A DNA stretch of 44,572 bases, from the NCBI GenBank assembly GCA_017453325.1, contig JAFTKK010000062.1, forward strand, positions 1 to 44,572, in the 5' to 3' direction. Of the stretch, positions 1 through 44,572 are shown one piece after another; position 1 is the first letter of the stretch, and the number at the start of each line of letters is the position of its first letter. Under the pieces are notes generated by a model. That model worked only from the letters and a program-made list of their open reading frames with translations, was not told where the DNA came from and ran no database searches. Source of the stretch: Clostridia bacterium (GTDB lineage: Bacteria > Bacillota > Clostridia > Oscillospirales > CAG-272). Position numbers and translations under genes: made by a program.

Positions 1-14
1 GCTTTGGAATTAGA

Positions 15-64
15 ACACCTCATCCGTCAGCCTTCGGCTGCCACCTTCCCCCGCTGGGGAAGGC
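15..64 (+). repeat. Dispersed palindromic repeat, copy A (two hairpins)
   Basis: Starts with AACACCTCATC and contains two adjacent hairpins: CAGCC-TTC-GGCTG at 28-40, and CCTTCCCC-CGCT-GGGGAAGG at 44-63. A second copy lies on the other strand at 28441-28491 with the same order of parts. The first hairpin differs in sequence between copies but stays paired. I recognise this as a REP-like intergenic repeat family of gut Clostridia, from general knowledge. Confidence 0.75.
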
Positions 65-208
65 TTACTGTTGTTTGCGCTTTCGGATTATGGAGGGGAA
101 TTTTGCTCAAAGCTTTTGCAAAGCAAAAGCCAGCGGCCCCCCCGCGCTGGCCGGTACTATTGGGCTTTTAGCCCTTGTGCATACCACCCGTTTGACGGTG
201 GTTATGAT
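65..208. other. Intergenic hairpin cluster downstream of the ABC permease
   Basis: This non-coding stretch holds three short hairpins in a row: GCTTTTGC-AAA-GCAAAAGC at 112-130, CCAGCG...CGCTGG at 130-150, and GGGCT-TTT-AGCCC at 162-174. An imperfect ACCACC...GGTGGT follows at 183-202. None carries a clear T-run on the minus strand, so I do not call an intrinsic terminator for the operon ending at 209. Confidence 0.4.
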
Positions 209-1417
209 TTATGAGGAGCGCAGCGCCTCAATGGGGTTCATTTTTGCCGCGCGGCGCGCGGGTAGGAGCCCGAAGAGCACGCCGACACCGAGCGAGAAGA
301 GCAGAGCCAGCATGGCGGTGACGGGATTAAAGGAGAAGGTGTAGCCGATGAGAAGCGAGGCGATATAGGAGGCCGCCACGCCAAGTGCTACGCCGATAAT
401 GCCGCCAAAGAGGCTGATGATCACGGCTTCGATCAGAAACTGCAGCAAAATGACGGCGGGGCGTGCGCCCAGCGCCTTGCGCAGGCCAATCTCTGCGGTG
501 CGCTCGGAGACCGTGACCAGCATCATGTTCATAATGCCGATACCGCCGACCACCAGCGCAATGACTGCGATACCCGCCAGCATACCGAGCACAAGGTCGG
601 TGATGGTGAGCACCATATCAAGCACCTCCTCTTGGTTGACCACGCTGTAGGTGCTGTTTTTGCTGGTGTTGAGCAGTTGGGCACAAAGACCCTCGATGCG
701 CGCGATCACGTCATCGGTATCGTCGCCCGAATTGATCACCACGTCAAAGCTCTCGGGCAGACCCATGGCAAAGGTCTGCACGGCGGTGGTGTAGGGCACG
801 ATCACCGCGTTGTTGCCCGATACGTCAATACCCACCAGCTTATCCATCACGCCGATGATGGTGCAGGGGGTGTTGTTGACCATCAGCATTTCTCCCACGG
901 GAGAGTAGTTGCCGTAGTGCTTTTGCCAGAAGTCGTAGCCCAGCACGCACACGTTCGTGCGGTGTGTCACGTCGTCGGTTGAGATGCTGCGGCCCGAGAG
1001 GATCTTGGCGTTTTTGGTATAGGTGGAAAAATAAAAGTCGTTGACGCCCATCACGCGGCGCGAGGTGGTGTAGGGGCTGTCGTAATTGCTTTGCGTGAGC
1101 TCCGGCAGGAGTGTGATGGTGCGGTAGGAGGAGAGCTGAGGTGCTACGCCGCTGACCCCCTCAAGGGAGGCAAAGCGCTTGAGATCCTCGTCGGTAAAGC
1201 CCTGCTTGACCGTAGTGTCCTCCAAGGAGACCGTGGCACGGTTGCCGCCAAGCCCCGCCAGCTGGTCAATGACCGAGTCGGTCACGCCCTGACCGATGGT
1301 GAGGAGCGCGAGGATCGAGGTGATACCGATAATGACGCCGAGCATGGTGAGAAACGTGCGCATGGCGTTGGCACGCAGGTTGGAAAAGCTCATGCGGATG
1401 GTGCTGAGTAAAAACAT
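209..1417 (-). CDS. MacB/FtsX-type ABC transporter permease
   Basis: Predicted membrane permease of a MacB-like export or mechanotransmission ABC system, 402 residues, the usual length. An N-terminal membrane helix at about residues 17-42 includes MLGVIIGITSILALLTIG. It is followed by a large extracytoplasmic MacB_PCD-type domain (about 45-260), then three C-terminal helices of the FtsX fold (about 270-300, 325-355, 370-395) with VGGIGIMNMMLVTVSERTAEIG between them. The end LPARRAAKMNPIEALR is typical of the family. It is the last gene of a three-gene operon after the adaptor and ATPase, 12 bases from the ATPase, with GGGGGTG before the ATG. The substrate cannot be told; antimicrobial peptide or lipid export would fit the family. 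No truncation is seen. Confidence 0.93.
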   Translation of the reverse strand: MFLLSTIRMSFSNLRANAMRTFLTMLGVIIGITSILALLTIGQGVTDSVIDQLAGLGGNRATVSLEDTTVKQGFTDEDLKRFASLEGVSGVAPQLSSYRTITLLPELTQSNYDSPYTTSRRVMGVNDFYFSTYTKNAKILSGRSISTDDVTHRTNVCVLGYDFWQKHYGNYSPVGEMLMVNNTPCTIIGVMDKLVGIDVSGNNAVIVPYTTAVQTFAMGLPESFDVVINSGDDTDDVIARIEGLCAQLLNTSKNSTYSVVNQEEVLDMVLTITDLVLGMLAGIAVIALVVGGIGIMNMMLVTVSERTAEIGLRKALGARPAVILLQFLIEAVIISLFGGIIGVALGVAASYIASLLIGYTFSFNPVTAMLALLFSLGVGVLFGLLPARRAAKMNPIEALRSS

Positions 1418-1429
1418 CGCTTCACCCCC

Positions 1430-2140
1430 TCATTCCTGCTCAAGCGCGGCATATTCCTCGGCGCTGTAAAGGTGCCCGTCGAGGATATGCACGATGCGCG
1501 AGGCCGCCGAGGCGACCTTGTGGTCGTGTGTGATCATGATAATGGTGATGCCCTCCTCGTGCAGAGAACGGAAAATATCCATGATCTGTGCACCCGTGGC
1601 GCGGTCAAGTGCGCCTGTGGGCTCGTCTGCGAGGAGAATGCGCGGGCGCGTCACGAGTGCGCGCGCAATGGCCACGCGCTGCTGCTGTCCGCCCGAGAGC
1701 TGACGCGGCAGGTTGTGTGCCTTGTCGGCAAGCCCCACGCGCTCAAGCTCTGCCATGGCGCGTGCCATACGCTCGGCACGGGGCGCCTTGGCGTAAAGCA
1801 GAGGGAGCATCACGTTTTCAATGGCCGATACACGGGGCAGAAGCTGAAAGTTTTGAAACACAAACCCGATGTCGCGGTTTCTGATACGGGCCATGTCCTT
1901 TTCGCCAAGGCCCACCACGGCACGGCGACCGATGGTATAGATGCCGCTGTCTGCCACGTCAAGGCAGCCGATGATATTCATCAGGGTCGATTTGCCCGAG
2001 CCCGAGGGGCCAAGGATCGAGACGAACTCGCCCGCCTCCACCGAAAGGGTGATATCGTGAAGCACGGGAAAGAGCACGTCGCCCATTACATAGGTCTTAT
2101 TGATGCCCTGCAGGGAAAGCAGGGGAGTGTGGACCGACAT
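1430..2140 (-). CDS. ABC transporter ATP-binding protein (MacB/LolD type)
   Basis: Cytoplasmic ATPase of the tripartite MacB-like system, 236 residues. Walker A GPSGSGKS is at 44-51, the Q-loop region FVFQNFQLLPR at about 94-103, the signature LSGGQQQR at 148-155, Walker B ILLADEP at 168-174 with catalytic Glu173, and the switch His at 205 (ITHD). The start ATG shares one base with the adaptor stop (TGATG), so translation is coupled. The LolD/MacB subfamily is clear; the cargo is not. Confidence 0.95.
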   Translation of the reverse strand: MSVHTPLLSLQGINKTYVMGDVLFPVLHDITLSVEAGEFVSILGPSGSGKSTLMNIIGCLDVADSGIYTIGRRAVVGLGEKDMARIRNRDIGFVFQNFQLLPRVSAIENVMLPLLYAKAPRAERMARAMAELERVGLADKAHNLPRQLSGGQQQRVAIARALVTRPRILLADEPTGALDRATGAQIMDIFRSLHEEGITIIMITHDHKVASAASRIVHILDGHLYSAEEYAALEQE

Positions 2141-3477
2141 CAGAACAGCGAGCCGATCAGCGTGGAATCCGCCACGTAGCGCAGAACGTCACCCTCGTTC
2201 AGCGTGTAGCCGTCCGCTGCCACCACGGCGGCATCGGTACCGGTAGAAAGCGTGATCTTAATATACACGCGCTTTTCCTTCTTGTCGGCGTCAAGCACGG
2301 CCACGTAGGGCTTTTTGGCATCGTCATAGTAAATGCACTTGGTGGGTACGATCAGGGTGTTTTCCACCACGGTCTTTTGCGCGGAAACGGTGACGGAATA
2401 GCCCTCCAGCACCTCGTCGGTCGTGAGGTTATCGGAGAGGTCAACGCCGAGGTAGGTGACGGTATTGTCGCTGAGGAAGCTGTTGTAGTAGGTATAGTGG
2501 TCGGTCTTGGTGCCGTCGGCGTTGGTGACGATCTCGGGGAACACAAGGCGCCCCAAGAGCGTGAAATAGGAAACGCCGGAGACATTCTTGCCGGTCTCGA
2601 TCTTCACGATATCGGCAATCAGCATGCGGCCCGAGAGGGCATTGATGCTGACCGACGCGAAGACGTGCTCGTCCCTTTGCAGACGCGCGTGGATGCCTGC
2701 CACGTCGTATTCGCTGAGCGAGAAGGAAACGAAAAGCTCGCTGTAGGAAACGGTAAAGAGATTGTTGTCGAGAATCAGTACGTCACCCACGTTCCAAACG
2801 AGGTCACGGATGGTAAATTCGATGCTCTCGACGTGCTCGAGCTCCTTTAAGATCATGTCGCCGATGCGCTTGCTGCCAACCGTTACGGCGGCGCTTGCAT
2901 CCTCGCGCCAGAAGTCGTCGGGAAAGACGGTGGGGTCCACGTCGGAAACACCCTCACGCAGCAAAAGCGAGAGCACGTATTCCTTCACGCTTTCGGCCTC
3001 GGTGGTGCCGAGCGATACCTCAAGCGCATAGCGCTCGGTTGCTTTTTCCCAGTCAAAATAAATGGGCACTAAGGTGATGATATCACGGTTTTCCTCGTCG
3101 GTGAGGAACTCGGTTTTCTTGCCGATCATTTCCTCTTCGATCCAGCTGACACGGTACAGAAGCGGTCCTTGACTGCCGGCGGAAAGGAGTGTGACAAGAT
3201 TGACGGTATAATCGTTCTCAATGATCTCGGCCAGCGTCTCGGTATCCTTGATGGTCAGCGCCGCCAAGGGCACCTTGGTATCAAAGGCAAGATTGCTGAC
3301 AAGACCCGTGGAGGACAGATTACTGGAGAGCGAGGCGCGCACAACGGTGGCCTCGGCCAGCGTGCCCTTGGAATTTTTGTTGGAAAAATACACGATCGCG
3401 ATCACGGCTAAGGTGAGCAGCAGCACGGCAAGCACACCGCACAGAATCCTGATTCGCAATAGCTTTCTTTTACGCAT
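2140..3477 (-). CDS. HlyD/MFP-like adaptor subunit of the ABC system
   Basis: Probable membrane-anchored adaptor, 445 residues. The start at 3477 is chosen because GGAGG lies just upstream (GGAGGTTGTTATG); an in-frame start 60 bases earlier would fall on the promoter. A basic N-terminus (MRKRKLLRIRI) leads into one membrane helix at about 11-31, then a long extracytoplasmic part. The C-terminal region (VENTLIVPTKCIYYDDAKKPYVAVLDADKK...) resembles the beta-barrel and membrane-proximal domains of MFP adaptors. The middle, about 60-300, is weakly conserved and lacks an obvious long coiled coil, as expected in Gram-positive systems that do not contact an outer membrane. It is first in the operon, with a good promoter at 3508-3537. 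The family call rests on context plus the C-terminus. Confidence 0.8.
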   Translation of the reverse strand: MRKRKLLRIRILCGVLAVLLLTLAVIAIVYFSNKNSKGTLAEATVVRASLSSNLSSTGLVSNLAFDTKVPLAALTIKDTETLAEIIENDYTVNLVTLLSAGSQGPLLYRVSWIEEEMIGKKTEFLTDEENRDIITLVPIYFDWEKATERYALEVSLGTTEAESVKEYVLSLLLREGVSDVDPTVFPDDFWREDASAAVTVGSKRIGDMILKELEHVESIEFTIRDLVWNVGDVLILDNNLFTVSYSELFVSFSLSEYDVAGIHARLQRDEHVFASVSINALSGRMLIADIVKIETGKNVSGVSYFTLLGRLVFPEIVTNADGTKTDHYTYYNSFLSDNTVTYLGVDLSDNLTTDEVLEGYSVTVSAQKTVVENTLIVPTKCIYYDDAKKPYVAVLDADKKEKRVYIKITLSTGTDAAVVAADGYTLNEGDVLRYVADSTLIGSLF

Positions 3478-3507
3478 AACAACCTCCGCGCTTTGTGGTA
3501 TATATTC

Positions 3508-3537
3508 ATTATAGTATATTTGATACGCCTCAGTCAA
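3508..3537 (-). promoter_or_regulatory. Sigma-A promoter of the MacB-like operon
   Basis: On the minus strand, TTGACT (3532-3537) and TATAAT (3508-3513) are separated by 18 bases. It sits about 31 bases ahead of the adaptor start. Confidence 0.8.
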
Positions 3538-3604
3538 GGGTGGGGGAAAATTTCATAAAACCAACACAAAAGGGGGGTGTGTCATCGCAAAGAGAGATCA
3601 AAAC

Positions 3605-3660
3605 AACAAATAAACCGCAGCCGCCCCTGCTATCAAAGGATAGCAGGGGCGGCTGCGGTC
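3605..3660 (-). terminator. Terminator after dapB
   Basis: A perfect 21-base-pair stem (3615-3635 with 3640-3660) has a 4-base loop. On the minus strand it is followed by TTTATTTGTTGTTTT. It lies directly after the dapB stop codon and separates dap from the MacB-like operon. Confidence 0.85.
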
Positions 3661-3668
3661 GGTGGCGC

Positions 3669-4427
3669 TTACAGTGCGTTCACCACGTCGTCCATGTTGT
3701 AAAATCCCGGCTCCTTGCCCGCCATAAAGTGCGCGGCGCGCAGGGCGCCCGTGGCAAAAACCTCGCGGGAGGCGGCACTATGCGAGAGGGTAATGACCTC
3801 ATCCTTGCCGCAAAAGAGCACGTCATGCTCGCCCACGATCGTACCGCCGCGTACGGCCGAAATGCCGATCTCGCCGCGCTCGCGCTGGCGGCGCACGCTC
3901 TGACGCTCAAACACGTAAGGATGGGCGGCGCTCTCATCGGCCTCCTTGATGCAATCGGCCAGCATCAGCGCGGTGCCGCTGGGGGCATCCAGCTTTTTGT
4001 TGTGATGCTTTTCAATGATCTCCACGTCAAAGTCGGCGCCGAGTGTGGCGGCTGCCTTACGGCAAAGAGCCATCAGCAAATTGATGCCGAGCGACATATT
4101 GCGCGAGAAAAAGACGGGAACGTCCCTCCCTGCCTCGCGCATTTCTGCCAGCTCCTCCTCGGTGTGACCCGTGGTGCAGACCACCAGGGGGGTGGCGGTG
4201 CGCTTGGCGTAAGCAATCAGGCCGGAAAGGGCGGAATGGTGCGAGAAATCGACGATGACGTCGGCTTTTCCCTCAAACTCCTCGGGGGAGGTGTAGATCG
4301 GATAGGAGCCCGCGGCTGTGGGGTTGAGGTCCACGCCTGCGACAATGCGGTCGCCTGCGGCCGCAGCTGCGGCACTGAGCGCCGCACCCATGCGGCCGTT
4401 GCAGCCGCAGAGTAAGATGTTCAGCAT
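3669..4427 (-). CDS. dapB: 4-hydroxy-tetrahydrodipicolinate reductase
   Basis: Reduces hydroxy-tetrahydrodipicolinate to tetrahydrodipicolinate with NAD(P)H, in the diaminopimelate/lysine pathway in the cytoplasm. 252 residues, normal length. The dinucleotide-binding loop GCNGRMG is at 8-14, and the catalytic/substrate stretch EKHHNKKLDAPSGTAL starts at residue 139 with the general-acid His141-His142 and Lys145. FSRNMSLGINLL at about 107-118 is the family signature. It follows dapA with a 22-base gap and ends at a strong hairpin terminator, so the two genes form one riboswitch-controlled transcript. Confidence 0.98.
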   Translation of the reverse strand: MLNILLCGCNGRMGAALSAAAAAAGDRIVAGVDLNPTAAGSYPIYTSPEEFEGKADVIVDFSHHSALSGLIAYAKRTATPLVVCTTGHTEEELAEMREAGRDVPVFFSRNMSLGINLLMALCRKAAATLGADFDVEIIEKHHNKKLDAPSGTALMLADCIKEADESAAHPYVFERQSVRRQRERGEIGISAVRGGTIVGEHDVLFCGKDEVITLSHSAASREVFATGALRAAHFMAGKEPGFYNMDDVVNAL

Positions 4428-4449
4428 GTTTTAACTTCCTTTCAGTCTC

Positions 4450-5343
4450 TTAGATGAGGCCGTATGCCCGCATCACGCCAATCAGCTTTTCGCGGTTGGC
4501 ATCCTCCATCTCGCAAAGGGGCAGGCGGAGCTCACCGTTGCAAAGGCCGAGCAGCCCTGCGGCAGTTTTGACGGGAACGGGGTTGACCTCGCAAAACAGG
4601 GCGTTGATCAGCTTCAGATATTTGAGCTGCATCTCGGCGCCCGTCTTGAAGTCACCTGCAAGGCAGGCGGCGCAGAGGTCGTGCGTTTCGCGGGGCAGAA
4701 TGTTCGATACCACCGAGATCACACCCTTGCCGCCAAGCGCCATGATGGGCACGATCTGGTCGTCGTTGCCGGAGTAGATATCCAGCATATCGCCGCACTC
4801 GTCAAAGAGCTGCGCGATGGCGGAAAGATTGCCCGAGGCCTCCTTCACGGCCACGATGCGCTCGTGCTTGGCAACCTCGCGATAAACCGAGAGGGGGATA
4901 TTGACGCCCGTGCGGGAGGGAACGTTATAAAGAATGATGGGCTTGTTGGTGGCGTCTGCCGTGTCAAGGAAATTGCGGATAAGACCCTTGGGGGTTGCCT
5001 TGTTGTAGTAGGGGGTCACGATCAGCAGCGCGTCGTAGCCGACGTCGCAGGCATAGCGCGAAAGCTCAATGCCGTAGGCGGTGTCGTTACTGCCCGTGCC
5101 CGCAATGATCGGCACACGGCCGTCGATCTTCTCGGCGGCAAAGCGGAGCAGGTCGCAATGCTCCTCGTGCGAGAGGGTAGAGGCCTCGCCCGTGGTGCCC
5201 GCAATCACAAGTGCGTCAATACCGGCGGCGATCTGCTGCTCGATGTGGGCGCCCATCGCGTCAAAATCCATCACGCCGTTTTGGAAGGGGGTGATGATGG
5301 CGGTGGCGGCACCTTCAAAGATGGTGGGTTTTTGTTTGCTCAT
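4450..5343 (-). CDS. dapA: 4-hydroxy-tetrahydrodipicolinate synthase
   Basis: Condenses pyruvate with aspartate semialdehyde, the first committed step to lysine and diaminopimelate. 297 residues, a TIM-barrel class I aldolase. GTTGE at 49-53 binds the pyruvate carboxylate, Tyr139 in LYNVPSRTG is the catalytic tyrosine, and Lys167 in AVKEASGN forms the Schiff base. The start ATG is preceded by GAAGAAAGGAAG. It is the first gene after a lysine riboswitch and terminator, so it should be repressed by lysine. Confidence 0.98.
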   Translation of the reverse strand: MSKQKPTIFEGAATAIITPFQNGVMDFDAMGAHIEQQIAAGIDALVIAGTTGEASTLSHEEHCDLLRFAAEKIDGRVPIIAGTGSNDTAYGIELSRYACDVGYDALLIVTPYYNKATPKGLIRNFLDTADATNKPIILYNVPSRTGVNIPLSVYREVAKHERIVAVKEASGNLSAIAQLFDECGDMLDIYSGNDDQIVPIMALGGKGVISVVSNILPRETHDLCAACLAGDFKTGAEMQLKYLKLINALFCEVNPVPVKTAAGLLGLCNGELRLPLCEMEDANREKLIGVMRAYGLI

Positions 5344-5378
5344 AGTTTCTTCCTTTCTTCGGGGAAAAACACAAAAAA

Positions 5379-5402
5379 TAAAAAAACTGGTTGAAAACCA
5401 GC
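5379..5402 (-). terminator. Intrinsic terminator of the lysine riboswitch expression platform
   Basis: On the minus strand the hairpin CTGGTT-TTC-AACCAG, with a flanking G-T pair, is followed by TTTTTTTATTTTTTG. It lies between the lysine aptamer and dapA. The bases ATACAG at the foot of this hairpin (5402-5407) can pair with CTGTAT (5445-5450), which starts at the 3' strand of aptamer helix P1. That provides the switch. Confidence 0.85.
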
Positions 5403-5449
5403 TGTATTTGTACTATAATAAGGTAAGCGACACTTACCGCACATATACA

Positions 5450-5612
5450 GATAGCTCTCCATCAAAGTTTGACGACAGTTCCACAGCTTTGAACCGTGCG
5501 AACCAGCAGGCCATGTACCGCCATGACCCACTTCGGCACTCTGCGCTCCCGACGGGGGCTCAAACGGCCGCGGCGGCCTTACCCCTGCGAGGTCACAATG
5601 TGCGCCTCTATC
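5450..5612 (-). ncRNA. Lysine riboswitch (L box) aptamer
   Basis: The minus strand shows the conserved L-box layout. P1 is GATAG (5612-5608) with CTATC (5454-5450), followed by AGGCGCAC as the J1/2 core. Near the middle comes GGGAGCGCAGAGTGCCGAAG, matching the family's GGGGAGCG...GCCGAAG core. Then come GCTGGTTCGCACGG, GGAACTGTCGTC and GATGGAGAGCTATC at the 3' end. The length of about 163 bases is normal. It lies in front of dapA-dapB and between a promoter (5653-5681) and a terminator (5379-5402), so lysine binding should terminate transcription. Confidence 0.93.
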
Positions 5613-5652
5613 ATTATATTATGTTTTCCCGACCTGTTTGGTCTTCTTTTTC

Positions 5653-5681
5653 ATATTAGCACAACCGCGCGTGCTTGTCAA
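5653..5681 (-). promoter_or_regulatory. Sigma-A promoter of the lysine riboswitch-dapAB transcript
   Basis: On the minus strand TTGACA (5676-5681) and TAATAT (5653-5658) have a 17-base spacer. The expected start, near 5646, is about 34 bases ahead of the aptamer. A weak plus-strand pair for queA (TTGTCA, 16 bases, TATCTT) overlaps the same -35 bases, which is suggestive only. Confidence 0.88.
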
Positions 5682-5722
5682 CGCTTTTTTGAAATTTATC
5701 TTTTGGTTTTGAAAGGAAGCTT

Positions 5723-6802
5723 ATGTCCGAAGTTATTGTCAACAAAAAAGTAAAAACAGACCTGAAAACCGCCGATTTTTACTACGATCTGCCCGAGGAG
5801 CTGATCGCGCAGCACCCGATGGAGCGCCGCGACGCCTCCCGTCTGATGGTGCTTGACCGCGCCGCGGGCACGCTCACGCATCGGCATTTTTATGATATTG
5901 TAGATTACTTAAATCCCGGTGACGTGCTGGTCGTCAACGATTCCAAGGTCATTCCCGCCCGCCTTTACGGCCACGTGGAGGGCAGACCCGAGGCAAAGAT
6001 GGAGCTGCTTTTGCTCCGTCAGCGCGAACTCGATACGTGGGAAACGCTGGTCAAGCCCGGCAAGCGTGCCCGCGTGGGGGCACGTCTTGTGTTCGGCGAC
6101 GGGATCCTCACCGCAACGGTGACAGAGATCACCGCAGAGGGAAACCGACTGATTGCATTCGATTATGACCGTGAGCGGTATGCAAATATCTATGATATTC
6201 TGCATCAGATTGGTCTGATGCCCCTGCCGCCCTATATTACCGAGCGCCTTGCCGATAACAGCCGCTATCAAACGGTTTACGCAAGGGAGGAGGGCTCGGC
6301 TGCCGCACCGACGGCGGGGCTGCATTTCACCCCCGAATTGCTGGACCGTGTGCGTGCCAAGGGCGTGGCCATTGCGCCCGTGATGCTGCACGTGGGCCTG
6401 GGGACTTTCCGCCCCGTGAAGGTGGATAAATTGGACGAGCACGTTATGCACACCGAGTTTATTTCGGTCAGCGAGGAGAGCGCCGCGCTGATCAACGCGC
6501 GCCGCGCCGCAGGCGGCCGTGTGGTGGCGGTGGGTACCACCTCCTGCCGCACGCTCGAAAGCGTGACCGACGAAGCGGGCATTGTGCACCCCGTTTGCGG
6601 GGATACCGGCATTTTTATCTACCCCGGCTACAAATTTAAGGCCGTGGATGCCCTCATCACCAATTTCCATCTGCCCGAAAGCACGCTGGTGATGCTGGTC
6701 TCCGCCTTTTACAACCGCGAGGCCGTATTGGGTGCTTATGAAACGGCAGTGAAGGAGAAATACCGCTTTTTCTCCTTTGGCGACGCGATGTTGATTGTAT
6801 AA
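5723..6802 (+). CDS. queA: S-adenosylmethionine:tRNA ribosyltransferase-isomerase
   Basis: Transfers and isomerises the ribosyl part of S-adenosylmethionine onto preQ1-modified tRNA to make epoxyqueuosine, in the queuosine pathway. 359 residues, slightly longer than average because of about ten extra N-terminal residues. [27 protein letters not shown] near the N-terminus, [14 protein letters not shown] near the middle (about 193-206) and [11 protein letters not shown] are family hallmarks. ATG at 5723 follows GAAAGGAAG. It is divergent from dapA. The last codons (D-A-M-L-I-V-stop) are repeated in slightly altered form 164 bases downstream, beyond a palindromic repeat. Confidence 0.97.
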
Positions 6803-7195
6803 ATTGCCGTATACTTCGTTGTCGGGTGACTCAAATCCCTCGACATAGGTAACTATGCCATCGGGATTTTCGCACCCTTACGCCTTGTCTACGACAATTT
6901 CTACTAACCAACATTCAAATTTTCTTATATCGCATACATTATGAGGACGCCATGCTGATTGTATAAAATCCGCAATACTGCGTTAAAGCTTCGACTTGTC
7001 ACCCTCGACGTAGGTAACTACGCCGTCGGGCTTCGCGCTCGCTTTGCCTTGTCTTGCTTGCTTCTTGAATGAACGGGGAAGTCAGTACGAAATCCGATCC
7101 TGCGTTGCTCCCCCAAAGCGGCTTGACGCAGGCGACTTCGCGCTCGTTTTGCCCCGTCCGGCGCGCTTCTTGACGAAACGCGGGGTGAGCACAAA
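6782..7195 (+). repeat. Tandem degenerate repeats with a displaced copy of the queA 3' end
   Basis: The last 22 bases of queA, including its stop (6782-6803), recur at 6946-6967 with two mismatches. Each copy is followed by a related repeat. The 29-base cores at 6837-6865 and 7002-7030 differ at three positions; two of these are compensatory in the hairpin CATAG-GTAA-CTATG versus CGTAG-GTAA-CTACG. A third, more decayed copy without that hairpin follows at about 7089-7195; it shares ATCC..CTGCGTT, CTTCGCGCTCG.TTTGCC and CTTCTTGA. The 468 bases between queA and the next gene hold no credible gene. Confidence 0.75.
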
Positions 7196-7270
7196 CCGAA
7201 TGTTTATCATGAAATGAAATAAAACGCGGCCGCCGATGCGGTCGGCAAAAAACGAAAGTGAGGAACAGTT

Positions 7271-8179
7271 ATGTCTTTGTCAAAACGTCAGATCGGCGGG
7301 TATCTGCCCGCACATGCCAAAACCGAATTGCACGACCGTTTGCGTTTGTTCCGTGAGGCGGGCTTTGATTTTTTGGCGCTCAGCATGGGTGGCATTTATG
7401 CCAACAACGAAAACTCCGTCACGCCCCGCTTGGCCGAGAAATACGGCTTCGAGATCGACAACGTACATCTGACGGGTGCAGCCACCAATCAGCTTTGGCG
7501 CGATTGCATCGAGGCCGAGGACGTGCTTGACAGATACTGCCGCGAAATTGAATTATGTGCGAAGATGGGTATCAAAATCGGCATTACGCACGTTACCTGG
7601 GGCTCCCATGCGCCCACGCCCGAGATCACGCAGCTTGGTGTAGAGCGCTTTAAGCGGATCGCGGACTGTGCCGAGAAAAACGACTTTTGCCTGGCGCTTG
7701 AAAACTCCGTGACCTCGGAGCATCTGACGACCGTGCTTGACGCCATTGACAGCCCCCACATCGGCTTTTGCTTCGATAGCGGTCACTGGGCCTGCTTTAC
7801 CCCCGATTATCCCTTTATGGATCGCTATGCGCACCGCATGGTGACCATGCATCTTGATGACAACGACGGCATTGAGGATTTCCATCTGCTGCCCTATGAC
7901 GGTGTGGCAAATTGGGATGAGATCAAAAAGGAGCTGCGCAAGACCGAGGTGTATTCCCGCAAGGTGCTGCTTGAGGTGGATATGTGCAAGCGTCGCTTTT
8001 ATCCCGGCATGACCGCCGCCGAAATTCGTGCGCTTTGGGAGAAAAAGGGTGTTGCGATCGCGGGCGATGCGCATCTGATCAAGTATGGCGACGGTTACGT
8101 TGATTCCTACAAGGATCTCGCTTACGACGAGTATCTTGACCGTGCGTACCGCGCGGCCTTGCGGATCGCACAAGATTAA
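7271..8179 (+). CDS. Sugar phosphate isomerase/epimerase family protein (TIM barrel)
   Basis: 302-residue protein of the xylose isomerase-like TIM-barrel superfamily (AP endonuclease family 2 fold). Signs are a metal-binding Glu in FCLALENSV (about 138-146), a Cys-Phe-Asp-Ser-Gly-His motif (IGFCFDSGHWA, about 160-170), an MHLDDNDG loop (about 194-201) and a later Glu in VLLEVDM, together the usual metal ligand set. ATG follows GTGAGGAACAGTT. It appears to stand alone between repeats and a small membrane-protein gene, so no pathway is suggested by context. The exact substrate is unknown; inositol or sugar-phosphate epimerisation is only a family-level guess. Confidence 0.85.
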   Translation: MSLSKRQIGGYLPAHAKTELHDRLRLFREAGFDFLALSMGGIYANNENSVTPRLAEKYGFEIDNVHLTGAATNQLWRDCIEAEDVLDRYCREIELCAKMGIKIGITHVTWGSHAPTPEITQLGVERFKRIADCAEKNDFCLALENSVTSEHLTTVLDAIDSPHIGFCFDSGHWACFTPDYPFMDRYAHRMVTMHLDDNDGIEDFHLLPYDGVANWDEIKKELRKTEVYSRKVLLEVDMCKRRFYPGMTAAEIRALWEKKGVAIAGDAHLIKYGDGYVDSYKDLAYDEYLDRAYRAALRIAQD

Positions 8180-8203
8180 AAATGTAAAAATCCCCGCTAA
8201 CGG

Positions 8204-8232
8204 TTGCTTTTTTGCCGTTTTTGCGGTACAAT
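8204..8232 (+). promoter_or_regulatory. Probable promoter of the small membrane protein gene
   Basis: TTGCTT (8204-8209) and TACAAT (8227-8232) are separated by 17 bases, about 95 bases ahead of the small ORF. It lies just after the epimerase-like gene. Confidence 0.6.
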
Positions 8233-8328
8233 AAGGGTGGAACGGATATCGCGGACGGCGGCGCGCGGTGCGCTCGGCTGCTCCCGACGTCTGTGTGTCC
8301 TTGATTTTGGAAAGGAGAGCCTTTTTTG

Positions 8329-8538
8329 ATGGGTATGTTGACAACGATCGCAACCGGTGCGGTTGCGGTCTTGGTTGCCGTATTGGCGGTTTATCTTGCC
8401 CTGCGCGTGCTGGGAAAGATCGCCAAGATCGTGATTGCCGTGGTGGCGTTCGCGCTGATTTTGTGGCTGCTGTTTTCCGGCCGCGGCATACTGAACGATC
8501 TGCTGCCCTTGGCGGGGCTTGGCGTGTCTTTGCTCTGA
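8329..8538 (+). CDS. Small membrane protein, unknown
   Basis: 69-residue hydrophobic protein that I do not recognise. It is almost entirely two membrane segments (about 4-25 and 29-50 in MLTTIATGAVAVLVAVLAVY... and IVIAVVAFALILWLLF), with a short basic turn (RVLGKIAK) between them and a hydrophobic tail. AAAGGAG lies at 8311-8317. The start is either ATG 8329 or the adjacent in-frame TTG at 8326, which has the better spacing (70 residues). It has its own promoter and is followed by a strong hairpin before miaA. Real-gene evidence is the ribosome site, the coherent topology and its own transcription unit. Confidence 0.6.
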   Translation: MGMLTTIATGAVAVLVAVLAVYLALRVLGKIAKIVIAVVAFALILWLLFSGRGILNDLLPLAGLGVSLL

Positions 8539-8556
8539 TGGCACACGCGGTACTTT

Positions 8557-8588
8557 GCCGTTGCCCGTTCGCGGGCAACGGCATTTTT
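8557..8588 (+). terminator. Hairpin terminator or attenuator before miaA
   Basis: A perfect 11-base-pair stem (GCCGTTGCCCG with CGGGCAACGGC) has a TTCG loop and is followed by ATTTTT. The short T-run may permit some readthrough into miaA, whose ribosome site starts only two bases later. Confidence 0.7.
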
Positions 8589-8608
8589 GAAAGGAGGGTG
8601 AACGGGTC

Positions 8609-9553
8609 TTGAAAAAGCCACGTATCTTGGCGATCGTCGGCCCCACGGCGAGTGGAAAATCCGCGCTGGCAGAGGCGCTGGCGCTGCGCCTTGGGGGCGA
8701 GATCGTTTCCTGTGATTCCATGCAGGTCTATCGCGGCATGGATATTGGCACGGCTAAGCCGAGCGCGGCCGAGCAGGCGCGTGTGCGCTACCATCTGATC
8801 GACGAGGTGGAGCCCACGCAGGAGTTTTCAATGGTGGAGTATCTGGTGGCCGCGGAGCGTGCGGTGCAGGATATTTTGTCGCGAGGAAGGCTGCCTATTT
8901 TTTGCGGCGGTACGGGCCTGTACCTTGACGCCTTTTTGCGGGGTATGCCCGAATCACCGGGCGGCGATCCCGCCCTGCGCGCCGAGCTGACGGCGTTGGC
9001 CGAAAAAGAGGGCGCCGAGGCGCTGCACGCGGCGCTTGGTGAGGTCGACCCCGAAAGTGCTGCGGCGACCCATCCCTCCAACGTGCGCCGCGTGGTACGC
9101 GCGCTCGAAATTTACCGCACCACGGGTGTGACAAAGGCCGAATGGGACAGACGCTCCCGCGAGCTGCCGATGCGCTATGACGCCACGGTGCTCTATCTTT
9201 GCTATGAGGATCGCGAGCTGCTTTACCGCCGCATTGACAGCCGTGTGGACGAGATGCTGCAGGCGGGGCTTCTCGCCGAGACCGAGGCGCTCTGCGCACG
9301 GGGCGTTTTTGAGGCCTCGGGTACTGCGGCTGCGGCAATCGGCTACAAGGAGCTGCTGCCTTATTTGCGCGGGGAGTGCGAGCTGGGGGCCGCGACAGAG
9401 CAGCTGAAAATGGCCACGCGGCGCTATGCAAAGCGGCAGATCACGTGGTTCTCTGCCAAGCCGTACGTCACGCGGATCGTGATGGATGATGCGGGTTCCT
9501 TGCGAAATTTTGAAGAAATTGTAAACAATGCAATGGGGCTTGTGCTTTCTTAA
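8609..9553 (+). CDS. miaA: tRNA dimethylallyltransferase
   Basis: Adds the dimethylallyl group to N6 of A37 in tRNAs reading UNN codons. 314 residues, normal. The P-loop GPTASGKS is at 11-18. DSMQVYRGMDIGTAKPS (about 36-52) is the family signature, DEVEPTQEFSMVEYL follows, and FCGGTGLYLDAFLRG (about 98-112) is the conserved prenyl/tRNA site. The start is TTG at 8609, the only start that fits the strong AAGGAGG (8591-8597); MKKPRILAIVGPT is the normal N-terminus. A recognisable promoter for the next gene overlaps its 3' end. Confidence 0.96.
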   Translation: MKKPRILAIVGPTASGKSALAEALALRLGGEIVSCDSMQVYRGMDIGTAKPSAAEQARVRYHLIDEVEPTQEFSMVEYLVAAERAVQDILSRGRLPIFCGGTGLYLDAFLRGMPESPGGDPALRAELTALAEKEGAEALHAALGEVDPESAAATHPSNVRRVVRALEIYRTTGVTKAEWDRRSRELPMRYDATVLYLCYEDRELLYRRIDSRVDEMLQAGLLAETEALCARGVFEASGTAAAAIGYKELLPYLRGECELGAATEQLKMATRRYAKRQITWFSAKPYVTRIVMDDAGSLRNFEEIVNNAMGLVLS

Positions 9554-9568
9554 CTTGTGTGTTATAAT
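9540..9568 (+). promoter_or_regulatory. Promoter ahead of the HlyD-like/yggS/sepF operon
   Basis: TTGTGC (9540-9545) and TATAAT (9563-9568) have a 17-base spacer. It overlaps the end of miaA and lies 47 bases ahead of the HlyD-like start. Confidence 0.7.
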
Positions 9569-9615
9569 ATAATATCATTATTATGCGCGCATTGCGCATA
9601 CGAGGAGGGGTGTGT

Positions 9616-10818
9616 ATGGCCAAAAGGCGCAAGGGTCGCGGTGTGCGGCGTTTTTTGCAGCTGATTGCAATCTTCATGCTCTCCTCTTTGCTTGTGGGCA
9701 TTCTGTCCTTTGAGGCAGCCCGCACCGAGGCGGCCATGTGCCGCGAGGCGGCCACCCTCACCACGCTGAGCAGGACCGTTTGTGCAACGGGATACGTTTT
9801 CCGACAGGAAACGGTGGTCACGAGTGCCTACAGCGGCCCCGTGCTCTACGGCGCGGCGGACGGCACCGCCCTTGTGGCGGGTGACACGCTTGCCTCGGTA
9901 TACGTCGGTACGGGGGGCACCTCGCTGCGTGACGATGCCGCCGTGCTGCAGGCAGAGATCGCGCGGCTGCAGGCGCTGGATGCCACGGGTCCCGTGCCGG
10001 ACTATTACGGCGCGTATACATCCCTGATGTCCTCGCTTTCCTGCGGCAACACGCGCGACACGGCCGAGGCCAAAGCCACCCTGCAGGCAGCCCTTTCGCT
10101 GCACGCGGTACAGGGAACGGATGCGGCGCTGCGTGCCGCCAAGATCGCGCAGCTGCAGGTAGAGCTTGAAAAAATCATTCCCGCGGGCACGGCCAGTGAA
10201 ACGGTCAAGGCACCCGTGGACGGCGTGTTTTACGCCAATACCGACGGATACGAAACCGTGTTTTCCTTCGCGGCGCTCGACAGCCTGACGCCCGGCGGTC
10301 TGCGCGCCCTGCTGGCATCCCCGCAGGATACGGCAGCGGCGGTCGGCAAGCTTGTTTGCCCCGACGTGTGGTATCTGGCGGTGCCCGCCGATGGGGAGCG
10401 TGCGGCGGCTTTCCTTGCAGGCAACACCTATACGGCGCACCTTGCGCGCACAAACGAGACCGTGATGCTCACGCTTGACCGCATCACCGATGCCGATGCC
10501 GAGGGCGAGCTGCTGCTCATCTTCCGCGCGACGGGTCACACACCGCCTGCCGATATGGCACGTTGTGCCGAGGTGGAGATCGTGACGGGGAGCGTGACGG
10601 GGCTTTGGGTCCCGCAGATCGCGCTGCGTGAGGAGGACGGCAGCTACGGCGTGCTGGTCGATCACGGCGGCGTGGCGGCCTACCGTAAGATCGAGCCACT
10701 CTTGATGCAGGATGGCTATTGTCTTGCGGCACAGATTGCAAACGAGGCGTATTTGCAGACGGGGGAGTGGATTTTGGTGACCCACCGTCGCATATACAGC
10801 GGAAAGGCACTGAAATGA
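9616..10818 (+). CDS. HlyD-like membrane protein of the sepF cluster
   Basis: 400-residue protein. The start at 9616 has GAGGAGGGG upstream; an in-frame ATG 33 bases earlier has none. A basic N-terminus (MAKRRKGRGVRR) is followed by one membrane helix (about 13-33) and an extracytoplasmic region. That region has a beta-rich biotinyl-lipoyl-like half (VCATGYVFRQETVV...), a helical stretch at about 105-190 and a second beta half (TVKAPVDGVFYANTDGYE). This is the layout of HlyD-type adaptors, and such proteins are often annotated next to yggS-sepF in Clostridia. A cell-envelope or division role is inferred from position only. Its stop overlaps the yggS start by four bases (ATGA). Confidence 0.75.
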   Translation: MAKRRKGRGVRRFLQLIAIFMLSSLLVGILSFEAARTEAAMCREAATLTTLSRTVCATGYVFRQETVVTSAYSGPVLYGAADGTALVAGDTLASVYVGTGGTSLRDDAAVLQAEIARLQALDATGPVPDYYGAYTSLMSSLSCGNTRDTAEAKATLQAALSLHAVQGTDAALRAAKIAQLQVELEKIIPAGTASETVKAPVDGVFYANTDGYETVFSFAALDSLTPGGLRALLASPQDTAAAVGKLVCPDVWYLAVPADGERAAAFLAGNTYTAHLARTNETVMLTLDRITDADAEGELLLIFRATGHTPPADMARCAEVEIVTGSVTGLWVPQIALREEDGSYGVLVDHGGVAAYRKIEPLLMQDGYCLAAQIANEAYLQTGEWILVTHRRIYSGKALK

Positions 10819-11510
10819 GCAGCTATATCGAAAAAAATCTTGAGGATGTAAAAGACGCGCTGCGCCTGGCGGAGCAGGCTGCGGGACGAGAGGGAAAGAC
10901 CACGCTGATCGCCGCGGTGAAATATGCCGACGACGCTGAGCTGCAGGAGCTGCTCTCGCGCGGCATTGGCGACGTGGGTGAAAACCGCGTGCAGCAGCTG
11001 CTGGCGCATCTGCCCGTTTATGAAGCATATCAGCCGCGTATCCATTTCATCGGAACGCTGCAGAAAAATAAGATCAAGTACATCATCGACAAGGTGTATG
11101 CCATTCATTCCGTCGATACCGCCGAGCTGGCTGCGGCCATTGAAAAGCACGCGGCGGCAAAAAATCTCACGGTGCGCGTGTTTGCGGAAGTGAACATCGC
11201 CCGCGAGGAGGCAAAAAGCGGTGCACTCCCCGAGGAGCTGGCGGCACTCTGCCGCGCCATTACCGCGCTGCCGCACCTGCAGCTTGCGGGTGTGATGACC
11301 ATGGCACCGAAATGCACAAGGGCAAGCGACTATCGCGCGTATTTTGCCGAGGTGAGGTCGCTGGCCGCCGATATCTGGCGTGAGCTGGAGCTGTCGGGTG
11401 AGCCGCTGCTCTCGATGGGCATGTCGGAAAGCTTTGCCGAGGCCGTGGCCGAGGGCACCGATTACGTGCGCGTCGGCAGGCGCTTTTTTACCAAGGAAGA
11501 ACAAAAATAA
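10815..11510 (+). CDS. YggS/PLPBP pyridoxal-phosphate homeostasis protein
   Basis: Single-domain PLP-binding protein of the alanine racemase-like barrel fold, 231 residues. It is known in other bacteria for vitamin B6 and amino-acid balance, without clear catalysis. Lys36 in IAAVKYAD is the expected PLP lysine. GDVGENRVQQLL (about 54-65), HFIGTLQKNKIKY (about 79-91) and SMGMSESFAEAVAEGTDYVRVG near the C-terminus (about 200-221) are the family motifs; the Gly-Thr-Leu-Gln-Lys-Asn block is standard. ATG 10815 overlaps the upstream stop and is preceded by GGAAAGG. The order yggS-sepF-yggT-ylmH is conserved in Firmicutes. Confidence 0.95.
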   Translation: MSSYIEKNLEDVKDALRLAEQAAGREGKTTLIAAVKYADDAELQELLSRGIGDVGENRVQQLLAHLPVYEAYQPRIHFIGTLQKNKIKYIIDKVYAIHSVDTAELAAAIEKHAAAKNLTVRVFAEVNIAREEAKSGALPEELAALCRAITALPHLQLAGVMTMAPKCTRASDYRAYFAEVRSLAADIWRELELSGEPLLSMGMSESFAEAVAEGTDYVRVGRRFFTKEEQK

Positions 11511-11537
11511 AAGAAATACATAACATTGGAGGAACTT

Positions 11538-11960
11538 ATGAAAAACCCTTTTGCAAAGAACAAGAGAAACGACTACGAGAGCTACGAGGACTACGATAAC
11601 GGCTTCTACCACGGTGACGAGGACGAGGAAGACGGCGTTGTGGACGATCTCGAGGCCGAGCAGGAAAGACTGCCTGCCAAGCGCCCCTCGGAGAGCGCTG
11701 CTACCGGCAACCGCCTGAAGGTCGTAAAGCCCCACAACTATGACGACGGCCCTGCGATCGTGGGCTATCTCATGGACGGCCACACCGTTGTGATGAATAT
11801 TGAGGAGCTGGAGCGTCCTGCCGCTATGCGCTTGATCGACTTCCTGCTCGGTGCACTTGAGGTGCTTGACGGCGAGTTCCGCCGTGTGACCAAGACCACG
11901 CTGGTGCTCTCTCCCCGCTGCGGTGAGGTGACCGGTGAGGACGAGGAAGACGAGGAATAA
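11538..11960 (+). CDS. sepF: Cell division protein SepF
   Basis: FtsZ-associated membrane-tethering division protein, 140 residues. The start at 11538 is chosen for the GGAGGAACTT spacing. An N-terminal segment (MKNPFAKNKRND) precedes a very acidic linker (about 15-45), then the SepF fold at about 55-130 with KVVKPHNYDDGPAIVGYL, LERPAAMRLIDFLLGA (FtsZ-contact helix) and LVLSPRCGEV. The short acidic tail EDEEDEE is unusual but simple. It sits in its canonical place between yggS and yggT. Confidence 0.95.
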   Translation: MKNPFAKNKRNDYESYEDYDNGFYHGDEDEEDGVVDDLEAEQERLPAKRPSESAATGNRLKVVKPHNYDDGPAIVGYLMDGHTVVMNIEELERPAAMRLIDFLLGALEVLDGEFRRVTKTTLVLSPRCGEVTGEDEEDEE

Positions 11961-11994
11961 TACATTTCACGAGGGGTAAGAAAGGAGGTATGGC

Positions 11995-12267
11995 ATGGAT
12001 CTGCTGGTCACTCTGATCGCAGGCACGGTGCAAGCGCTGCTGTCGCTTACCGAGCTCTGCTTTTTGGCTCGTGCCATACTGTCTTTGTTTCCCCTGTCGG
12101 AGGACAATCCGTTTCTGGTCATCACGGCGATGGTGACCGAGCCGATCATCCTGCCCTTCCGCACGCTCTTTGACCGCTTTGGCTGGTTTCAAAACTCTCC
12201 CCTTGACATTCCGTTTTTCGTGGCGTTTTTGTTCGTCCAGATGCTGGGCGTGCTGCTGTTGCTGTGA
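11995..12267 (+). CDS. YggT family membrane protein
   Basis: 90-residue inner-membrane protein with two hydrophobic segments (about 3-30 and 66-90) and the conserved motif FLARAILSLFP...PFLVITAMVTEPIILPFRTL. AAGGAGG precedes the ATG. YggT proteins lie beside yggS/sepF in many bacteria and are linked to membrane or division functions, though the molecular role is not settled. The stop shares one base with the next start (TGATG). Confidence 0.93.
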   Translation: MDLLVTLIAGTVQALLSLTELCFLARAILSLFPLSEDNPFLVITAMVTEPIILPFRTLFDRFGWFQNSPLDIPFFVAFLFVQMLGVLLLL

Positions 12268-13058
12268 TGCTTATGACGGAAAAGGATGAGCTGACGCTCC
12301 TCGCGCGCGCCCGCGATCTCTTGGCGCGCGCCGAACGGGGCGAGGTATGCCACACGCCCTTTCTCACGCCCCGTGAGCAAAAGCTGCTGGCGCGCGGACT
12401 GGGTGCGGCAAATGCCTGCACGCTACAGGACGGCGGTTATCCCGCCGCCGAGCGAAAGCGCGTGTTTTTTCTCCCCGAGTACATCACCTGCCTTGAGGGA
12501 GAGCTGCGCGACGGGCTGCTGGCCGAGCCGCGCGCCGAGGCGCTTTGTGCGGTATCGGTGAAGGGAAGCGGCTACCGTGCGCTTTCACACCGCGATTATC
12601 TCGGTGCGGTCTTAAACCTTGGCATTGAGCGCGACGCCATCGGCGATATTTGCGTGCTGCCAACGGGCGAGGCCGTGCTGTTTTGTGACCGCGTGATCGC
12701 GGACTTCCTTTTCGAAAATCTCACGCGCGTGGCGCGGGACGCCGTGACGGTGGCCCCCGCCGTGCTGCCGCCCGATTTTGACGGCGGTCGCACCTTTGCC
12801 CCGATGAGCGACACCGTCGCTTCTCCGCGTGCCGATGCCGTGGTGGCGGCGCTTTGCAATCTTGCGCGCGAGCGCGCGCAGGCGCTGTTTGCGCAAGGGG
12901 CGGTGGAGCTCGATTACGAGCCCCTTGAAAAATATGACCGCGAGGTGCCCGAGGGCGCTACCCTCACCGTGCGCGGCCACGGTAAATTTATTGTCCGTGC
13001 CCTTTCGGACAAAACCAAAAAGGGTCGCTTCCGCCTTTTGGCGGATCGCTATCTTTGA
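12267..13058 (+). CDS. ylmH: YlmH-family S4-domain RNA-binding protein
   Basis: 263-residue cytoplasmic protein. The N-terminal region includes the family pattern LTPREQKLLAR (about 31-41) and FLPEYI (about 66-71). The central part carries SHRDYLGAVLNLGIERDAIGDI (about 108-129). A C-terminal S4 domain (about 185-262) ends in the YlmH-type GHGKFIVRALSDKTKKGRFRL. YlmH binds RNA/ribosomes and has been linked to division gene clusters and, in Bacillus, to ribosome rescue. ATG 12267 overlaps the yggT stop; an alternative ATG lies two codons on. Confidence 0.9.
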   Translation: MLMTEKDELTLLARARDLLARAERGEVCHTPFLTPREQKLLARGLGAANACTLQDGGYPAAERKRVFFLPEYITCLEGELRDGLLAEPRAEALCAVSVKGSGYRALSHRDYLGAVLNLGIERDAIGDICVLPTGEAVLFCDRVIADFLFENLTRVARDAVTVAPAVLPPDFDGGRTFAPMSDTVASPRADAVVAALCNLARERAQALFAQGAVELDYEPLEKYDREVPEGATLTVRGHGKFIVRALSDKTKKGRFRLLADRYL

Positions 13059-13095
13059 TTTCAGTTTAGTGAACATACAGGAGTACAAAAAGATC

Positions 13096-15885
13096 ATGGC
13101 AAAAGATTACAGTGCATCGCTCAATCTCCCCAATACCACCTTTGCAATGCGTGCCGAGCTGCCCAAGCGCGAGCCGCTGATGCTGGATTATTGGAAGGAG
13201 ATCGGGCTCTACGACCGTATGCAGGAGGTACGCGCGGGCAAGCCCACGTTCGTGCTGCATGACGGCCCCCCCTTCTCAAACGGCAACATCCACATGGGTC
13301 ACGCCCTCAATAAGATCCTCAAGGACTTTATCAACAAGTCGCGCAGCATGATGGGCTATCGCGCGCCCTATATTCCGGGTTGGGATAACCACGGTATGCC
13401 GATTGAGAGTGCCATCATCAAGAAGAATAAGCTCGACCGCAAGCGTATGTCGGTTTCGGAGTTCCGTTCCGCCTGCCACCAGTTTGCACAGAACTTTGTT
13501 GACGTGCAGATGGGGCAATTCAAGCGTCTTGGCATCACGGGCGACTGGGATCACCCCTACCTCACCATGGCGCCCGAGTTTGAGGCGCGCGAGGTGCGCG
13601 TGTTCGGCGAGATGTATAAGAAGGGCTACATTTACAAGGGTCTGAAGCCCGTTTACTGGTGCCCGAAGGATGAGACGGCCCTGGCTGAGGCCGAGATCGA
13701 ATACCAGACCGATGCCTGCACCTCTATTTACGTGAAGTTCCGCGTGACCGACGACAAGGGTGTGCTTGGCGGCACCGCCCATCTTGCCAACACCTATTTT
13801 ATCATTTGGACGACAACGACCTGGACCCTGCCCGGAAACCTTGCCATTGCCCTCAATCCCGACGAGAATTACGCCGTGGTGAAGGCAGCAAACGGCGAGT
13901 GCTATATCGTGGCCGAGGCGCTGGTAGCCAAGACCATGGCTGCGGGCGGCATTACGGACTACGAGATCGTGCTCACCAAAGAGGGTAAGGACTTTGAATA
14001 CATGACCGCGCAGCATCCCTTCCTTGACCGCGCCTCGCTGATCGTGAACGCCGATTACGTTACCATGGATAGCGGTACGGGCTGCGTGCACACCGCACCC
14101 GGCTTCGGTGCCGACGACTACCAGACCTGCCGCCGCTACAACATTGACGTGCTGGTGCCCGTGGACGACCGCGGCTACCAGACCGAGGAGGCGGGCAAGT
14201 TTGCGGGCATGCGCTACGACGAAAGCAACGTGGCCATCCTTGCCGACATGAAGGAAAGCGGTGCGCTCTTTGCCAGCGAGGAGATCGAGCACGAGTATCC
14301 GCACTGCTGGCGCTGCAAATCTCCCATCATCTTCCGCGCCACTCCGCAGTGGTTCTGCTCGGTGGACGCCTTCAAGTCCGAGGCCGCAGGTGCCTGCGAC
14401 AACGTACAGTGGCTGCCCGAGTGGGGCGGCGAGCGCATCAAGTCGATGGTGCGTGAGCGTGCCGACTGGTGCATTTCCCGTCAGCGTCATTGGGGTCTGC
14501 CCATTCCCGTATTCTACTGCGAGGATTGCAAGAAGCCGATTTGTGACGACGTGACCGTGGACGCGGTGGCAAAGCTCTTTGGTGAGCAGGGCTCGAACGC
14601 TTGGTTTGAGACCGAGGCTGCCGACATTCTGCCTGCCGATTTTGTGTGCCCGCATTGCGGCGGCAAGCACTTCACCAAGGAGACCAACACGCTTGACGGT
14701 TGGTTTGACTCGGGCTCCACGCACTTCGCCGTGCTTGGCGAGGGTGAGTGGCCCGCAGACGTTTACCTTGAGGGCGCTGACCAGTATCGCGGTTGGTTCC
14801 AGTCCTCGCTGCTGACCGCCGTTGGTGCGACGGGCAAGGCAGAGGCACCCTTCCGCACCGTGCTTACCCACGGCTGGGTGGTTGACGGTGAGGGCAGAGC
14901 GATGCACAAGTCGCTCGGCAACGGTGTCGATCCGCTCGATATGATCAAAAAATACGGCGCAGACCTGCTGCGTCTCTGGGTCGCCTCCAGCGACTATCAC
15001 GTGGACGTGCGCGCCTCCGAGACCATCTTCAAGCAGCTCTCGGACGCCTACCGCAAGATCCGCAATACTGCCCGCTTCCTGCTGGCCGATCTTTACGATT
15101 TCGATCCCAAAAAGGACGCTCTGCCGATGGACGAGCTGCTTGAGATCGATCAATGGATCGTGTCCTGCATGAACGACCTTGTGAAGCGTGCAAGAGATGC
15201 TTACGACGCTTACGAGTTCCATACCATCTTCCACGACGTCAACAACTTCTGCACCGTGGAGCTCTCCAAGCTCTATATCGATATCACCAAGGATCGCGTG
15301 TATGCCGAGGCGGCAGCCTCCAAGGAAAGACGCTCCGCACAGACCGCCATGTATCACATCATCAGCGCACTCACGCGCGTGCTCGCACCGCTCATTTCCT
15401 TCACCGCTGAGGAGATCTGGCAGGCAATGCCGCGTGCCGAGGGCGACGTGGCCGAGAGTGTATTCCTCAACGATCTGCCCGCGTACGACGAGAAGCTGAC
15501 CTTCGCCGACGTGCGCGCCAAGTGGGACCGTCTCTTTGAGCTCCGTGAGCCCGTAATGAAGGCGCTTGAGGTTGCACGTGCCGATAAGCGCATCGGCAAG
15601 TCGCTTGATGCTGCCGTGACGGTATATGCGCCCGATGCCGAGGTTTATGATCTGCTCCGTGCCTTTGATGCTGAGCTGCCCACGGTATTTATCGTGTCGC
15701 AGGTCTCGCTTGTGCAGGCCGCCGTGCCCGCCGAGGCCGTGGTAGAGGATGCGCCCATCGGCGTTGCCGTGGCTGCTGCTGCGGGTGAGAAATGTGACCG
15801 CTGCTGGAATTATACCACCGAGGGTCTTGCGACCGAGGAGGACGGATGCCTTTGTCCTCGCTGCCGTCGCGTGCTTGGTAAATAA
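13096..15885 (+). CDS. ileS: Isoleucyl-tRNA synthetase
   Basis: Charges tRNA-Ile; 929 residues, full length. The HIGH-type motif is HMGH at 66-69 (PPFSNGNIHMGHALNK). The KMSKS position reads AMHKS at 602-606 (GRAMHKSLGN), keeping the second Lys and Ser but not the first Lys, a variant also common in Clostridia. An editing domain lies at about 190-400 (WTTTTWTLPGNLAIALNP). The C-terminal zinc knuckle has CDRCWNY and CPRC. The start MAKDYSASLNLP is chosen because a longer in-frame extension lies inside ylmH. No T-box is seen in the 37-base gap upstream; a strong terminator follows. Confidence 0.98.
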   Translation: MAKDYSASLNLPNTTFAMRAELPKREPLMLDYWKEIGLYDRMQEVRAGKPTFVLHDGPPFSNGNIHMGHALNKILKDFINKSRSMMGYRAPYIPGWDNHGMPIESAIIKKNKLDRKRMSVSEFRSACHQFAQNFVDVQMGQFKRLGITGDWDHPYLTMAPEFEAREVRVFGEMYKKGYIYKGLKPVYWCPKDETALAEAEIEYQTDACTSIYVKFRVTDDKGVLGGTAHLANTYFIIWTTTTWTLPGNLAIALNPDENYAVVKAANGECYIVAEALVAKTMAAGGITDYEIVLTKEGKDFEYMTAQHPFLDRASLIVNADYVTMDSGTGCVHTAPGFGADDYQTCRRYNIDVLVPVDDRGYQTEEAGKFAGMRYDESNVAILADMKESGALFASEEIEHEYPHCWRCKSPIIFRATPQWFCSVDAFKSEAAGACDNVQWLPEWGGERIKSMVRERADWCISRQRHWGLPIPVFYCEDCKKPICDDVTVDAVAKLFGEQGSNAWFETEAADILPADFVCPHCGGKHFTKETNTLDGWFDSGSTHFAVLGEGEWPADVYLEGADQYRGWFQSSLLTAVGATGKAEAPFRTVLTHGWVVDGEGRAMHKSLGNGVDPLDMIKKYGADLLRLWVASSDYHVDVRASETIFKQLSDAYRKIRNTARFLLADLYDFDPKKDALPMDELLEIDQWIVSCMNDLVKRARDAYDAYEFHTIFHDVNNFCTVELSKLYIDITKDRVYAEAAASKERRSAQTAMYHIISALTRVLAPLISFTAEEIWQAMPRAEGDVAESVFLNDLPAYDEKLTFADVRAKWDRLFELREPVMKALEVARADKRIGKSLDAAVTVYAPDAEVYDLLRAFDAELPTVFIVSQVSLVQAAVPAEAVVEDAPIGVAVAAAAGEKCDRCWNYTTEGLATEEDGCLCPRCRRVLGK

Positions 15886-15898
15886 AAAATAACGCGAG

Positions 15899-15937
15899 GT
15901 GCCGCAAATGTCGGTTTCGACACTTGCGGCACTTTTT
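15899..15937 (+). terminator. Terminator after ileS
   Basis: Stem GTGCCGCAA.TGTCG paired with CGACA.TTGCGGCAC (one internal mismatch), loop GTTT, followed by TTTTT. It lies between ileS and lspA, and the lspA ribosome site follows within a few bases, so lspA may depend on readthrough. Confidence 0.85.
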
Positions 15938-15951
15938 GAAAGGATACACAT

Positions 15952-16473
15952 ATGCTTTGGATCGTGATAACGGTTGCTGTGATCGTGGGCGTCATTGCCG
16001 TCGATCAGATCAGCAAGCTGCTCGTTCTTGCATGGCTATATGAGGATCAGGTCGTGCTGATCAAGGGCGTTTTGAATTTCACCTACGTGGAAAATCGCGG
16101 CATGGCCTTCGGGCTCTTTTCCGACCACCGTTGGGTGTTTCTCATTACTTCCACGGTCGGTATTGCCCTGATCGGCTTTTATCTGTTCCGCTTTGTCAAG
16201 CGCCCGCTGTCCCGCGTGTCGCTCGCGCTGATCGTGGGCGGCGGCATCGGCAATATGATCGATCGCGTGCGACTTGGCTTTGTGGTGGATTTTATTGATT
16301 TTTGCGCCTTTGATTTTTGGATGTGGGTCTTTAACGTGGCAGATGCCGCCGTTTGCGTGGGCGCTGCGCTTTTTGTCCTTGACGTGTTGCTTGAAATGCT
16401 TGCGGATGCCAAAAAGGCAAAGGCGGCTGCTCCCGCGCCCGAGGCGCAGGATAGCGAGGGCGGCGATGGCTGA
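15952..16473 (+). CDS. lspA: Lipoprotein signal peptidase (signal peptidase II)
   Basis: Membrane aspartyl protease that removes signal peptides from lipidated prolipoproteins. 173 residues with four predicted membrane helices (about 4-28, 62-80, 88-105, 124-152). FTYVENRGMAFG at 43-54 is the conserved box. Catalytic aspartates are Asp113 (VVDFIDF) and Asp131 (FNVADA); GNMIDR is at 100-105. The tail after residue 155 is Ala/Lys/Glu-rich and not part of the fold. AAAGGATACACAT precedes ATG. It overlaps the rluD-like start by eight bases. Confidence 0.97.
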   Translation: MLWIVITVAVIVGVIAVDQISKLLVLAWLYEDQVVLIKGVLNFTYVENRGMAFGLFSDHRWVFLITSTVGIALIGFYLFRFVKRPLSRVSLALIVGGGIGNMIDRVRLGFVVDFIDFCAFDFWMWVFNVADAAVCVGAALFVLDVLLEMLADAKKAKAAAPAPEAQDSEGGDG

Positions 16474-17413
16474 GCTGTTGACGGCGGTGGCCACGGGCGA
16501 GGATCGCGACAAGCGTCTTGATGCCTTTCTTTCTGCCGCCTTTGATATTTCCCGTTCGGCTGCCGAGCGTCTTATTGCCGAGGGGCGCGTGGCGCTTTCG
16601 GCGGGGGACGTGAATAAAAAATACCGCTTGCGCGGTGGGGAAACGGTGACGCTCACTCTACCCGATCCCGTACCCGCCGAGGCGCTGCCCGAAAATATAC
16701 CGCTGGATATTATTTATGAGGATGAGGATATCGTTGTCGTCAATAAGCCAAGCGGCATGGTGGTGCATCCTGCGGCGGGCAATGAGACGGGCACGCTCGT
16801 CAACGCCCTCCTTTACCATTGCAAGGGCTCGCTTTCGGGCATTGGTGGGGTCGAGCGCCCCGGCATTGTGCATCGCATTGACAAGGATACCGCGGGGCTG
16901 CTGGTGGTTGCCAAAAACGACGCCGCCCACGTGGCGCTTTCCGCCCAGCTGAAGGTGCATGAGGTCAGCCGCATTTACGAGGCGGTGGCGCTTGGCAACT
17001 TCAAGGAGGATCGCGGCACGGTGAACGCGCCGATCGGCCGCCATCCCGTGGATCGCAAGCGCATGGCCGTGACCCGCCGTCCGGGCGAGGGCAGAGAGGC
17101 CGTGACGCACTATACGGTGCTTCGCCGCTTCGGGCAGATGACGCATATTCGCTGCGAGCTTGAAACGGGTCGCACGCACCAGATCCGCGTGCACATGGCC
17201 TCGATCGGGCATCCGCTGCTCGGTGACCCCGTTTACGGCGGGGACGGGTCGAAATTTGAGGCAAGGCACCGCGCGCTGATCGCGGGGCAATGTCTCTTTG
17301 CACGAAGGCTGACGCTCACGCACCCGAGAACGGGGGAGCGCATGAGCTTTGAGGCGCCCTTGCCCGAGGATTTTGCCGCGTTGCTGACCATTTTAGAGAG
17401 GGAAACAGTCTGA
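16466..17413 (+). CDS. RluA-family 23S rRNA pseudouridine synthase (RluD-like)
   Basis: Converts uridine to pseudouridine in large-subunit rRNA. 315 residues: an N-terminal S4 domain (about 17-65, KRLDAFLSAAFDISRSAAERLI) plus the catalytic domain. Catalytic Asp139 lies in HRIDKDTAGLLVVAK. NKPSGMVVHP (about 93-102) and ETGRTHQIRVHMASIGHPLLGDPVYG are the RluA motifs. The start at 16466 is preceded by GAGGG and overlaps lspA, the common lspA-rluD arrangement. Whether it acts as RluD proper or a paralogue cannot be told. Confidence 0.95.
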   Translation: MAELLTAVATGEDRDKRLDAFLSAAFDISRSAAERLIAEGRVALSAGDVNKKYRLRGGETVTLTLPDPVPAEALPENIPLDIIYEDEDIVVVNKPSGMVVHPAAGNETGTLVNALLYHCKGSLSGIGGVERPGIVHRIDKDTAGLLVVAKNDAAHVALSAQLKVHEVSRIYEAVALGNFKEDRGTVNAPIGRHPVDRKRMAVTRRPGEGREAVTHYTVLRRFGQMTHIRCELETGRTHQIRVHMASIGHPLLGDPVYGGDGSKFEARHRALIAGQCLFARRLTLTHPRTGERMSFEAPLPEDFAALLTILERETV

Positions 17414-18246
17414 TGGATTTTTCAAAATATATGATCGTAACCGATCTTGACGGCACCTTTTTGCACAAGGGTAAAACGGTGGCGCGCAACATGGAGGCCG
17501 TGGCGCGCTTTACCGCAAACGGCGGTCTGTTTACCATGGCAACGGGGCGCATTTACGAGACCATTGAAAACGCGGTGCCAAATGCTGCCGCTTGGATCAA
17601 TCTCCCCGCCATTCTTTGCAACGGCGCATATCTTTACGATTACGCCACCGCGTGCCCGCGCTCACAAACCTTTTTTACACCTGCCGATGCCAAAAGGCTG
17701 CTTGATTTTATCAGGACCCAATGCCCCGATGCCGCCTGGCGCGTCTCCACCCCTACGGGTATGCGCGCGGAGCGTGCGGCGGGCTTTATCCTGCGCGATA
17801 TCGAGGCATACGGTGCCGAAAACGTGCAGATCGCGCCCACGGAGACCTGGCGCCTTGACGACTGGTATAAGCTGGTCTTTCGCGCCGAATGGCAGGAGCT
17901 TGCCGTGCTGCGCGAGCGATTCGAGGCGCAGTTTGGCGACAGCCGCCTGATCGCATTCAATTCGGGGCACCACTTCCTTGAGGTGCAGTACCGAGACTGT
18001 CACAAGGGCACGGGCCTCGAAAAGCTGCGCGCCTATACCGACCTTTCCGCACGCACCGTTATTGCCTGCGGCGATTTTGAAAACGATATCGAAATGTTGA
18101 AGGCAGCGGATGTGGCCGTCTGCCCCGCGAATGCGCAGGAGAGCGTCAAGGCGGTGTCTGATCGGGTACTGTGTGCCAGCGAGGATGGCCTGATTGCCGA
18201 TGTGATCGAAGCCATTGAGGCGGGAACGCTTGAAAAGAGGGCATAA
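17413..18246 (+). CDS. HAD-superfamily hydrolase, Cof type
   Basis: 277-residue phosphatase of the HAD class with a type IIB cap. Motif I is DLDGT at 11-15 (Asp11 nucleophile, Asp13). Motif II is MATGR at about 42-46. The cap covers roughly 85-200, and motifs III/IV are KGTGLEKL and ACGDFENDIEML near 197-226. Such proteins dephosphorylate sugar phosphates or flavin-type substrates; the substrate is not evident. ATG overlaps the preceding TGA (TGATG), so it is co-translated with the pseudouridine synthase. Confidence 0.9.
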   Translation: MDFSKYMIVTDLDGTFLHKGKTVARNMEAVARFTANGGLFTMATGRIYETIENAVPNAAAWINLPAILCNGAYLYDYATACPRSQTFFTPADAKRLLDFIRTQCPDAAWRVSTPTGMRAERAAGFILRDIEAYGAENVQIAPTETWRLDDWYKLVFRAEWQELAVLRERFEAQFGDSRLIAFNSGHHFLEVQYRDCHKGTGLEKLRAYTDLSARTVIACGDFENDIEMLKAADVAVCPANAQESVKAVSDRVLCASEDGLIADVIEAIEAGTLEKRA

Positions 18247-18250
18247 CGGG

Positions 18251-18913
18251 ATGAGTTTAAAGTATCAATTGGCTATTTTTGATCTTGACGGTACCGTGCT
18301 TGACACGCTGGATGATCTTGCCGATGCCGTGAATGCGGCGTTGGTGCAAAACGGCTTTCCCACGCGCACGCGTGAGGAGGTCTGCGCCTTTGTCGGCAAC
18401 GGCATCAAAAAGCTGATCGAGCGCGCCGTGCCAAGCGGCACGGGTGAGGCCGAGACCGCACGCACACTGGGCACGTTTAAGACCTATTATGCCGCGCATT
18501 GTGCCGACAAAACCGCACCGTATGCGGGGATATTGCCGATGCTTACCGCCGTGCGCGCGGCAGGTGTGAAAACTGCCGTGCTTTCCAATAAGGCTGATTT
18601 TGCCACGCAAGCGCTCTGCCGCCGTTATTTCCCCGCCCATTTTGACGTGGTGATGGGCGAGCGCGAGGCAGAGGGAATTCCCAAAAAGCCCGCACCCGAT
18701 GCGGTGTTTGCCATCATGCGCACCGTTGGTGTCAGCGCCGCCGAAACGGTTTACGTTGGCGACTCCGAGGTGGACGTGCAGACCGCAGCCAACGCCGGCG
18801 TGGACGCCGTTTTGGTATCCTGGGGCTTCCGCACCCCTGCCGTTTTACTGGCAAACGGGGCGAAAACCGTGGTGGATACCACAGATGAGCTGCAAGCGGC
18901 TCTGCTGACTTGA
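18251..18913 (+). CDS. Phosphoglycolate phosphatase-like HAD hydrolase
   Basis: 220-residue HAD phosphatase with a helical type I cap. Motif I is DLDGTVLDT at 11-19, motif II is VLSNK at about 115-119 and motif III/IV is KKPAPDAVFAIM ... YVGDSEVDVQTAANAG. This is the Gph/PgmB pattern, and 2-phosphoglycolate is the usual suggestion. The start at 18251 (MSLKYQ) is chosen over an upstream in-frame start inside the preceding gene. It is the last gene of the lspA-led cluster and ends just before a bidirectional terminator. Confidence 0.9.
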   Translation: MSLKYQLAIFDLDGTVLDTLDDLADAVNAALVQNGFPTRTREEVCAFVGNGIKKLIERAVPSGTGEAETARTLGTFKTYYAAHCADKTAPYAGILPMLTAVRAAGVKTAVLSNKADFATQALCRRYFPAHFDVVMGEREAEGIPKKPAPDAVFAIMRTVGVSAAETVYVGDSEVDVQTAANAGVDAVLVSWGFRTPAVLLANGAKTVVDTTDELQAALLT

Positions 18914-18921
18914 AAAGACGC

Positions 18922-18959
18922 AAAAAAGCCTTTGGCGCTTGGCGCCAAAGGCTTTTTTT
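18922..18959. terminator. Bidirectional terminator between convergent genes
   Basis: A perfect 11-base-pair stem, GCCTTTGGCGC-TTG-GCGCCAAAGGC, is flanked by AAAAAA and TTTTTTT, so it can stop transcription from both sides. The minus-strand DUF1934 stop codon is formed by its right edge. Confidence 0.93.
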
Positions 18960-19455
18960 ATGTACCGAGAGGCTTTTGGATATCGGGCAGCAGCGTGAGC
19001 GAAAAGTCGCTATGTTGCGCGTTGGCGCCCTTTAATTCTACGGTATAAACGAGGTGCAGCGTGCCGTTTTCCGCAATGCGGTTCTCGACGCGCCGTGTCA
19101 TCACGGCGACCTCGAAGGGCATGAACGGGGTCTGATAAATGCACAGATGGCGACGACCCTCCTCAAACACCAGCGCCGTGCGTACCGTGCCGTCGCGCGT
19201 CATGGTGACGAGCGCGGGCTCATTTTTTTGAAAGGAGAGGGTGGTTTTGGTGCCCTCCATACCCGTCAGCTCGCCCTCGCGGTAGGAGAGGGTCACGCGC
19301 GTGCCGTCGTCGTAATAGGTGCTCTCCATCATCAGCTCGGTCTCCTGCTCCTCGCAATCGGGGGCGATCAGCGGAGCACTCTCGGCTCTGTCAAAGAGCG
19401 TGCCGCCGATCTCGTGCTGCAAGCTTTTGATGGCAATTCTGACTTTTTTCAGCAT
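18958..19455 (-). CDS. DUF1934 domain-containing protein
   Basis: 165-residue protein with the pattern of DUF1934 (YwiB-like, a beta-barrel calycin-type fold). MLKKVRIAIKSLQHE, LMMESTYYDDGTRVTLSYREGELTGMEGTKTTLSF, MTRDGTVRTALVFEEGRRHLCIYQTPFMPFEVAVMTRRVENRI and LHLVYTVELKG run in the usual order. The start at 19455 is one base after the stop of the diesterase gene (TAA-C-ATG), so translation is coupled. The longer in-frame extension is inside the neighbour and rejected. Function is unknown. Confidence 0.88.
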   Translation of the reverse strand: MLKKVRIAIKSLQHEIGGTLFDRAESAPLIAPDCEEQETELMMESTYYDDGTRVTLSYREGELTGMEGTKTTLSFQKNEPALVTMTRDGTVRTALVFEEGRRHLCIYQTPFMPFEVAVMTRRVENRIAENGTLHLVYTVELKGANAQHSDFSLTLLPDIQKPLGT

Positions 19456-19456
19456 G

Positions 19457-20290
19457 TTATTTCCGTGTACGTCTGCCCGTTTTTTCAAGGAAGAGCGCAG
19501 CCTCCAGCACCATATCGGTCTGCATGAGGTCAAAGCCGCGGTCTGCGATCCAGCCCCAGCTGCCCTCGGGGTCGCCGCACATGGCACGGTCGTCGGTGTG
19601 GTCGCCCGCAATCACGGTGCGGTAGTTATAAACGATCGAGTTGCACCATACGATCTCGCCCTTTTTGTGGCGCTCCTCGATAAATTCGCGGCTGGCCACG
19701 CGTGCGGTATCCTCGCGGAAAAGCACCTCGCTGCCCACGAAATTGAGCTTACGGCCCGCCACGTCCTGCAGCTCCTCCTCCTCGCGGATGATGGCCATAT
19801 AGGGCATATCGGCGCAGAATTCTTCCACGATGTCAAGCATTTCCTTTTTCGGCTTGGCCTTGACCACCATCTGGTCAGCCATGCCGTGGCGGCGAATGGC
19901 TTCGGAGATCTCGCGCGGATAGGTCCAGAACTTATCTACGTTGATATAGCATTTGCCGCGATAGCGCTCCAGCACCTCATCAAAGGTGGGCAGGCCGTAC
20001 TGGGTGGGTACGTCGTCGGTGTTGATATAGCGCAGCTGCTTCACGAAATCCCAGGGCAGATTGCCGATGGTCTCGGAAAAGCCGAGCAGCGCCTTTTCCA
20101 TGCCGGGGTGGAAGATCACCAGCTTGCCGTCGGCGGTACGGTCGAGGTCGATCTCGATCATGTCGGCGCCCTGACGCAGGGCGGTATCAAACGAGGGGAT
20201 GGTGTTGCAGGGAATGTTGCCACCCCAGAAGCCGCGATGGGCAACCAGCATCATATTTTTGCTTGCGTCCTTCTTCAGATCAAATTGCAT
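19457..20290 (-). CDS. Glycerophosphodiester phosphodiesterase
   Basis: Hydrolyses glycerophosphodiesters to glycerol phosphate and an alcohol; 277 residues, no signal peptide, so cytoplasmic. The TIM-barrel GDPD motifs are present: LVAHRGFWG (about 15-23, catalytic His-Arg), NTIPSFDTALRQGADMIEIDLDRTADGKLVIFHP (about 29-62, metal-binding Glu and Asp and the second catalytic His) and a late IADRGFDLMQTDM. Divergent from an sn-glycerol-1-phosphate dehydrogenase, which suggests linked glycerophosphate metabolism (inference). GGAGGATACC precedes ATG, and a promoter is visible at 20337-20365. Confidence 0.93.
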   Translation of the reverse strand: MQFDLKKDASKNMMLVAHRGFWGGNIPCNTIPSFDTALRQGADMIEIDLDRTADGKLVIFHPGMEKALLGFSETIGNLPWDFVKQLRYINTDDVPTQYGLPTFDEVLERYRGKCYINVDKFWTYPREISEAIRRHGMADQMVVKAKPKKEMLDIVEEFCADMPYMAIIREEEELQDVAGRKLNFVGSEVLFREDTARVASREFIEERHKKGEIVWCNSIVYNYRTVIAGDHTDDRAMCGDPEGSWGWIADRGFDLMQTDMVLEAALFLEKTGRRTRK

Positions 20291-20336
20291 GGTATCCTCC
20301 TTGCTTTTACAAGCCTATGGCATCAAGATTAGTTTC

Positions 20337-20365
20337 ATTATAACAAGTTATGGGAAAAAAAGCAA
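20337..20365 (-). promoter_or_regulatory. Promoter of the glycerophosphodiesterase-DUF1934 operon
   Basis: On the minus strand TTGCTT (20360-20365) and TATAAT (20337-20342) have a 17-base spacer, 47 bases ahead of the start codon. Confidence 0.78.
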
Positions 20366-20408
20366 GAGGAGAGCTTGTTTTTTCCTTTGTTTCTTTGCCG
20401 CTTTTGCC

Positions 20409-20437
20409 TTGACAAACAGGTGCGGTTATTATATAAT
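20409..20437 (+). promoter_or_regulatory. Promoter of the glycerol-1-phosphate dehydrogenase operon
   Basis: A perfect TTGACA (20409-20414) and a perfect TATAAT (20432-20437) with a 17-base spacer, 42 bases before the ATG. It is divergent from the diesterase promoter. Confidence 0.93.
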
Positions 20438-20478
20438 AAAATTTAGTGTGAATTTTAAAGGATAGGAGAAACGGTAAA

Positions 20479-21762
20479 ATGTTTGACCTGCAAGCGATAT
20501 TGCATTCCCTTGAAAACTGCCCCTGCGGCAGGGAGCACAAGGTGGCGCTGAAGCATGTTGAGATCGCGCACGGTGTGGCACGCGAATGCGGCAGAATTTT
20601 GGCCGCGCTCGATTTTCCGAGAACGCTGCTTTTGGTCACCGATAAAAACGCGCTCGGTGCGGCACCCGAGGTGCCGAGCAGTCTCGAAGCGGCGGGCTTT
20701 TGCCTCAAGCAGCTGATCTACGACAATATGACCTACGCCAAGATCGAGCAGGTGCGCGAGGTGGAGGCGTTGCTTTCCGACGTCGGCGGTGTGCTGGCAC
20801 TCGGTACGGGCTCGATCAACGATATTTGCCGTGTGGCCTCCTACAACAAGGGCAAGCAGTTTGCCATTTTTGCCACCGCCCCCTCCATGGACGGTTTTGC
20901 CTCGGATTCCGCACCCATCATTGAAAATAATTTCAAAAACTCGTGGTATGTGGAGCAGCCCTCGGTGATCTTAGCCGATACGGCTGTGCTCGCGAAGGCA
21001 CCTGCCGAGCTGAAGGCTGCGGGCTTTGGTGATATGATGGCCAAATATATCGGCATTCTCGATTGGCGTATTTCCGAGCTTTTGACGGGCGAATATTATT
21101 GTCCCGCCATTGCAGATCTTACCATGAAGGGCGTGGCCAAGATCGTGGCGCAGGCAGACCGTGTGCAAAGCGACGATGAGGCGGCCGTTGCCGATATCAT
21201 GGAGGGACTGATCATGTCGGGCGTGGCCATGAAGCTGGCCAATTCCTCGCGTCCCGCGTCGGGTGCCGAGCACGTGGTTTCCCACTACTGGGAGTGCTAC
21301 AAGCTGGCGCGCGGCATCTGGCCCGAGTTTCACGGCAAAAAGGTGGGTGTGGCCACGGTGCTCATCAACCGCATTTATCATAACATTGCCGATCGCGTAA
21401 CCGAGATCGATCCCATTCCCGACCCCACCGATTGGGAGGAGGTGCGCGCCGCGTTTGACGCTTCGCAGCACGCCGATCTCATGAAGGTCAATACCCCCAC
21501 CATCACCGATAAGGTCGATGTGCAGCGCCTGCGGGAAAAGTGGCCCGAGATCCGCCGCATGATCGCGGAGCTGTTGCCCGATGACCGCACGATGATGCGC
21601 CTGATGCAGGCGGCAGGGGCGGTGACCGATCCCGCCGACGTGCACGTGGATGACGCGCTGCTCGAAAAGGGCCTCAAATATCACGCCTATATGCGCTACC
21701 GCGTGCTGCTGACCCGATTGCTGCCGATGATGCAGTTGAATATTATGGATTTTATAGATTGA
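20479..21762 (+). CDS. sn-glycerol-1-phosphate dehydrogenase (AraM/EgsA type)
   Basis: Reduces dihydroxyacetone phosphate to sn-glycerol-1-phosphate, the enantiomer typical of archaeal lipids and made by the bacterial AraM/EgsA branch. 427 residues of the iron/zinc alcohol dehydrogenase-like fold. GTGSIND at 109-115 is the nucleotide-phosphate loop, TAPSMDGFASDSAPI follows at 133-147, and the metal ligands are Asp185 (FGDMMAKY), His265 (SGAEHVVSH) and His285 (FHGKKVG). AGGATAGGAGAAACGGT precedes ATG. The exonuclease gene follows 18 bases later. In Bacillus the product ends up in an archaeal-type ether lipid precursor; the use here is unknown. Confidence 0.93.
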   Translation: MFDLQAILHSLENCPCGREHKVALKHVEIAHGVARECGRILAALDFPRTLLLVTDKNALGAAPEVPSSLEAAGFCLKQLIYDNMTYAKIEQVREVEALLSDVGGVLALGTGSINDICRVASYNKGKQFAIFATAPSMDGFASDSAPIIENNFKNSWYVEQPSVILADTAVLAKAPAELKAAGFGDMMAKYIGILDWRISELLTGEYYCPAIADLTMKGVAKIVAQADRVQSDDEAAVADIMEGLIMSGVAMKLANSSRPASGAEHVVSHYWECYKLARGIWPEFHGKKVGVATVLINRIYHNIADRVTEIDPIPDPTDWEEVRAAFDASQHADLMKVNTPTITDKVDVQRLREKWPEIRRMIAELLPDDRTMMRLMQAAGAVTDPADVHVDDALLEKGLKYHAYMRYRVLLTRLLPMMQLNIMDFID

Positions 21763-21780
21763 TGATTGATAGCGAGTAAT

Positions 21781-22965
21781 ATGAAGTATTTATTTTTTGA
21801 TATTGAATGTGCCAACTGTTACAATAACTGTGCCAAGATCTTTAGTCTCGGTTATTGCATCACGGACGAAAATTTTAACGTTCTGCACGACAAAGAGGAC
21901 GTGCTCATTAACCCGAAGGACCGCTTTGACTGGTACGTGGCCAAGAAAATGATGGCCTATCCGCGCAGCATCTTTTCGGATCTGCCCCCCTTTCCCGATT
22001 TTTACGAGCGCTTCCGCGAAATGTTCGAGGACCCCGATACCGTGGTGATCGGCTATGCCGTTACCAACGACGTGCATTTTTTGCAGGATGATTGCAAGCG
22101 CTACGGTCTCACTCCCTTTACCTACCGCTTTTATGACGTGCAGCAGATCTATGCCCGTCAGCCCGAAAACAACACCGCCAAAAATTTGGAGGATAGCTTG
22201 CTTTCCTGGTGCGGCATTGAGCCCGAGAACCTGCACCGCAGCGACGAGGATGCCTACAACACCATGCTGATCTTAAAGGCCATTGCCGCCTACCACGGCA
22301 AGAACCTGCCCGAGCTGCTTGAGATGTATCCCGAATGCGGCGGCAGAACCGAGGGCTTTACCATGGAATATGCCTGGAAGAAGCCCGAGGGCGAGAGTGG
22401 CGCGAAGAAAAAGCGCCGCCGCAGCAAAAAGGGTAAAAAGGCTGACGCCGTCGAAGCGACCGAGCCCGACACCTCCAATATGATGGAGGCAGGCTCCGAG
22501 AATGCCGCGCTTTTCGTGAAATATCTTGCCGCCATTCAGCCGAAGAAAACGCGCAAGCCGCCGCTGCTTACCGGTCACACCGTCACGGTGAGCCTTTCGT
22601 ACCAGCGTCACCATTTCAACGAGATGCTCTACCTCGCGCAAATGATCCTCAACGAGGGCGGGCGCTATACGCTCTCCACCCGCAACGCCGACCTGCTCTT
22701 TACCTACGGTGAGGAGGAGGACGCGAGACTGGTTGCCGCCCGCGCGATGATCGAGGAGGGAAAAGAGATCGAAATCCACCCCATTAAGGTGCTTTTTGAT
22801 ACGCTGGAAACCAGCGAGGTGCGCCTGTCGCGCAAGCCGAAGATGGATCTGTCTTACCTCATGCCGCAGCCCGTGGCTGAAGATGCTGCCGCTGCCGAAG
22901 ACGGGGATGCACCCGCAAGCGAGGATGGTTTTGCTGATCTCAGTGAGAATTCCGTACCCGTATAA
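21781..22965 (+). CDS. DEDDh 3'-5' exonuclease with C-terminal BRCT-like region
   Basis: 394-residue protein. The N-terminal exonuclease domain (1-170) has the DnaQ-type acids: Asp7-x-Glu9 (FFDIEC), Asp97 in GYAVTNDVHF, and His152...Asp157 (HRSDEDAYN), which makes it DEDDh. A Lys/Arg-rich linker at about 210-232 (KKKRRRSKKGKKA) follows. A globular region at about 275-355 (LLTGHTVTVSLSYQRHHFNEML...ILNEGGRYTLSTRNADLLFTYG) looks BRCT-like by its beta-alpha pattern. An acidic tail closes the protein. The start at 21781 has no good ribosome site; a TTG 15 bases earlier is possible. It may be co-translated after the dehydrogenase. Substrate unknown. Confidence 0.8.
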   Translation: MKYLFFDIECANCYNNCAKIFSLGYCITDENFNVLHDKEDVLINPKDRFDWYVAKKMMAYPRSIFSDLPPFPDFYERFREMFEDPDTVVIGYAVTNDVHFLQDDCKRYGLTPFTYRFYDVQQIYARQPENNTAKNLEDSLLSWCGIEPENLHRSDEDAYNTMLILKAIAAYHGKNLPELLEMYPECGGRTEGFTMEYAWKKPEGESGAKKKRRRSKKGKKADAVEATEPDTSNMMEAGSENAALFVKYLAAIQPKKTRKPPLLTGHTVTVSLSYQRHHFNEMLYLAQMILNEGGRYTLSTRNADLLFTYGEEEDARLVAARAMIEEGKEIEIHPIKVLFDTLETSEVRLSRKPKMDLSYLMPQPVAEDAAAAEDGDAPASEDGFADLSENSVPV

Positions 22966-22990
22966 TTTTCCGGTTTGAAATATTGAATAG

Positions 22991-23030
22991 AAAACTCCTG
23001 CAGTAGCACAAATCTACCGCAGGAGTTTTT
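22991..23030. terminator. Bidirectional terminator between convergent genes
   Basis: AAAACTCCTGC.GTAG pairs with CTAC.GCAGGAGTTTT around a 7-base loop, with A-rich and T-rich flanks on both sides. It separates the exonuclease gene from the minus-strand amidotransferase-like gene. Confidence 0.88.
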
Positions 23031-23035
23031 GCATG

Positions 23036-24109
23036 TCAGTTTTCCAGCCAGAATTTCAGAAATTGATGCTTTTCTTCGGGGAGGGGCATTCTGCTGCGCA
23101 GCCTGCCCTCCTTATAAAAGCTCCAAAGCGCCTCGTAGATGGCAATGGCATAGGGCTTGAGGCAGCCGTTTTCATTGGCGTATTTACAATCGACGAGTGG
23201 CTCCTGCCAGAGATCGCGCCAATCCCGCCAGGCATCAAAATCGTAAAGGGAGGCGGGACCCTCTTTCAGTATCTTCTCCATGCGCGCGTACACCGCGGCG
23301 GCAATGCGGTAGTCGATGCTTTCCGCTTGCGTGCCCTCGATCGCTTTATCGGTCAGCCGCCAGCCATCCGGCGTGACCTGCGAGATCGAGGCCGCGGGTG
23401 CGTATTGGATATGGCGGAAGGACACGTCCTCGGGGAAGGCGATGGGCGTGGTAGCAATATAGGCCTCGCCCTCGGCAAGCCCCACGGCCATGGGCCTTGT
23501 GACCGTGCCTACCGTAACCGTGTCGGGGAGGTCTTGGTGTATGCCGACCACCACCACGTCGGCGGGACGGGCGGAGAGTGCTTTTTGCATCGCGTTCAGC
23601 ATCGTTTCTCGGCTGACTGCGCCCCATTTTTTTAATAGGTCGCCGATCATCAGCGCAAAAAGCTCGCTGCCGTGATAGGAGTAACCGTTTTTCATTGCGG
23701 TGCCCATGTCGCTTTTATACAGCGATTTCACGGTCATGCCGCGCGCGATGTAGTCCTCCATGATGGCGTTGCTGTCCGCCGTAAAGGCAGGGCAACTCAC
23801 ATCGCGCCACGTGCCGTTGGCAACGATGGCGAGCGTGTCCCCATCGTCGGTAAAGGGGTGGCAATGGGAGAGCATATTGTAGCTTGGTCTGCAATGAATG
23901 ATACCCGTCGTACCGGGAAGCTCCCACGCGCCTGTCTGTTGCAGCAGCGCATCCACATCTCCCTTTGCTTTAGCGGTGTAGAGCTTACCCTCATGGATGG
24001 TGGCGATGCCCGTGCATCGGCCGCCGTCGATATACTGCTGCCGACGGAGCATTTCAATGAGGATGGGAGCAGCTCTTTTTTGGCCCGTATAGCCCGCAAT
24101 ATTGCACAT
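23036..24109 (-). CDS. Stand-alone class II glutamine amidotransferase-like protein
   Basis: 357-residue Ntn-hydrolase-type protein. The start is set so that Cys2 (MCNIAGYTGQ) is the N-terminal nucleophile after Met removal, and AAAGGATATCATC precedes that ATG. IIHCRPS (about 87-93) and VANGTW (about 113-118) match the substrate-Arg and oxyanion Asn-Gly positions of the GlmS/PurF N-domain; GYSYHGSELFALMIGDLL is also present. After about residue 250 there is a helical region (DYRIAAAVYARMEKIL...) that resembles no synthase, isomerase or transferase domain I know. The substrate and nitrogen acceptor are therefore unknown. It is second in an operon after the acyltransferase gene. Confidence 0.8.
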   Translation of the reverse strand: MCNIAGYTGQKRAAPILIEMLRRQQYIDGGRCTGIATIHEGKLYTAKAKGDVDALLQQTGAWELPGTTGIIHCRPSYNMLSHCHPFTDDGDTLAIVANGTWRDVSCPAFTADSNAIMEDYIARGMTVKSLYKSDMGTAMKNGYSYHGSELFALMIGDLLKKWGAVSRETMLNAMQKALSARPADVVVVGIHQDLPDTVTVGTVTRPMAVGLAEGEAYIATTPIAFPEDVSFRHIQYAPAASISQVTPDGWRLTDKAIEGTQAESIDYRIAAAVYARMEKILKEGPASLYDFDAWRDWRDLWQEPLVDCKYANENGCLKPYAIAIYEALWSFYKEGRLRSRMPLPEEKHQFLKFWLEN

Positions 24110-24178
24110 GATGATATCCTTTCCCCGATCTCGGCCAAGCGAAATCGAATGCGTTTTCATTGTTTGCGTCGGCGGGTT

Positions 24179-25402
24179 TTAGAAGAAATAGCCAAACATC
24201 TCGTAAATCACTTTGCCCTGCAGATAGTGCTGCTTCAGCGCACGCTGAAGGCGGGTATCCTCGGGCAGATCTTCGGTCGGAATGCGACGATCGGGATCAA
24301 AAAACACGAAATTCATCACCCCGTTCCCTTGGCTTTTCTGCGCCATGGGCGTAAAGCGGCGTGCGAACTTGGCAATGTTGGCGTCCTCACCCACCAGCTG
24401 TATCAGCTGCGGATCGATCAGCCAGCTGCTGCAAGCAAAGGCCTTGTAGGGAATATCGGGGAAGTAGGTGGCAAGCACCTTCTTGGCTTCTGTGAGCGTT
24501 TCGTCCACAACGGCGGGGGAAAGTCCGCCGCCGCCCGGTATGTGCAGCGAGATCACGGGGTCGTCATTCGTGAGGATTTGCCGCCATTCGGATTTGAGCA
24601 GCGTCACGGTATTGGTCGCAACGTGCCCGTTTGGCAGGTAGGGGTAGCCGATATATGCCGTATCGGTTGCGGTGAGTGTAGCTTCAAAGGAGCCTGTCTC
24701 GTCCGTGTATCCATAGGCGCCGAGCGGAAAGCCGTCTCGGTGCAGGAGCTTGTCATGGCAGAGTGTCACGCGCTCGCCCCGTCCGTTTTCATAAACCGAG
24801 CCGCCGCGGAATTTGGCGCAAAGCTGAATTTCGAGCCGTCCCACGCGGAACAAATGCCCCTCGATGGGCAGCTGATACCAGGTAATGAGATTGCAGCCCG
24901 GCACGCCGTAGCGCGCCCGGTAATAATCCACGCACATTTCGCAGTTTTGCAGAATATAGTCGGAAATATAGGCGGGGAGCTTGCGCGGGGCAATTTTTTC
25001 TGCCGTGTAGGGCACCATGGCAAAAAGCGCCAGACCCGTGAGCATATCTACCGCGAGGTCGTGTGTGCCCTCGGGGGAGCGTGGCTGCTGAAATTCCTTT
25101 AGATCCATGCTCACGTGCTCGCGATCCCGAAGGGTCGCCACCAGCAGCGCCAGCAGTCTTGCGAGCGGCTCTCGCTTGCCCACCGCCACGGCTGCCTCCT
25201 TGAATACGTCAAGGTGACGGTTCAGCACGCCGTATTTTTCGTGAAGCATATCGTAATAGGCGGGATCGGTGCAAAGGCAGCCGTTTTGGTCAAAATCTGC
25301 CATCACGGTGTCGAAAATCTCCTGCCAACGCGCAGGATATGCGGTGCAGCCCGCAGCCGCCATCAAAGCATCGAGTGTGGGGAATTGCACGGTATTTACC
25401 AT
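24179..25402 (-). CDS. Two-domain acyltransferase (NAT_N / GNAT-like C-terminal)
   Basis: 407-residue protein matching the acyltransferase-domain proteins with a helical N-terminal half (NAT_N type, about 10-140) and a GNAT-like C-terminal half. The C-terminal hallmark is LHIPGGGGLSPAVVDETLTEA (about 288-308), followed by YFPDIPYKAFACSSWLIDPQL (about 314-334) and NFVFFDPDRRIP. Other landmarks are HLFRVGRLEIQL and the E-W-R-Q-I-L helix before the glycine loop. Acyl donor and acceptor are unknown. It leads a two-gene operon with the amidotransferase-like protein, 69 bases apart. Its own promoter is at 25467-25495. ATG follows AAAGGATGGTAAAT. Confidence 0.82.
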   Translation of the reverse strand: MVNTVQFPTLDALMAAAGCTAYPARWQEIFDTVMADFDQNGCLCTDPAYYDMLHEKYGVLNRHLDVFKEAAVAVGKREPLARLLALLVATLRDREHVSMDLKEFQQPRSPEGTHDLAVDMLTGLALFAMVPYTAEKIAPRKLPAYISDYILQNCEMCVDYYRARYGVPGCNLITWYQLPIEGHLFRVGRLEIQLCAKFRGGSVYENGRGERVTLCHDKLLHRDGFPLGAYGYTDETGSFEATLTATDTAYIGYPYLPNGHVATNTVTLLKSEWRQILTNDDPVISLHIPGGGGLSPAVVDETLTEAKKVLATYFPDIPYKAFACSSWLIDPQLIQLVGEDANIAKFARRFTPMAQKSQGNGVMNFVFFDPDRRIPTEDLPEDTRLQRALKQHYLQGKVIYEMFGYFF

Positions 25403-25466
25403 CCTTTGTTCATCTCGTTATGCCGTTTCGGCAGTTAGTTGATCTGTTTTTGAATACTTTATCATC

Positions 25467-25495
25467 AGTATAATCGCACACGGACAGCTTGTCAA
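25467..25495 (-). promoter_or_regulatory. Promoter of the acyltransferase-amidotransferase operon
   Basis: On the minus strand TTGACA (25490-25495) and TATACT (25467-25472) are 17 bases apart. Confidence 0.87.
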
Positions 25496-25544
25496 GCTTT
25501 AGGCTCTCTTTGCGTGAAAAATCGAAGCGTCGGCGGTAGATATC

Positions 25545-25586
25545 AAAAAAATTCCCGTGAAACCATGGCGGCTGCACGGGAATTTT
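25545..25586 (-). terminator. Terminator after the HPr-like gene
   Basis: AAAATTCCCGTG (25548-25559) pairs with CACGGGAATTTT (25575-25586) across a 15-base loop. On the minus strand it ends in a T-run. Confidence 0.85.
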
Positions 25587-25589
25587 GCA

Positions 25590-25820
25590 TTATTTGATGA
25601 TAAAACGGTCGAGATCGGCAAAGAGCTCGTCGGTGTCGTCGGAATGGGCGGTGAGGGTGATGGGGGAGAGCAGGTCGAGGCTGAAAATGCCCATAATGGA
25701 TTTACCGTCTACGACATATCTGCCCGATTGCAGGTCGATATCAATATCGCTTTTGGCAACAATGTTTACAAAATCACGCACGTCGGCAATGGTGGAAAGA
25801 CGAATGTTTACGCTGTTCAT
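25590..25820 (-). CDS. HPr-like protein lacking the phosphorylatable histidine
   Basis: 76-residue protein with the HPr fold. The C-terminal half is typical (GRYVVDGKSIMGIFSLDLLSPITL), including the Ser46-type site in KSIMG. In the place where HPr has Gly-Leu-His-Ala-Arg-Pro-Ala this protein has STIADVRDFVNIV, so there is no His15. It should not relay phosphate in a PTS, but could still be a kinase target or a regulator. ATG 25820 fits GAAGGAG; a GTG nine bases upstream is less likely. It is monocistronic with its own promoter and terminator. Similar His-less HPr-like genes occur across Clostridia. Confidence 0.88.
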   Translation of the reverse strand: MNSVNIRLSTIADVRDFVNIVAKSDIDIDLQSGRYVVDGKSIMGIFSLDLLSPITLTAHSDDTDELFADLDRFIIK

Positions 25821-25875
25821 GGTGAGCACTCCTTCTTTTTATTTCGGGGGCTTTCTGATCCCCGAGCTTATTTTC

Positions 25876-25904
25876 ATTATACCGAATGCGCGCCTGCTTG
25901 TCAA
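25876..25904 (-). promoter_or_regulatory. Promoter of the HPr-like gene
   Basis: On the minus strand a perfect TTGACA (25899-25904) and TATAAT (25876-25881) are separated by 17 bases. Confidence 0.92.
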
Positions 25905-25949
25905 TCTCCGTTTTTCACAAAAATAGGAAAGAAAAAAGGTGTGTTCTTC

Positions 25950-25978
25950 TTGACTTTTACAAATATAAAGTGTATAAT
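25950..25978 (+). promoter_or_regulatory. Promoter of rny
   Basis: TTGACT (25950-25955) and TATAAT (25973-25978) have a 17-base spacer. The leader to the ATG is about 75 bases. Confidence 0.88.
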
Positions 25979-26057
25979 TAAATGGTATATACATTGGTGG
26001 TATCAATTTACTGTTGTATATAAGATATTTGAAAACTGAAAAGGAGGTAGTAATTCG

Positions 26058-27599
26058 ATGAACACAGGACTTGCAATCGCCTTGATTGCGGTCGCTTTGG
26101 CACTTGGTTTTGCCGTGGGATTCCTGCTTCGCCGCATGATCGCGGAGAAGAAGATCGGTTCTGCAGAGCGAGAAGCAAAACGCATTCTGACCGATTGTCA
26201 ACAGCAGGCAGAATCCATGAAAAAGGAAAAGCTGCTTGAGGCAAAAGAAGAAATTTTGCAGCGTCGCAACGAGAGTGAAGCAGAAATGAAGGAGCGCCGT
26301 GCGGAAATTACGCGCATGGAACGCCGCCTGACGCAAAAGGAAGAAAATCTTGACCAGAAGTCCGAAGCGCTGGAGCGCAAGAACGAGCGTCTTGATCAGA
26401 AGCTGCAGGAAAATGACAGTGTACGCGCCGAAATAGAAGCGACCCTTGCCGAGCACAAGAGAGTGCTTGAAACCCTCGCGGGTCTGACCGCTGAGGAGGC
26501 CAAGGAGGAGCTGATCGAGCGTGTGGAGGGTGAGGCCAAGCACGAGCTGGCCCAGCGCCTTGACGAGCTTGACGCCCAGTTTAAGGACGAGGCCGAGACC
26601 AAGGCACGCAACATTCTCTCGCTCGCCATTCAGCGCTGCGCCACCGACCACGTGGCCGAGGCGACCATTTCGGTCGTGCAGATCCCGAATGACGAAATGA
26701 AGGGTCGCATCATCGGCCGTGAGGGTCGAAACATTCAAAAGCTGGAAACGCTGACGGGTGTTGAGCTGATCATTGACGACACGCCCGAGGCCATTACCCT
26801 GTCGGGCTTTGACCCCGTGCGCCGTGAGGTCGCAAGGCTCACACTTGAGAAGCTGATCGCCGACGGCCGTATTCACCCCGCCCGTATTGAGGAGATGGTG
26901 GAAAAATGCCGCCGCGAGGTGGATGCCGTTGTCAAGCAGGCAGGTGAGCGCGCCACCTATGAGGTGGGCATTCCCAATCTGCACCCCGAGCTGGTAAGAC
27001 TGCTCGGTCGCCTGCGTTACCGCACCAGCTACGGACAGAACGTTCTTAAGCACTCCATTGAGGTGGCATTCCTTGCAGGCATCATGGCCGAGGAGCTGGG
27101 TGTTGACGCAGCTGCTGCCAAGCGTGCGGGTCTGTTGCACGATATCGGCAAGGCCTTCCCGCATGACGTGGAGGGTACGCACGTGGAGCTTGGTGTGAAC
27201 GTGGCACGCAAGTACAAGGAAAGCCGCGAGGTGGTACACGCCATCGAGGCACACCACAACGACGTAGAACCCCAAACGGTGATCGCCATTCTCGTGCAGG
27301 CCGCCGATGCGATTTCGGCTTCCCGCCCCGGTGCACGCCGTGAGGATCTTGAAAACTACATCAAGCGCTTAGAGAAGCTCGAGGAGATCGCCAAGGGCTT
27401 TGAGGGCGTGGAAAAGGCGTTTGCCATTCAGGCGGGCAGAGAGCTGCGCGTGATGGTGAAGCCCGAGGATGTGACTGACGAGGGCATGAAGTTCATCGCC
27501 CGTGAAATGGCCAAGAAGATCCAGGACGAGGTCAAGTACCCCGGCCAGATCAAGGTCAATCTGATCCGCGAGAGCCGCGCCGTGGATTACGCAAAATAA
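26058..27599 (+). CDS. rny: Ribonuclease Y
   Basis: Membrane-anchored endoribonuclease that starts mRNA decay in Firmicutes; 513 residues, normal length. An N-terminal membrane helix (about 3-25) is followed by a long charged coiled coil (about 30-195, rich in Glu/Lys/Arg heptads). The KH domain has [20 protein letters not shown] (about 211-230). The HD domain has catalytic His361-Asp362 in [12 protein letters not shown]. The conserved C-terminus is [28 protein letters not shown] precedes ATG. Single-gene unit, followed by a strong bidirectional terminator. Confidence 0.98.
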
Positions 27600-27682
27600 G
27601 CGGCCATCGTCTCGCAAGAGTTTCTCATATATATTTATAGAGTTTTTGTGCAAATCTGCGCTACGCGCTGTAAATACATGAG

Positions 27683-27717
27683 AAAAATCCCCGTTGCCAT
27701 CGGCAACGGGGATTTTT
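27683..27717. terminator. Bidirectional terminator between rny and the his operon
   Basis: A perfect 16-base-pair stem (27683-27698 with 27702-27717) has a 3-base loop, with AAAAA at its left foot and TTTTT at its right. It can end both rny and the histidine operon. Confidence 0.93.
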
Positions 27718-27733
27718 GCTATGTGCGCCCGGA

Positions 27734-28396
27734 TTATTTCGTCATTTTCTCTTGCTTCACCTTGTGGTCGATGACGTGGCGGGAGGCAAGCTCGCGGTGG
27801 ATATCCGAGAGGTCGATGCCCTGCTCGATCATCAGTACCATCACGTGATAAACAAGGTCGGAGATCTCATAGACCGTTTCGGCACGATCCTCGGCCTTGG
27901 CGGCAATGATGACCTCGGTGCACTCCTCGCCGATCTTTTTGAGGATCTTATCAAGACCCTTTTCGAAAAGATACGTGGTGTAGGAGCCCTCCTTTTTCTC
28001 GGTCTTTCTGCCGCGGATCAGCTCCATCAGCCCCTCAAGGGAGAACTCGTGGCGCTCCTCGCTCTGGCCGAAGGGGAAAGCGAAGCAGGATTTGTTGCCG
28101 AGGTGGCAGGCGGGGCCCTCGGGCTCCACCATCACGACCAGCGCATCCTTGTCGCAATCGGCGGTGATCGAAACGATGTGCTGCACGTTGCCGCTGGTCT
28201 CGCCCTTCAGCCAGAGCTTTTGGCGGCTGCGGCTGAAGAAGCAGGTCAGCTCCTTTTCAAGAGAGATCTGCAGGCTTTCGCGGTTCATGTAGGCAAGGGT
28301 CAGTACCTGCTTGCTGACCGCATCGGTCACGATGGCGGGAATGAGACCCTTTTCGTCGAATTTCAGTTCATCAATGCTAAAATTGGGGGTAATCAT
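27734..28396 (-). CDS. hisIE: Bifunctional phosphoribosyl-AMP cyclohydrolase / phosphoribosyl-ATP pyrophosphatase
   Basis: Carries out steps 2 and 3 of histidine synthesis; 220 residues. The N-terminal HisI domain (about 1-110) has MNRESLQISLE, FFSRSRQKLWLKGETSGN and the metal-binding DCDKDAL, plus a Cys-His pair in GPACHLG. The C-terminal HisE domain (about 120-205) has KKIGEECTEVIIAAKAEDR and ISDLVYHVMVLM. ATG 28396 is chosen because AAGG lies eight bases before it; a GTG nine bases upstream has none. It is the last gene of the his operon, separated from hisF by 136 bases of inserted repeat, unlike the tight joints elsewhere in the operon. Confidence 0.97.
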   Translation of the reverse strand: MITPNFSIDELKFDEKGLIPAIVTDAVSKQVLTLAYMNRESLQISLEKELTCFFSRSRQKLWLKGETSGNVQHIVSITADCDKDALVVMVEPEGPACHLGNKSCFAFPFGQSEERHEFSLEGLMELIRGRKTEKKEGSYTTYLFEKGLDKILKKIGEECTEVIIAAKAEDRAETVYEISDLVYHVMVLMIEQGIDLSDIHRELASRHVIDHKVKQEKMTK

Positions 28397-28409
28397 AGGT
28401 TTCACCTTT

Positions 28410-28436
28410 CTTATACTCTTGCGGGGATGCCCGCTT
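28410..28436. repeat. 27-base direct repeat, displaced copy of the hisF 3' end
   Basis: Identical to 28532-28558, which encodes the last residues and stop codon of hisF. This copy lies immediately ahead of the hisIE ribosome site. The two copies bracket 95 bases that include the dispersed palindromic repeat. Confidence 0.9.
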
Positions 28437-28440
28437 CATT

Positions 28441-28491
28441 GCCTTCCCCAGAAGGGGAAGGGGGACCACCGTAGGTGGTGGATGAGGTGTT
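28441..28491 (-). repeat. Dispersed palindromic repeat, copy B (two hairpins)
   Basis: The reverse complement starts AACACCTCATC like copy A at 15-64. Hairpins are ACCACC-TAC-GGTGGT (28465-28479) and CCTTCCCC-loop-GGGGAAGG (28442-28461). The second hairpin stem is identical to copy A, while the first is different in sequence yet fully paired. Confidence 0.8.
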
Positions 28492-28531
28492 GGCCATCTT
28501 CGTGGGCGGTGCTTGCCGCCGTGTGGCACAT

Positions 28532-28558
28532 CTTATACTCTTGCGGGGATGCCCGCTT
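28532..28558. repeat. 27-base direct repeat, native copy at the hisF stop
   Basis: Covers the hisF C-terminal codons (A-G-I-P-A-R-V-stop) on the minus strand. It is exactly repeated at 28410-28436, 122 bases further along. Confidence 0.9.
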
Positions 28559-29291
28559 TTTTCATAGCAGCCTTGAGGTCGCTGATCTTGACCTCACCGA
28601 AGTGGAAGATCGAGGCGGCGAGCCCCGCGTCAACCCCCGGCAGGGTATGGAAGAGCGTGATAAAGTCCTCGATCTTGCCCGCGCCGCCCGAGGCGATCAC
28701 GGGGACGTTCACCACACGGCAAACGGCATCAAGCATCTCAAGGTCGAAGCCCTTTTTCACGCCGTCGGTGTCGATCGAGTTGAGTACGACCTCGCCCGCG
28801 CCGCGCTCGACGCATTGCTTGATCCAGGAAATGGCCTCCATGCCCGTGTTTTCTCTGCCACCCTTGGCAAATACACGGAATACGCCGTCCACGCGCTTGA
28901 CGTCTGCGGAAATGACGACGCATTGGTCGCCGTAGCGCTTGGCGGCCTCGGTGATAAGGGCGGGGTTGCGGATGGCACCCGAATTGACGCTGACCTTGTC
29001 GGCACCGCACTTGAGCACGCGGTCAAAATCCTCTAAGGTATTGATGCCGCCGCCAACCGTCAGCGGGATAAAGATCTTGCTTGCCACCTCGGTTAAAATA
29101 TCGGTAAACAGGCGTCTGCCCTCGGCGGAGGCGGTGATATCGTAAAATACCAGCTCGTCAGCGCCGTGCTCACTGTAATAGCGAGCCAGCTCCACAGGGG
29201 AGGAAACGTCGGAAAGTCCTTCAAAATTCACACCCTTGACCACGCGTCCGTCGCGCACGTCAAGGCAGGGGATAATACGCTTGGTAATCAT
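28533..29291 (-). CDS. hisF: Imidazole glycerol phosphate synthase cyclase subunit
   Basis: Cyclase half of the HisHF complex, using ammonia from HisH to form imidazole glycerol phosphate and AICAR. 252 residues, a TIM barrel. Catalytic Asp11 lies in CLDVRDGRVVKG and Asp in NSIDTDGVKKG (about 130). FYDITAS and ASGGAG are phosphate-site motifs. ATG overlaps the hisA stop by four bases. Its 3' end is the source of a 27-base duplication located downstream of an inserted palindromic repeat. Confidence 0.98.
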   Translation of the reverse strand: MITKRIIPCLDVRDGRVVKGVNFEGLSDVSSPVELARYYSEHGADELVFYDITASAEGRRLFTDILTEVASKIFIPLTVGGGINTLEDFDRVLKCGADKVSVNSGAIRNPALITEAAKRYGDQCVVISADVKRVDGVFRVFAKGGRENTGMEAISWIKQCVERGAGEVVLNSIDTDGVKKGFDLEMLDAVCRVVNVPVIASGGAGKIEDFITLFHTLPGVDAGLAASIFHFGEVKISDLKAAMKKAGIPARV

Positions 29292-30004
29292 TTGGCGGCC
29301 TCCTTGATGGCTTCTTTCAGATCAATGGCGCCCGTGTAGTAGGCCTTGCCGATGATGGCGCCGTAAAGCTCCATCGCTGCCAGCTTTTCCACGTCCTCCA
29401 TCGTGGATACGCCGCCCGAGGCCACGATCTGCATGCCGAAGCGACGGGAGAGCTCGCGGTAAAGCGCATGGTTGGCACCGCGCATGGCGCCGTCGCGCGA
29501 GATATCGGTGCAAATGAGCGTTTTTACGCCCCATTCCTGCAGCTTTTCGCAAAAATCAAAGGCATCAAGCTCGGATTTTTCGGTCCAGCCCTTAACGGCC
29601 ACAAAGCCGTCCTTAATATCCACACCAACGGCAATGCGCGCACCGTGTTTGGCAACGGCCTCCCGCAAAAACGCGGGGTCGCTGACGGCTGCCGTACCGA
29701 GAATGACGCGGTCAAGCCCTGCCTCCATATAGCGGTCAACCACGGCCATGCTGCGCACGCCGCCGCCGATCTCGCAAAACAGTCCGCACTCTTTTTTGAT
29801 GCGGCATACCACGTCAAGGTTTGGAGTATTGCCGTCGCGCGCGCCCTCCAGGTCAACCAGATGCACGTGCGTGGCACCTGCCGCCGCGAAATCTTGCGCG
29901 ACAGAAACGGGATCGGTGCTATACACCGTCATTTGGGCGTAATCGCCCTTGTAAAGGCGCACGGCCTTGCCTTCATATAAGTCAATTGCGGGGAAGATCA
30001 GCAT
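29288..30004 (-). CDS. hisA: 1-(5-phosphoribosyl)-5-[(5-phosphoribosylamino)methylideneamino]imidazole-4-carboxamide isomerase
   Basis: Amadori isomerase of histidine synthesis (ProFAR isomerase), 238 residues, a TIM barrel related to HisF. Catalytic Asp8 in AIDLYEGKAVRLYKGDY and Asp in ICTDISRDGAMRG (about 128). LVDLEGARDG and ASGGVS are further barrel-motif sites. Overlaps hisH upstream by seven bases and hisF downstream by four. Confidence 0.98.
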   Translation of the reverse strand: MLIFPAIDLYEGKAVRLYKGDYAQMTVYSTDPVSVAQDFAAAGATHVHLVDLEGARDGNTPNLDVVCRIKKECGLFCEIGGGVRSMAVVDRYMEAGLDRVILGTAAVSDPAFLREAVAKHGARIAVGVDIKDGFVAVKGWTEKSELDAFDFCEKLQEWGVKTLICTDISRDGAMRGANHALYRELSRRFGMQIVASGGVSTMEDVEKLAAMELYGAIIGKAYYTGAIDLKEAIKEAAK

Positions 30005-30624
30005 ACGTTGCCCTCCATTTCACAAAAGGCGCGCAGGATCGCGAGCCCCGCGTTGCCGCTTTTTTCGGGGTGGAACTGGCAGCCCATCACGTTGCCGCGG
30101 GCAACGGCGGCCGTCAGCGGTGCGCCGTATTCCGCCGTGGCGATCACGGCCTCCTCGCAGCGCGCACCGTAATAGGAGTGCACGAAATATACGCAATCCC
30201 CGTCCTTTAAATATTTGAAAAGCGGATGCTTGGTCTTGCCAAAGGAAAGGGCATTCCAGCCGATGTGGGGGATTTTCAGCCCTGCGGGGATCACGTCGGC
30301 AATGGGGCGGATCTCGCCCGCGATGAGGCCAAGCCCCTGGTGCTCGCCGTATTCAAAGCTTTTTTCAAGAAGAAGCTGCATACCGAGGCAAATACCCATC
30401 ACGGGCTTGCCTGCGGCTGCCACCTGTGAAACGACCTTGTCAAGGCCCGTCGCGCGCAGCTTGGCGGCAGCATCACCGAAGGCACCGACGCCGGGGAGTA
30501 TCACGCGGTCTGCCGCGCGGATGGCCTCGGGGTCAGCCGTGACCGCAGCCTCGGCGCCAATGGCGGCAAGAGAGCTTTTGAGGGAAAAGAGGTTGCCCAC
30601 ACCGTAGTCAATAATCGCTACCAT
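29998..30624 (-). CDS. hisH: Imidazole glycerol phosphate synthase glutaminase subunit
   Basis: Class I glutamine amidotransferase that supplies ammonia to HisF; 208 residues. The catalytic triad is visible: Cys79 in GICLGMQLL, and His185 and Glu187 in GCQFHPEKSG. The oxyanion/glycine region is PGVGAFGD at 44-51. The start shares its first base with the hisB stop, so translation is coupled. The order hisB-hisH-hisA-hisF is standard. Confidence 0.98.
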   Translation of the reverse strand: MVAIIDYGVGNLFSLKSSLAAIGAEAAVTADPEAIRAADRVILPGVGAFGDAAAKLRATGLDKVVSQVAAAGKPVMGICLGMQLLLEKSFEYGEHQGLGLIAGEIRPIADVIPAGLKIPHIGWNALSFGKTKHPLFKYLKDGDCVYFVHSYYGARCEEAVIATAEYGAPLTAAVARGNVMGCQFHPEKSGNAGLAILRAFCEMEGNVC

Positions 30625-31211
30625 CAGAGAACCTCTTTCGTGGAGAGGACGGTACCCGAGAGGGAGCTGTCCTCCGAGAGAGCCTTTTTCATGCTGTGTG
30701 CCACCGATTTGAAGATGCCCTCAATGATGTGGTGGGTGTTGTTGCCCGCAAGCTGGCCGATGTGGAGCGTGAGCTTTGCCTCGCGCACAAAGGCGAGCCA
30801 AAATTCCTCCACCAGCTCGGTATCAAAGGTACCGACCTGCGCCGTGGGCATTTCGGCATCGTATCCAAGGTAAGCGCGACCCGAAAGGTCAACGGCAGAG
30901 AGAATGAGCGCCTCATCCATCGGCAGGATCATATAGCCGTAACGGGCAAGACCCTTTTTGTCGCCTGCCAGCTCAGCCACGGCGCGACCGAGGCAAATTC
31001 CGATATCCTCGGTGGTGTGGTGTGCATCTACCGCAAGGTCGCCCTTACAGGTGAGCGTGAGGTCAAAGCCGCCGTGACGGGTAAAGAGCGTGAGCATATG
31101 GTCAAGAAAGCCGCAGCCCGTGTCGATCTTCGCCACGCCCGTACCGCGGGTGAGGGTGAGACTGATATCGGTTTCGGCGGTTTTTCTGTTAATTACAGCA
31201 GTTTGTTTCAT
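30624..31211 (-). CDS. hisB: Imidazoleglycerol-phosphate dehydratase
   Basis: Dehydrates imidazole glycerol phosphate; 195 residues, monofunctional, with no fused histidinol-phosphatase. Metal-binding His-rich motifs are DHMLTLFTRHGGFDL (about 37-51), DAHHTTEDIG (about 62-71) and a second similar set at about 160-172 (HIGQLAGNNTHHIIEGIFK). GGAGTAACAC precedes ATG; the gap to hisC is three bases. Confidence 0.98.
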   Translation of the reverse strand: MKQTAVINRKTAETDISLTLTRGTGVAKIDTGCGFLDHMLTLFTRHGGFDLTLTCKGDLAVDAHHTTEDIGICLGRAVAELAGDKKGLARYGYMILPMDEALILSAVDLSGRAYLGYDAEMPTAQVGTFDTELVEEFWLAFVREAKLTLHIGQLAGNNTHHIIEGIFKSVAHSMKKALSEDSSLSGTVLSTKEVL

Positions 31212-31214
31212 GTG

Positions 31215-32273
31215 TTACTCCTTTACGATCTCGGCAAGCGCCGCCACGAGCGCCGCCATTTCCTCGGCGGTGCCGACCGTGATGCGATTATAGTCGGCAA
31301 TGGGGGCCTTGTCGAAGTGGCGCACCAGAATACCGCGCTCGCGCAGGGCGCTGTAAACGGCCTTGCCGCCCACGCGCGGGTGACGGATAAAGAGGAAATT
31401 GCCAAGAGAATCGGTCATCTCAAAACCGAGCTTTTTCAGCTCCGTTTTGGCACTTTCTCGGTTTTTGATGATGGTTTTGCAGTTTTGCTGCGTGTAGGCC
31501 TCGTCGGCCATGACGCCAAGTCCCGCTGCCGCCGACATACTGTTGACGTTATAAGGGTTGGTGGAATATTTGATGGTGTTGAGGTCCCCGATCAGCTCCT
31601 TGCAGCCCACGCCGTAGCCAAGGCGTGCGCCCGCCATGGAGCGCGACTTCGAGAAGGTGCGCGTGACGAGCAGATTGCCGTACTTGTGCACCAGAGGTAC
31701 CGCCGTTTGGCCGCCGAAATCCACGTAGGCCTCGTCTACCACCACCACGCGGTCGGGGTTGCTTTGCAGCAGCTCCTCGATCTCACCGAGCGTGAGGGCA
31801 AGCCCCGTGGGGGCATTCGGATTGGCGATAAAAAGCGTGCCGCTTGCGCGCTTTAGTGCCGCTACGTCCACCGAAAAATCCTCTTTGAGGGGAATTTCGG
31901 TATAGGGGATATGGTTCAGGGTCGCAAATACGCTGTAAAAGCCGTAGGTGATATTGGGAAATACGGCGGGGCATTGCTCGTCGCAAAATGCCATAAAGGC
32001 GAAATTCAAGATCTCGTCCGAGCCGTTGGTGAGCAGCACCTCGTCGGGGGCAAGGCCGTGATAATCGGCCACGGCGGTGTGCAGCGCCCGATAGGTGGGG
32101 TCGGGGTAGAGCTGCAGCCGCTCTGCCGCCTCGGCTGCAGCCGCGATGGCCTTGGGCGAGGGGGGGAAGGGTGCTTCGTTGGTGTTCAGCTTGATGTATT
32201 TTTTGTCACGCGGCTGCTCGCCCGGGGTGTAAGGGGTGAGCGTGCTGTAACGGTTGGTAAAAAACTTGCTCAT
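31215..32273 (-). CDS. hisC: Histidinol-phosphate aminotransferase
   Basis: PLP aminotransferase converting imidazole acetol phosphate to histidinol phosphate; 352 residues, fold type I. PLP-lysine Lys209 lies in RTFSKSRSMAGARLGYG. The Asp of VVVVDEAYVDF (180) and LNTNEAPFPPSP (29-40) are hallmarks, and a phosphate-binding Arg is in the C-terminal part (FLFIRHPRVGG). ATG follows CAAGGAGAACCT. The 39-base gap to hisD holds a short GGGAT...ATCCC hairpin without a T-run. Confidence 0.96.
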   Translation of the reverse strand: MSKFFTNRYSTLTPYTPGEQPRDKKYIKLNTNEAPFPPSPKAIAAAAEAAERLQLYPDPTYRALHTAVADYHGLAPDEVLLTNGSDEILNFAFMAFCDEQCPAVFPNITYGFYSVFATLNHIPYTEIPLKEDFSVDVAALKRASGTLFIANPNAPTGLALTLGEIEELLQSNPDRVVVVDEAYVDFGGQTAVPLVHKYGNLLVTRTFSKSRSMAGARLGYGVGCKELIGDLNTIKYSTNPYNVNSMSAAAGLGVMADEAYTQQNCKTIIKNRESAKTELKKLGFEMTDSLGNFLFIRHPRVGGKAVYSALRERGILVRHFDKAPIADYNRITVGTAEEMAALVAALAEIVKE

Positions 32274-32312
32274 AGGTTCTCCTTGGTGGGATACGGCATC
32301 CCGTTATGGGGG

Positions 32313-33590
32313 TTATTGCTCTTCGAGGCGGATGGTGGCGCTTCTCGCGTGGGCGTCAAGCCCCTCCTTGCCCGCAAAGTAGGCTACGTCCTTTGCCACA
32401 CGGGCAAAGGCCTCCTTGGTGTAATAGGTGTACTGCGCTTTCTTGATGAAATCGTCAACCGACAAGGGATTTGAGAAGCGCGCCGTGCCGCTGGTGGGCA
32501 GGGTGTGGTTGGGGCCTGCAAAATAGTCACCCAGCGCCTCGGGGCAATATTTGCCCATAAAGATCGAGCCCGCGTGGCGGATGGCGTCAAGATAATCAAA
32601 GGGATTGTCCACGGCGAGCTCTAAGTGCTCGGGGGCAAGCTCGTTGGCCACGTCAATGGCCGTCTCCAGATTTTGCACCACGATGATCTTGCCGTTTTTG
32701 TCGATTGAGGCACGCGCGATCTCGGCGCGCGGCAGCAGGGGGAGCTGCTTTTCCAGCTCGGCGCTCACCTCTTCGGCGAGTGTGCGACTGTCGGTGATGA
32801 GAACGGCAGAGGCGAGCTTGTCGTGCTCGGCCTGCGAGAGCAGGTCCGCGGCAACGAAGGCGGGGTTGGCGGTACTGTCCGCCACCACCAGAATTTCACT
32901 CGGCCCCGCGATCATATCAATGGAAACGGTGCCGAAAACCTGCTTTTTGGCCTCTGCCACAAAGGCGTTGCCGGGGCCCACGATCTTATCCACGCGCGGT
33001 ACGCTTTCGGTGCCGTAAGCGAGGGCGGCAATGGCCTGTGCGCCGCCCACCTTAAAGATGCGGTCAATGCCTGCGATCTCGGCGGCAGCGAGGATCACGG
33101 GATTTACCTTGCCATCCTTGCCGGGAGGGGTGAGCATCACGACCTCGCGGCAGCCCGCGAGCTTGGCGGGAATGGCGTCCATGAGGACCGTGGAGGGATA
33201 GGCGGCGGTGCCGCCGGGCACGTAAAGACCTGCGCGGTCAATGGGAATGATCTTTTGTCCCACCACCACGCCGCGCTCCTCGTTGATGATGAAGCTGTTG
33301 CGTACCTGGCGCTCGTGATAGCGGCGGATATTGTCTGCCGCGCGGCGCAGCACGTCAAGGAAAGCGGGCTCAACGAGGGCAAGCGCCTCGGCGCGCTCCT
33401 CGGGGGTCACGGCAAGGCTTTTTAGTGTGGCCTTGTCGAATTTTTCGGTATAGGCAAAAAGTGCCTTGTCGCCGTCTTTTCTCACGGTGGTAATGATATC
33501 GGCCACGATGTCGGCCACGTTCACCTCGGGCACGACACGGGCAAAGATCTCGCTGTTCGGCACCTCGCCGTAGGTTAAAATACTGATCAT
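32313..33590 (-). CDS. hisD: Histidinol dehydrogenase
   Basis: Zinc-dependent, NAD-linked oxidation of histidinol to histidine, the last pathway step; 425 residues. The zinc-site QAEHDKLASA (about 248-257) and the catalytic Glu-His in ELAPEHLEL (about 319-327) are present, as are PGGTAAYPSTVLM, GPGNAFVAEAKKQVFG, DMIAGPSEI and GPNHTLPTSGTARF. The start overlaps the hisG stop by four bases. Length and motifs are complete. Confidence 0.98.
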   Translation of the reverse strand: MISILTYGEVPNSEIFARVVPEVNVADIVADIITTVRKDGDKALFAYTEKFDKATLKSLAVTPEERAEALALVEPAFLDVLRRAADNIRRYHERQVRNSFIINEERGVVVGQKIIPIDRAGLYVPGGTAAYPSTVLMDAIPAKLAGCREVVMLTPPGKDGKVNPVILAAAEIAGIDRIFKVGGAQAIAALAYGTESVPRVDKIVGPGNAFVAEAKKQVFGTVSIDMIAGPSEILVVADSTANPAFVAADLLSQAEHDKLASAVLITDSRTLAEEVSAELEKQLPLLPRAEIARASIDKNGKIIVVQNLETAIDVANELAPEHLELAVDNPFDYLDAIRHAGSIFMGKYCPEALGDYFAGPNHTLPTSGTARFSNPLSVDDFIKKAQYTYYTKEAFARVAKDVAYFAGKEGLDAHARSATIRLEEQ

Positions 33591-34225
33591 GCTTTTGTCT
33601 CCACTTGCGCGGCAATTCCGCGCACAATTTCTTCTATGGTTGCGTTCTTGAATTTAAAGCCCGCCTTGTTGGCGATCAGACGCGCGCTGATCGGCACCAC
33701 CGTGGCAAAGACCTCTAAGTTGTTTTCGCGTAAGGTCGTGCCGGTTTCCACAATATCCACGATCACGTCGGAAAGGCCGATGATGGGGGCAATCTCAATG
33801 CTGCCGTTCAGATGGATGATGTCGATGTCGCGCCCTTGCGCGTCGTAATAATTCTTGGCAATGCGCGAGAATTTGGTGGCCACGCGCAGGGTGCGGCGCG
33901 GGTCGTCGTGAAAATCACGGGGAGCAGCCACGGCCATGCGGCATTTGCCGAGCTGCAGGTCAAGCAGCTCGTAAACGTCGGGCAGGTATTCCAGCAAAAT
34001 ATCCTTGCCCGCCACGCCGATATCGGCCACGCCGCGCTCGACGTAGATCGGCACGTCCGAGGGCTTGGCCCAGAAAAAGCGCAGCCCCAGCTCCTCGTTT
34101 TCGAAGATCAGCTTGCGGTTGTCCTCATGAATGGCAGGGCAGGGGAAGCCCGCCTTTTCAAACATGGCGTATACCTTTTCGCCAAGGCGTCCCTTGGGCA
34201 GGGCAATGTTAAGCATTTGCTTCAC
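33587..34225 (-). CDS. hisG: ATP phosphoribosyltransferase catalytic subunit (short form)
   Basis: First step of histidine synthesis, joining ATP and PRPP. The short form of 212 residues lacks the C-terminal regulatory domain and needs HisZ, which is encoded just upstream. NIALPKGRLGEKV (about 6-18), GVADIGVAGKDILLEY and the PRPP-binding loop IVDIVETGTTLRENNLEV are present. GTG 34225 is favoured by AGGAGG nine bases before it; an ATG three codons on overlaps the hisZ stop. Confidence 0.97.
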   Translation of the reverse strand: MKQMLNIALPKGRLGEKVYAMFEKAGFPCPAIHEDNRKLIFENEELGLRFFWAKPSDVPIYVERGVADIGVAGKDILLEYLPDVYELLDLQLGKCRMAVAAPRDFHDDPRRTLRVATKFSRIAKNYYDAQGRDIDIIHLNGSIEIAPIIGLSDVIVDIVETGTTLRENNLEVFATVVPISARLIANKAGFKFKNATIEEIVRGIAAQVETKA

Positions 34226-35330
34226 GGAGCGTGCCCTCCTTTCCGTCGAATATCAATGCCGTGCGGTAGCGCAGCTTTTCGGGCAGCGTGCGGAGCGCAA
34301 GCGTGCTTTTGCCCGACGCGCGCAGCGCGGCAACGGCCTCGGCCAAGGTGGCGGGGGTGACCCCGTCGTCATAAAGCACCACGGTATCCACGTCAAAGCT
34401 CATGTCGGTCTCGTGCAGGCGCTCAAGCGCATCAAGATACACGGCAAAGCCGATGGCGTTCTCGCTCTTACCCATTTTGCGCATCAGGCCGTTATATTCA
34501 CCGCCCGAAAGCAGGCTTTCGGGTACGCCCGCCACAAAGCCCTTGAAAACAAGACCGTTGTAATAGCCGATGTCGCCGACCACCGAGAAATCCACGCGCA
34601 CGATCTCGCCTGCGGGCGAGGCGGCAAGGGCGGTAAGCAGATCGGAAAATTCCGTGAGGATCCCATCTGCTACCACACCGCGCAGCAGGGGCAGCAGCAC
34701 GGGCAGCACGTCGCCGGGGGCACCGTAGGAGGAGATCAGCTGCCCAAGGAGCGCGATCTTATCGGCATCCACGCCCGCAGCGGTGGCAATGCTTGTCATT
34801 TCGTGCAGGTTCTTCTCGCCGATGCAGCTGAGCAGCGCGCGGCGCGTATCGGGGGTTACCGAAAGCGTATCGAGCACCGCCGATACGATACCGAGGTGCG
34901 ACACGTCGAGCACGGCGTGCTCGGAAATGGCAGCGAGGCTCGCGGCAGCCAGCGTCAGCACCTCGAACAGGCAGTAAGCATCCACCTCGCCGATGCACTC
35001 AAGGCCGACCTGCATGATCTCGCGAAAGGCGTGCGTGCGCCCCGAAACGCGATAGACGTTTTCCTGGTAGTAGACCTTTTCCACGCCACCCGTGCGGCGG
35101 CCGTTTTTGATGATGGAGAGGGTCACATCGGGCTTTAAGGCCAGCAGCTTGCCGCTGGTATCGGTAAAGGTGATGACATTGTCGGAGATGAGGAAGTCCT
35201 TGTTTTGCACGTAAAGGTCGTATTCCTCAAATTTGTTCATTTTATATTGCGTGTAGCCGTAGCTGTGATACAGGGCGCGCAGCGCAAGGGCGGCGCGCTC
35301 GTCACCTTGCAGGATCATATCGGTATTCAT
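34209..35330 (-). CDS. hisZ: ATP phosphoribosyltransferase regulatory subunit
   Basis: HisRS-like protein without tRNA charging activity that activates short HisG and mediates histidine feedback; 373 residues. Class II synthetase-like motifs are ALKPDVTLSIIKN (about 63-75), YYQENVYRV...REIMQVGLECIG (about 86-113) and GYYNGLVFKGF...LLSGGEYNGLM (about 250-280). The anticodon-binding domain of true HisRS is missing. ATG 35330 follows AAGGACGCCAC and overlaps the yerC stop (ATGA). It lies directly ahead of hisG, supporting the heteromeric enzyme. Confidence 0.96.
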   Translation of the reverse strand: MNTDMILQGDERAALALRALYHSYGYTQYKMNKFEEYDLYVQNKDFLISDNVITFTDTSGKLLALKPDVTLSIIKNGRRTGGVEKVYYQENVYRVSGRTHAFREIMQVGLECIGEVDAYCLFEVLTLAAASLAAISEHAVLDVSHLGIVSAVLDTLSVTPDTRRALLSCIGEKNLHEMTSIATAAGVDADKIALLGQLISSYGAPGDVLPVLLPLLRGVVADGILTEFSDLLTALAASPAGEIVRVDFSVVGDIGYYNGLVFKGFVAGVPESLLSGGEYNGLMRKMGKSENAIGFAVYLDALERLHETDMSFDVDTVVLYDDGVTPATLAEAVAALRASGKSTLALRTLPEKLRYRTALIFDGKEGTLREANA

Positions 35331-35626
35331 GTGGCGTCCTTCTCCTCGCTGAGTTTTTTCAGCATGGTGCTGTAACCGCCGCTGCCGTAGTTGAGGCACT
35401 TATTGACGCGGCTGATGGTGGCCGTGCTGGCACCCGTGAGGGTGGAAATGACCTGATAATTTTTGCCCATCGAAAGATACATGGCCACGTCAAGGCGCTG
35501 GGCGATCTCGCGCACCTCCTTGACGGTGCAAACATCCTCGAAGAAATTGTAGCATTCCTCCATGCTTTCAAGCTTCAGAATGGCTGTAAACAGTCGGTCA
35601 AGGGATTCGTTTTTCATATCAAGCAT
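35327..35626 (-). CDS. yerC: YerC/YecD family TrpR-like repressor
   Basis: 99-residue DNA-binding protein of the TrpR fold. The helical core has LDRLFTAILKLESMEECYNFFEDVCTVKEV (about 9-38), then the helix-turn-helix AQRLDVAMYLSMGKNYQVISTLTGASTATISRVNKCLNYGSGGY (about 42-85). ATG 35626 fits the GGAG nine bases upstream better than a second ATG three codons on. It is the first gene of the his operon. TrpR-like YerC proteins have been proposed as histidine regulators in Firmicutes. A palindrome inside its own promoter (35669-35686) suggests autoregulation; the effector is inferred, not seen. Confidence 0.9.
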   Translation of the reverse strand: MLDMKNESLDRLFTAILKLESMEECYNFFEDVCTVKEVREIAQRLDVAMYLSMGKNYQVISTLTGASTATISRVNKCLNYGSGGYSTMLKKLSEEKDAT

Positions 35627-35660
35627 CAAAAAAGTCTCCTGTTCCTTGAAATACCTACAC

Positions 35661-35689
35661 ATTTTAACACTTTACCATGCTAAAGTCAA
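35661..35689 (-). promoter_or_regulatory. Promoter of the yerC-his operon
   Basis: On the minus strand TTGACT (35684-35689) and TAAAAT (35661-35666) are separated by 17 bases. The start codon of yerC is about 35 bases from the -10. Confidence 0.87.
35669..35686. promoter_or_regulatory. Candidate YerC operator inside the his promoter
   Basis: ACTTTACCATGCTAAAGT is an 18-base palindrome with one mismatched pair. It fills the spacer between -35 and -10 and touches the -35. A dimeric TrpR-like repressor is encoded by the first gene downstream. Binding there would block polymerase. Confidence 0.6.
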
Positions 35690-35699
35690 TACCTTTTTG

Positions 35700-36033
35700 C
35701 AATCTTTTTGCGTTTTTTTCAAAAAGCACGCAGTAGCCTCGCTTCGGGGTGTCAGATGCGGCTCGGCTGACCCGCCGTGCGCGGGCGGAGCGGCAATGCA
35801 TAAAAAGCATACGGCAGCACCGCGCCCGCGCGCGTGCGAATTTAATTAATGTACGCGCCGTGCACGCGCGCGCGTGTGAAAAAATTGGCGTTTTTGCATA
35901 AAAAACGCATGATTATACGCGTTTTTGGGTGTTTTTTTGCCGCGAAAAGGCATATTTTATGTTTAAATTGCACAGTTTTCCTGCCCGATTTCATTTTTTG
36001 TTGGACTTTGTGCCAAAAAACGTTTTTTGGGTA
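35700..36033. other. Intergenic region between his and ilv operons with palindromes and Z-DNA-like tracts
   Basis: No credible gene is seen in this stretch. It contains strict purine-pyrimidine alternation TGCACGCGCGCGCGTGTG (35861-35878), a near-alternating CG tract at 35821-35838, hairpin GCGTTTTT-GCATA-AAAAACGC (35888-35908) and a perfect 18-base palindrome CCAAAAAACGTTTTTTGG (36013-36030). That palindrome ends three bases before the ilv -35 box. Confidence 0.6.
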
Positions 36034-36062
36034 TTGACACCATACAGTCTCCGTGCTATAAT
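36034..36062 (+). promoter_or_regulatory. Strong sigma-A promoter of the ilv-leu operon
   Basis: Perfect TTGACA (36034-36039) and TATAAT (36057-36062) with a 17-base spacer. The expected start near 36069 gives a leader of about 300 bases before ilvB. Confidence 0.95.
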
Positions 36063-36095
36063 AGCAACATATTATTATTCAACGCGAGGTGCAAC

Positions 36096-36230
36096 ATGGC
36101 TTATATCGCTTCTTCTATCAGCGTAGCCATTATAAGCGCTATTCTAGGTCTAATCGTGCTCGTCAAGGAGTCTGACCTGAATAGTGCTGAAAGTTGCGCC
36201 AAGATTTGCAAAACCGCAAGCATCTGCTGA
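36096..36230 (+). CDS. Branched-chain amino acid leader peptide (ilvL-like)
   Basis: 44-residue peptide with GAGGTG six bases before ATG. Its first half, IASSISVAIISAILGLIVLV (residues 4-23), holds twelve Ile/Val/Leu codons in 20 positions. Several are codons that look rare in neighbouring genes (CTA twice, ATA, GTA). This resembles the enterobacterial ilvL peptide. The RNA it is read from can form a pause hairpin across the control codons, an antiterminator and a terminator (described separately). It lies wholly between a strong promoter and ilvB. The peptide could instead be a small membrane protein, but the RNA architecture argues for a regulatory leader. An upstream in-frame start at 36027 lies before the promoter and is rejected. 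Confidence 0.85.
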   Translation: MAYIASSISVAIISAILGLIVLVKESDLNSAESCAKICKTASIC

Positions 36231-36328
36231 CCTGAGGCTTCTCTCATTTTCAAGGATGTAGTGAAACCCGACCGGCGATTGCGCGTTGTAAAGATTTGAA
36301 ATGCAAACCTTACGGTCTGAACTTTCAG
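36135..36328 (+). promoter_or_regulatory. Transcription attenuator: pause hairpin and antiterminator of the ilv leader
   Basis: Pause stem: 36135-36144 (AGCGCTATTC) with 36179-36188 (GAATAGTGCT), ten pairs with one G-U, continued by AGGTC (36146-36150) with GACCT (36174-36178). Its 5' strand consists of the control codons. Antiterminator: CTGAAAGTT (36187-36195) with AACTTTCAG (36320-36328), nine perfect pairs, plus 36201-36210 with 36302-36311 (nine of ten), nested correctly. A ribosome stalled on Ile/Val/Leu codons would open the pause stem and free the antiterminator strand, which then disables the terminator at 36305-36347. Confidence 0.82.
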
Positions 36329-36347
36329 AACGTAAGGTTTTTATTTT
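36305..36347 (+). terminator. Attenuator terminator before ilvB
   Basis: AAACCTTACG (36305-36314) pairs with CGTAAGGTTT (36331-36340), then a G-A mismatch and TCTGA/TCAGA around an ACTT loop, followed by TTATTTT. It ends just before the ilvB ribosome site and overlaps both halves of the antiterminator. Confidence 0.92.
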
Positions 36348-36368
36348 CCCAAAGGAGGGCAAGAAGAT

Positions 36369-38078
36369 ATGAAATTAACGGGCGCACAAATTCTGATGGA
36401 ATGTTTGCTCGAACAGGAAGTGGATACCGTATTCGGTTATCCGGGCGGTACGATCTTAAATGTGTATGATGCACTTTACCGCTACAACGACAAGATCAAG
36501 CACGTGCTGACCGCACACGAGCAGGGAGCTGCACACGCAGCCGACGGCTATGCACGCAGCACGGGCAAGGTGGGCGTTTGCTTTGCCACCTCCGGCCCCG
36601 GTGCCACCAACCTGACAACAGGTATTGCCACCGCACACATGGATAGCTCCCCCGTGGTGTTTATCTCCTGCAACGTGGCGCGCAACCTCATTGGTAAGGA
36701 TTCCTTCCAGGAGGTGGATATCACGGGTATTACCATGCCCATTACCAAGTGCAACTATATCGTGGACAGCGTGGAGAAGCTGGCCGACACCGTGCGTGCC
36801 GCCTTTGCCATTGCCAAGAGCGGTCGTCCCGGCCCTGTGTTTATCGATATTTTAAAGAATGCCACGGGCGAAAAGGCAGAGTTCAAGCCCTTGCCGCAGG
36901 CTGAGCACTACACCGAGGGCAAGCTTGGCGCCATGATGCGCCGATCCTCGCAGGACTTCAAGGCACCCGAGGTGGATGAGAAGGATCTCAAGACGCTGGT
37001 GGATATGATCAACGCCTCCAAAAAGCCGCTTCTCATTTGCGGCGGCGGCGTGGTGCGCGGCAGAGCGCATCAGGAGTTTTTGGAGTTTGCCGAGAAGGTG
37101 GATGCTCCCGTTGCCATTACCCTGATGGGTGCGGGCGGCATTTGCGGCAGAAATCCGCTGGCCACGGGTATGATCGGCATGCACGGCACGCAGGCCTCCA
37201 ACATGGCGTGTGACGCGTGCGACCTGCTGATCTCGGTGGGCTGCCGCTTCTCCGACCGCGTGGCGCTTGCCCCCAAGACCTTTGCAAAGCAGGCCAAGAT
37301 CGTGCACATCGACATTGACCGTGCCGAGATCAACAAGAACGTACATACCGACCATCACATCGTGGGCGACGCCAAGCGCGTGCTGGCAAAGCTCAACGAA
37401 ATGGTGCAGCCTGCCGATCACAGCGATTGGAAGAAATACGTGTTCTCGTTTAAGACCGAGACCGAGTATGACGATATTGACGACGCGCTCACGCCCAAGC
37501 AGATCCTTTCCTCCATTGCGAAGATGCTGCCGGAGGATACCGTGGTCGCCACCGACGTCGGTCAGCACCAGATGTGGTCGATCCAGCACTTCCGCTTTGA
37601 TTATCCCGGTCAGCTCCTGACCTCGGGCGGCTTCGGTACCATGGGCTTCGGCCTCGGTGCCGCCATCGGCGCCAAGGTCGGCAACCCCGACAAGACCGTG
37701 ATCCACATCACGGGTGACGGCAGCTTCCGCATGAACTGCAACGAGCTTGCCACCGTGCAGGATTACGGCGTGCCGATCATCACCTTTGTCTTTAACAACA
37801 AGACCCTCGGCATGGTGCGCCAATGGCAGACCCTTATTTACGACAAGCGCTATTCCGAAACGACGCTCTCCGAGCGCGGCCCCGATTTTGTGGCTCTGGC
37901 GAAGGCGTACGGCCTTGGCGGCGCACACGTATCGAACGTGGCAGAGCTGGAGGCCGCCATTGAGGAGGCCATGAAGTGCGGCCACGGCTACATCATCGAC
38001 TGTGCCATTGATATGGACGAGAAGGTACGTCCCATGGTTGGCGGCGGCTCCCACATCACCGATTTCTTGCTGAGCTGA
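36369..38078 (+). CDS. ilvB: Acetolactate synthase large (catalytic) subunit
   Basis: TPP-dependent enzyme making acetolactate or acetohydroxybutyrate, the first common step for Val/Leu/Ile; 569 residues. Catalytic Glu51 lies in TAHEQGAAHAADGYAR. The central FAD/ADP-fold domain is at about 190-340. The C-terminal TPP motif is GDGSFRMNCNELATVQDYG with the following Asn of FVFNN as metal ligand; GFGTMGFGLGAAIGAK precedes it. AAAGGAGGG lies ten bases before ATG. It heads the ilv-leu operon behind the leader-peptide attenuator. ilvN follows after 14 bases. Confidence 0.98.
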   Translation: MKLTGAQILMECLLEQEVDTVFGYPGGTILNVYDALYRYNDKIKHVLTAHEQGAAHAADGYARSTGKVGVCFATSGPGATNLTTGIATAHMDSSPVVFISCNVARNLIGKDSFQEVDITGITMPITKCNYIVDSVEKLADTVRAAFAIAKSGRPGPVFIDILKNATGEKAEFKPLPQAEHYTEGKLGAMMRRSSQDFKAPEVDEKDLKTLVDMINASKKPLLICGGGVVRGRAHQEFLEFAEKVDAPVAITLMGAGGICGRNPLATGMIGMHGTQASNMACDACDLLISVGCRFSDRVALAPKTFAKQAKIVHIDIDRAEINKNVHTDHHIVGDAKRVLAKLNEMVQPADHSDWKKYVFSFKTETEYDDIDDALTPKQILSSIAKMLPEDTVVATDVGQHQMWSIQHFRFDYPGQLLTSGGFGTMGFGLGAAIGAKVGNPDKTVIHITGDGSFRMNCNELATVQDYGVPIITFVFNNKTLGMVRQWQTLIYDKRYSETTLSERGPDFVALAKAYGLGGAHVSNVAELEAAIEEAMKCGHGYIIDCAIDMDEKVRPMVGGGSHITDFLLS

Positions 38079-38092
38079 AAGGAGGAAAAGAT

Positions 38093-39647
<1,555 letters not shown>

Positions 39648-39649
39648 GA

Positions 39650-39782
39650 CGGGCATATTTTGCGCCTAAGTCTCCCCCTCGCGGCTCCGCGTAGTTACTA
39701 CGCGCGACGCCGCGAGGTGAAGCCTTATGCATCAAAATCTGCGCCGTCTCGGGCATATTTGCGCCTAAGTCTCCCCCCTCGC
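39650..39782 (+). repeat. Direct repeats and large hairpin between ilvC and ilvD
   Basis: Two 33-base near-identical copies (39650-39682 and 39750-39782) start CGGGCATATTT and end CCCCCTCGC; they differ only in T-run and C-run length. Between them lies a strong hairpin: CCTCGCGGC (39677-39685) with GCCGCGAGG (39709-39717), and an inner CGCGTAG-TTA-CTACGCG. The region from 39783 to the ilvD ribosome site shows nothing else. Confidence 0.8.
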
Positions 39783-39881
39783 CAGGCTTTTTCTCGCAAT
39801 ACCATTTGTATGCAGGTGGTCTTCCGAGAGAAAGTCTGCTCTGCTTATCTCTTATCAAATCACCCTCACGGAGGTTTACAT

Positions 39882-41546
39882 ATGAATTCCGATCAGATCA
39901 AACTGGGTGTGGAACGCACCCCCAATCGCAGCCTGTTGTATGCGCTCGGTTATACCGACGAGGAGCTGGCCCGTCCGCTTGTCGGCGTGGTGAGCTCGCA
40001 CAACGAGATCGTGCCCGGCCATATGCATCTTGACAAGATCACCGAGGCCGTAAAGGCAGGCATCCGTGCCGCAGGCGGCACGCCCGTGATGTTTCCCGCC
40101 ATTGCCGTTTGTGACGGCATTGCCATGGGTCACGTGGGCATGAAATATTCGCTCGTTACGCGCGACCTGATTGCCGATTCCACCGAGGCTATGGTGACGG
40201 CGCATCAGTTTGACGGCTTGGTGATGATCCCCAACTGTGACAAAAACGTGCCCGGCCTTTTGATGGCGGCGGCACGTCTCAATATCCCCACCATCTTTTG
40301 CTCGGGCGGCCCCATGCTGGCAGGCCGCTTGCAGGATGGCCGACGCACCTGCCTTAGCCACATGTTTGAGGCGGTTGGCGCTTATAAGGCGGGCACGCTT
40401 GACGAAGCGGGCGTGGCCGACTATACCGAAAACGCTTGCCCCAGCTGCGGCTCCTGCTCGGGCATGTACACCGCCAACTCGATGAACTGCCTCACCGAGG
40501 CCATCGGCATGGCGCTTGCCGGCAACGGCACCGTACCCGCACCCCTTTCGGCACGCATTCGCCTTGCCAAGCACGCAGGCATGAAGATCATGGAGCTGAT
40601 CGAAAAGAACATCCGTCCCCGCGATATCATGACCGAGGCGGCCTTTCACAATGCCGAGACCGTGGATATGGCGCTCGGCTGCTCCACCAACACCATGCTG
40701 CATCTGCCCGCCATTGCGCACGAGGCAGGCGTGGAGATCAGCCTGGATATGTCCAACGCCATCAGCCAAAAAACGCCCAACCTTTGTCATCTTGCCCCTG
40801 CGGGTGACACCTTTATGGAGGATCTTGACCGTGCGGGCGGCGTATGGGCCGTGATGAAGGAGCTGACGAAGAAAAACTTGCTTGACACCTCGGTGATGAC
40901 GGTGACGGGCAAGACCTTGGCGGAAAATCTTGCGGGTGTTGTGAACCGCGACCCCGAGATCATTCGCCCGATTGAAAATCCCTACTCCGAGAACGGCGGC
41001 ATTGCCGTCCTCAAGGGCAACCTTGCCCCCGACGGCTGCGTGGTGAAGCAATCCGCCGTGGCACCCGAAATGATGGTGCACGAGGGCCCCGCGAGAGTCT
41101 TTGACTCCGAGGAGGAGGCCATTACCGCCATTTACGCGGGCAAGATCGTGGCAGGTGACGTGGTGGTCATTCGTTACGAGGGCCCCAAGGGCGGCCCCGG
41201 CATGCGTGAGATGCTCAATCCCACCTCTGCCATTTGCGGCATGGGTCTTGGTGAGAGCGTGGCGCTCATTACCGACGGACGCTTTTCGGGTGCCACCCGC
41301 GGCGCGGCCATCGGTCACGTGAGCCCCGAGGCGGCTGCAGGCGGCAACATTGCGCTGGTCAAAGAGGGCGATGTGATTGCCATCAACATCAAAGAATGCA
41401 GTGTCACGCTGCGCGTTTCCGACGAGGAGCTGGCCGCACGCCGCGCGGCGTGGGTAGCCCCCGAGCCCAAGGTGAAAACGGGATATCTTGCGCGCTACGC
41501 AAAGCTTGTTTCCTCTGCCGACAAGGGCGCTATTTTAACTGTTTGA
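39882..41546 (+). CDS. ilvD: Dihydroxy-acid dehydratase
   Basis: Iron-sulfur dehydratase giving the 2-keto acids of Val and Ile; 554 residues, normal length. Cluster and metal motifs are [19 protein letters not shown] (about 114-132) and [21 protein letters not shown] (about 187-207). [20 protein letters not shown] near the C-terminus is conserved. The start at 39882 ([19 protein letters not shown]) follows CGGAGG; the longer in-frame reading upstream runs through the intergenic repeat and is rejected. Confidence 0.98.
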
Positions 41547-41565
41547 TCAACGAGAGGAGTTCCAC

Positions 41566-43107
41566 ATGGATCGTGTAAAAATATTTGACACTACCCTGCG
41601 CGACGGCGAGCAATCTCCCGGCTGCAGCATGAACCTTGCCGAAAAGATCGAGGTAGCAAAGCAGCTTGAGCTGATGAAGGTTGACGTGATCGAAGCGGGC
41701 TTTGCCATCTCCTCCCCCGGTGACTTTGAGTCGGTACAGTCGATTGCCAAGGCAGTGAAAAACTGCAGCGTGGCCTCGCTTGCCCGTTCCACCGTCAAGG
41801 ATATTGACGCCGCTTGGGAGGCCGTGAAGGTGGCGGCTGACCCGCGTATTCACCTGTTTATTGCCACCTCGCCCCTGCACATGGAATACAAGCTGCGCAT
41901 GACGCCCGAGCAGGTTCTCGAAAAGACCGCCGCCATGGTATCCTATGCGCGCAAATACTGCTCGAACATCGAGTTTTCCGCCGAGGATGCCACGCGCTCC
42001 GATTGGGAGTTCTTGGCCAAGGTCGTCAACACGGCCATTGACAACGGCGCGACTGTGATCAACCTGCCCGACACCGTCGGCTACACCACGCCGAATGAGA
42101 TGCGCGCGCTGATCGAATATATGGTAAAGAACACCAATTATGCGGGGCGTGCCGAGTTCTCTGTGCATTGCCACAATGACCTCGGTATGGCAGTTGCCAA
42201 TTCCTTGGCAGGTGTGCTCGGTGGTGCACGCCAGATCGAGTGTACCGTCAACGGTCTTGGCGAGCGCGCGGGCAACACCGCGCTTGAAGAGGTCGTGATG
42301 GCGCTGCATACCCGCCCCGATCTTTACGGTGTCAGCACGGGGATTGAGACCACCCGCATCTCCCGCGCCAGCAAGACCGTTTATAATATCATCGGTCAGA
42401 ATGCGCCGCTTAACAAGCCCATCGTCGGCAAAAACGCCTTTTTGCACGAGTCGGGCATTCACCAGCACGGCGTGCTGGCCAACAAGCAGACCTACGAGAT
42501 CCTGACCCCCGAATCTGTGGGCATCAAGGCAAACAATATCGTGCTCGGCAAGCATTCGGGCAAGCACGCGTTTGAAACGCGCCTCTCGGAGCTCGGCTAT
42601 CACCTCTCGGCAGAGGAGCTGCTCTCCTGCTTTGAGGATTTCAAGGTGCTGTGCGACAAGAAAAAGACCATCAACGACGAGGATATCGAGGCCATCGTGC
42701 TGCACAAGACCACGGTGGGCGATATGCCCGAGGATGCAGGCTACAAGCTTGACCGCTTTGTAGTGCACACCAGCAACTTTACCACCTCCACCAGCACCGT
42801 GGTGCTGACGAAGGATGGCGAGAAGTTTGAGGAGGTCAGTCTTGGTGACGGCCCGATCGATGCTTCCTTTAAGGCCATTGATAAGATCATCAACCCCGAG
42901 GAGCACACCTTCAAGACCTACACCATCCACTCGATCTCCGAGGGCAAGGATACCCTCGGTGACGTTACCGTGCGCCTCGCCGCAGGTAATCGCACCTATA
43001 CGGGCAAGGGCCTTTCCACCGATATCATCGAGGCATCGATCCTTGCTTATATCAATGCCATCAATAAAATGCAATATGCCATGGAGCAAATGAAGGGGGC
43101 AGAATAA
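41566..43107 (+). CDS. leuA: 2-isopropylmalate synthase
   Basis: Condenses acetyl-CoA and 2-oxoisovalerate, the committed step to leucine; 513 residues. The catalytic barrel (about 3-270) has [14 protein letters not shown] (metal/Arg site), the metal histidines in [16 protein letters not shown] (about 200-215) and [18 protein letters not shown]. Then come [11 protein letters not shown] and the C-terminal LeuA dimer domain (about 370-505), which normally binds leucine for feedback. GAGAGGAGTTCCAC precedes ATG. A closely related function such as citramalate synthase is unlikely, given the leuCD neighbours. Confidence 0.96.
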
Positions 43108-43108
43108 C

Positions 43109-44374
43109 ATGGGCATGACAATGACACAAAAAATTCTGGCCGCGCACGCAGGCCTCGCCTCGGTACAGGCGGGCGACCTCATTGAGGCAAAGCTCGATAT
43201 CGTGCTCGGCAACGACGTCACCACCCCCGTGGCGGTTGACGTGTTTGACAAGGCGGGCTTTACCCGCGTATTTGATAAGGACAAGATCGCCATCGTGCTT
43301 GACCACTACACGCCCTGCAAGGATGTCAAATCCGCAGAGCTCTGCGCCACGGCAAGAGGCTTTGCCAAGCGCTTTGACATCACGCACTTTTATGACGTGG
43401 GTGCTGTGGGCATCGAGCACGCGCTCCTGCCCGAAAAGGGCATTGTGGGCCCCGGTGACTGCATCATCGGTGCCGATTCGCACACCTGCACCTATGGCGC
43501 GCTGGGCGCCTTCTCCACGGGTGTCGGCTCGACGGATATGGCCGCAGGCATGGCAACGGGCGAGAACTGGTTTAAGGTGCCCTCCGCCATTAAGGTGGTC
43601 TTGAAGGGCAAGCTGCAGCCCTTTGTCAGCGGTAAGGACGTGATCCTGCATCTCATCGGCCGCATCGGCGTGGACGGTGCGCTTTACAAGTCGCTTGAGT
43701 TTGTGGGAGAGGGTGTGAAGGCCCTTTCGATGGACGACCGCTTCTCGATTGCCAACATGGCTATTGAGGCCGGCGCCAAAAACGGCATTTTCCCCGTGGA
43801 CGAGCAAACCATGGATTACATCAAGGGTCGCTTTACGCGCCCCGTTCGGGTATTTGAGGCCGATGCAGATGCCGTTTACGAGAGCGAGGTCGTCATCGAC
43901 CTTGATACCCTCGCACCTACGGTATCCTTGCCGCACCTGCCCTCCAACACCAAAACCGTGGATGAGGTCAAGGGTCTGCCCATTGATCAGGTCGTGATCG
44001 GCTCCTGCACCAACGGTCGCATCGGTGACCTGCGAGCCGCCGCCGCGATCCTCAAGGGCAAAAAGGTGGCAAAGGGTGTGCGCTGCATCGTCATTCCCGC
44101 CACCGAGGAGGTCTACCTCCAGTCGATCAAGGAGGGGCTGACCGAGATCTTCATTGAGGCCGGCTGTGCCGTCTCCACCCCCACCTGCGGCCCCTGCCTT
44201 GGCGGTCATATGGGCTGCATGGCAGCAGGCGAGCGTGCCGTTGCCACGACCAACCGTAACTTTGTCGGCCGCATGGGTCACGTCAAGAGTGAAGTGATCC
44301 TTGCGAGCCCTGCCGTTGCCGCCGCCTCTGCCGTAAGTGGCGCCGTGGCATCGCCTTATGATATGGAGGTGTAA
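43109..44374 (+). CDS. leuC: 3-isopropylmalate dehydratase large subunit
   Basis: Aconitase-family isomerase of leucine synthesis, 421 residues, the shorter bacterial/archaeal-like LeuC form. Cluster cysteines are Cys300 (GSCTNGR), Cys360 and Cys363 ([11 protein letters not shown]). [33 protein letters not shown] and [10 protein letters not shown] are family signatures. ATG 43109 is two bases after leuA with GGGGG before it. It works with LeuD, whose start is three bases after this stop. Confidence 0.97.
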
Positions 44375-44376
44375 GC

Positions 44377-44572
44377 ATGTATCAGGGAACAGTATTTAAA
44401 TACGGTGATAATGTTGATACCGACGTGATCATCCCCGCGCGCTACTTGAACGCCCCCTCCGCTGCCGAGCTTGCCAAGCATTGCATGGAGGATATTGATC
44501 TTGATTTCGTGAAGGAGGTCAAGGCGGGCGATATCATGGTGGGCGGCGAGAACTTCGGCTGCGGCTCCTCCC
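44377..44572 (+). CDS. leuD: 3-isopropylmalate dehydratase small subunit (partial, cut by window end)
   Basis: The first 65 codons are present and the reading frame is open to the window edge. [20 protein letters not shown] and GENFGCGSS are the typical N-terminal part and swivel-loop motif of LeuD. GGAGGTGTAAGC precedes ATG. The rest lies beyond the window; leuB would be expected near but is not seen. Confidence 0.96.

Follow-up and report, generated by a model that had tools for sequence, protein, structure and literature searches.

In Clostridia the charging of tRNA is commonly described as being sensed by T-boxes, and the branched-chain amino-acid operon studied here raises the question of whether its supply is instead read by a ribosome translating a short leader ORF. 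The window, by which we mean the whole stretch of 44,572 nucleotides that was analysed, carries such an ORF, followed by an intrinsic terminator, between a promoter and ilvB. We regard it as very probable that this locus is a ribosome-mediated transcription attenuator. An Ile/Val/Leu leader-peptide attenuator had been proposed in a sequence-only reading of the window, and that proposal is now supported by stems which are conserved and co-vary in relatives and by a scan which found no T-box upstream.

Operon, leader ORF and competing RNA structures

The genes downstream of the leader lie on the forward strand and were identified by NCBIfam as ilvB (acetolactate synthase large subunit, 36369-38078, TIGR00118), ilvN (acetolactate synthase small subunit, 38093-38647, NF008864), ilvC (38622-39647, NF004017; ORF bounds, the true start being probably later), ilvD (39660-41546, NF002068; ORF bounds, the match starting at residue 74), leuA (41566-43107, NF002086) and leuC (43109-44374, TIGR02083), the six complete genes in the order first read from the sequence. 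An ORF start on the same strand (44377-44572), truncated by the window edge, is presumably leuD. Divergent from ilvB, an apparent histidine operon occupies 28533-35662 on the reverse strand, with a YerC/YecD TrpR-like protein and a HisZ-like protein followed by histidinol dehydrogenase, an aminotransferase and a glutamine amidotransferase. Elsewhere in the window a lysine riboswitch aptamer (RF00168, 62.7 bits) lies on the reverse strand at 5444-5618, and the ORF of a queuosine-synthesis protein begins at 5723 on the opposite strand to it.

Transcription of the leader can be assigned to a sigma-70-type promoter on the forward strand at 36034-36062, in which TTGACA and TATAAT are separated by 17 nt, a TG stands ahead of the -10 box and 12 of 12 consensus positions match; a similar promoter was seen by eye in the same position in relatives from the genus. 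A ribosome-binding site at 36086-36095 (+), which takes part in the MFE fold and has GAGG(T) immediately 5' of the ATG, precedes a putatively translated leader ORF of 44 codons (36096-36230, +), read from the sequence and with homologous ORFs in relatives. The encoded peptide is MAYIASSISVAIISAILGLIVLVKESDLNSAESCAKICKTASIC. Leader codons 4-23 are the control codons and comprise six Ile, three Leu (two of them CTA) and three Val codons. When both strands of the window were scanned for ATG ORFs of 20-60 codons, 197 were obtained, of which the leader ORF alone reached an Ile/Leu/Val density of 9 in 12 or 12 in 20 codons; for 12 in 20 at one place a plain binomial gives 0.0008, with an Ile/Leu/Val share of 24.6% taken from 16 window ORFs. 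An early threshold of 7 in 12 was not stringent alone, being reached by 32 of 181 open pieces (all six frames of 25 segments, leader frames included).

Attenuators are expected to use rare control codons. CTA, whose use the sequence-only reading had proposed to count, makes up two of the four Leu codons in the leader and is rare in the 16 window ORFs (3 of 626 Leu codons), ten of which have a family match while six were chosen on length alone. In the leaders of 25 representatives CTA accounts for 36 of 123 Leu codons, with the background codon use known for the window ORFs alone.

The MFE of the RNA from 36067 to 36350 was -94.7 kcal/mol (z -5.46), and none of 200 shuffles was equally stable. 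The fold contains a leader (pause, or 1:2) hairpin whose 5' arm (36135-36150, +) is composed of control codons and whose 3' arm lies at 36174-36188 (+), both arms being backed by pair counts from 40 sequences; the hairpin is within reach of a ribosome stalled on those codons, which would be expected to block it. It also contains an intrinsic terminator hairpin with a U tract at 36305-36347 (+), between the leader ORF and the first gene, which was found by script as well. The antiterminator, located by duplex prediction and by co-variation, joins a 5' strand within the leader ORF (36187-36210, +; segments 36187-36195 and 36198-36210) to a 3' strand (36302-36328, +) formed by the 5' arm of the terminator, its loop and the top of its 3' arm. 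The predicted duplex pairs 36187-36195 with 36320-36328, 36198-36203 with 36309-36311 and 36314-36316, and 36205-36210 with 36302-36307. This pairing occupies the terminator's own arm and loop and so excludes it. The perfect promoter, the 44-codon ORF with its ribosome site and twelve Ile/Val/Leu codons in 20, the pause hairpin built on those codons and the terminator had all been claimed from the letters of the sequence and are present as described; both antiterminator segments claimed there were likewise recovered, with a GCC/GGU block in addition.

The leader hairpin and the antiterminator have only 2 nt in common, an overlap too small for the hairpin by itself to exclude the antiterminator. 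A further helix in the MFE fold pairs the ribosome-binding site GGUGCAAC with GUUGCGCC (36193-36200); in it 36088-36095 GGTGCAAC is pairable with 36193-36200 GTTGCGCC. This helix, itself weakly supported, overlaps the antiterminator strand more than the hairpin does.

Distribution of the leader in related genomes

Leader DNA was matched in 10 of 21 genomes of the genus and in 12 of 395 genomes of the family, two of the latter matches spanning only 34-59 bases. An IlvB at least 73% identical was found in 29 family genomes, and the leader was read upstream of it in 10 of 10 cases in the source genus, five in g31, one in g5 and three in g3; none was seen upstream of closely related IlvB in g27 (six loci) or g32 (two loci), and two further g32 loci, L127 and L129, lie at contig edges with unreadable leaders. 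Six further genomes of the source genus have distant IlvB only (best E 1e-157 to 1e-165) and no model match. Given these patterns, the leader accompanies one type of IlvB and is absent from part of the genus. The g27 loci (L120, L122, L123, L125, L126, L128) have promoter-like sequence by eye and no such leader peptide, and the attenuator may have been lost or replaced there.

Twenty-five leaders read upstream of ilvB were used to build a covariance model, R1, of 115 positions with 10 base pairs. It matched 31 of 395 family genomes (in 7 of 71 genera), 17 of 394 order genomes with E up to 0.01, one of these being judged false, and 4 of 381 class genomes; the three samples overlap, the source genome is counted in each, and the searches ran on Infernal's stricter filters, so that weak matches were lost. 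The 16 order matches kept span seven families and the class matches add two. The false match, L148, has no short leader ORF and carries a long ORF which we take to encode an ACT-domain protein. Eight loci added later (L169, L171-L177) enter only the family scan and the last locus reading, and one match without a locus (G146) is outside the matches read.

In 25 of the 26 new matches read, the next gene downstream is IlvB- or LeuA-like (order 14/15, class 3/3, family 8/8), and for these 26 the gene context is independent of the model, whereas it is built in for the 25 model-building leaders. Over all 43 leaders the next gene is IlvB in 39 and LeuA-like in four. When R1 was run on 78 of the 80 IlvB loci from named genomes (L034 and L035 have hardly any sequence upstream and were omitted here and from the T-box pattern count below), seven matches were returned, six being model-building leaders; the seventh, L058, precedes a second IlvB-like gene. 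The gene that follows the leader in L058 (leader at 2494-2616) and in L143 encodes a diverged IlvB-like protein sharing about 40% identity with the window's IlvB. In L150, L151 and L152, from two other families of the class, the leader precedes proteins only about 30% identical to LeuA, which may be citramalate, homocitrate or related synthases. Brachyspira pilosicoli (L090) has a short Ile/Leu-rich ORF some 190 nt upstream of ilvB with no R1 match, perhaps a separate attenuator. We conclude that the leader represents a genuine RNA family of an already known mechanistic type; Rfam 15 does not contain it, and the samples searched place it in at least nine families.

Co-variation of the stems and alternative explanations

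For the antiterminator a 75% identity limit left 25 of the 43 leaders, three of them from the source genus, and the 16 nt after the hairpin were paired with the terminator window, the terminators being permuted between leaders. Mean duplex energy was -13.16 kcal/mol with the leader's own terminator vs -9.56 kcal/mol (sd 0.45) with permuted ones, a z of -8.06 that was reached in 0 of 20,000 permutations; with 28 nt the z was -8.62, and two control strands from the same RNAs gave 0.28 and -0.22. The own terminator was the single best partner in 7 of 25 leaders and among the top three in 16. The terminator window supersedes an earlier test against a 210-nt downstream stretch including coding sequence (z -4.89, 0/20,000). 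In the source leader the strand CTGAAAGTT pairs with AACTTTCAG, in L118 CTAAAAGTT with AACTTTTAG, in L137 GTTAATGTT with AACATTAAC and in L142 CAATTAGTC with GACTGATTG. Set individually against shuffled strands, 16 of the 25 antiterminators fall at 5% or below, the weakest being L147, L144 and L143.

The leader hairpin co-varies as well. With 40 sequences aligned to R1, 92.2% of cells are paired vs 84.3% in shuffles, a count which is flattered by an alignment fitted to the structure and by 25 of the 40 sequences having built R1; both sides have changed in 7 of the 10 pairs, and on any of five measures the observed value was reached by 0 of 500 shuffles. Sliding the partners by 1-3 columns reduced pairing to 29-55%. 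Conservation of the leader ORF and stems in close relatives, on which the sequence-only reading depended, is thus what was found.

Three leaders speak for the RNA, and not the peptide, being what is kept. In L024 and L150 the stop codon starts 7 and 9 nt ahead of the antiterminator strand, and both this strand and the hairpin arm are kept; the RNA is therefore kept even where it is untranslated. In L112 an AGT to GGT change alters the residue and preserves pairing with its own terminator through a G-U pair.

We looked at the ribosome-binding-site helix in the same way, though it was picked for testing only after the fold had been seen. In the ten leaders of the source genus it is strong, at -11.2 to -15.1 kcal/mol, as it is in certain distant leaders (e.g. 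L024, L084), and in others it is weak. Its co-variation is weak (z -2.80, 61 of 20,000 permutations), and with the own partner best in 2 of 25 and among the top three in 5 of 25 we dropped the idea of a universal helix. We treat it as a lineage-specific addition.

A leader acting mainly as a translation-dependent transcript switch, through Rho or mRNA decay and not via its intrinsic terminator, might be suggested by the ability of the antiterminator strand to pair with the ribosome-binding site of the leader itself. We hold this to be very unlikely, as 41 of 43 leaders carry a hairpin followed by a T tract (detected by a script run without a null) and the terminator co-varies with the leader strand.

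Control of the terminator by a T-box or a metabolite riboswitch (e.g. for ppGpp), with the ORF being incidental, is in our judgement extremely unlikely. T-boxes do precede ilvB in some relatives: the core motif was present by pattern in 5 of 78 ilvB loci with enough upstream sequence, and when four of these five were scanned with Rfam, L031 and L083 were over the cut-off and L033 and L081 below it. The source genome itself has six T-box matches elsewhere, three of them over the cut-off, near ORFs which we take to be tyrS, a sodium-solute symporter, aspS, trpB, pheS and cysE-cysS. At the leader, however, none of the 4227 models of Rfam 15 matched at gathering score, a search with E up to 10 returned just seven matches, all below 17 bits and to unrelated families, and the T-box covariance model (RF00230) had no match; the sequence-only reading had staked its case on there being no T-box upstream. 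Eighteen loci carrying related leaders likewise had no Rfam match at E up to 0.1, nor had the leaders of seven more loci at gathering scores, while a stretch with at least six Ile/Leu/Val residues within some 12 codons was present in 43 of 43 measured leaders. The spacer at 36231-36300 has a riboswitch-like appearance, and this candidate was dropped for want of Rfam support.

We give as little credence to the ORF being a functional small hydrophobic protein ahead of an ordinary terminator: many relatives share a similar C-terminal part (SAESCA-like) of this hydrophobic peptide, but that part overlies the strands of the antiterminator and the hairpin, the antiterminator strand persists past the stop codon in L024 and L150, pairing outlasts the altered residue of L112, and the peptide has no NCBIfam match up to E 10.

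Proposed mechanism and relation to known systems

As a ribosome-mediated attenuator the locus would work as follows. Transcription would start just 3' of the promoter at 36034-36062, and a ribosome would translate the leader ORF behind RNA polymerase. When charged Ile-, Leu- or Val-tRNA is scarce, this ribosome would stall on the control codons at 36105-36164 and block the leader hairpin, leaving 36187-36210 free to capture the emerging 5' arm and loop of the terminator (36302-36328) before the 3' arm is complete; with the antiterminator formed, transcription would proceed into ilvB-N-C-D-leuA-C. Under an ample supply of these amino acids, the ribosome would cross 36187-36210 and then leave, after which the hairpin and the helix 36088-36095/36193-36200 would close over the strand and the terminator would form.

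Timing is central to such a scheme. In an equilibrium fold from which the stretch held by the stalled ribosome was omitted, the terminator still forms and the antiterminator has a pair probability of about 1e-4; since equilibrium favours the terminator in the complete RNA, the attenuation model needs kinetic capture. The 3' strand of the antiterminator ends 7-18 nt (median 11) before the end of the terminator stem in the 25 representatives, which makes such capture possible, though unproven.

The release state is less simple than was first thought. The stop codon of the source leader lies 41 nt beyond the start of the antiterminator strand (-9 to +65 across 43 leaders), so that a terminating ribosome would hardly cover the strand, and with an overlap of only 2 nt between hairpin and antiterminator another cover would be needed after the ribosome exits. 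The earlier proposal had release relying on the pause hairpin reforming; the ribosome-binding-site helix may contribute as well. A trade-off between stop-codon distance and the strength of this helix was sought among the 25 representatives and dropped (Spearman -0.17, p 0.41).

We would put forward only tentatively, and as something more doubtful than likely, that the leader is an old attenuator family which came by common descent to at least nine Clostridia families, with its antiterminator strand inside the ORF and, in the source genus, pairing with the ribosome-binding site. If so, completed translation would shut off antitermination and re-initiation in one fold. A genome with T-box matches elsewhere appears to sense the supply for its Ile/Val/Leu operon by translation, and related lineages share the sensor; this makes the locus suited to asking why both sensing strategies would be employed in a single lineage, and how roughly a hundred bases can encode control codons together with RNA structures that compete. 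The R1 model and alignment can be used for annotating branched-chain amino-acid control in such genomes.

The mechanism is classical. Enterobacterial ilv and leu operons have the ribosome-mediated attenuators ivbL, ilvL and leuL. The source leader resembles these in its Ile/Val/Leu-rich peptide, pause hairpin, antiterminator, intrinsic terminator and rare Leu codons, a likeness of architecture, and it differs in having an ORF that spans both the hairpin and the antiterminator strand. In some relatives a T-box (RF00230) stands upstream of ilvB and likewise senses tRNA charging; it binds tRNA directly and translation is not needed.

The earlier view of this attenuator as poorly described agrees with what was found: it has no Rfam match, and in the open-licence literature, taken without supplements, we recognised no description of an ilv leader-peptide attenuator in Clostridia, although one may exist elsewhere; the available portions of PMC8632094, PMC11109978 and PMC6429828 describe no such motif. 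His leader peptides have been reported in Bacilli (PMC2965389), and predictions in Lactococcus, Corynebacterium and Streptococcus are cited by PMC5794164. The Corynebacterium ilvB-II, ilvB-OMG and Leptospira ilvB motifs carry uORFs (PMC10272879) and are like the source leader in having an Ile/Leu/Val-rich uORF upstream of ilvB. The Corynebacterium uORF usually has 15-17 residues (PMC10272879) vs 44 codons here, and whichever of these motifs Rfam holds, no Rfam family matched the source leader.

Precedents among the Firmicutes exist in Listeria and Staphylococcus. Listeria Rli60 is a mutation-tested ribosome-mediated attenuator of ilv-leu (PMC5864092), like the source leader in mechanism and in its Firmicute host and set apart, by its description, as a 13-residue peptide upstream of ilvD. 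In S. aureus the ilv operon has a leucine-rich attenuator peptide (PMC5794164); there too an Ile/Leu-rich leader peptide and a terminator stand upstream of an ilv-leu operon, whereas the leader lies ahead of ilvD and the proposed antiterminator pairs with the U tract, and not, as in the source leader, with the arm and loop of the terminator.
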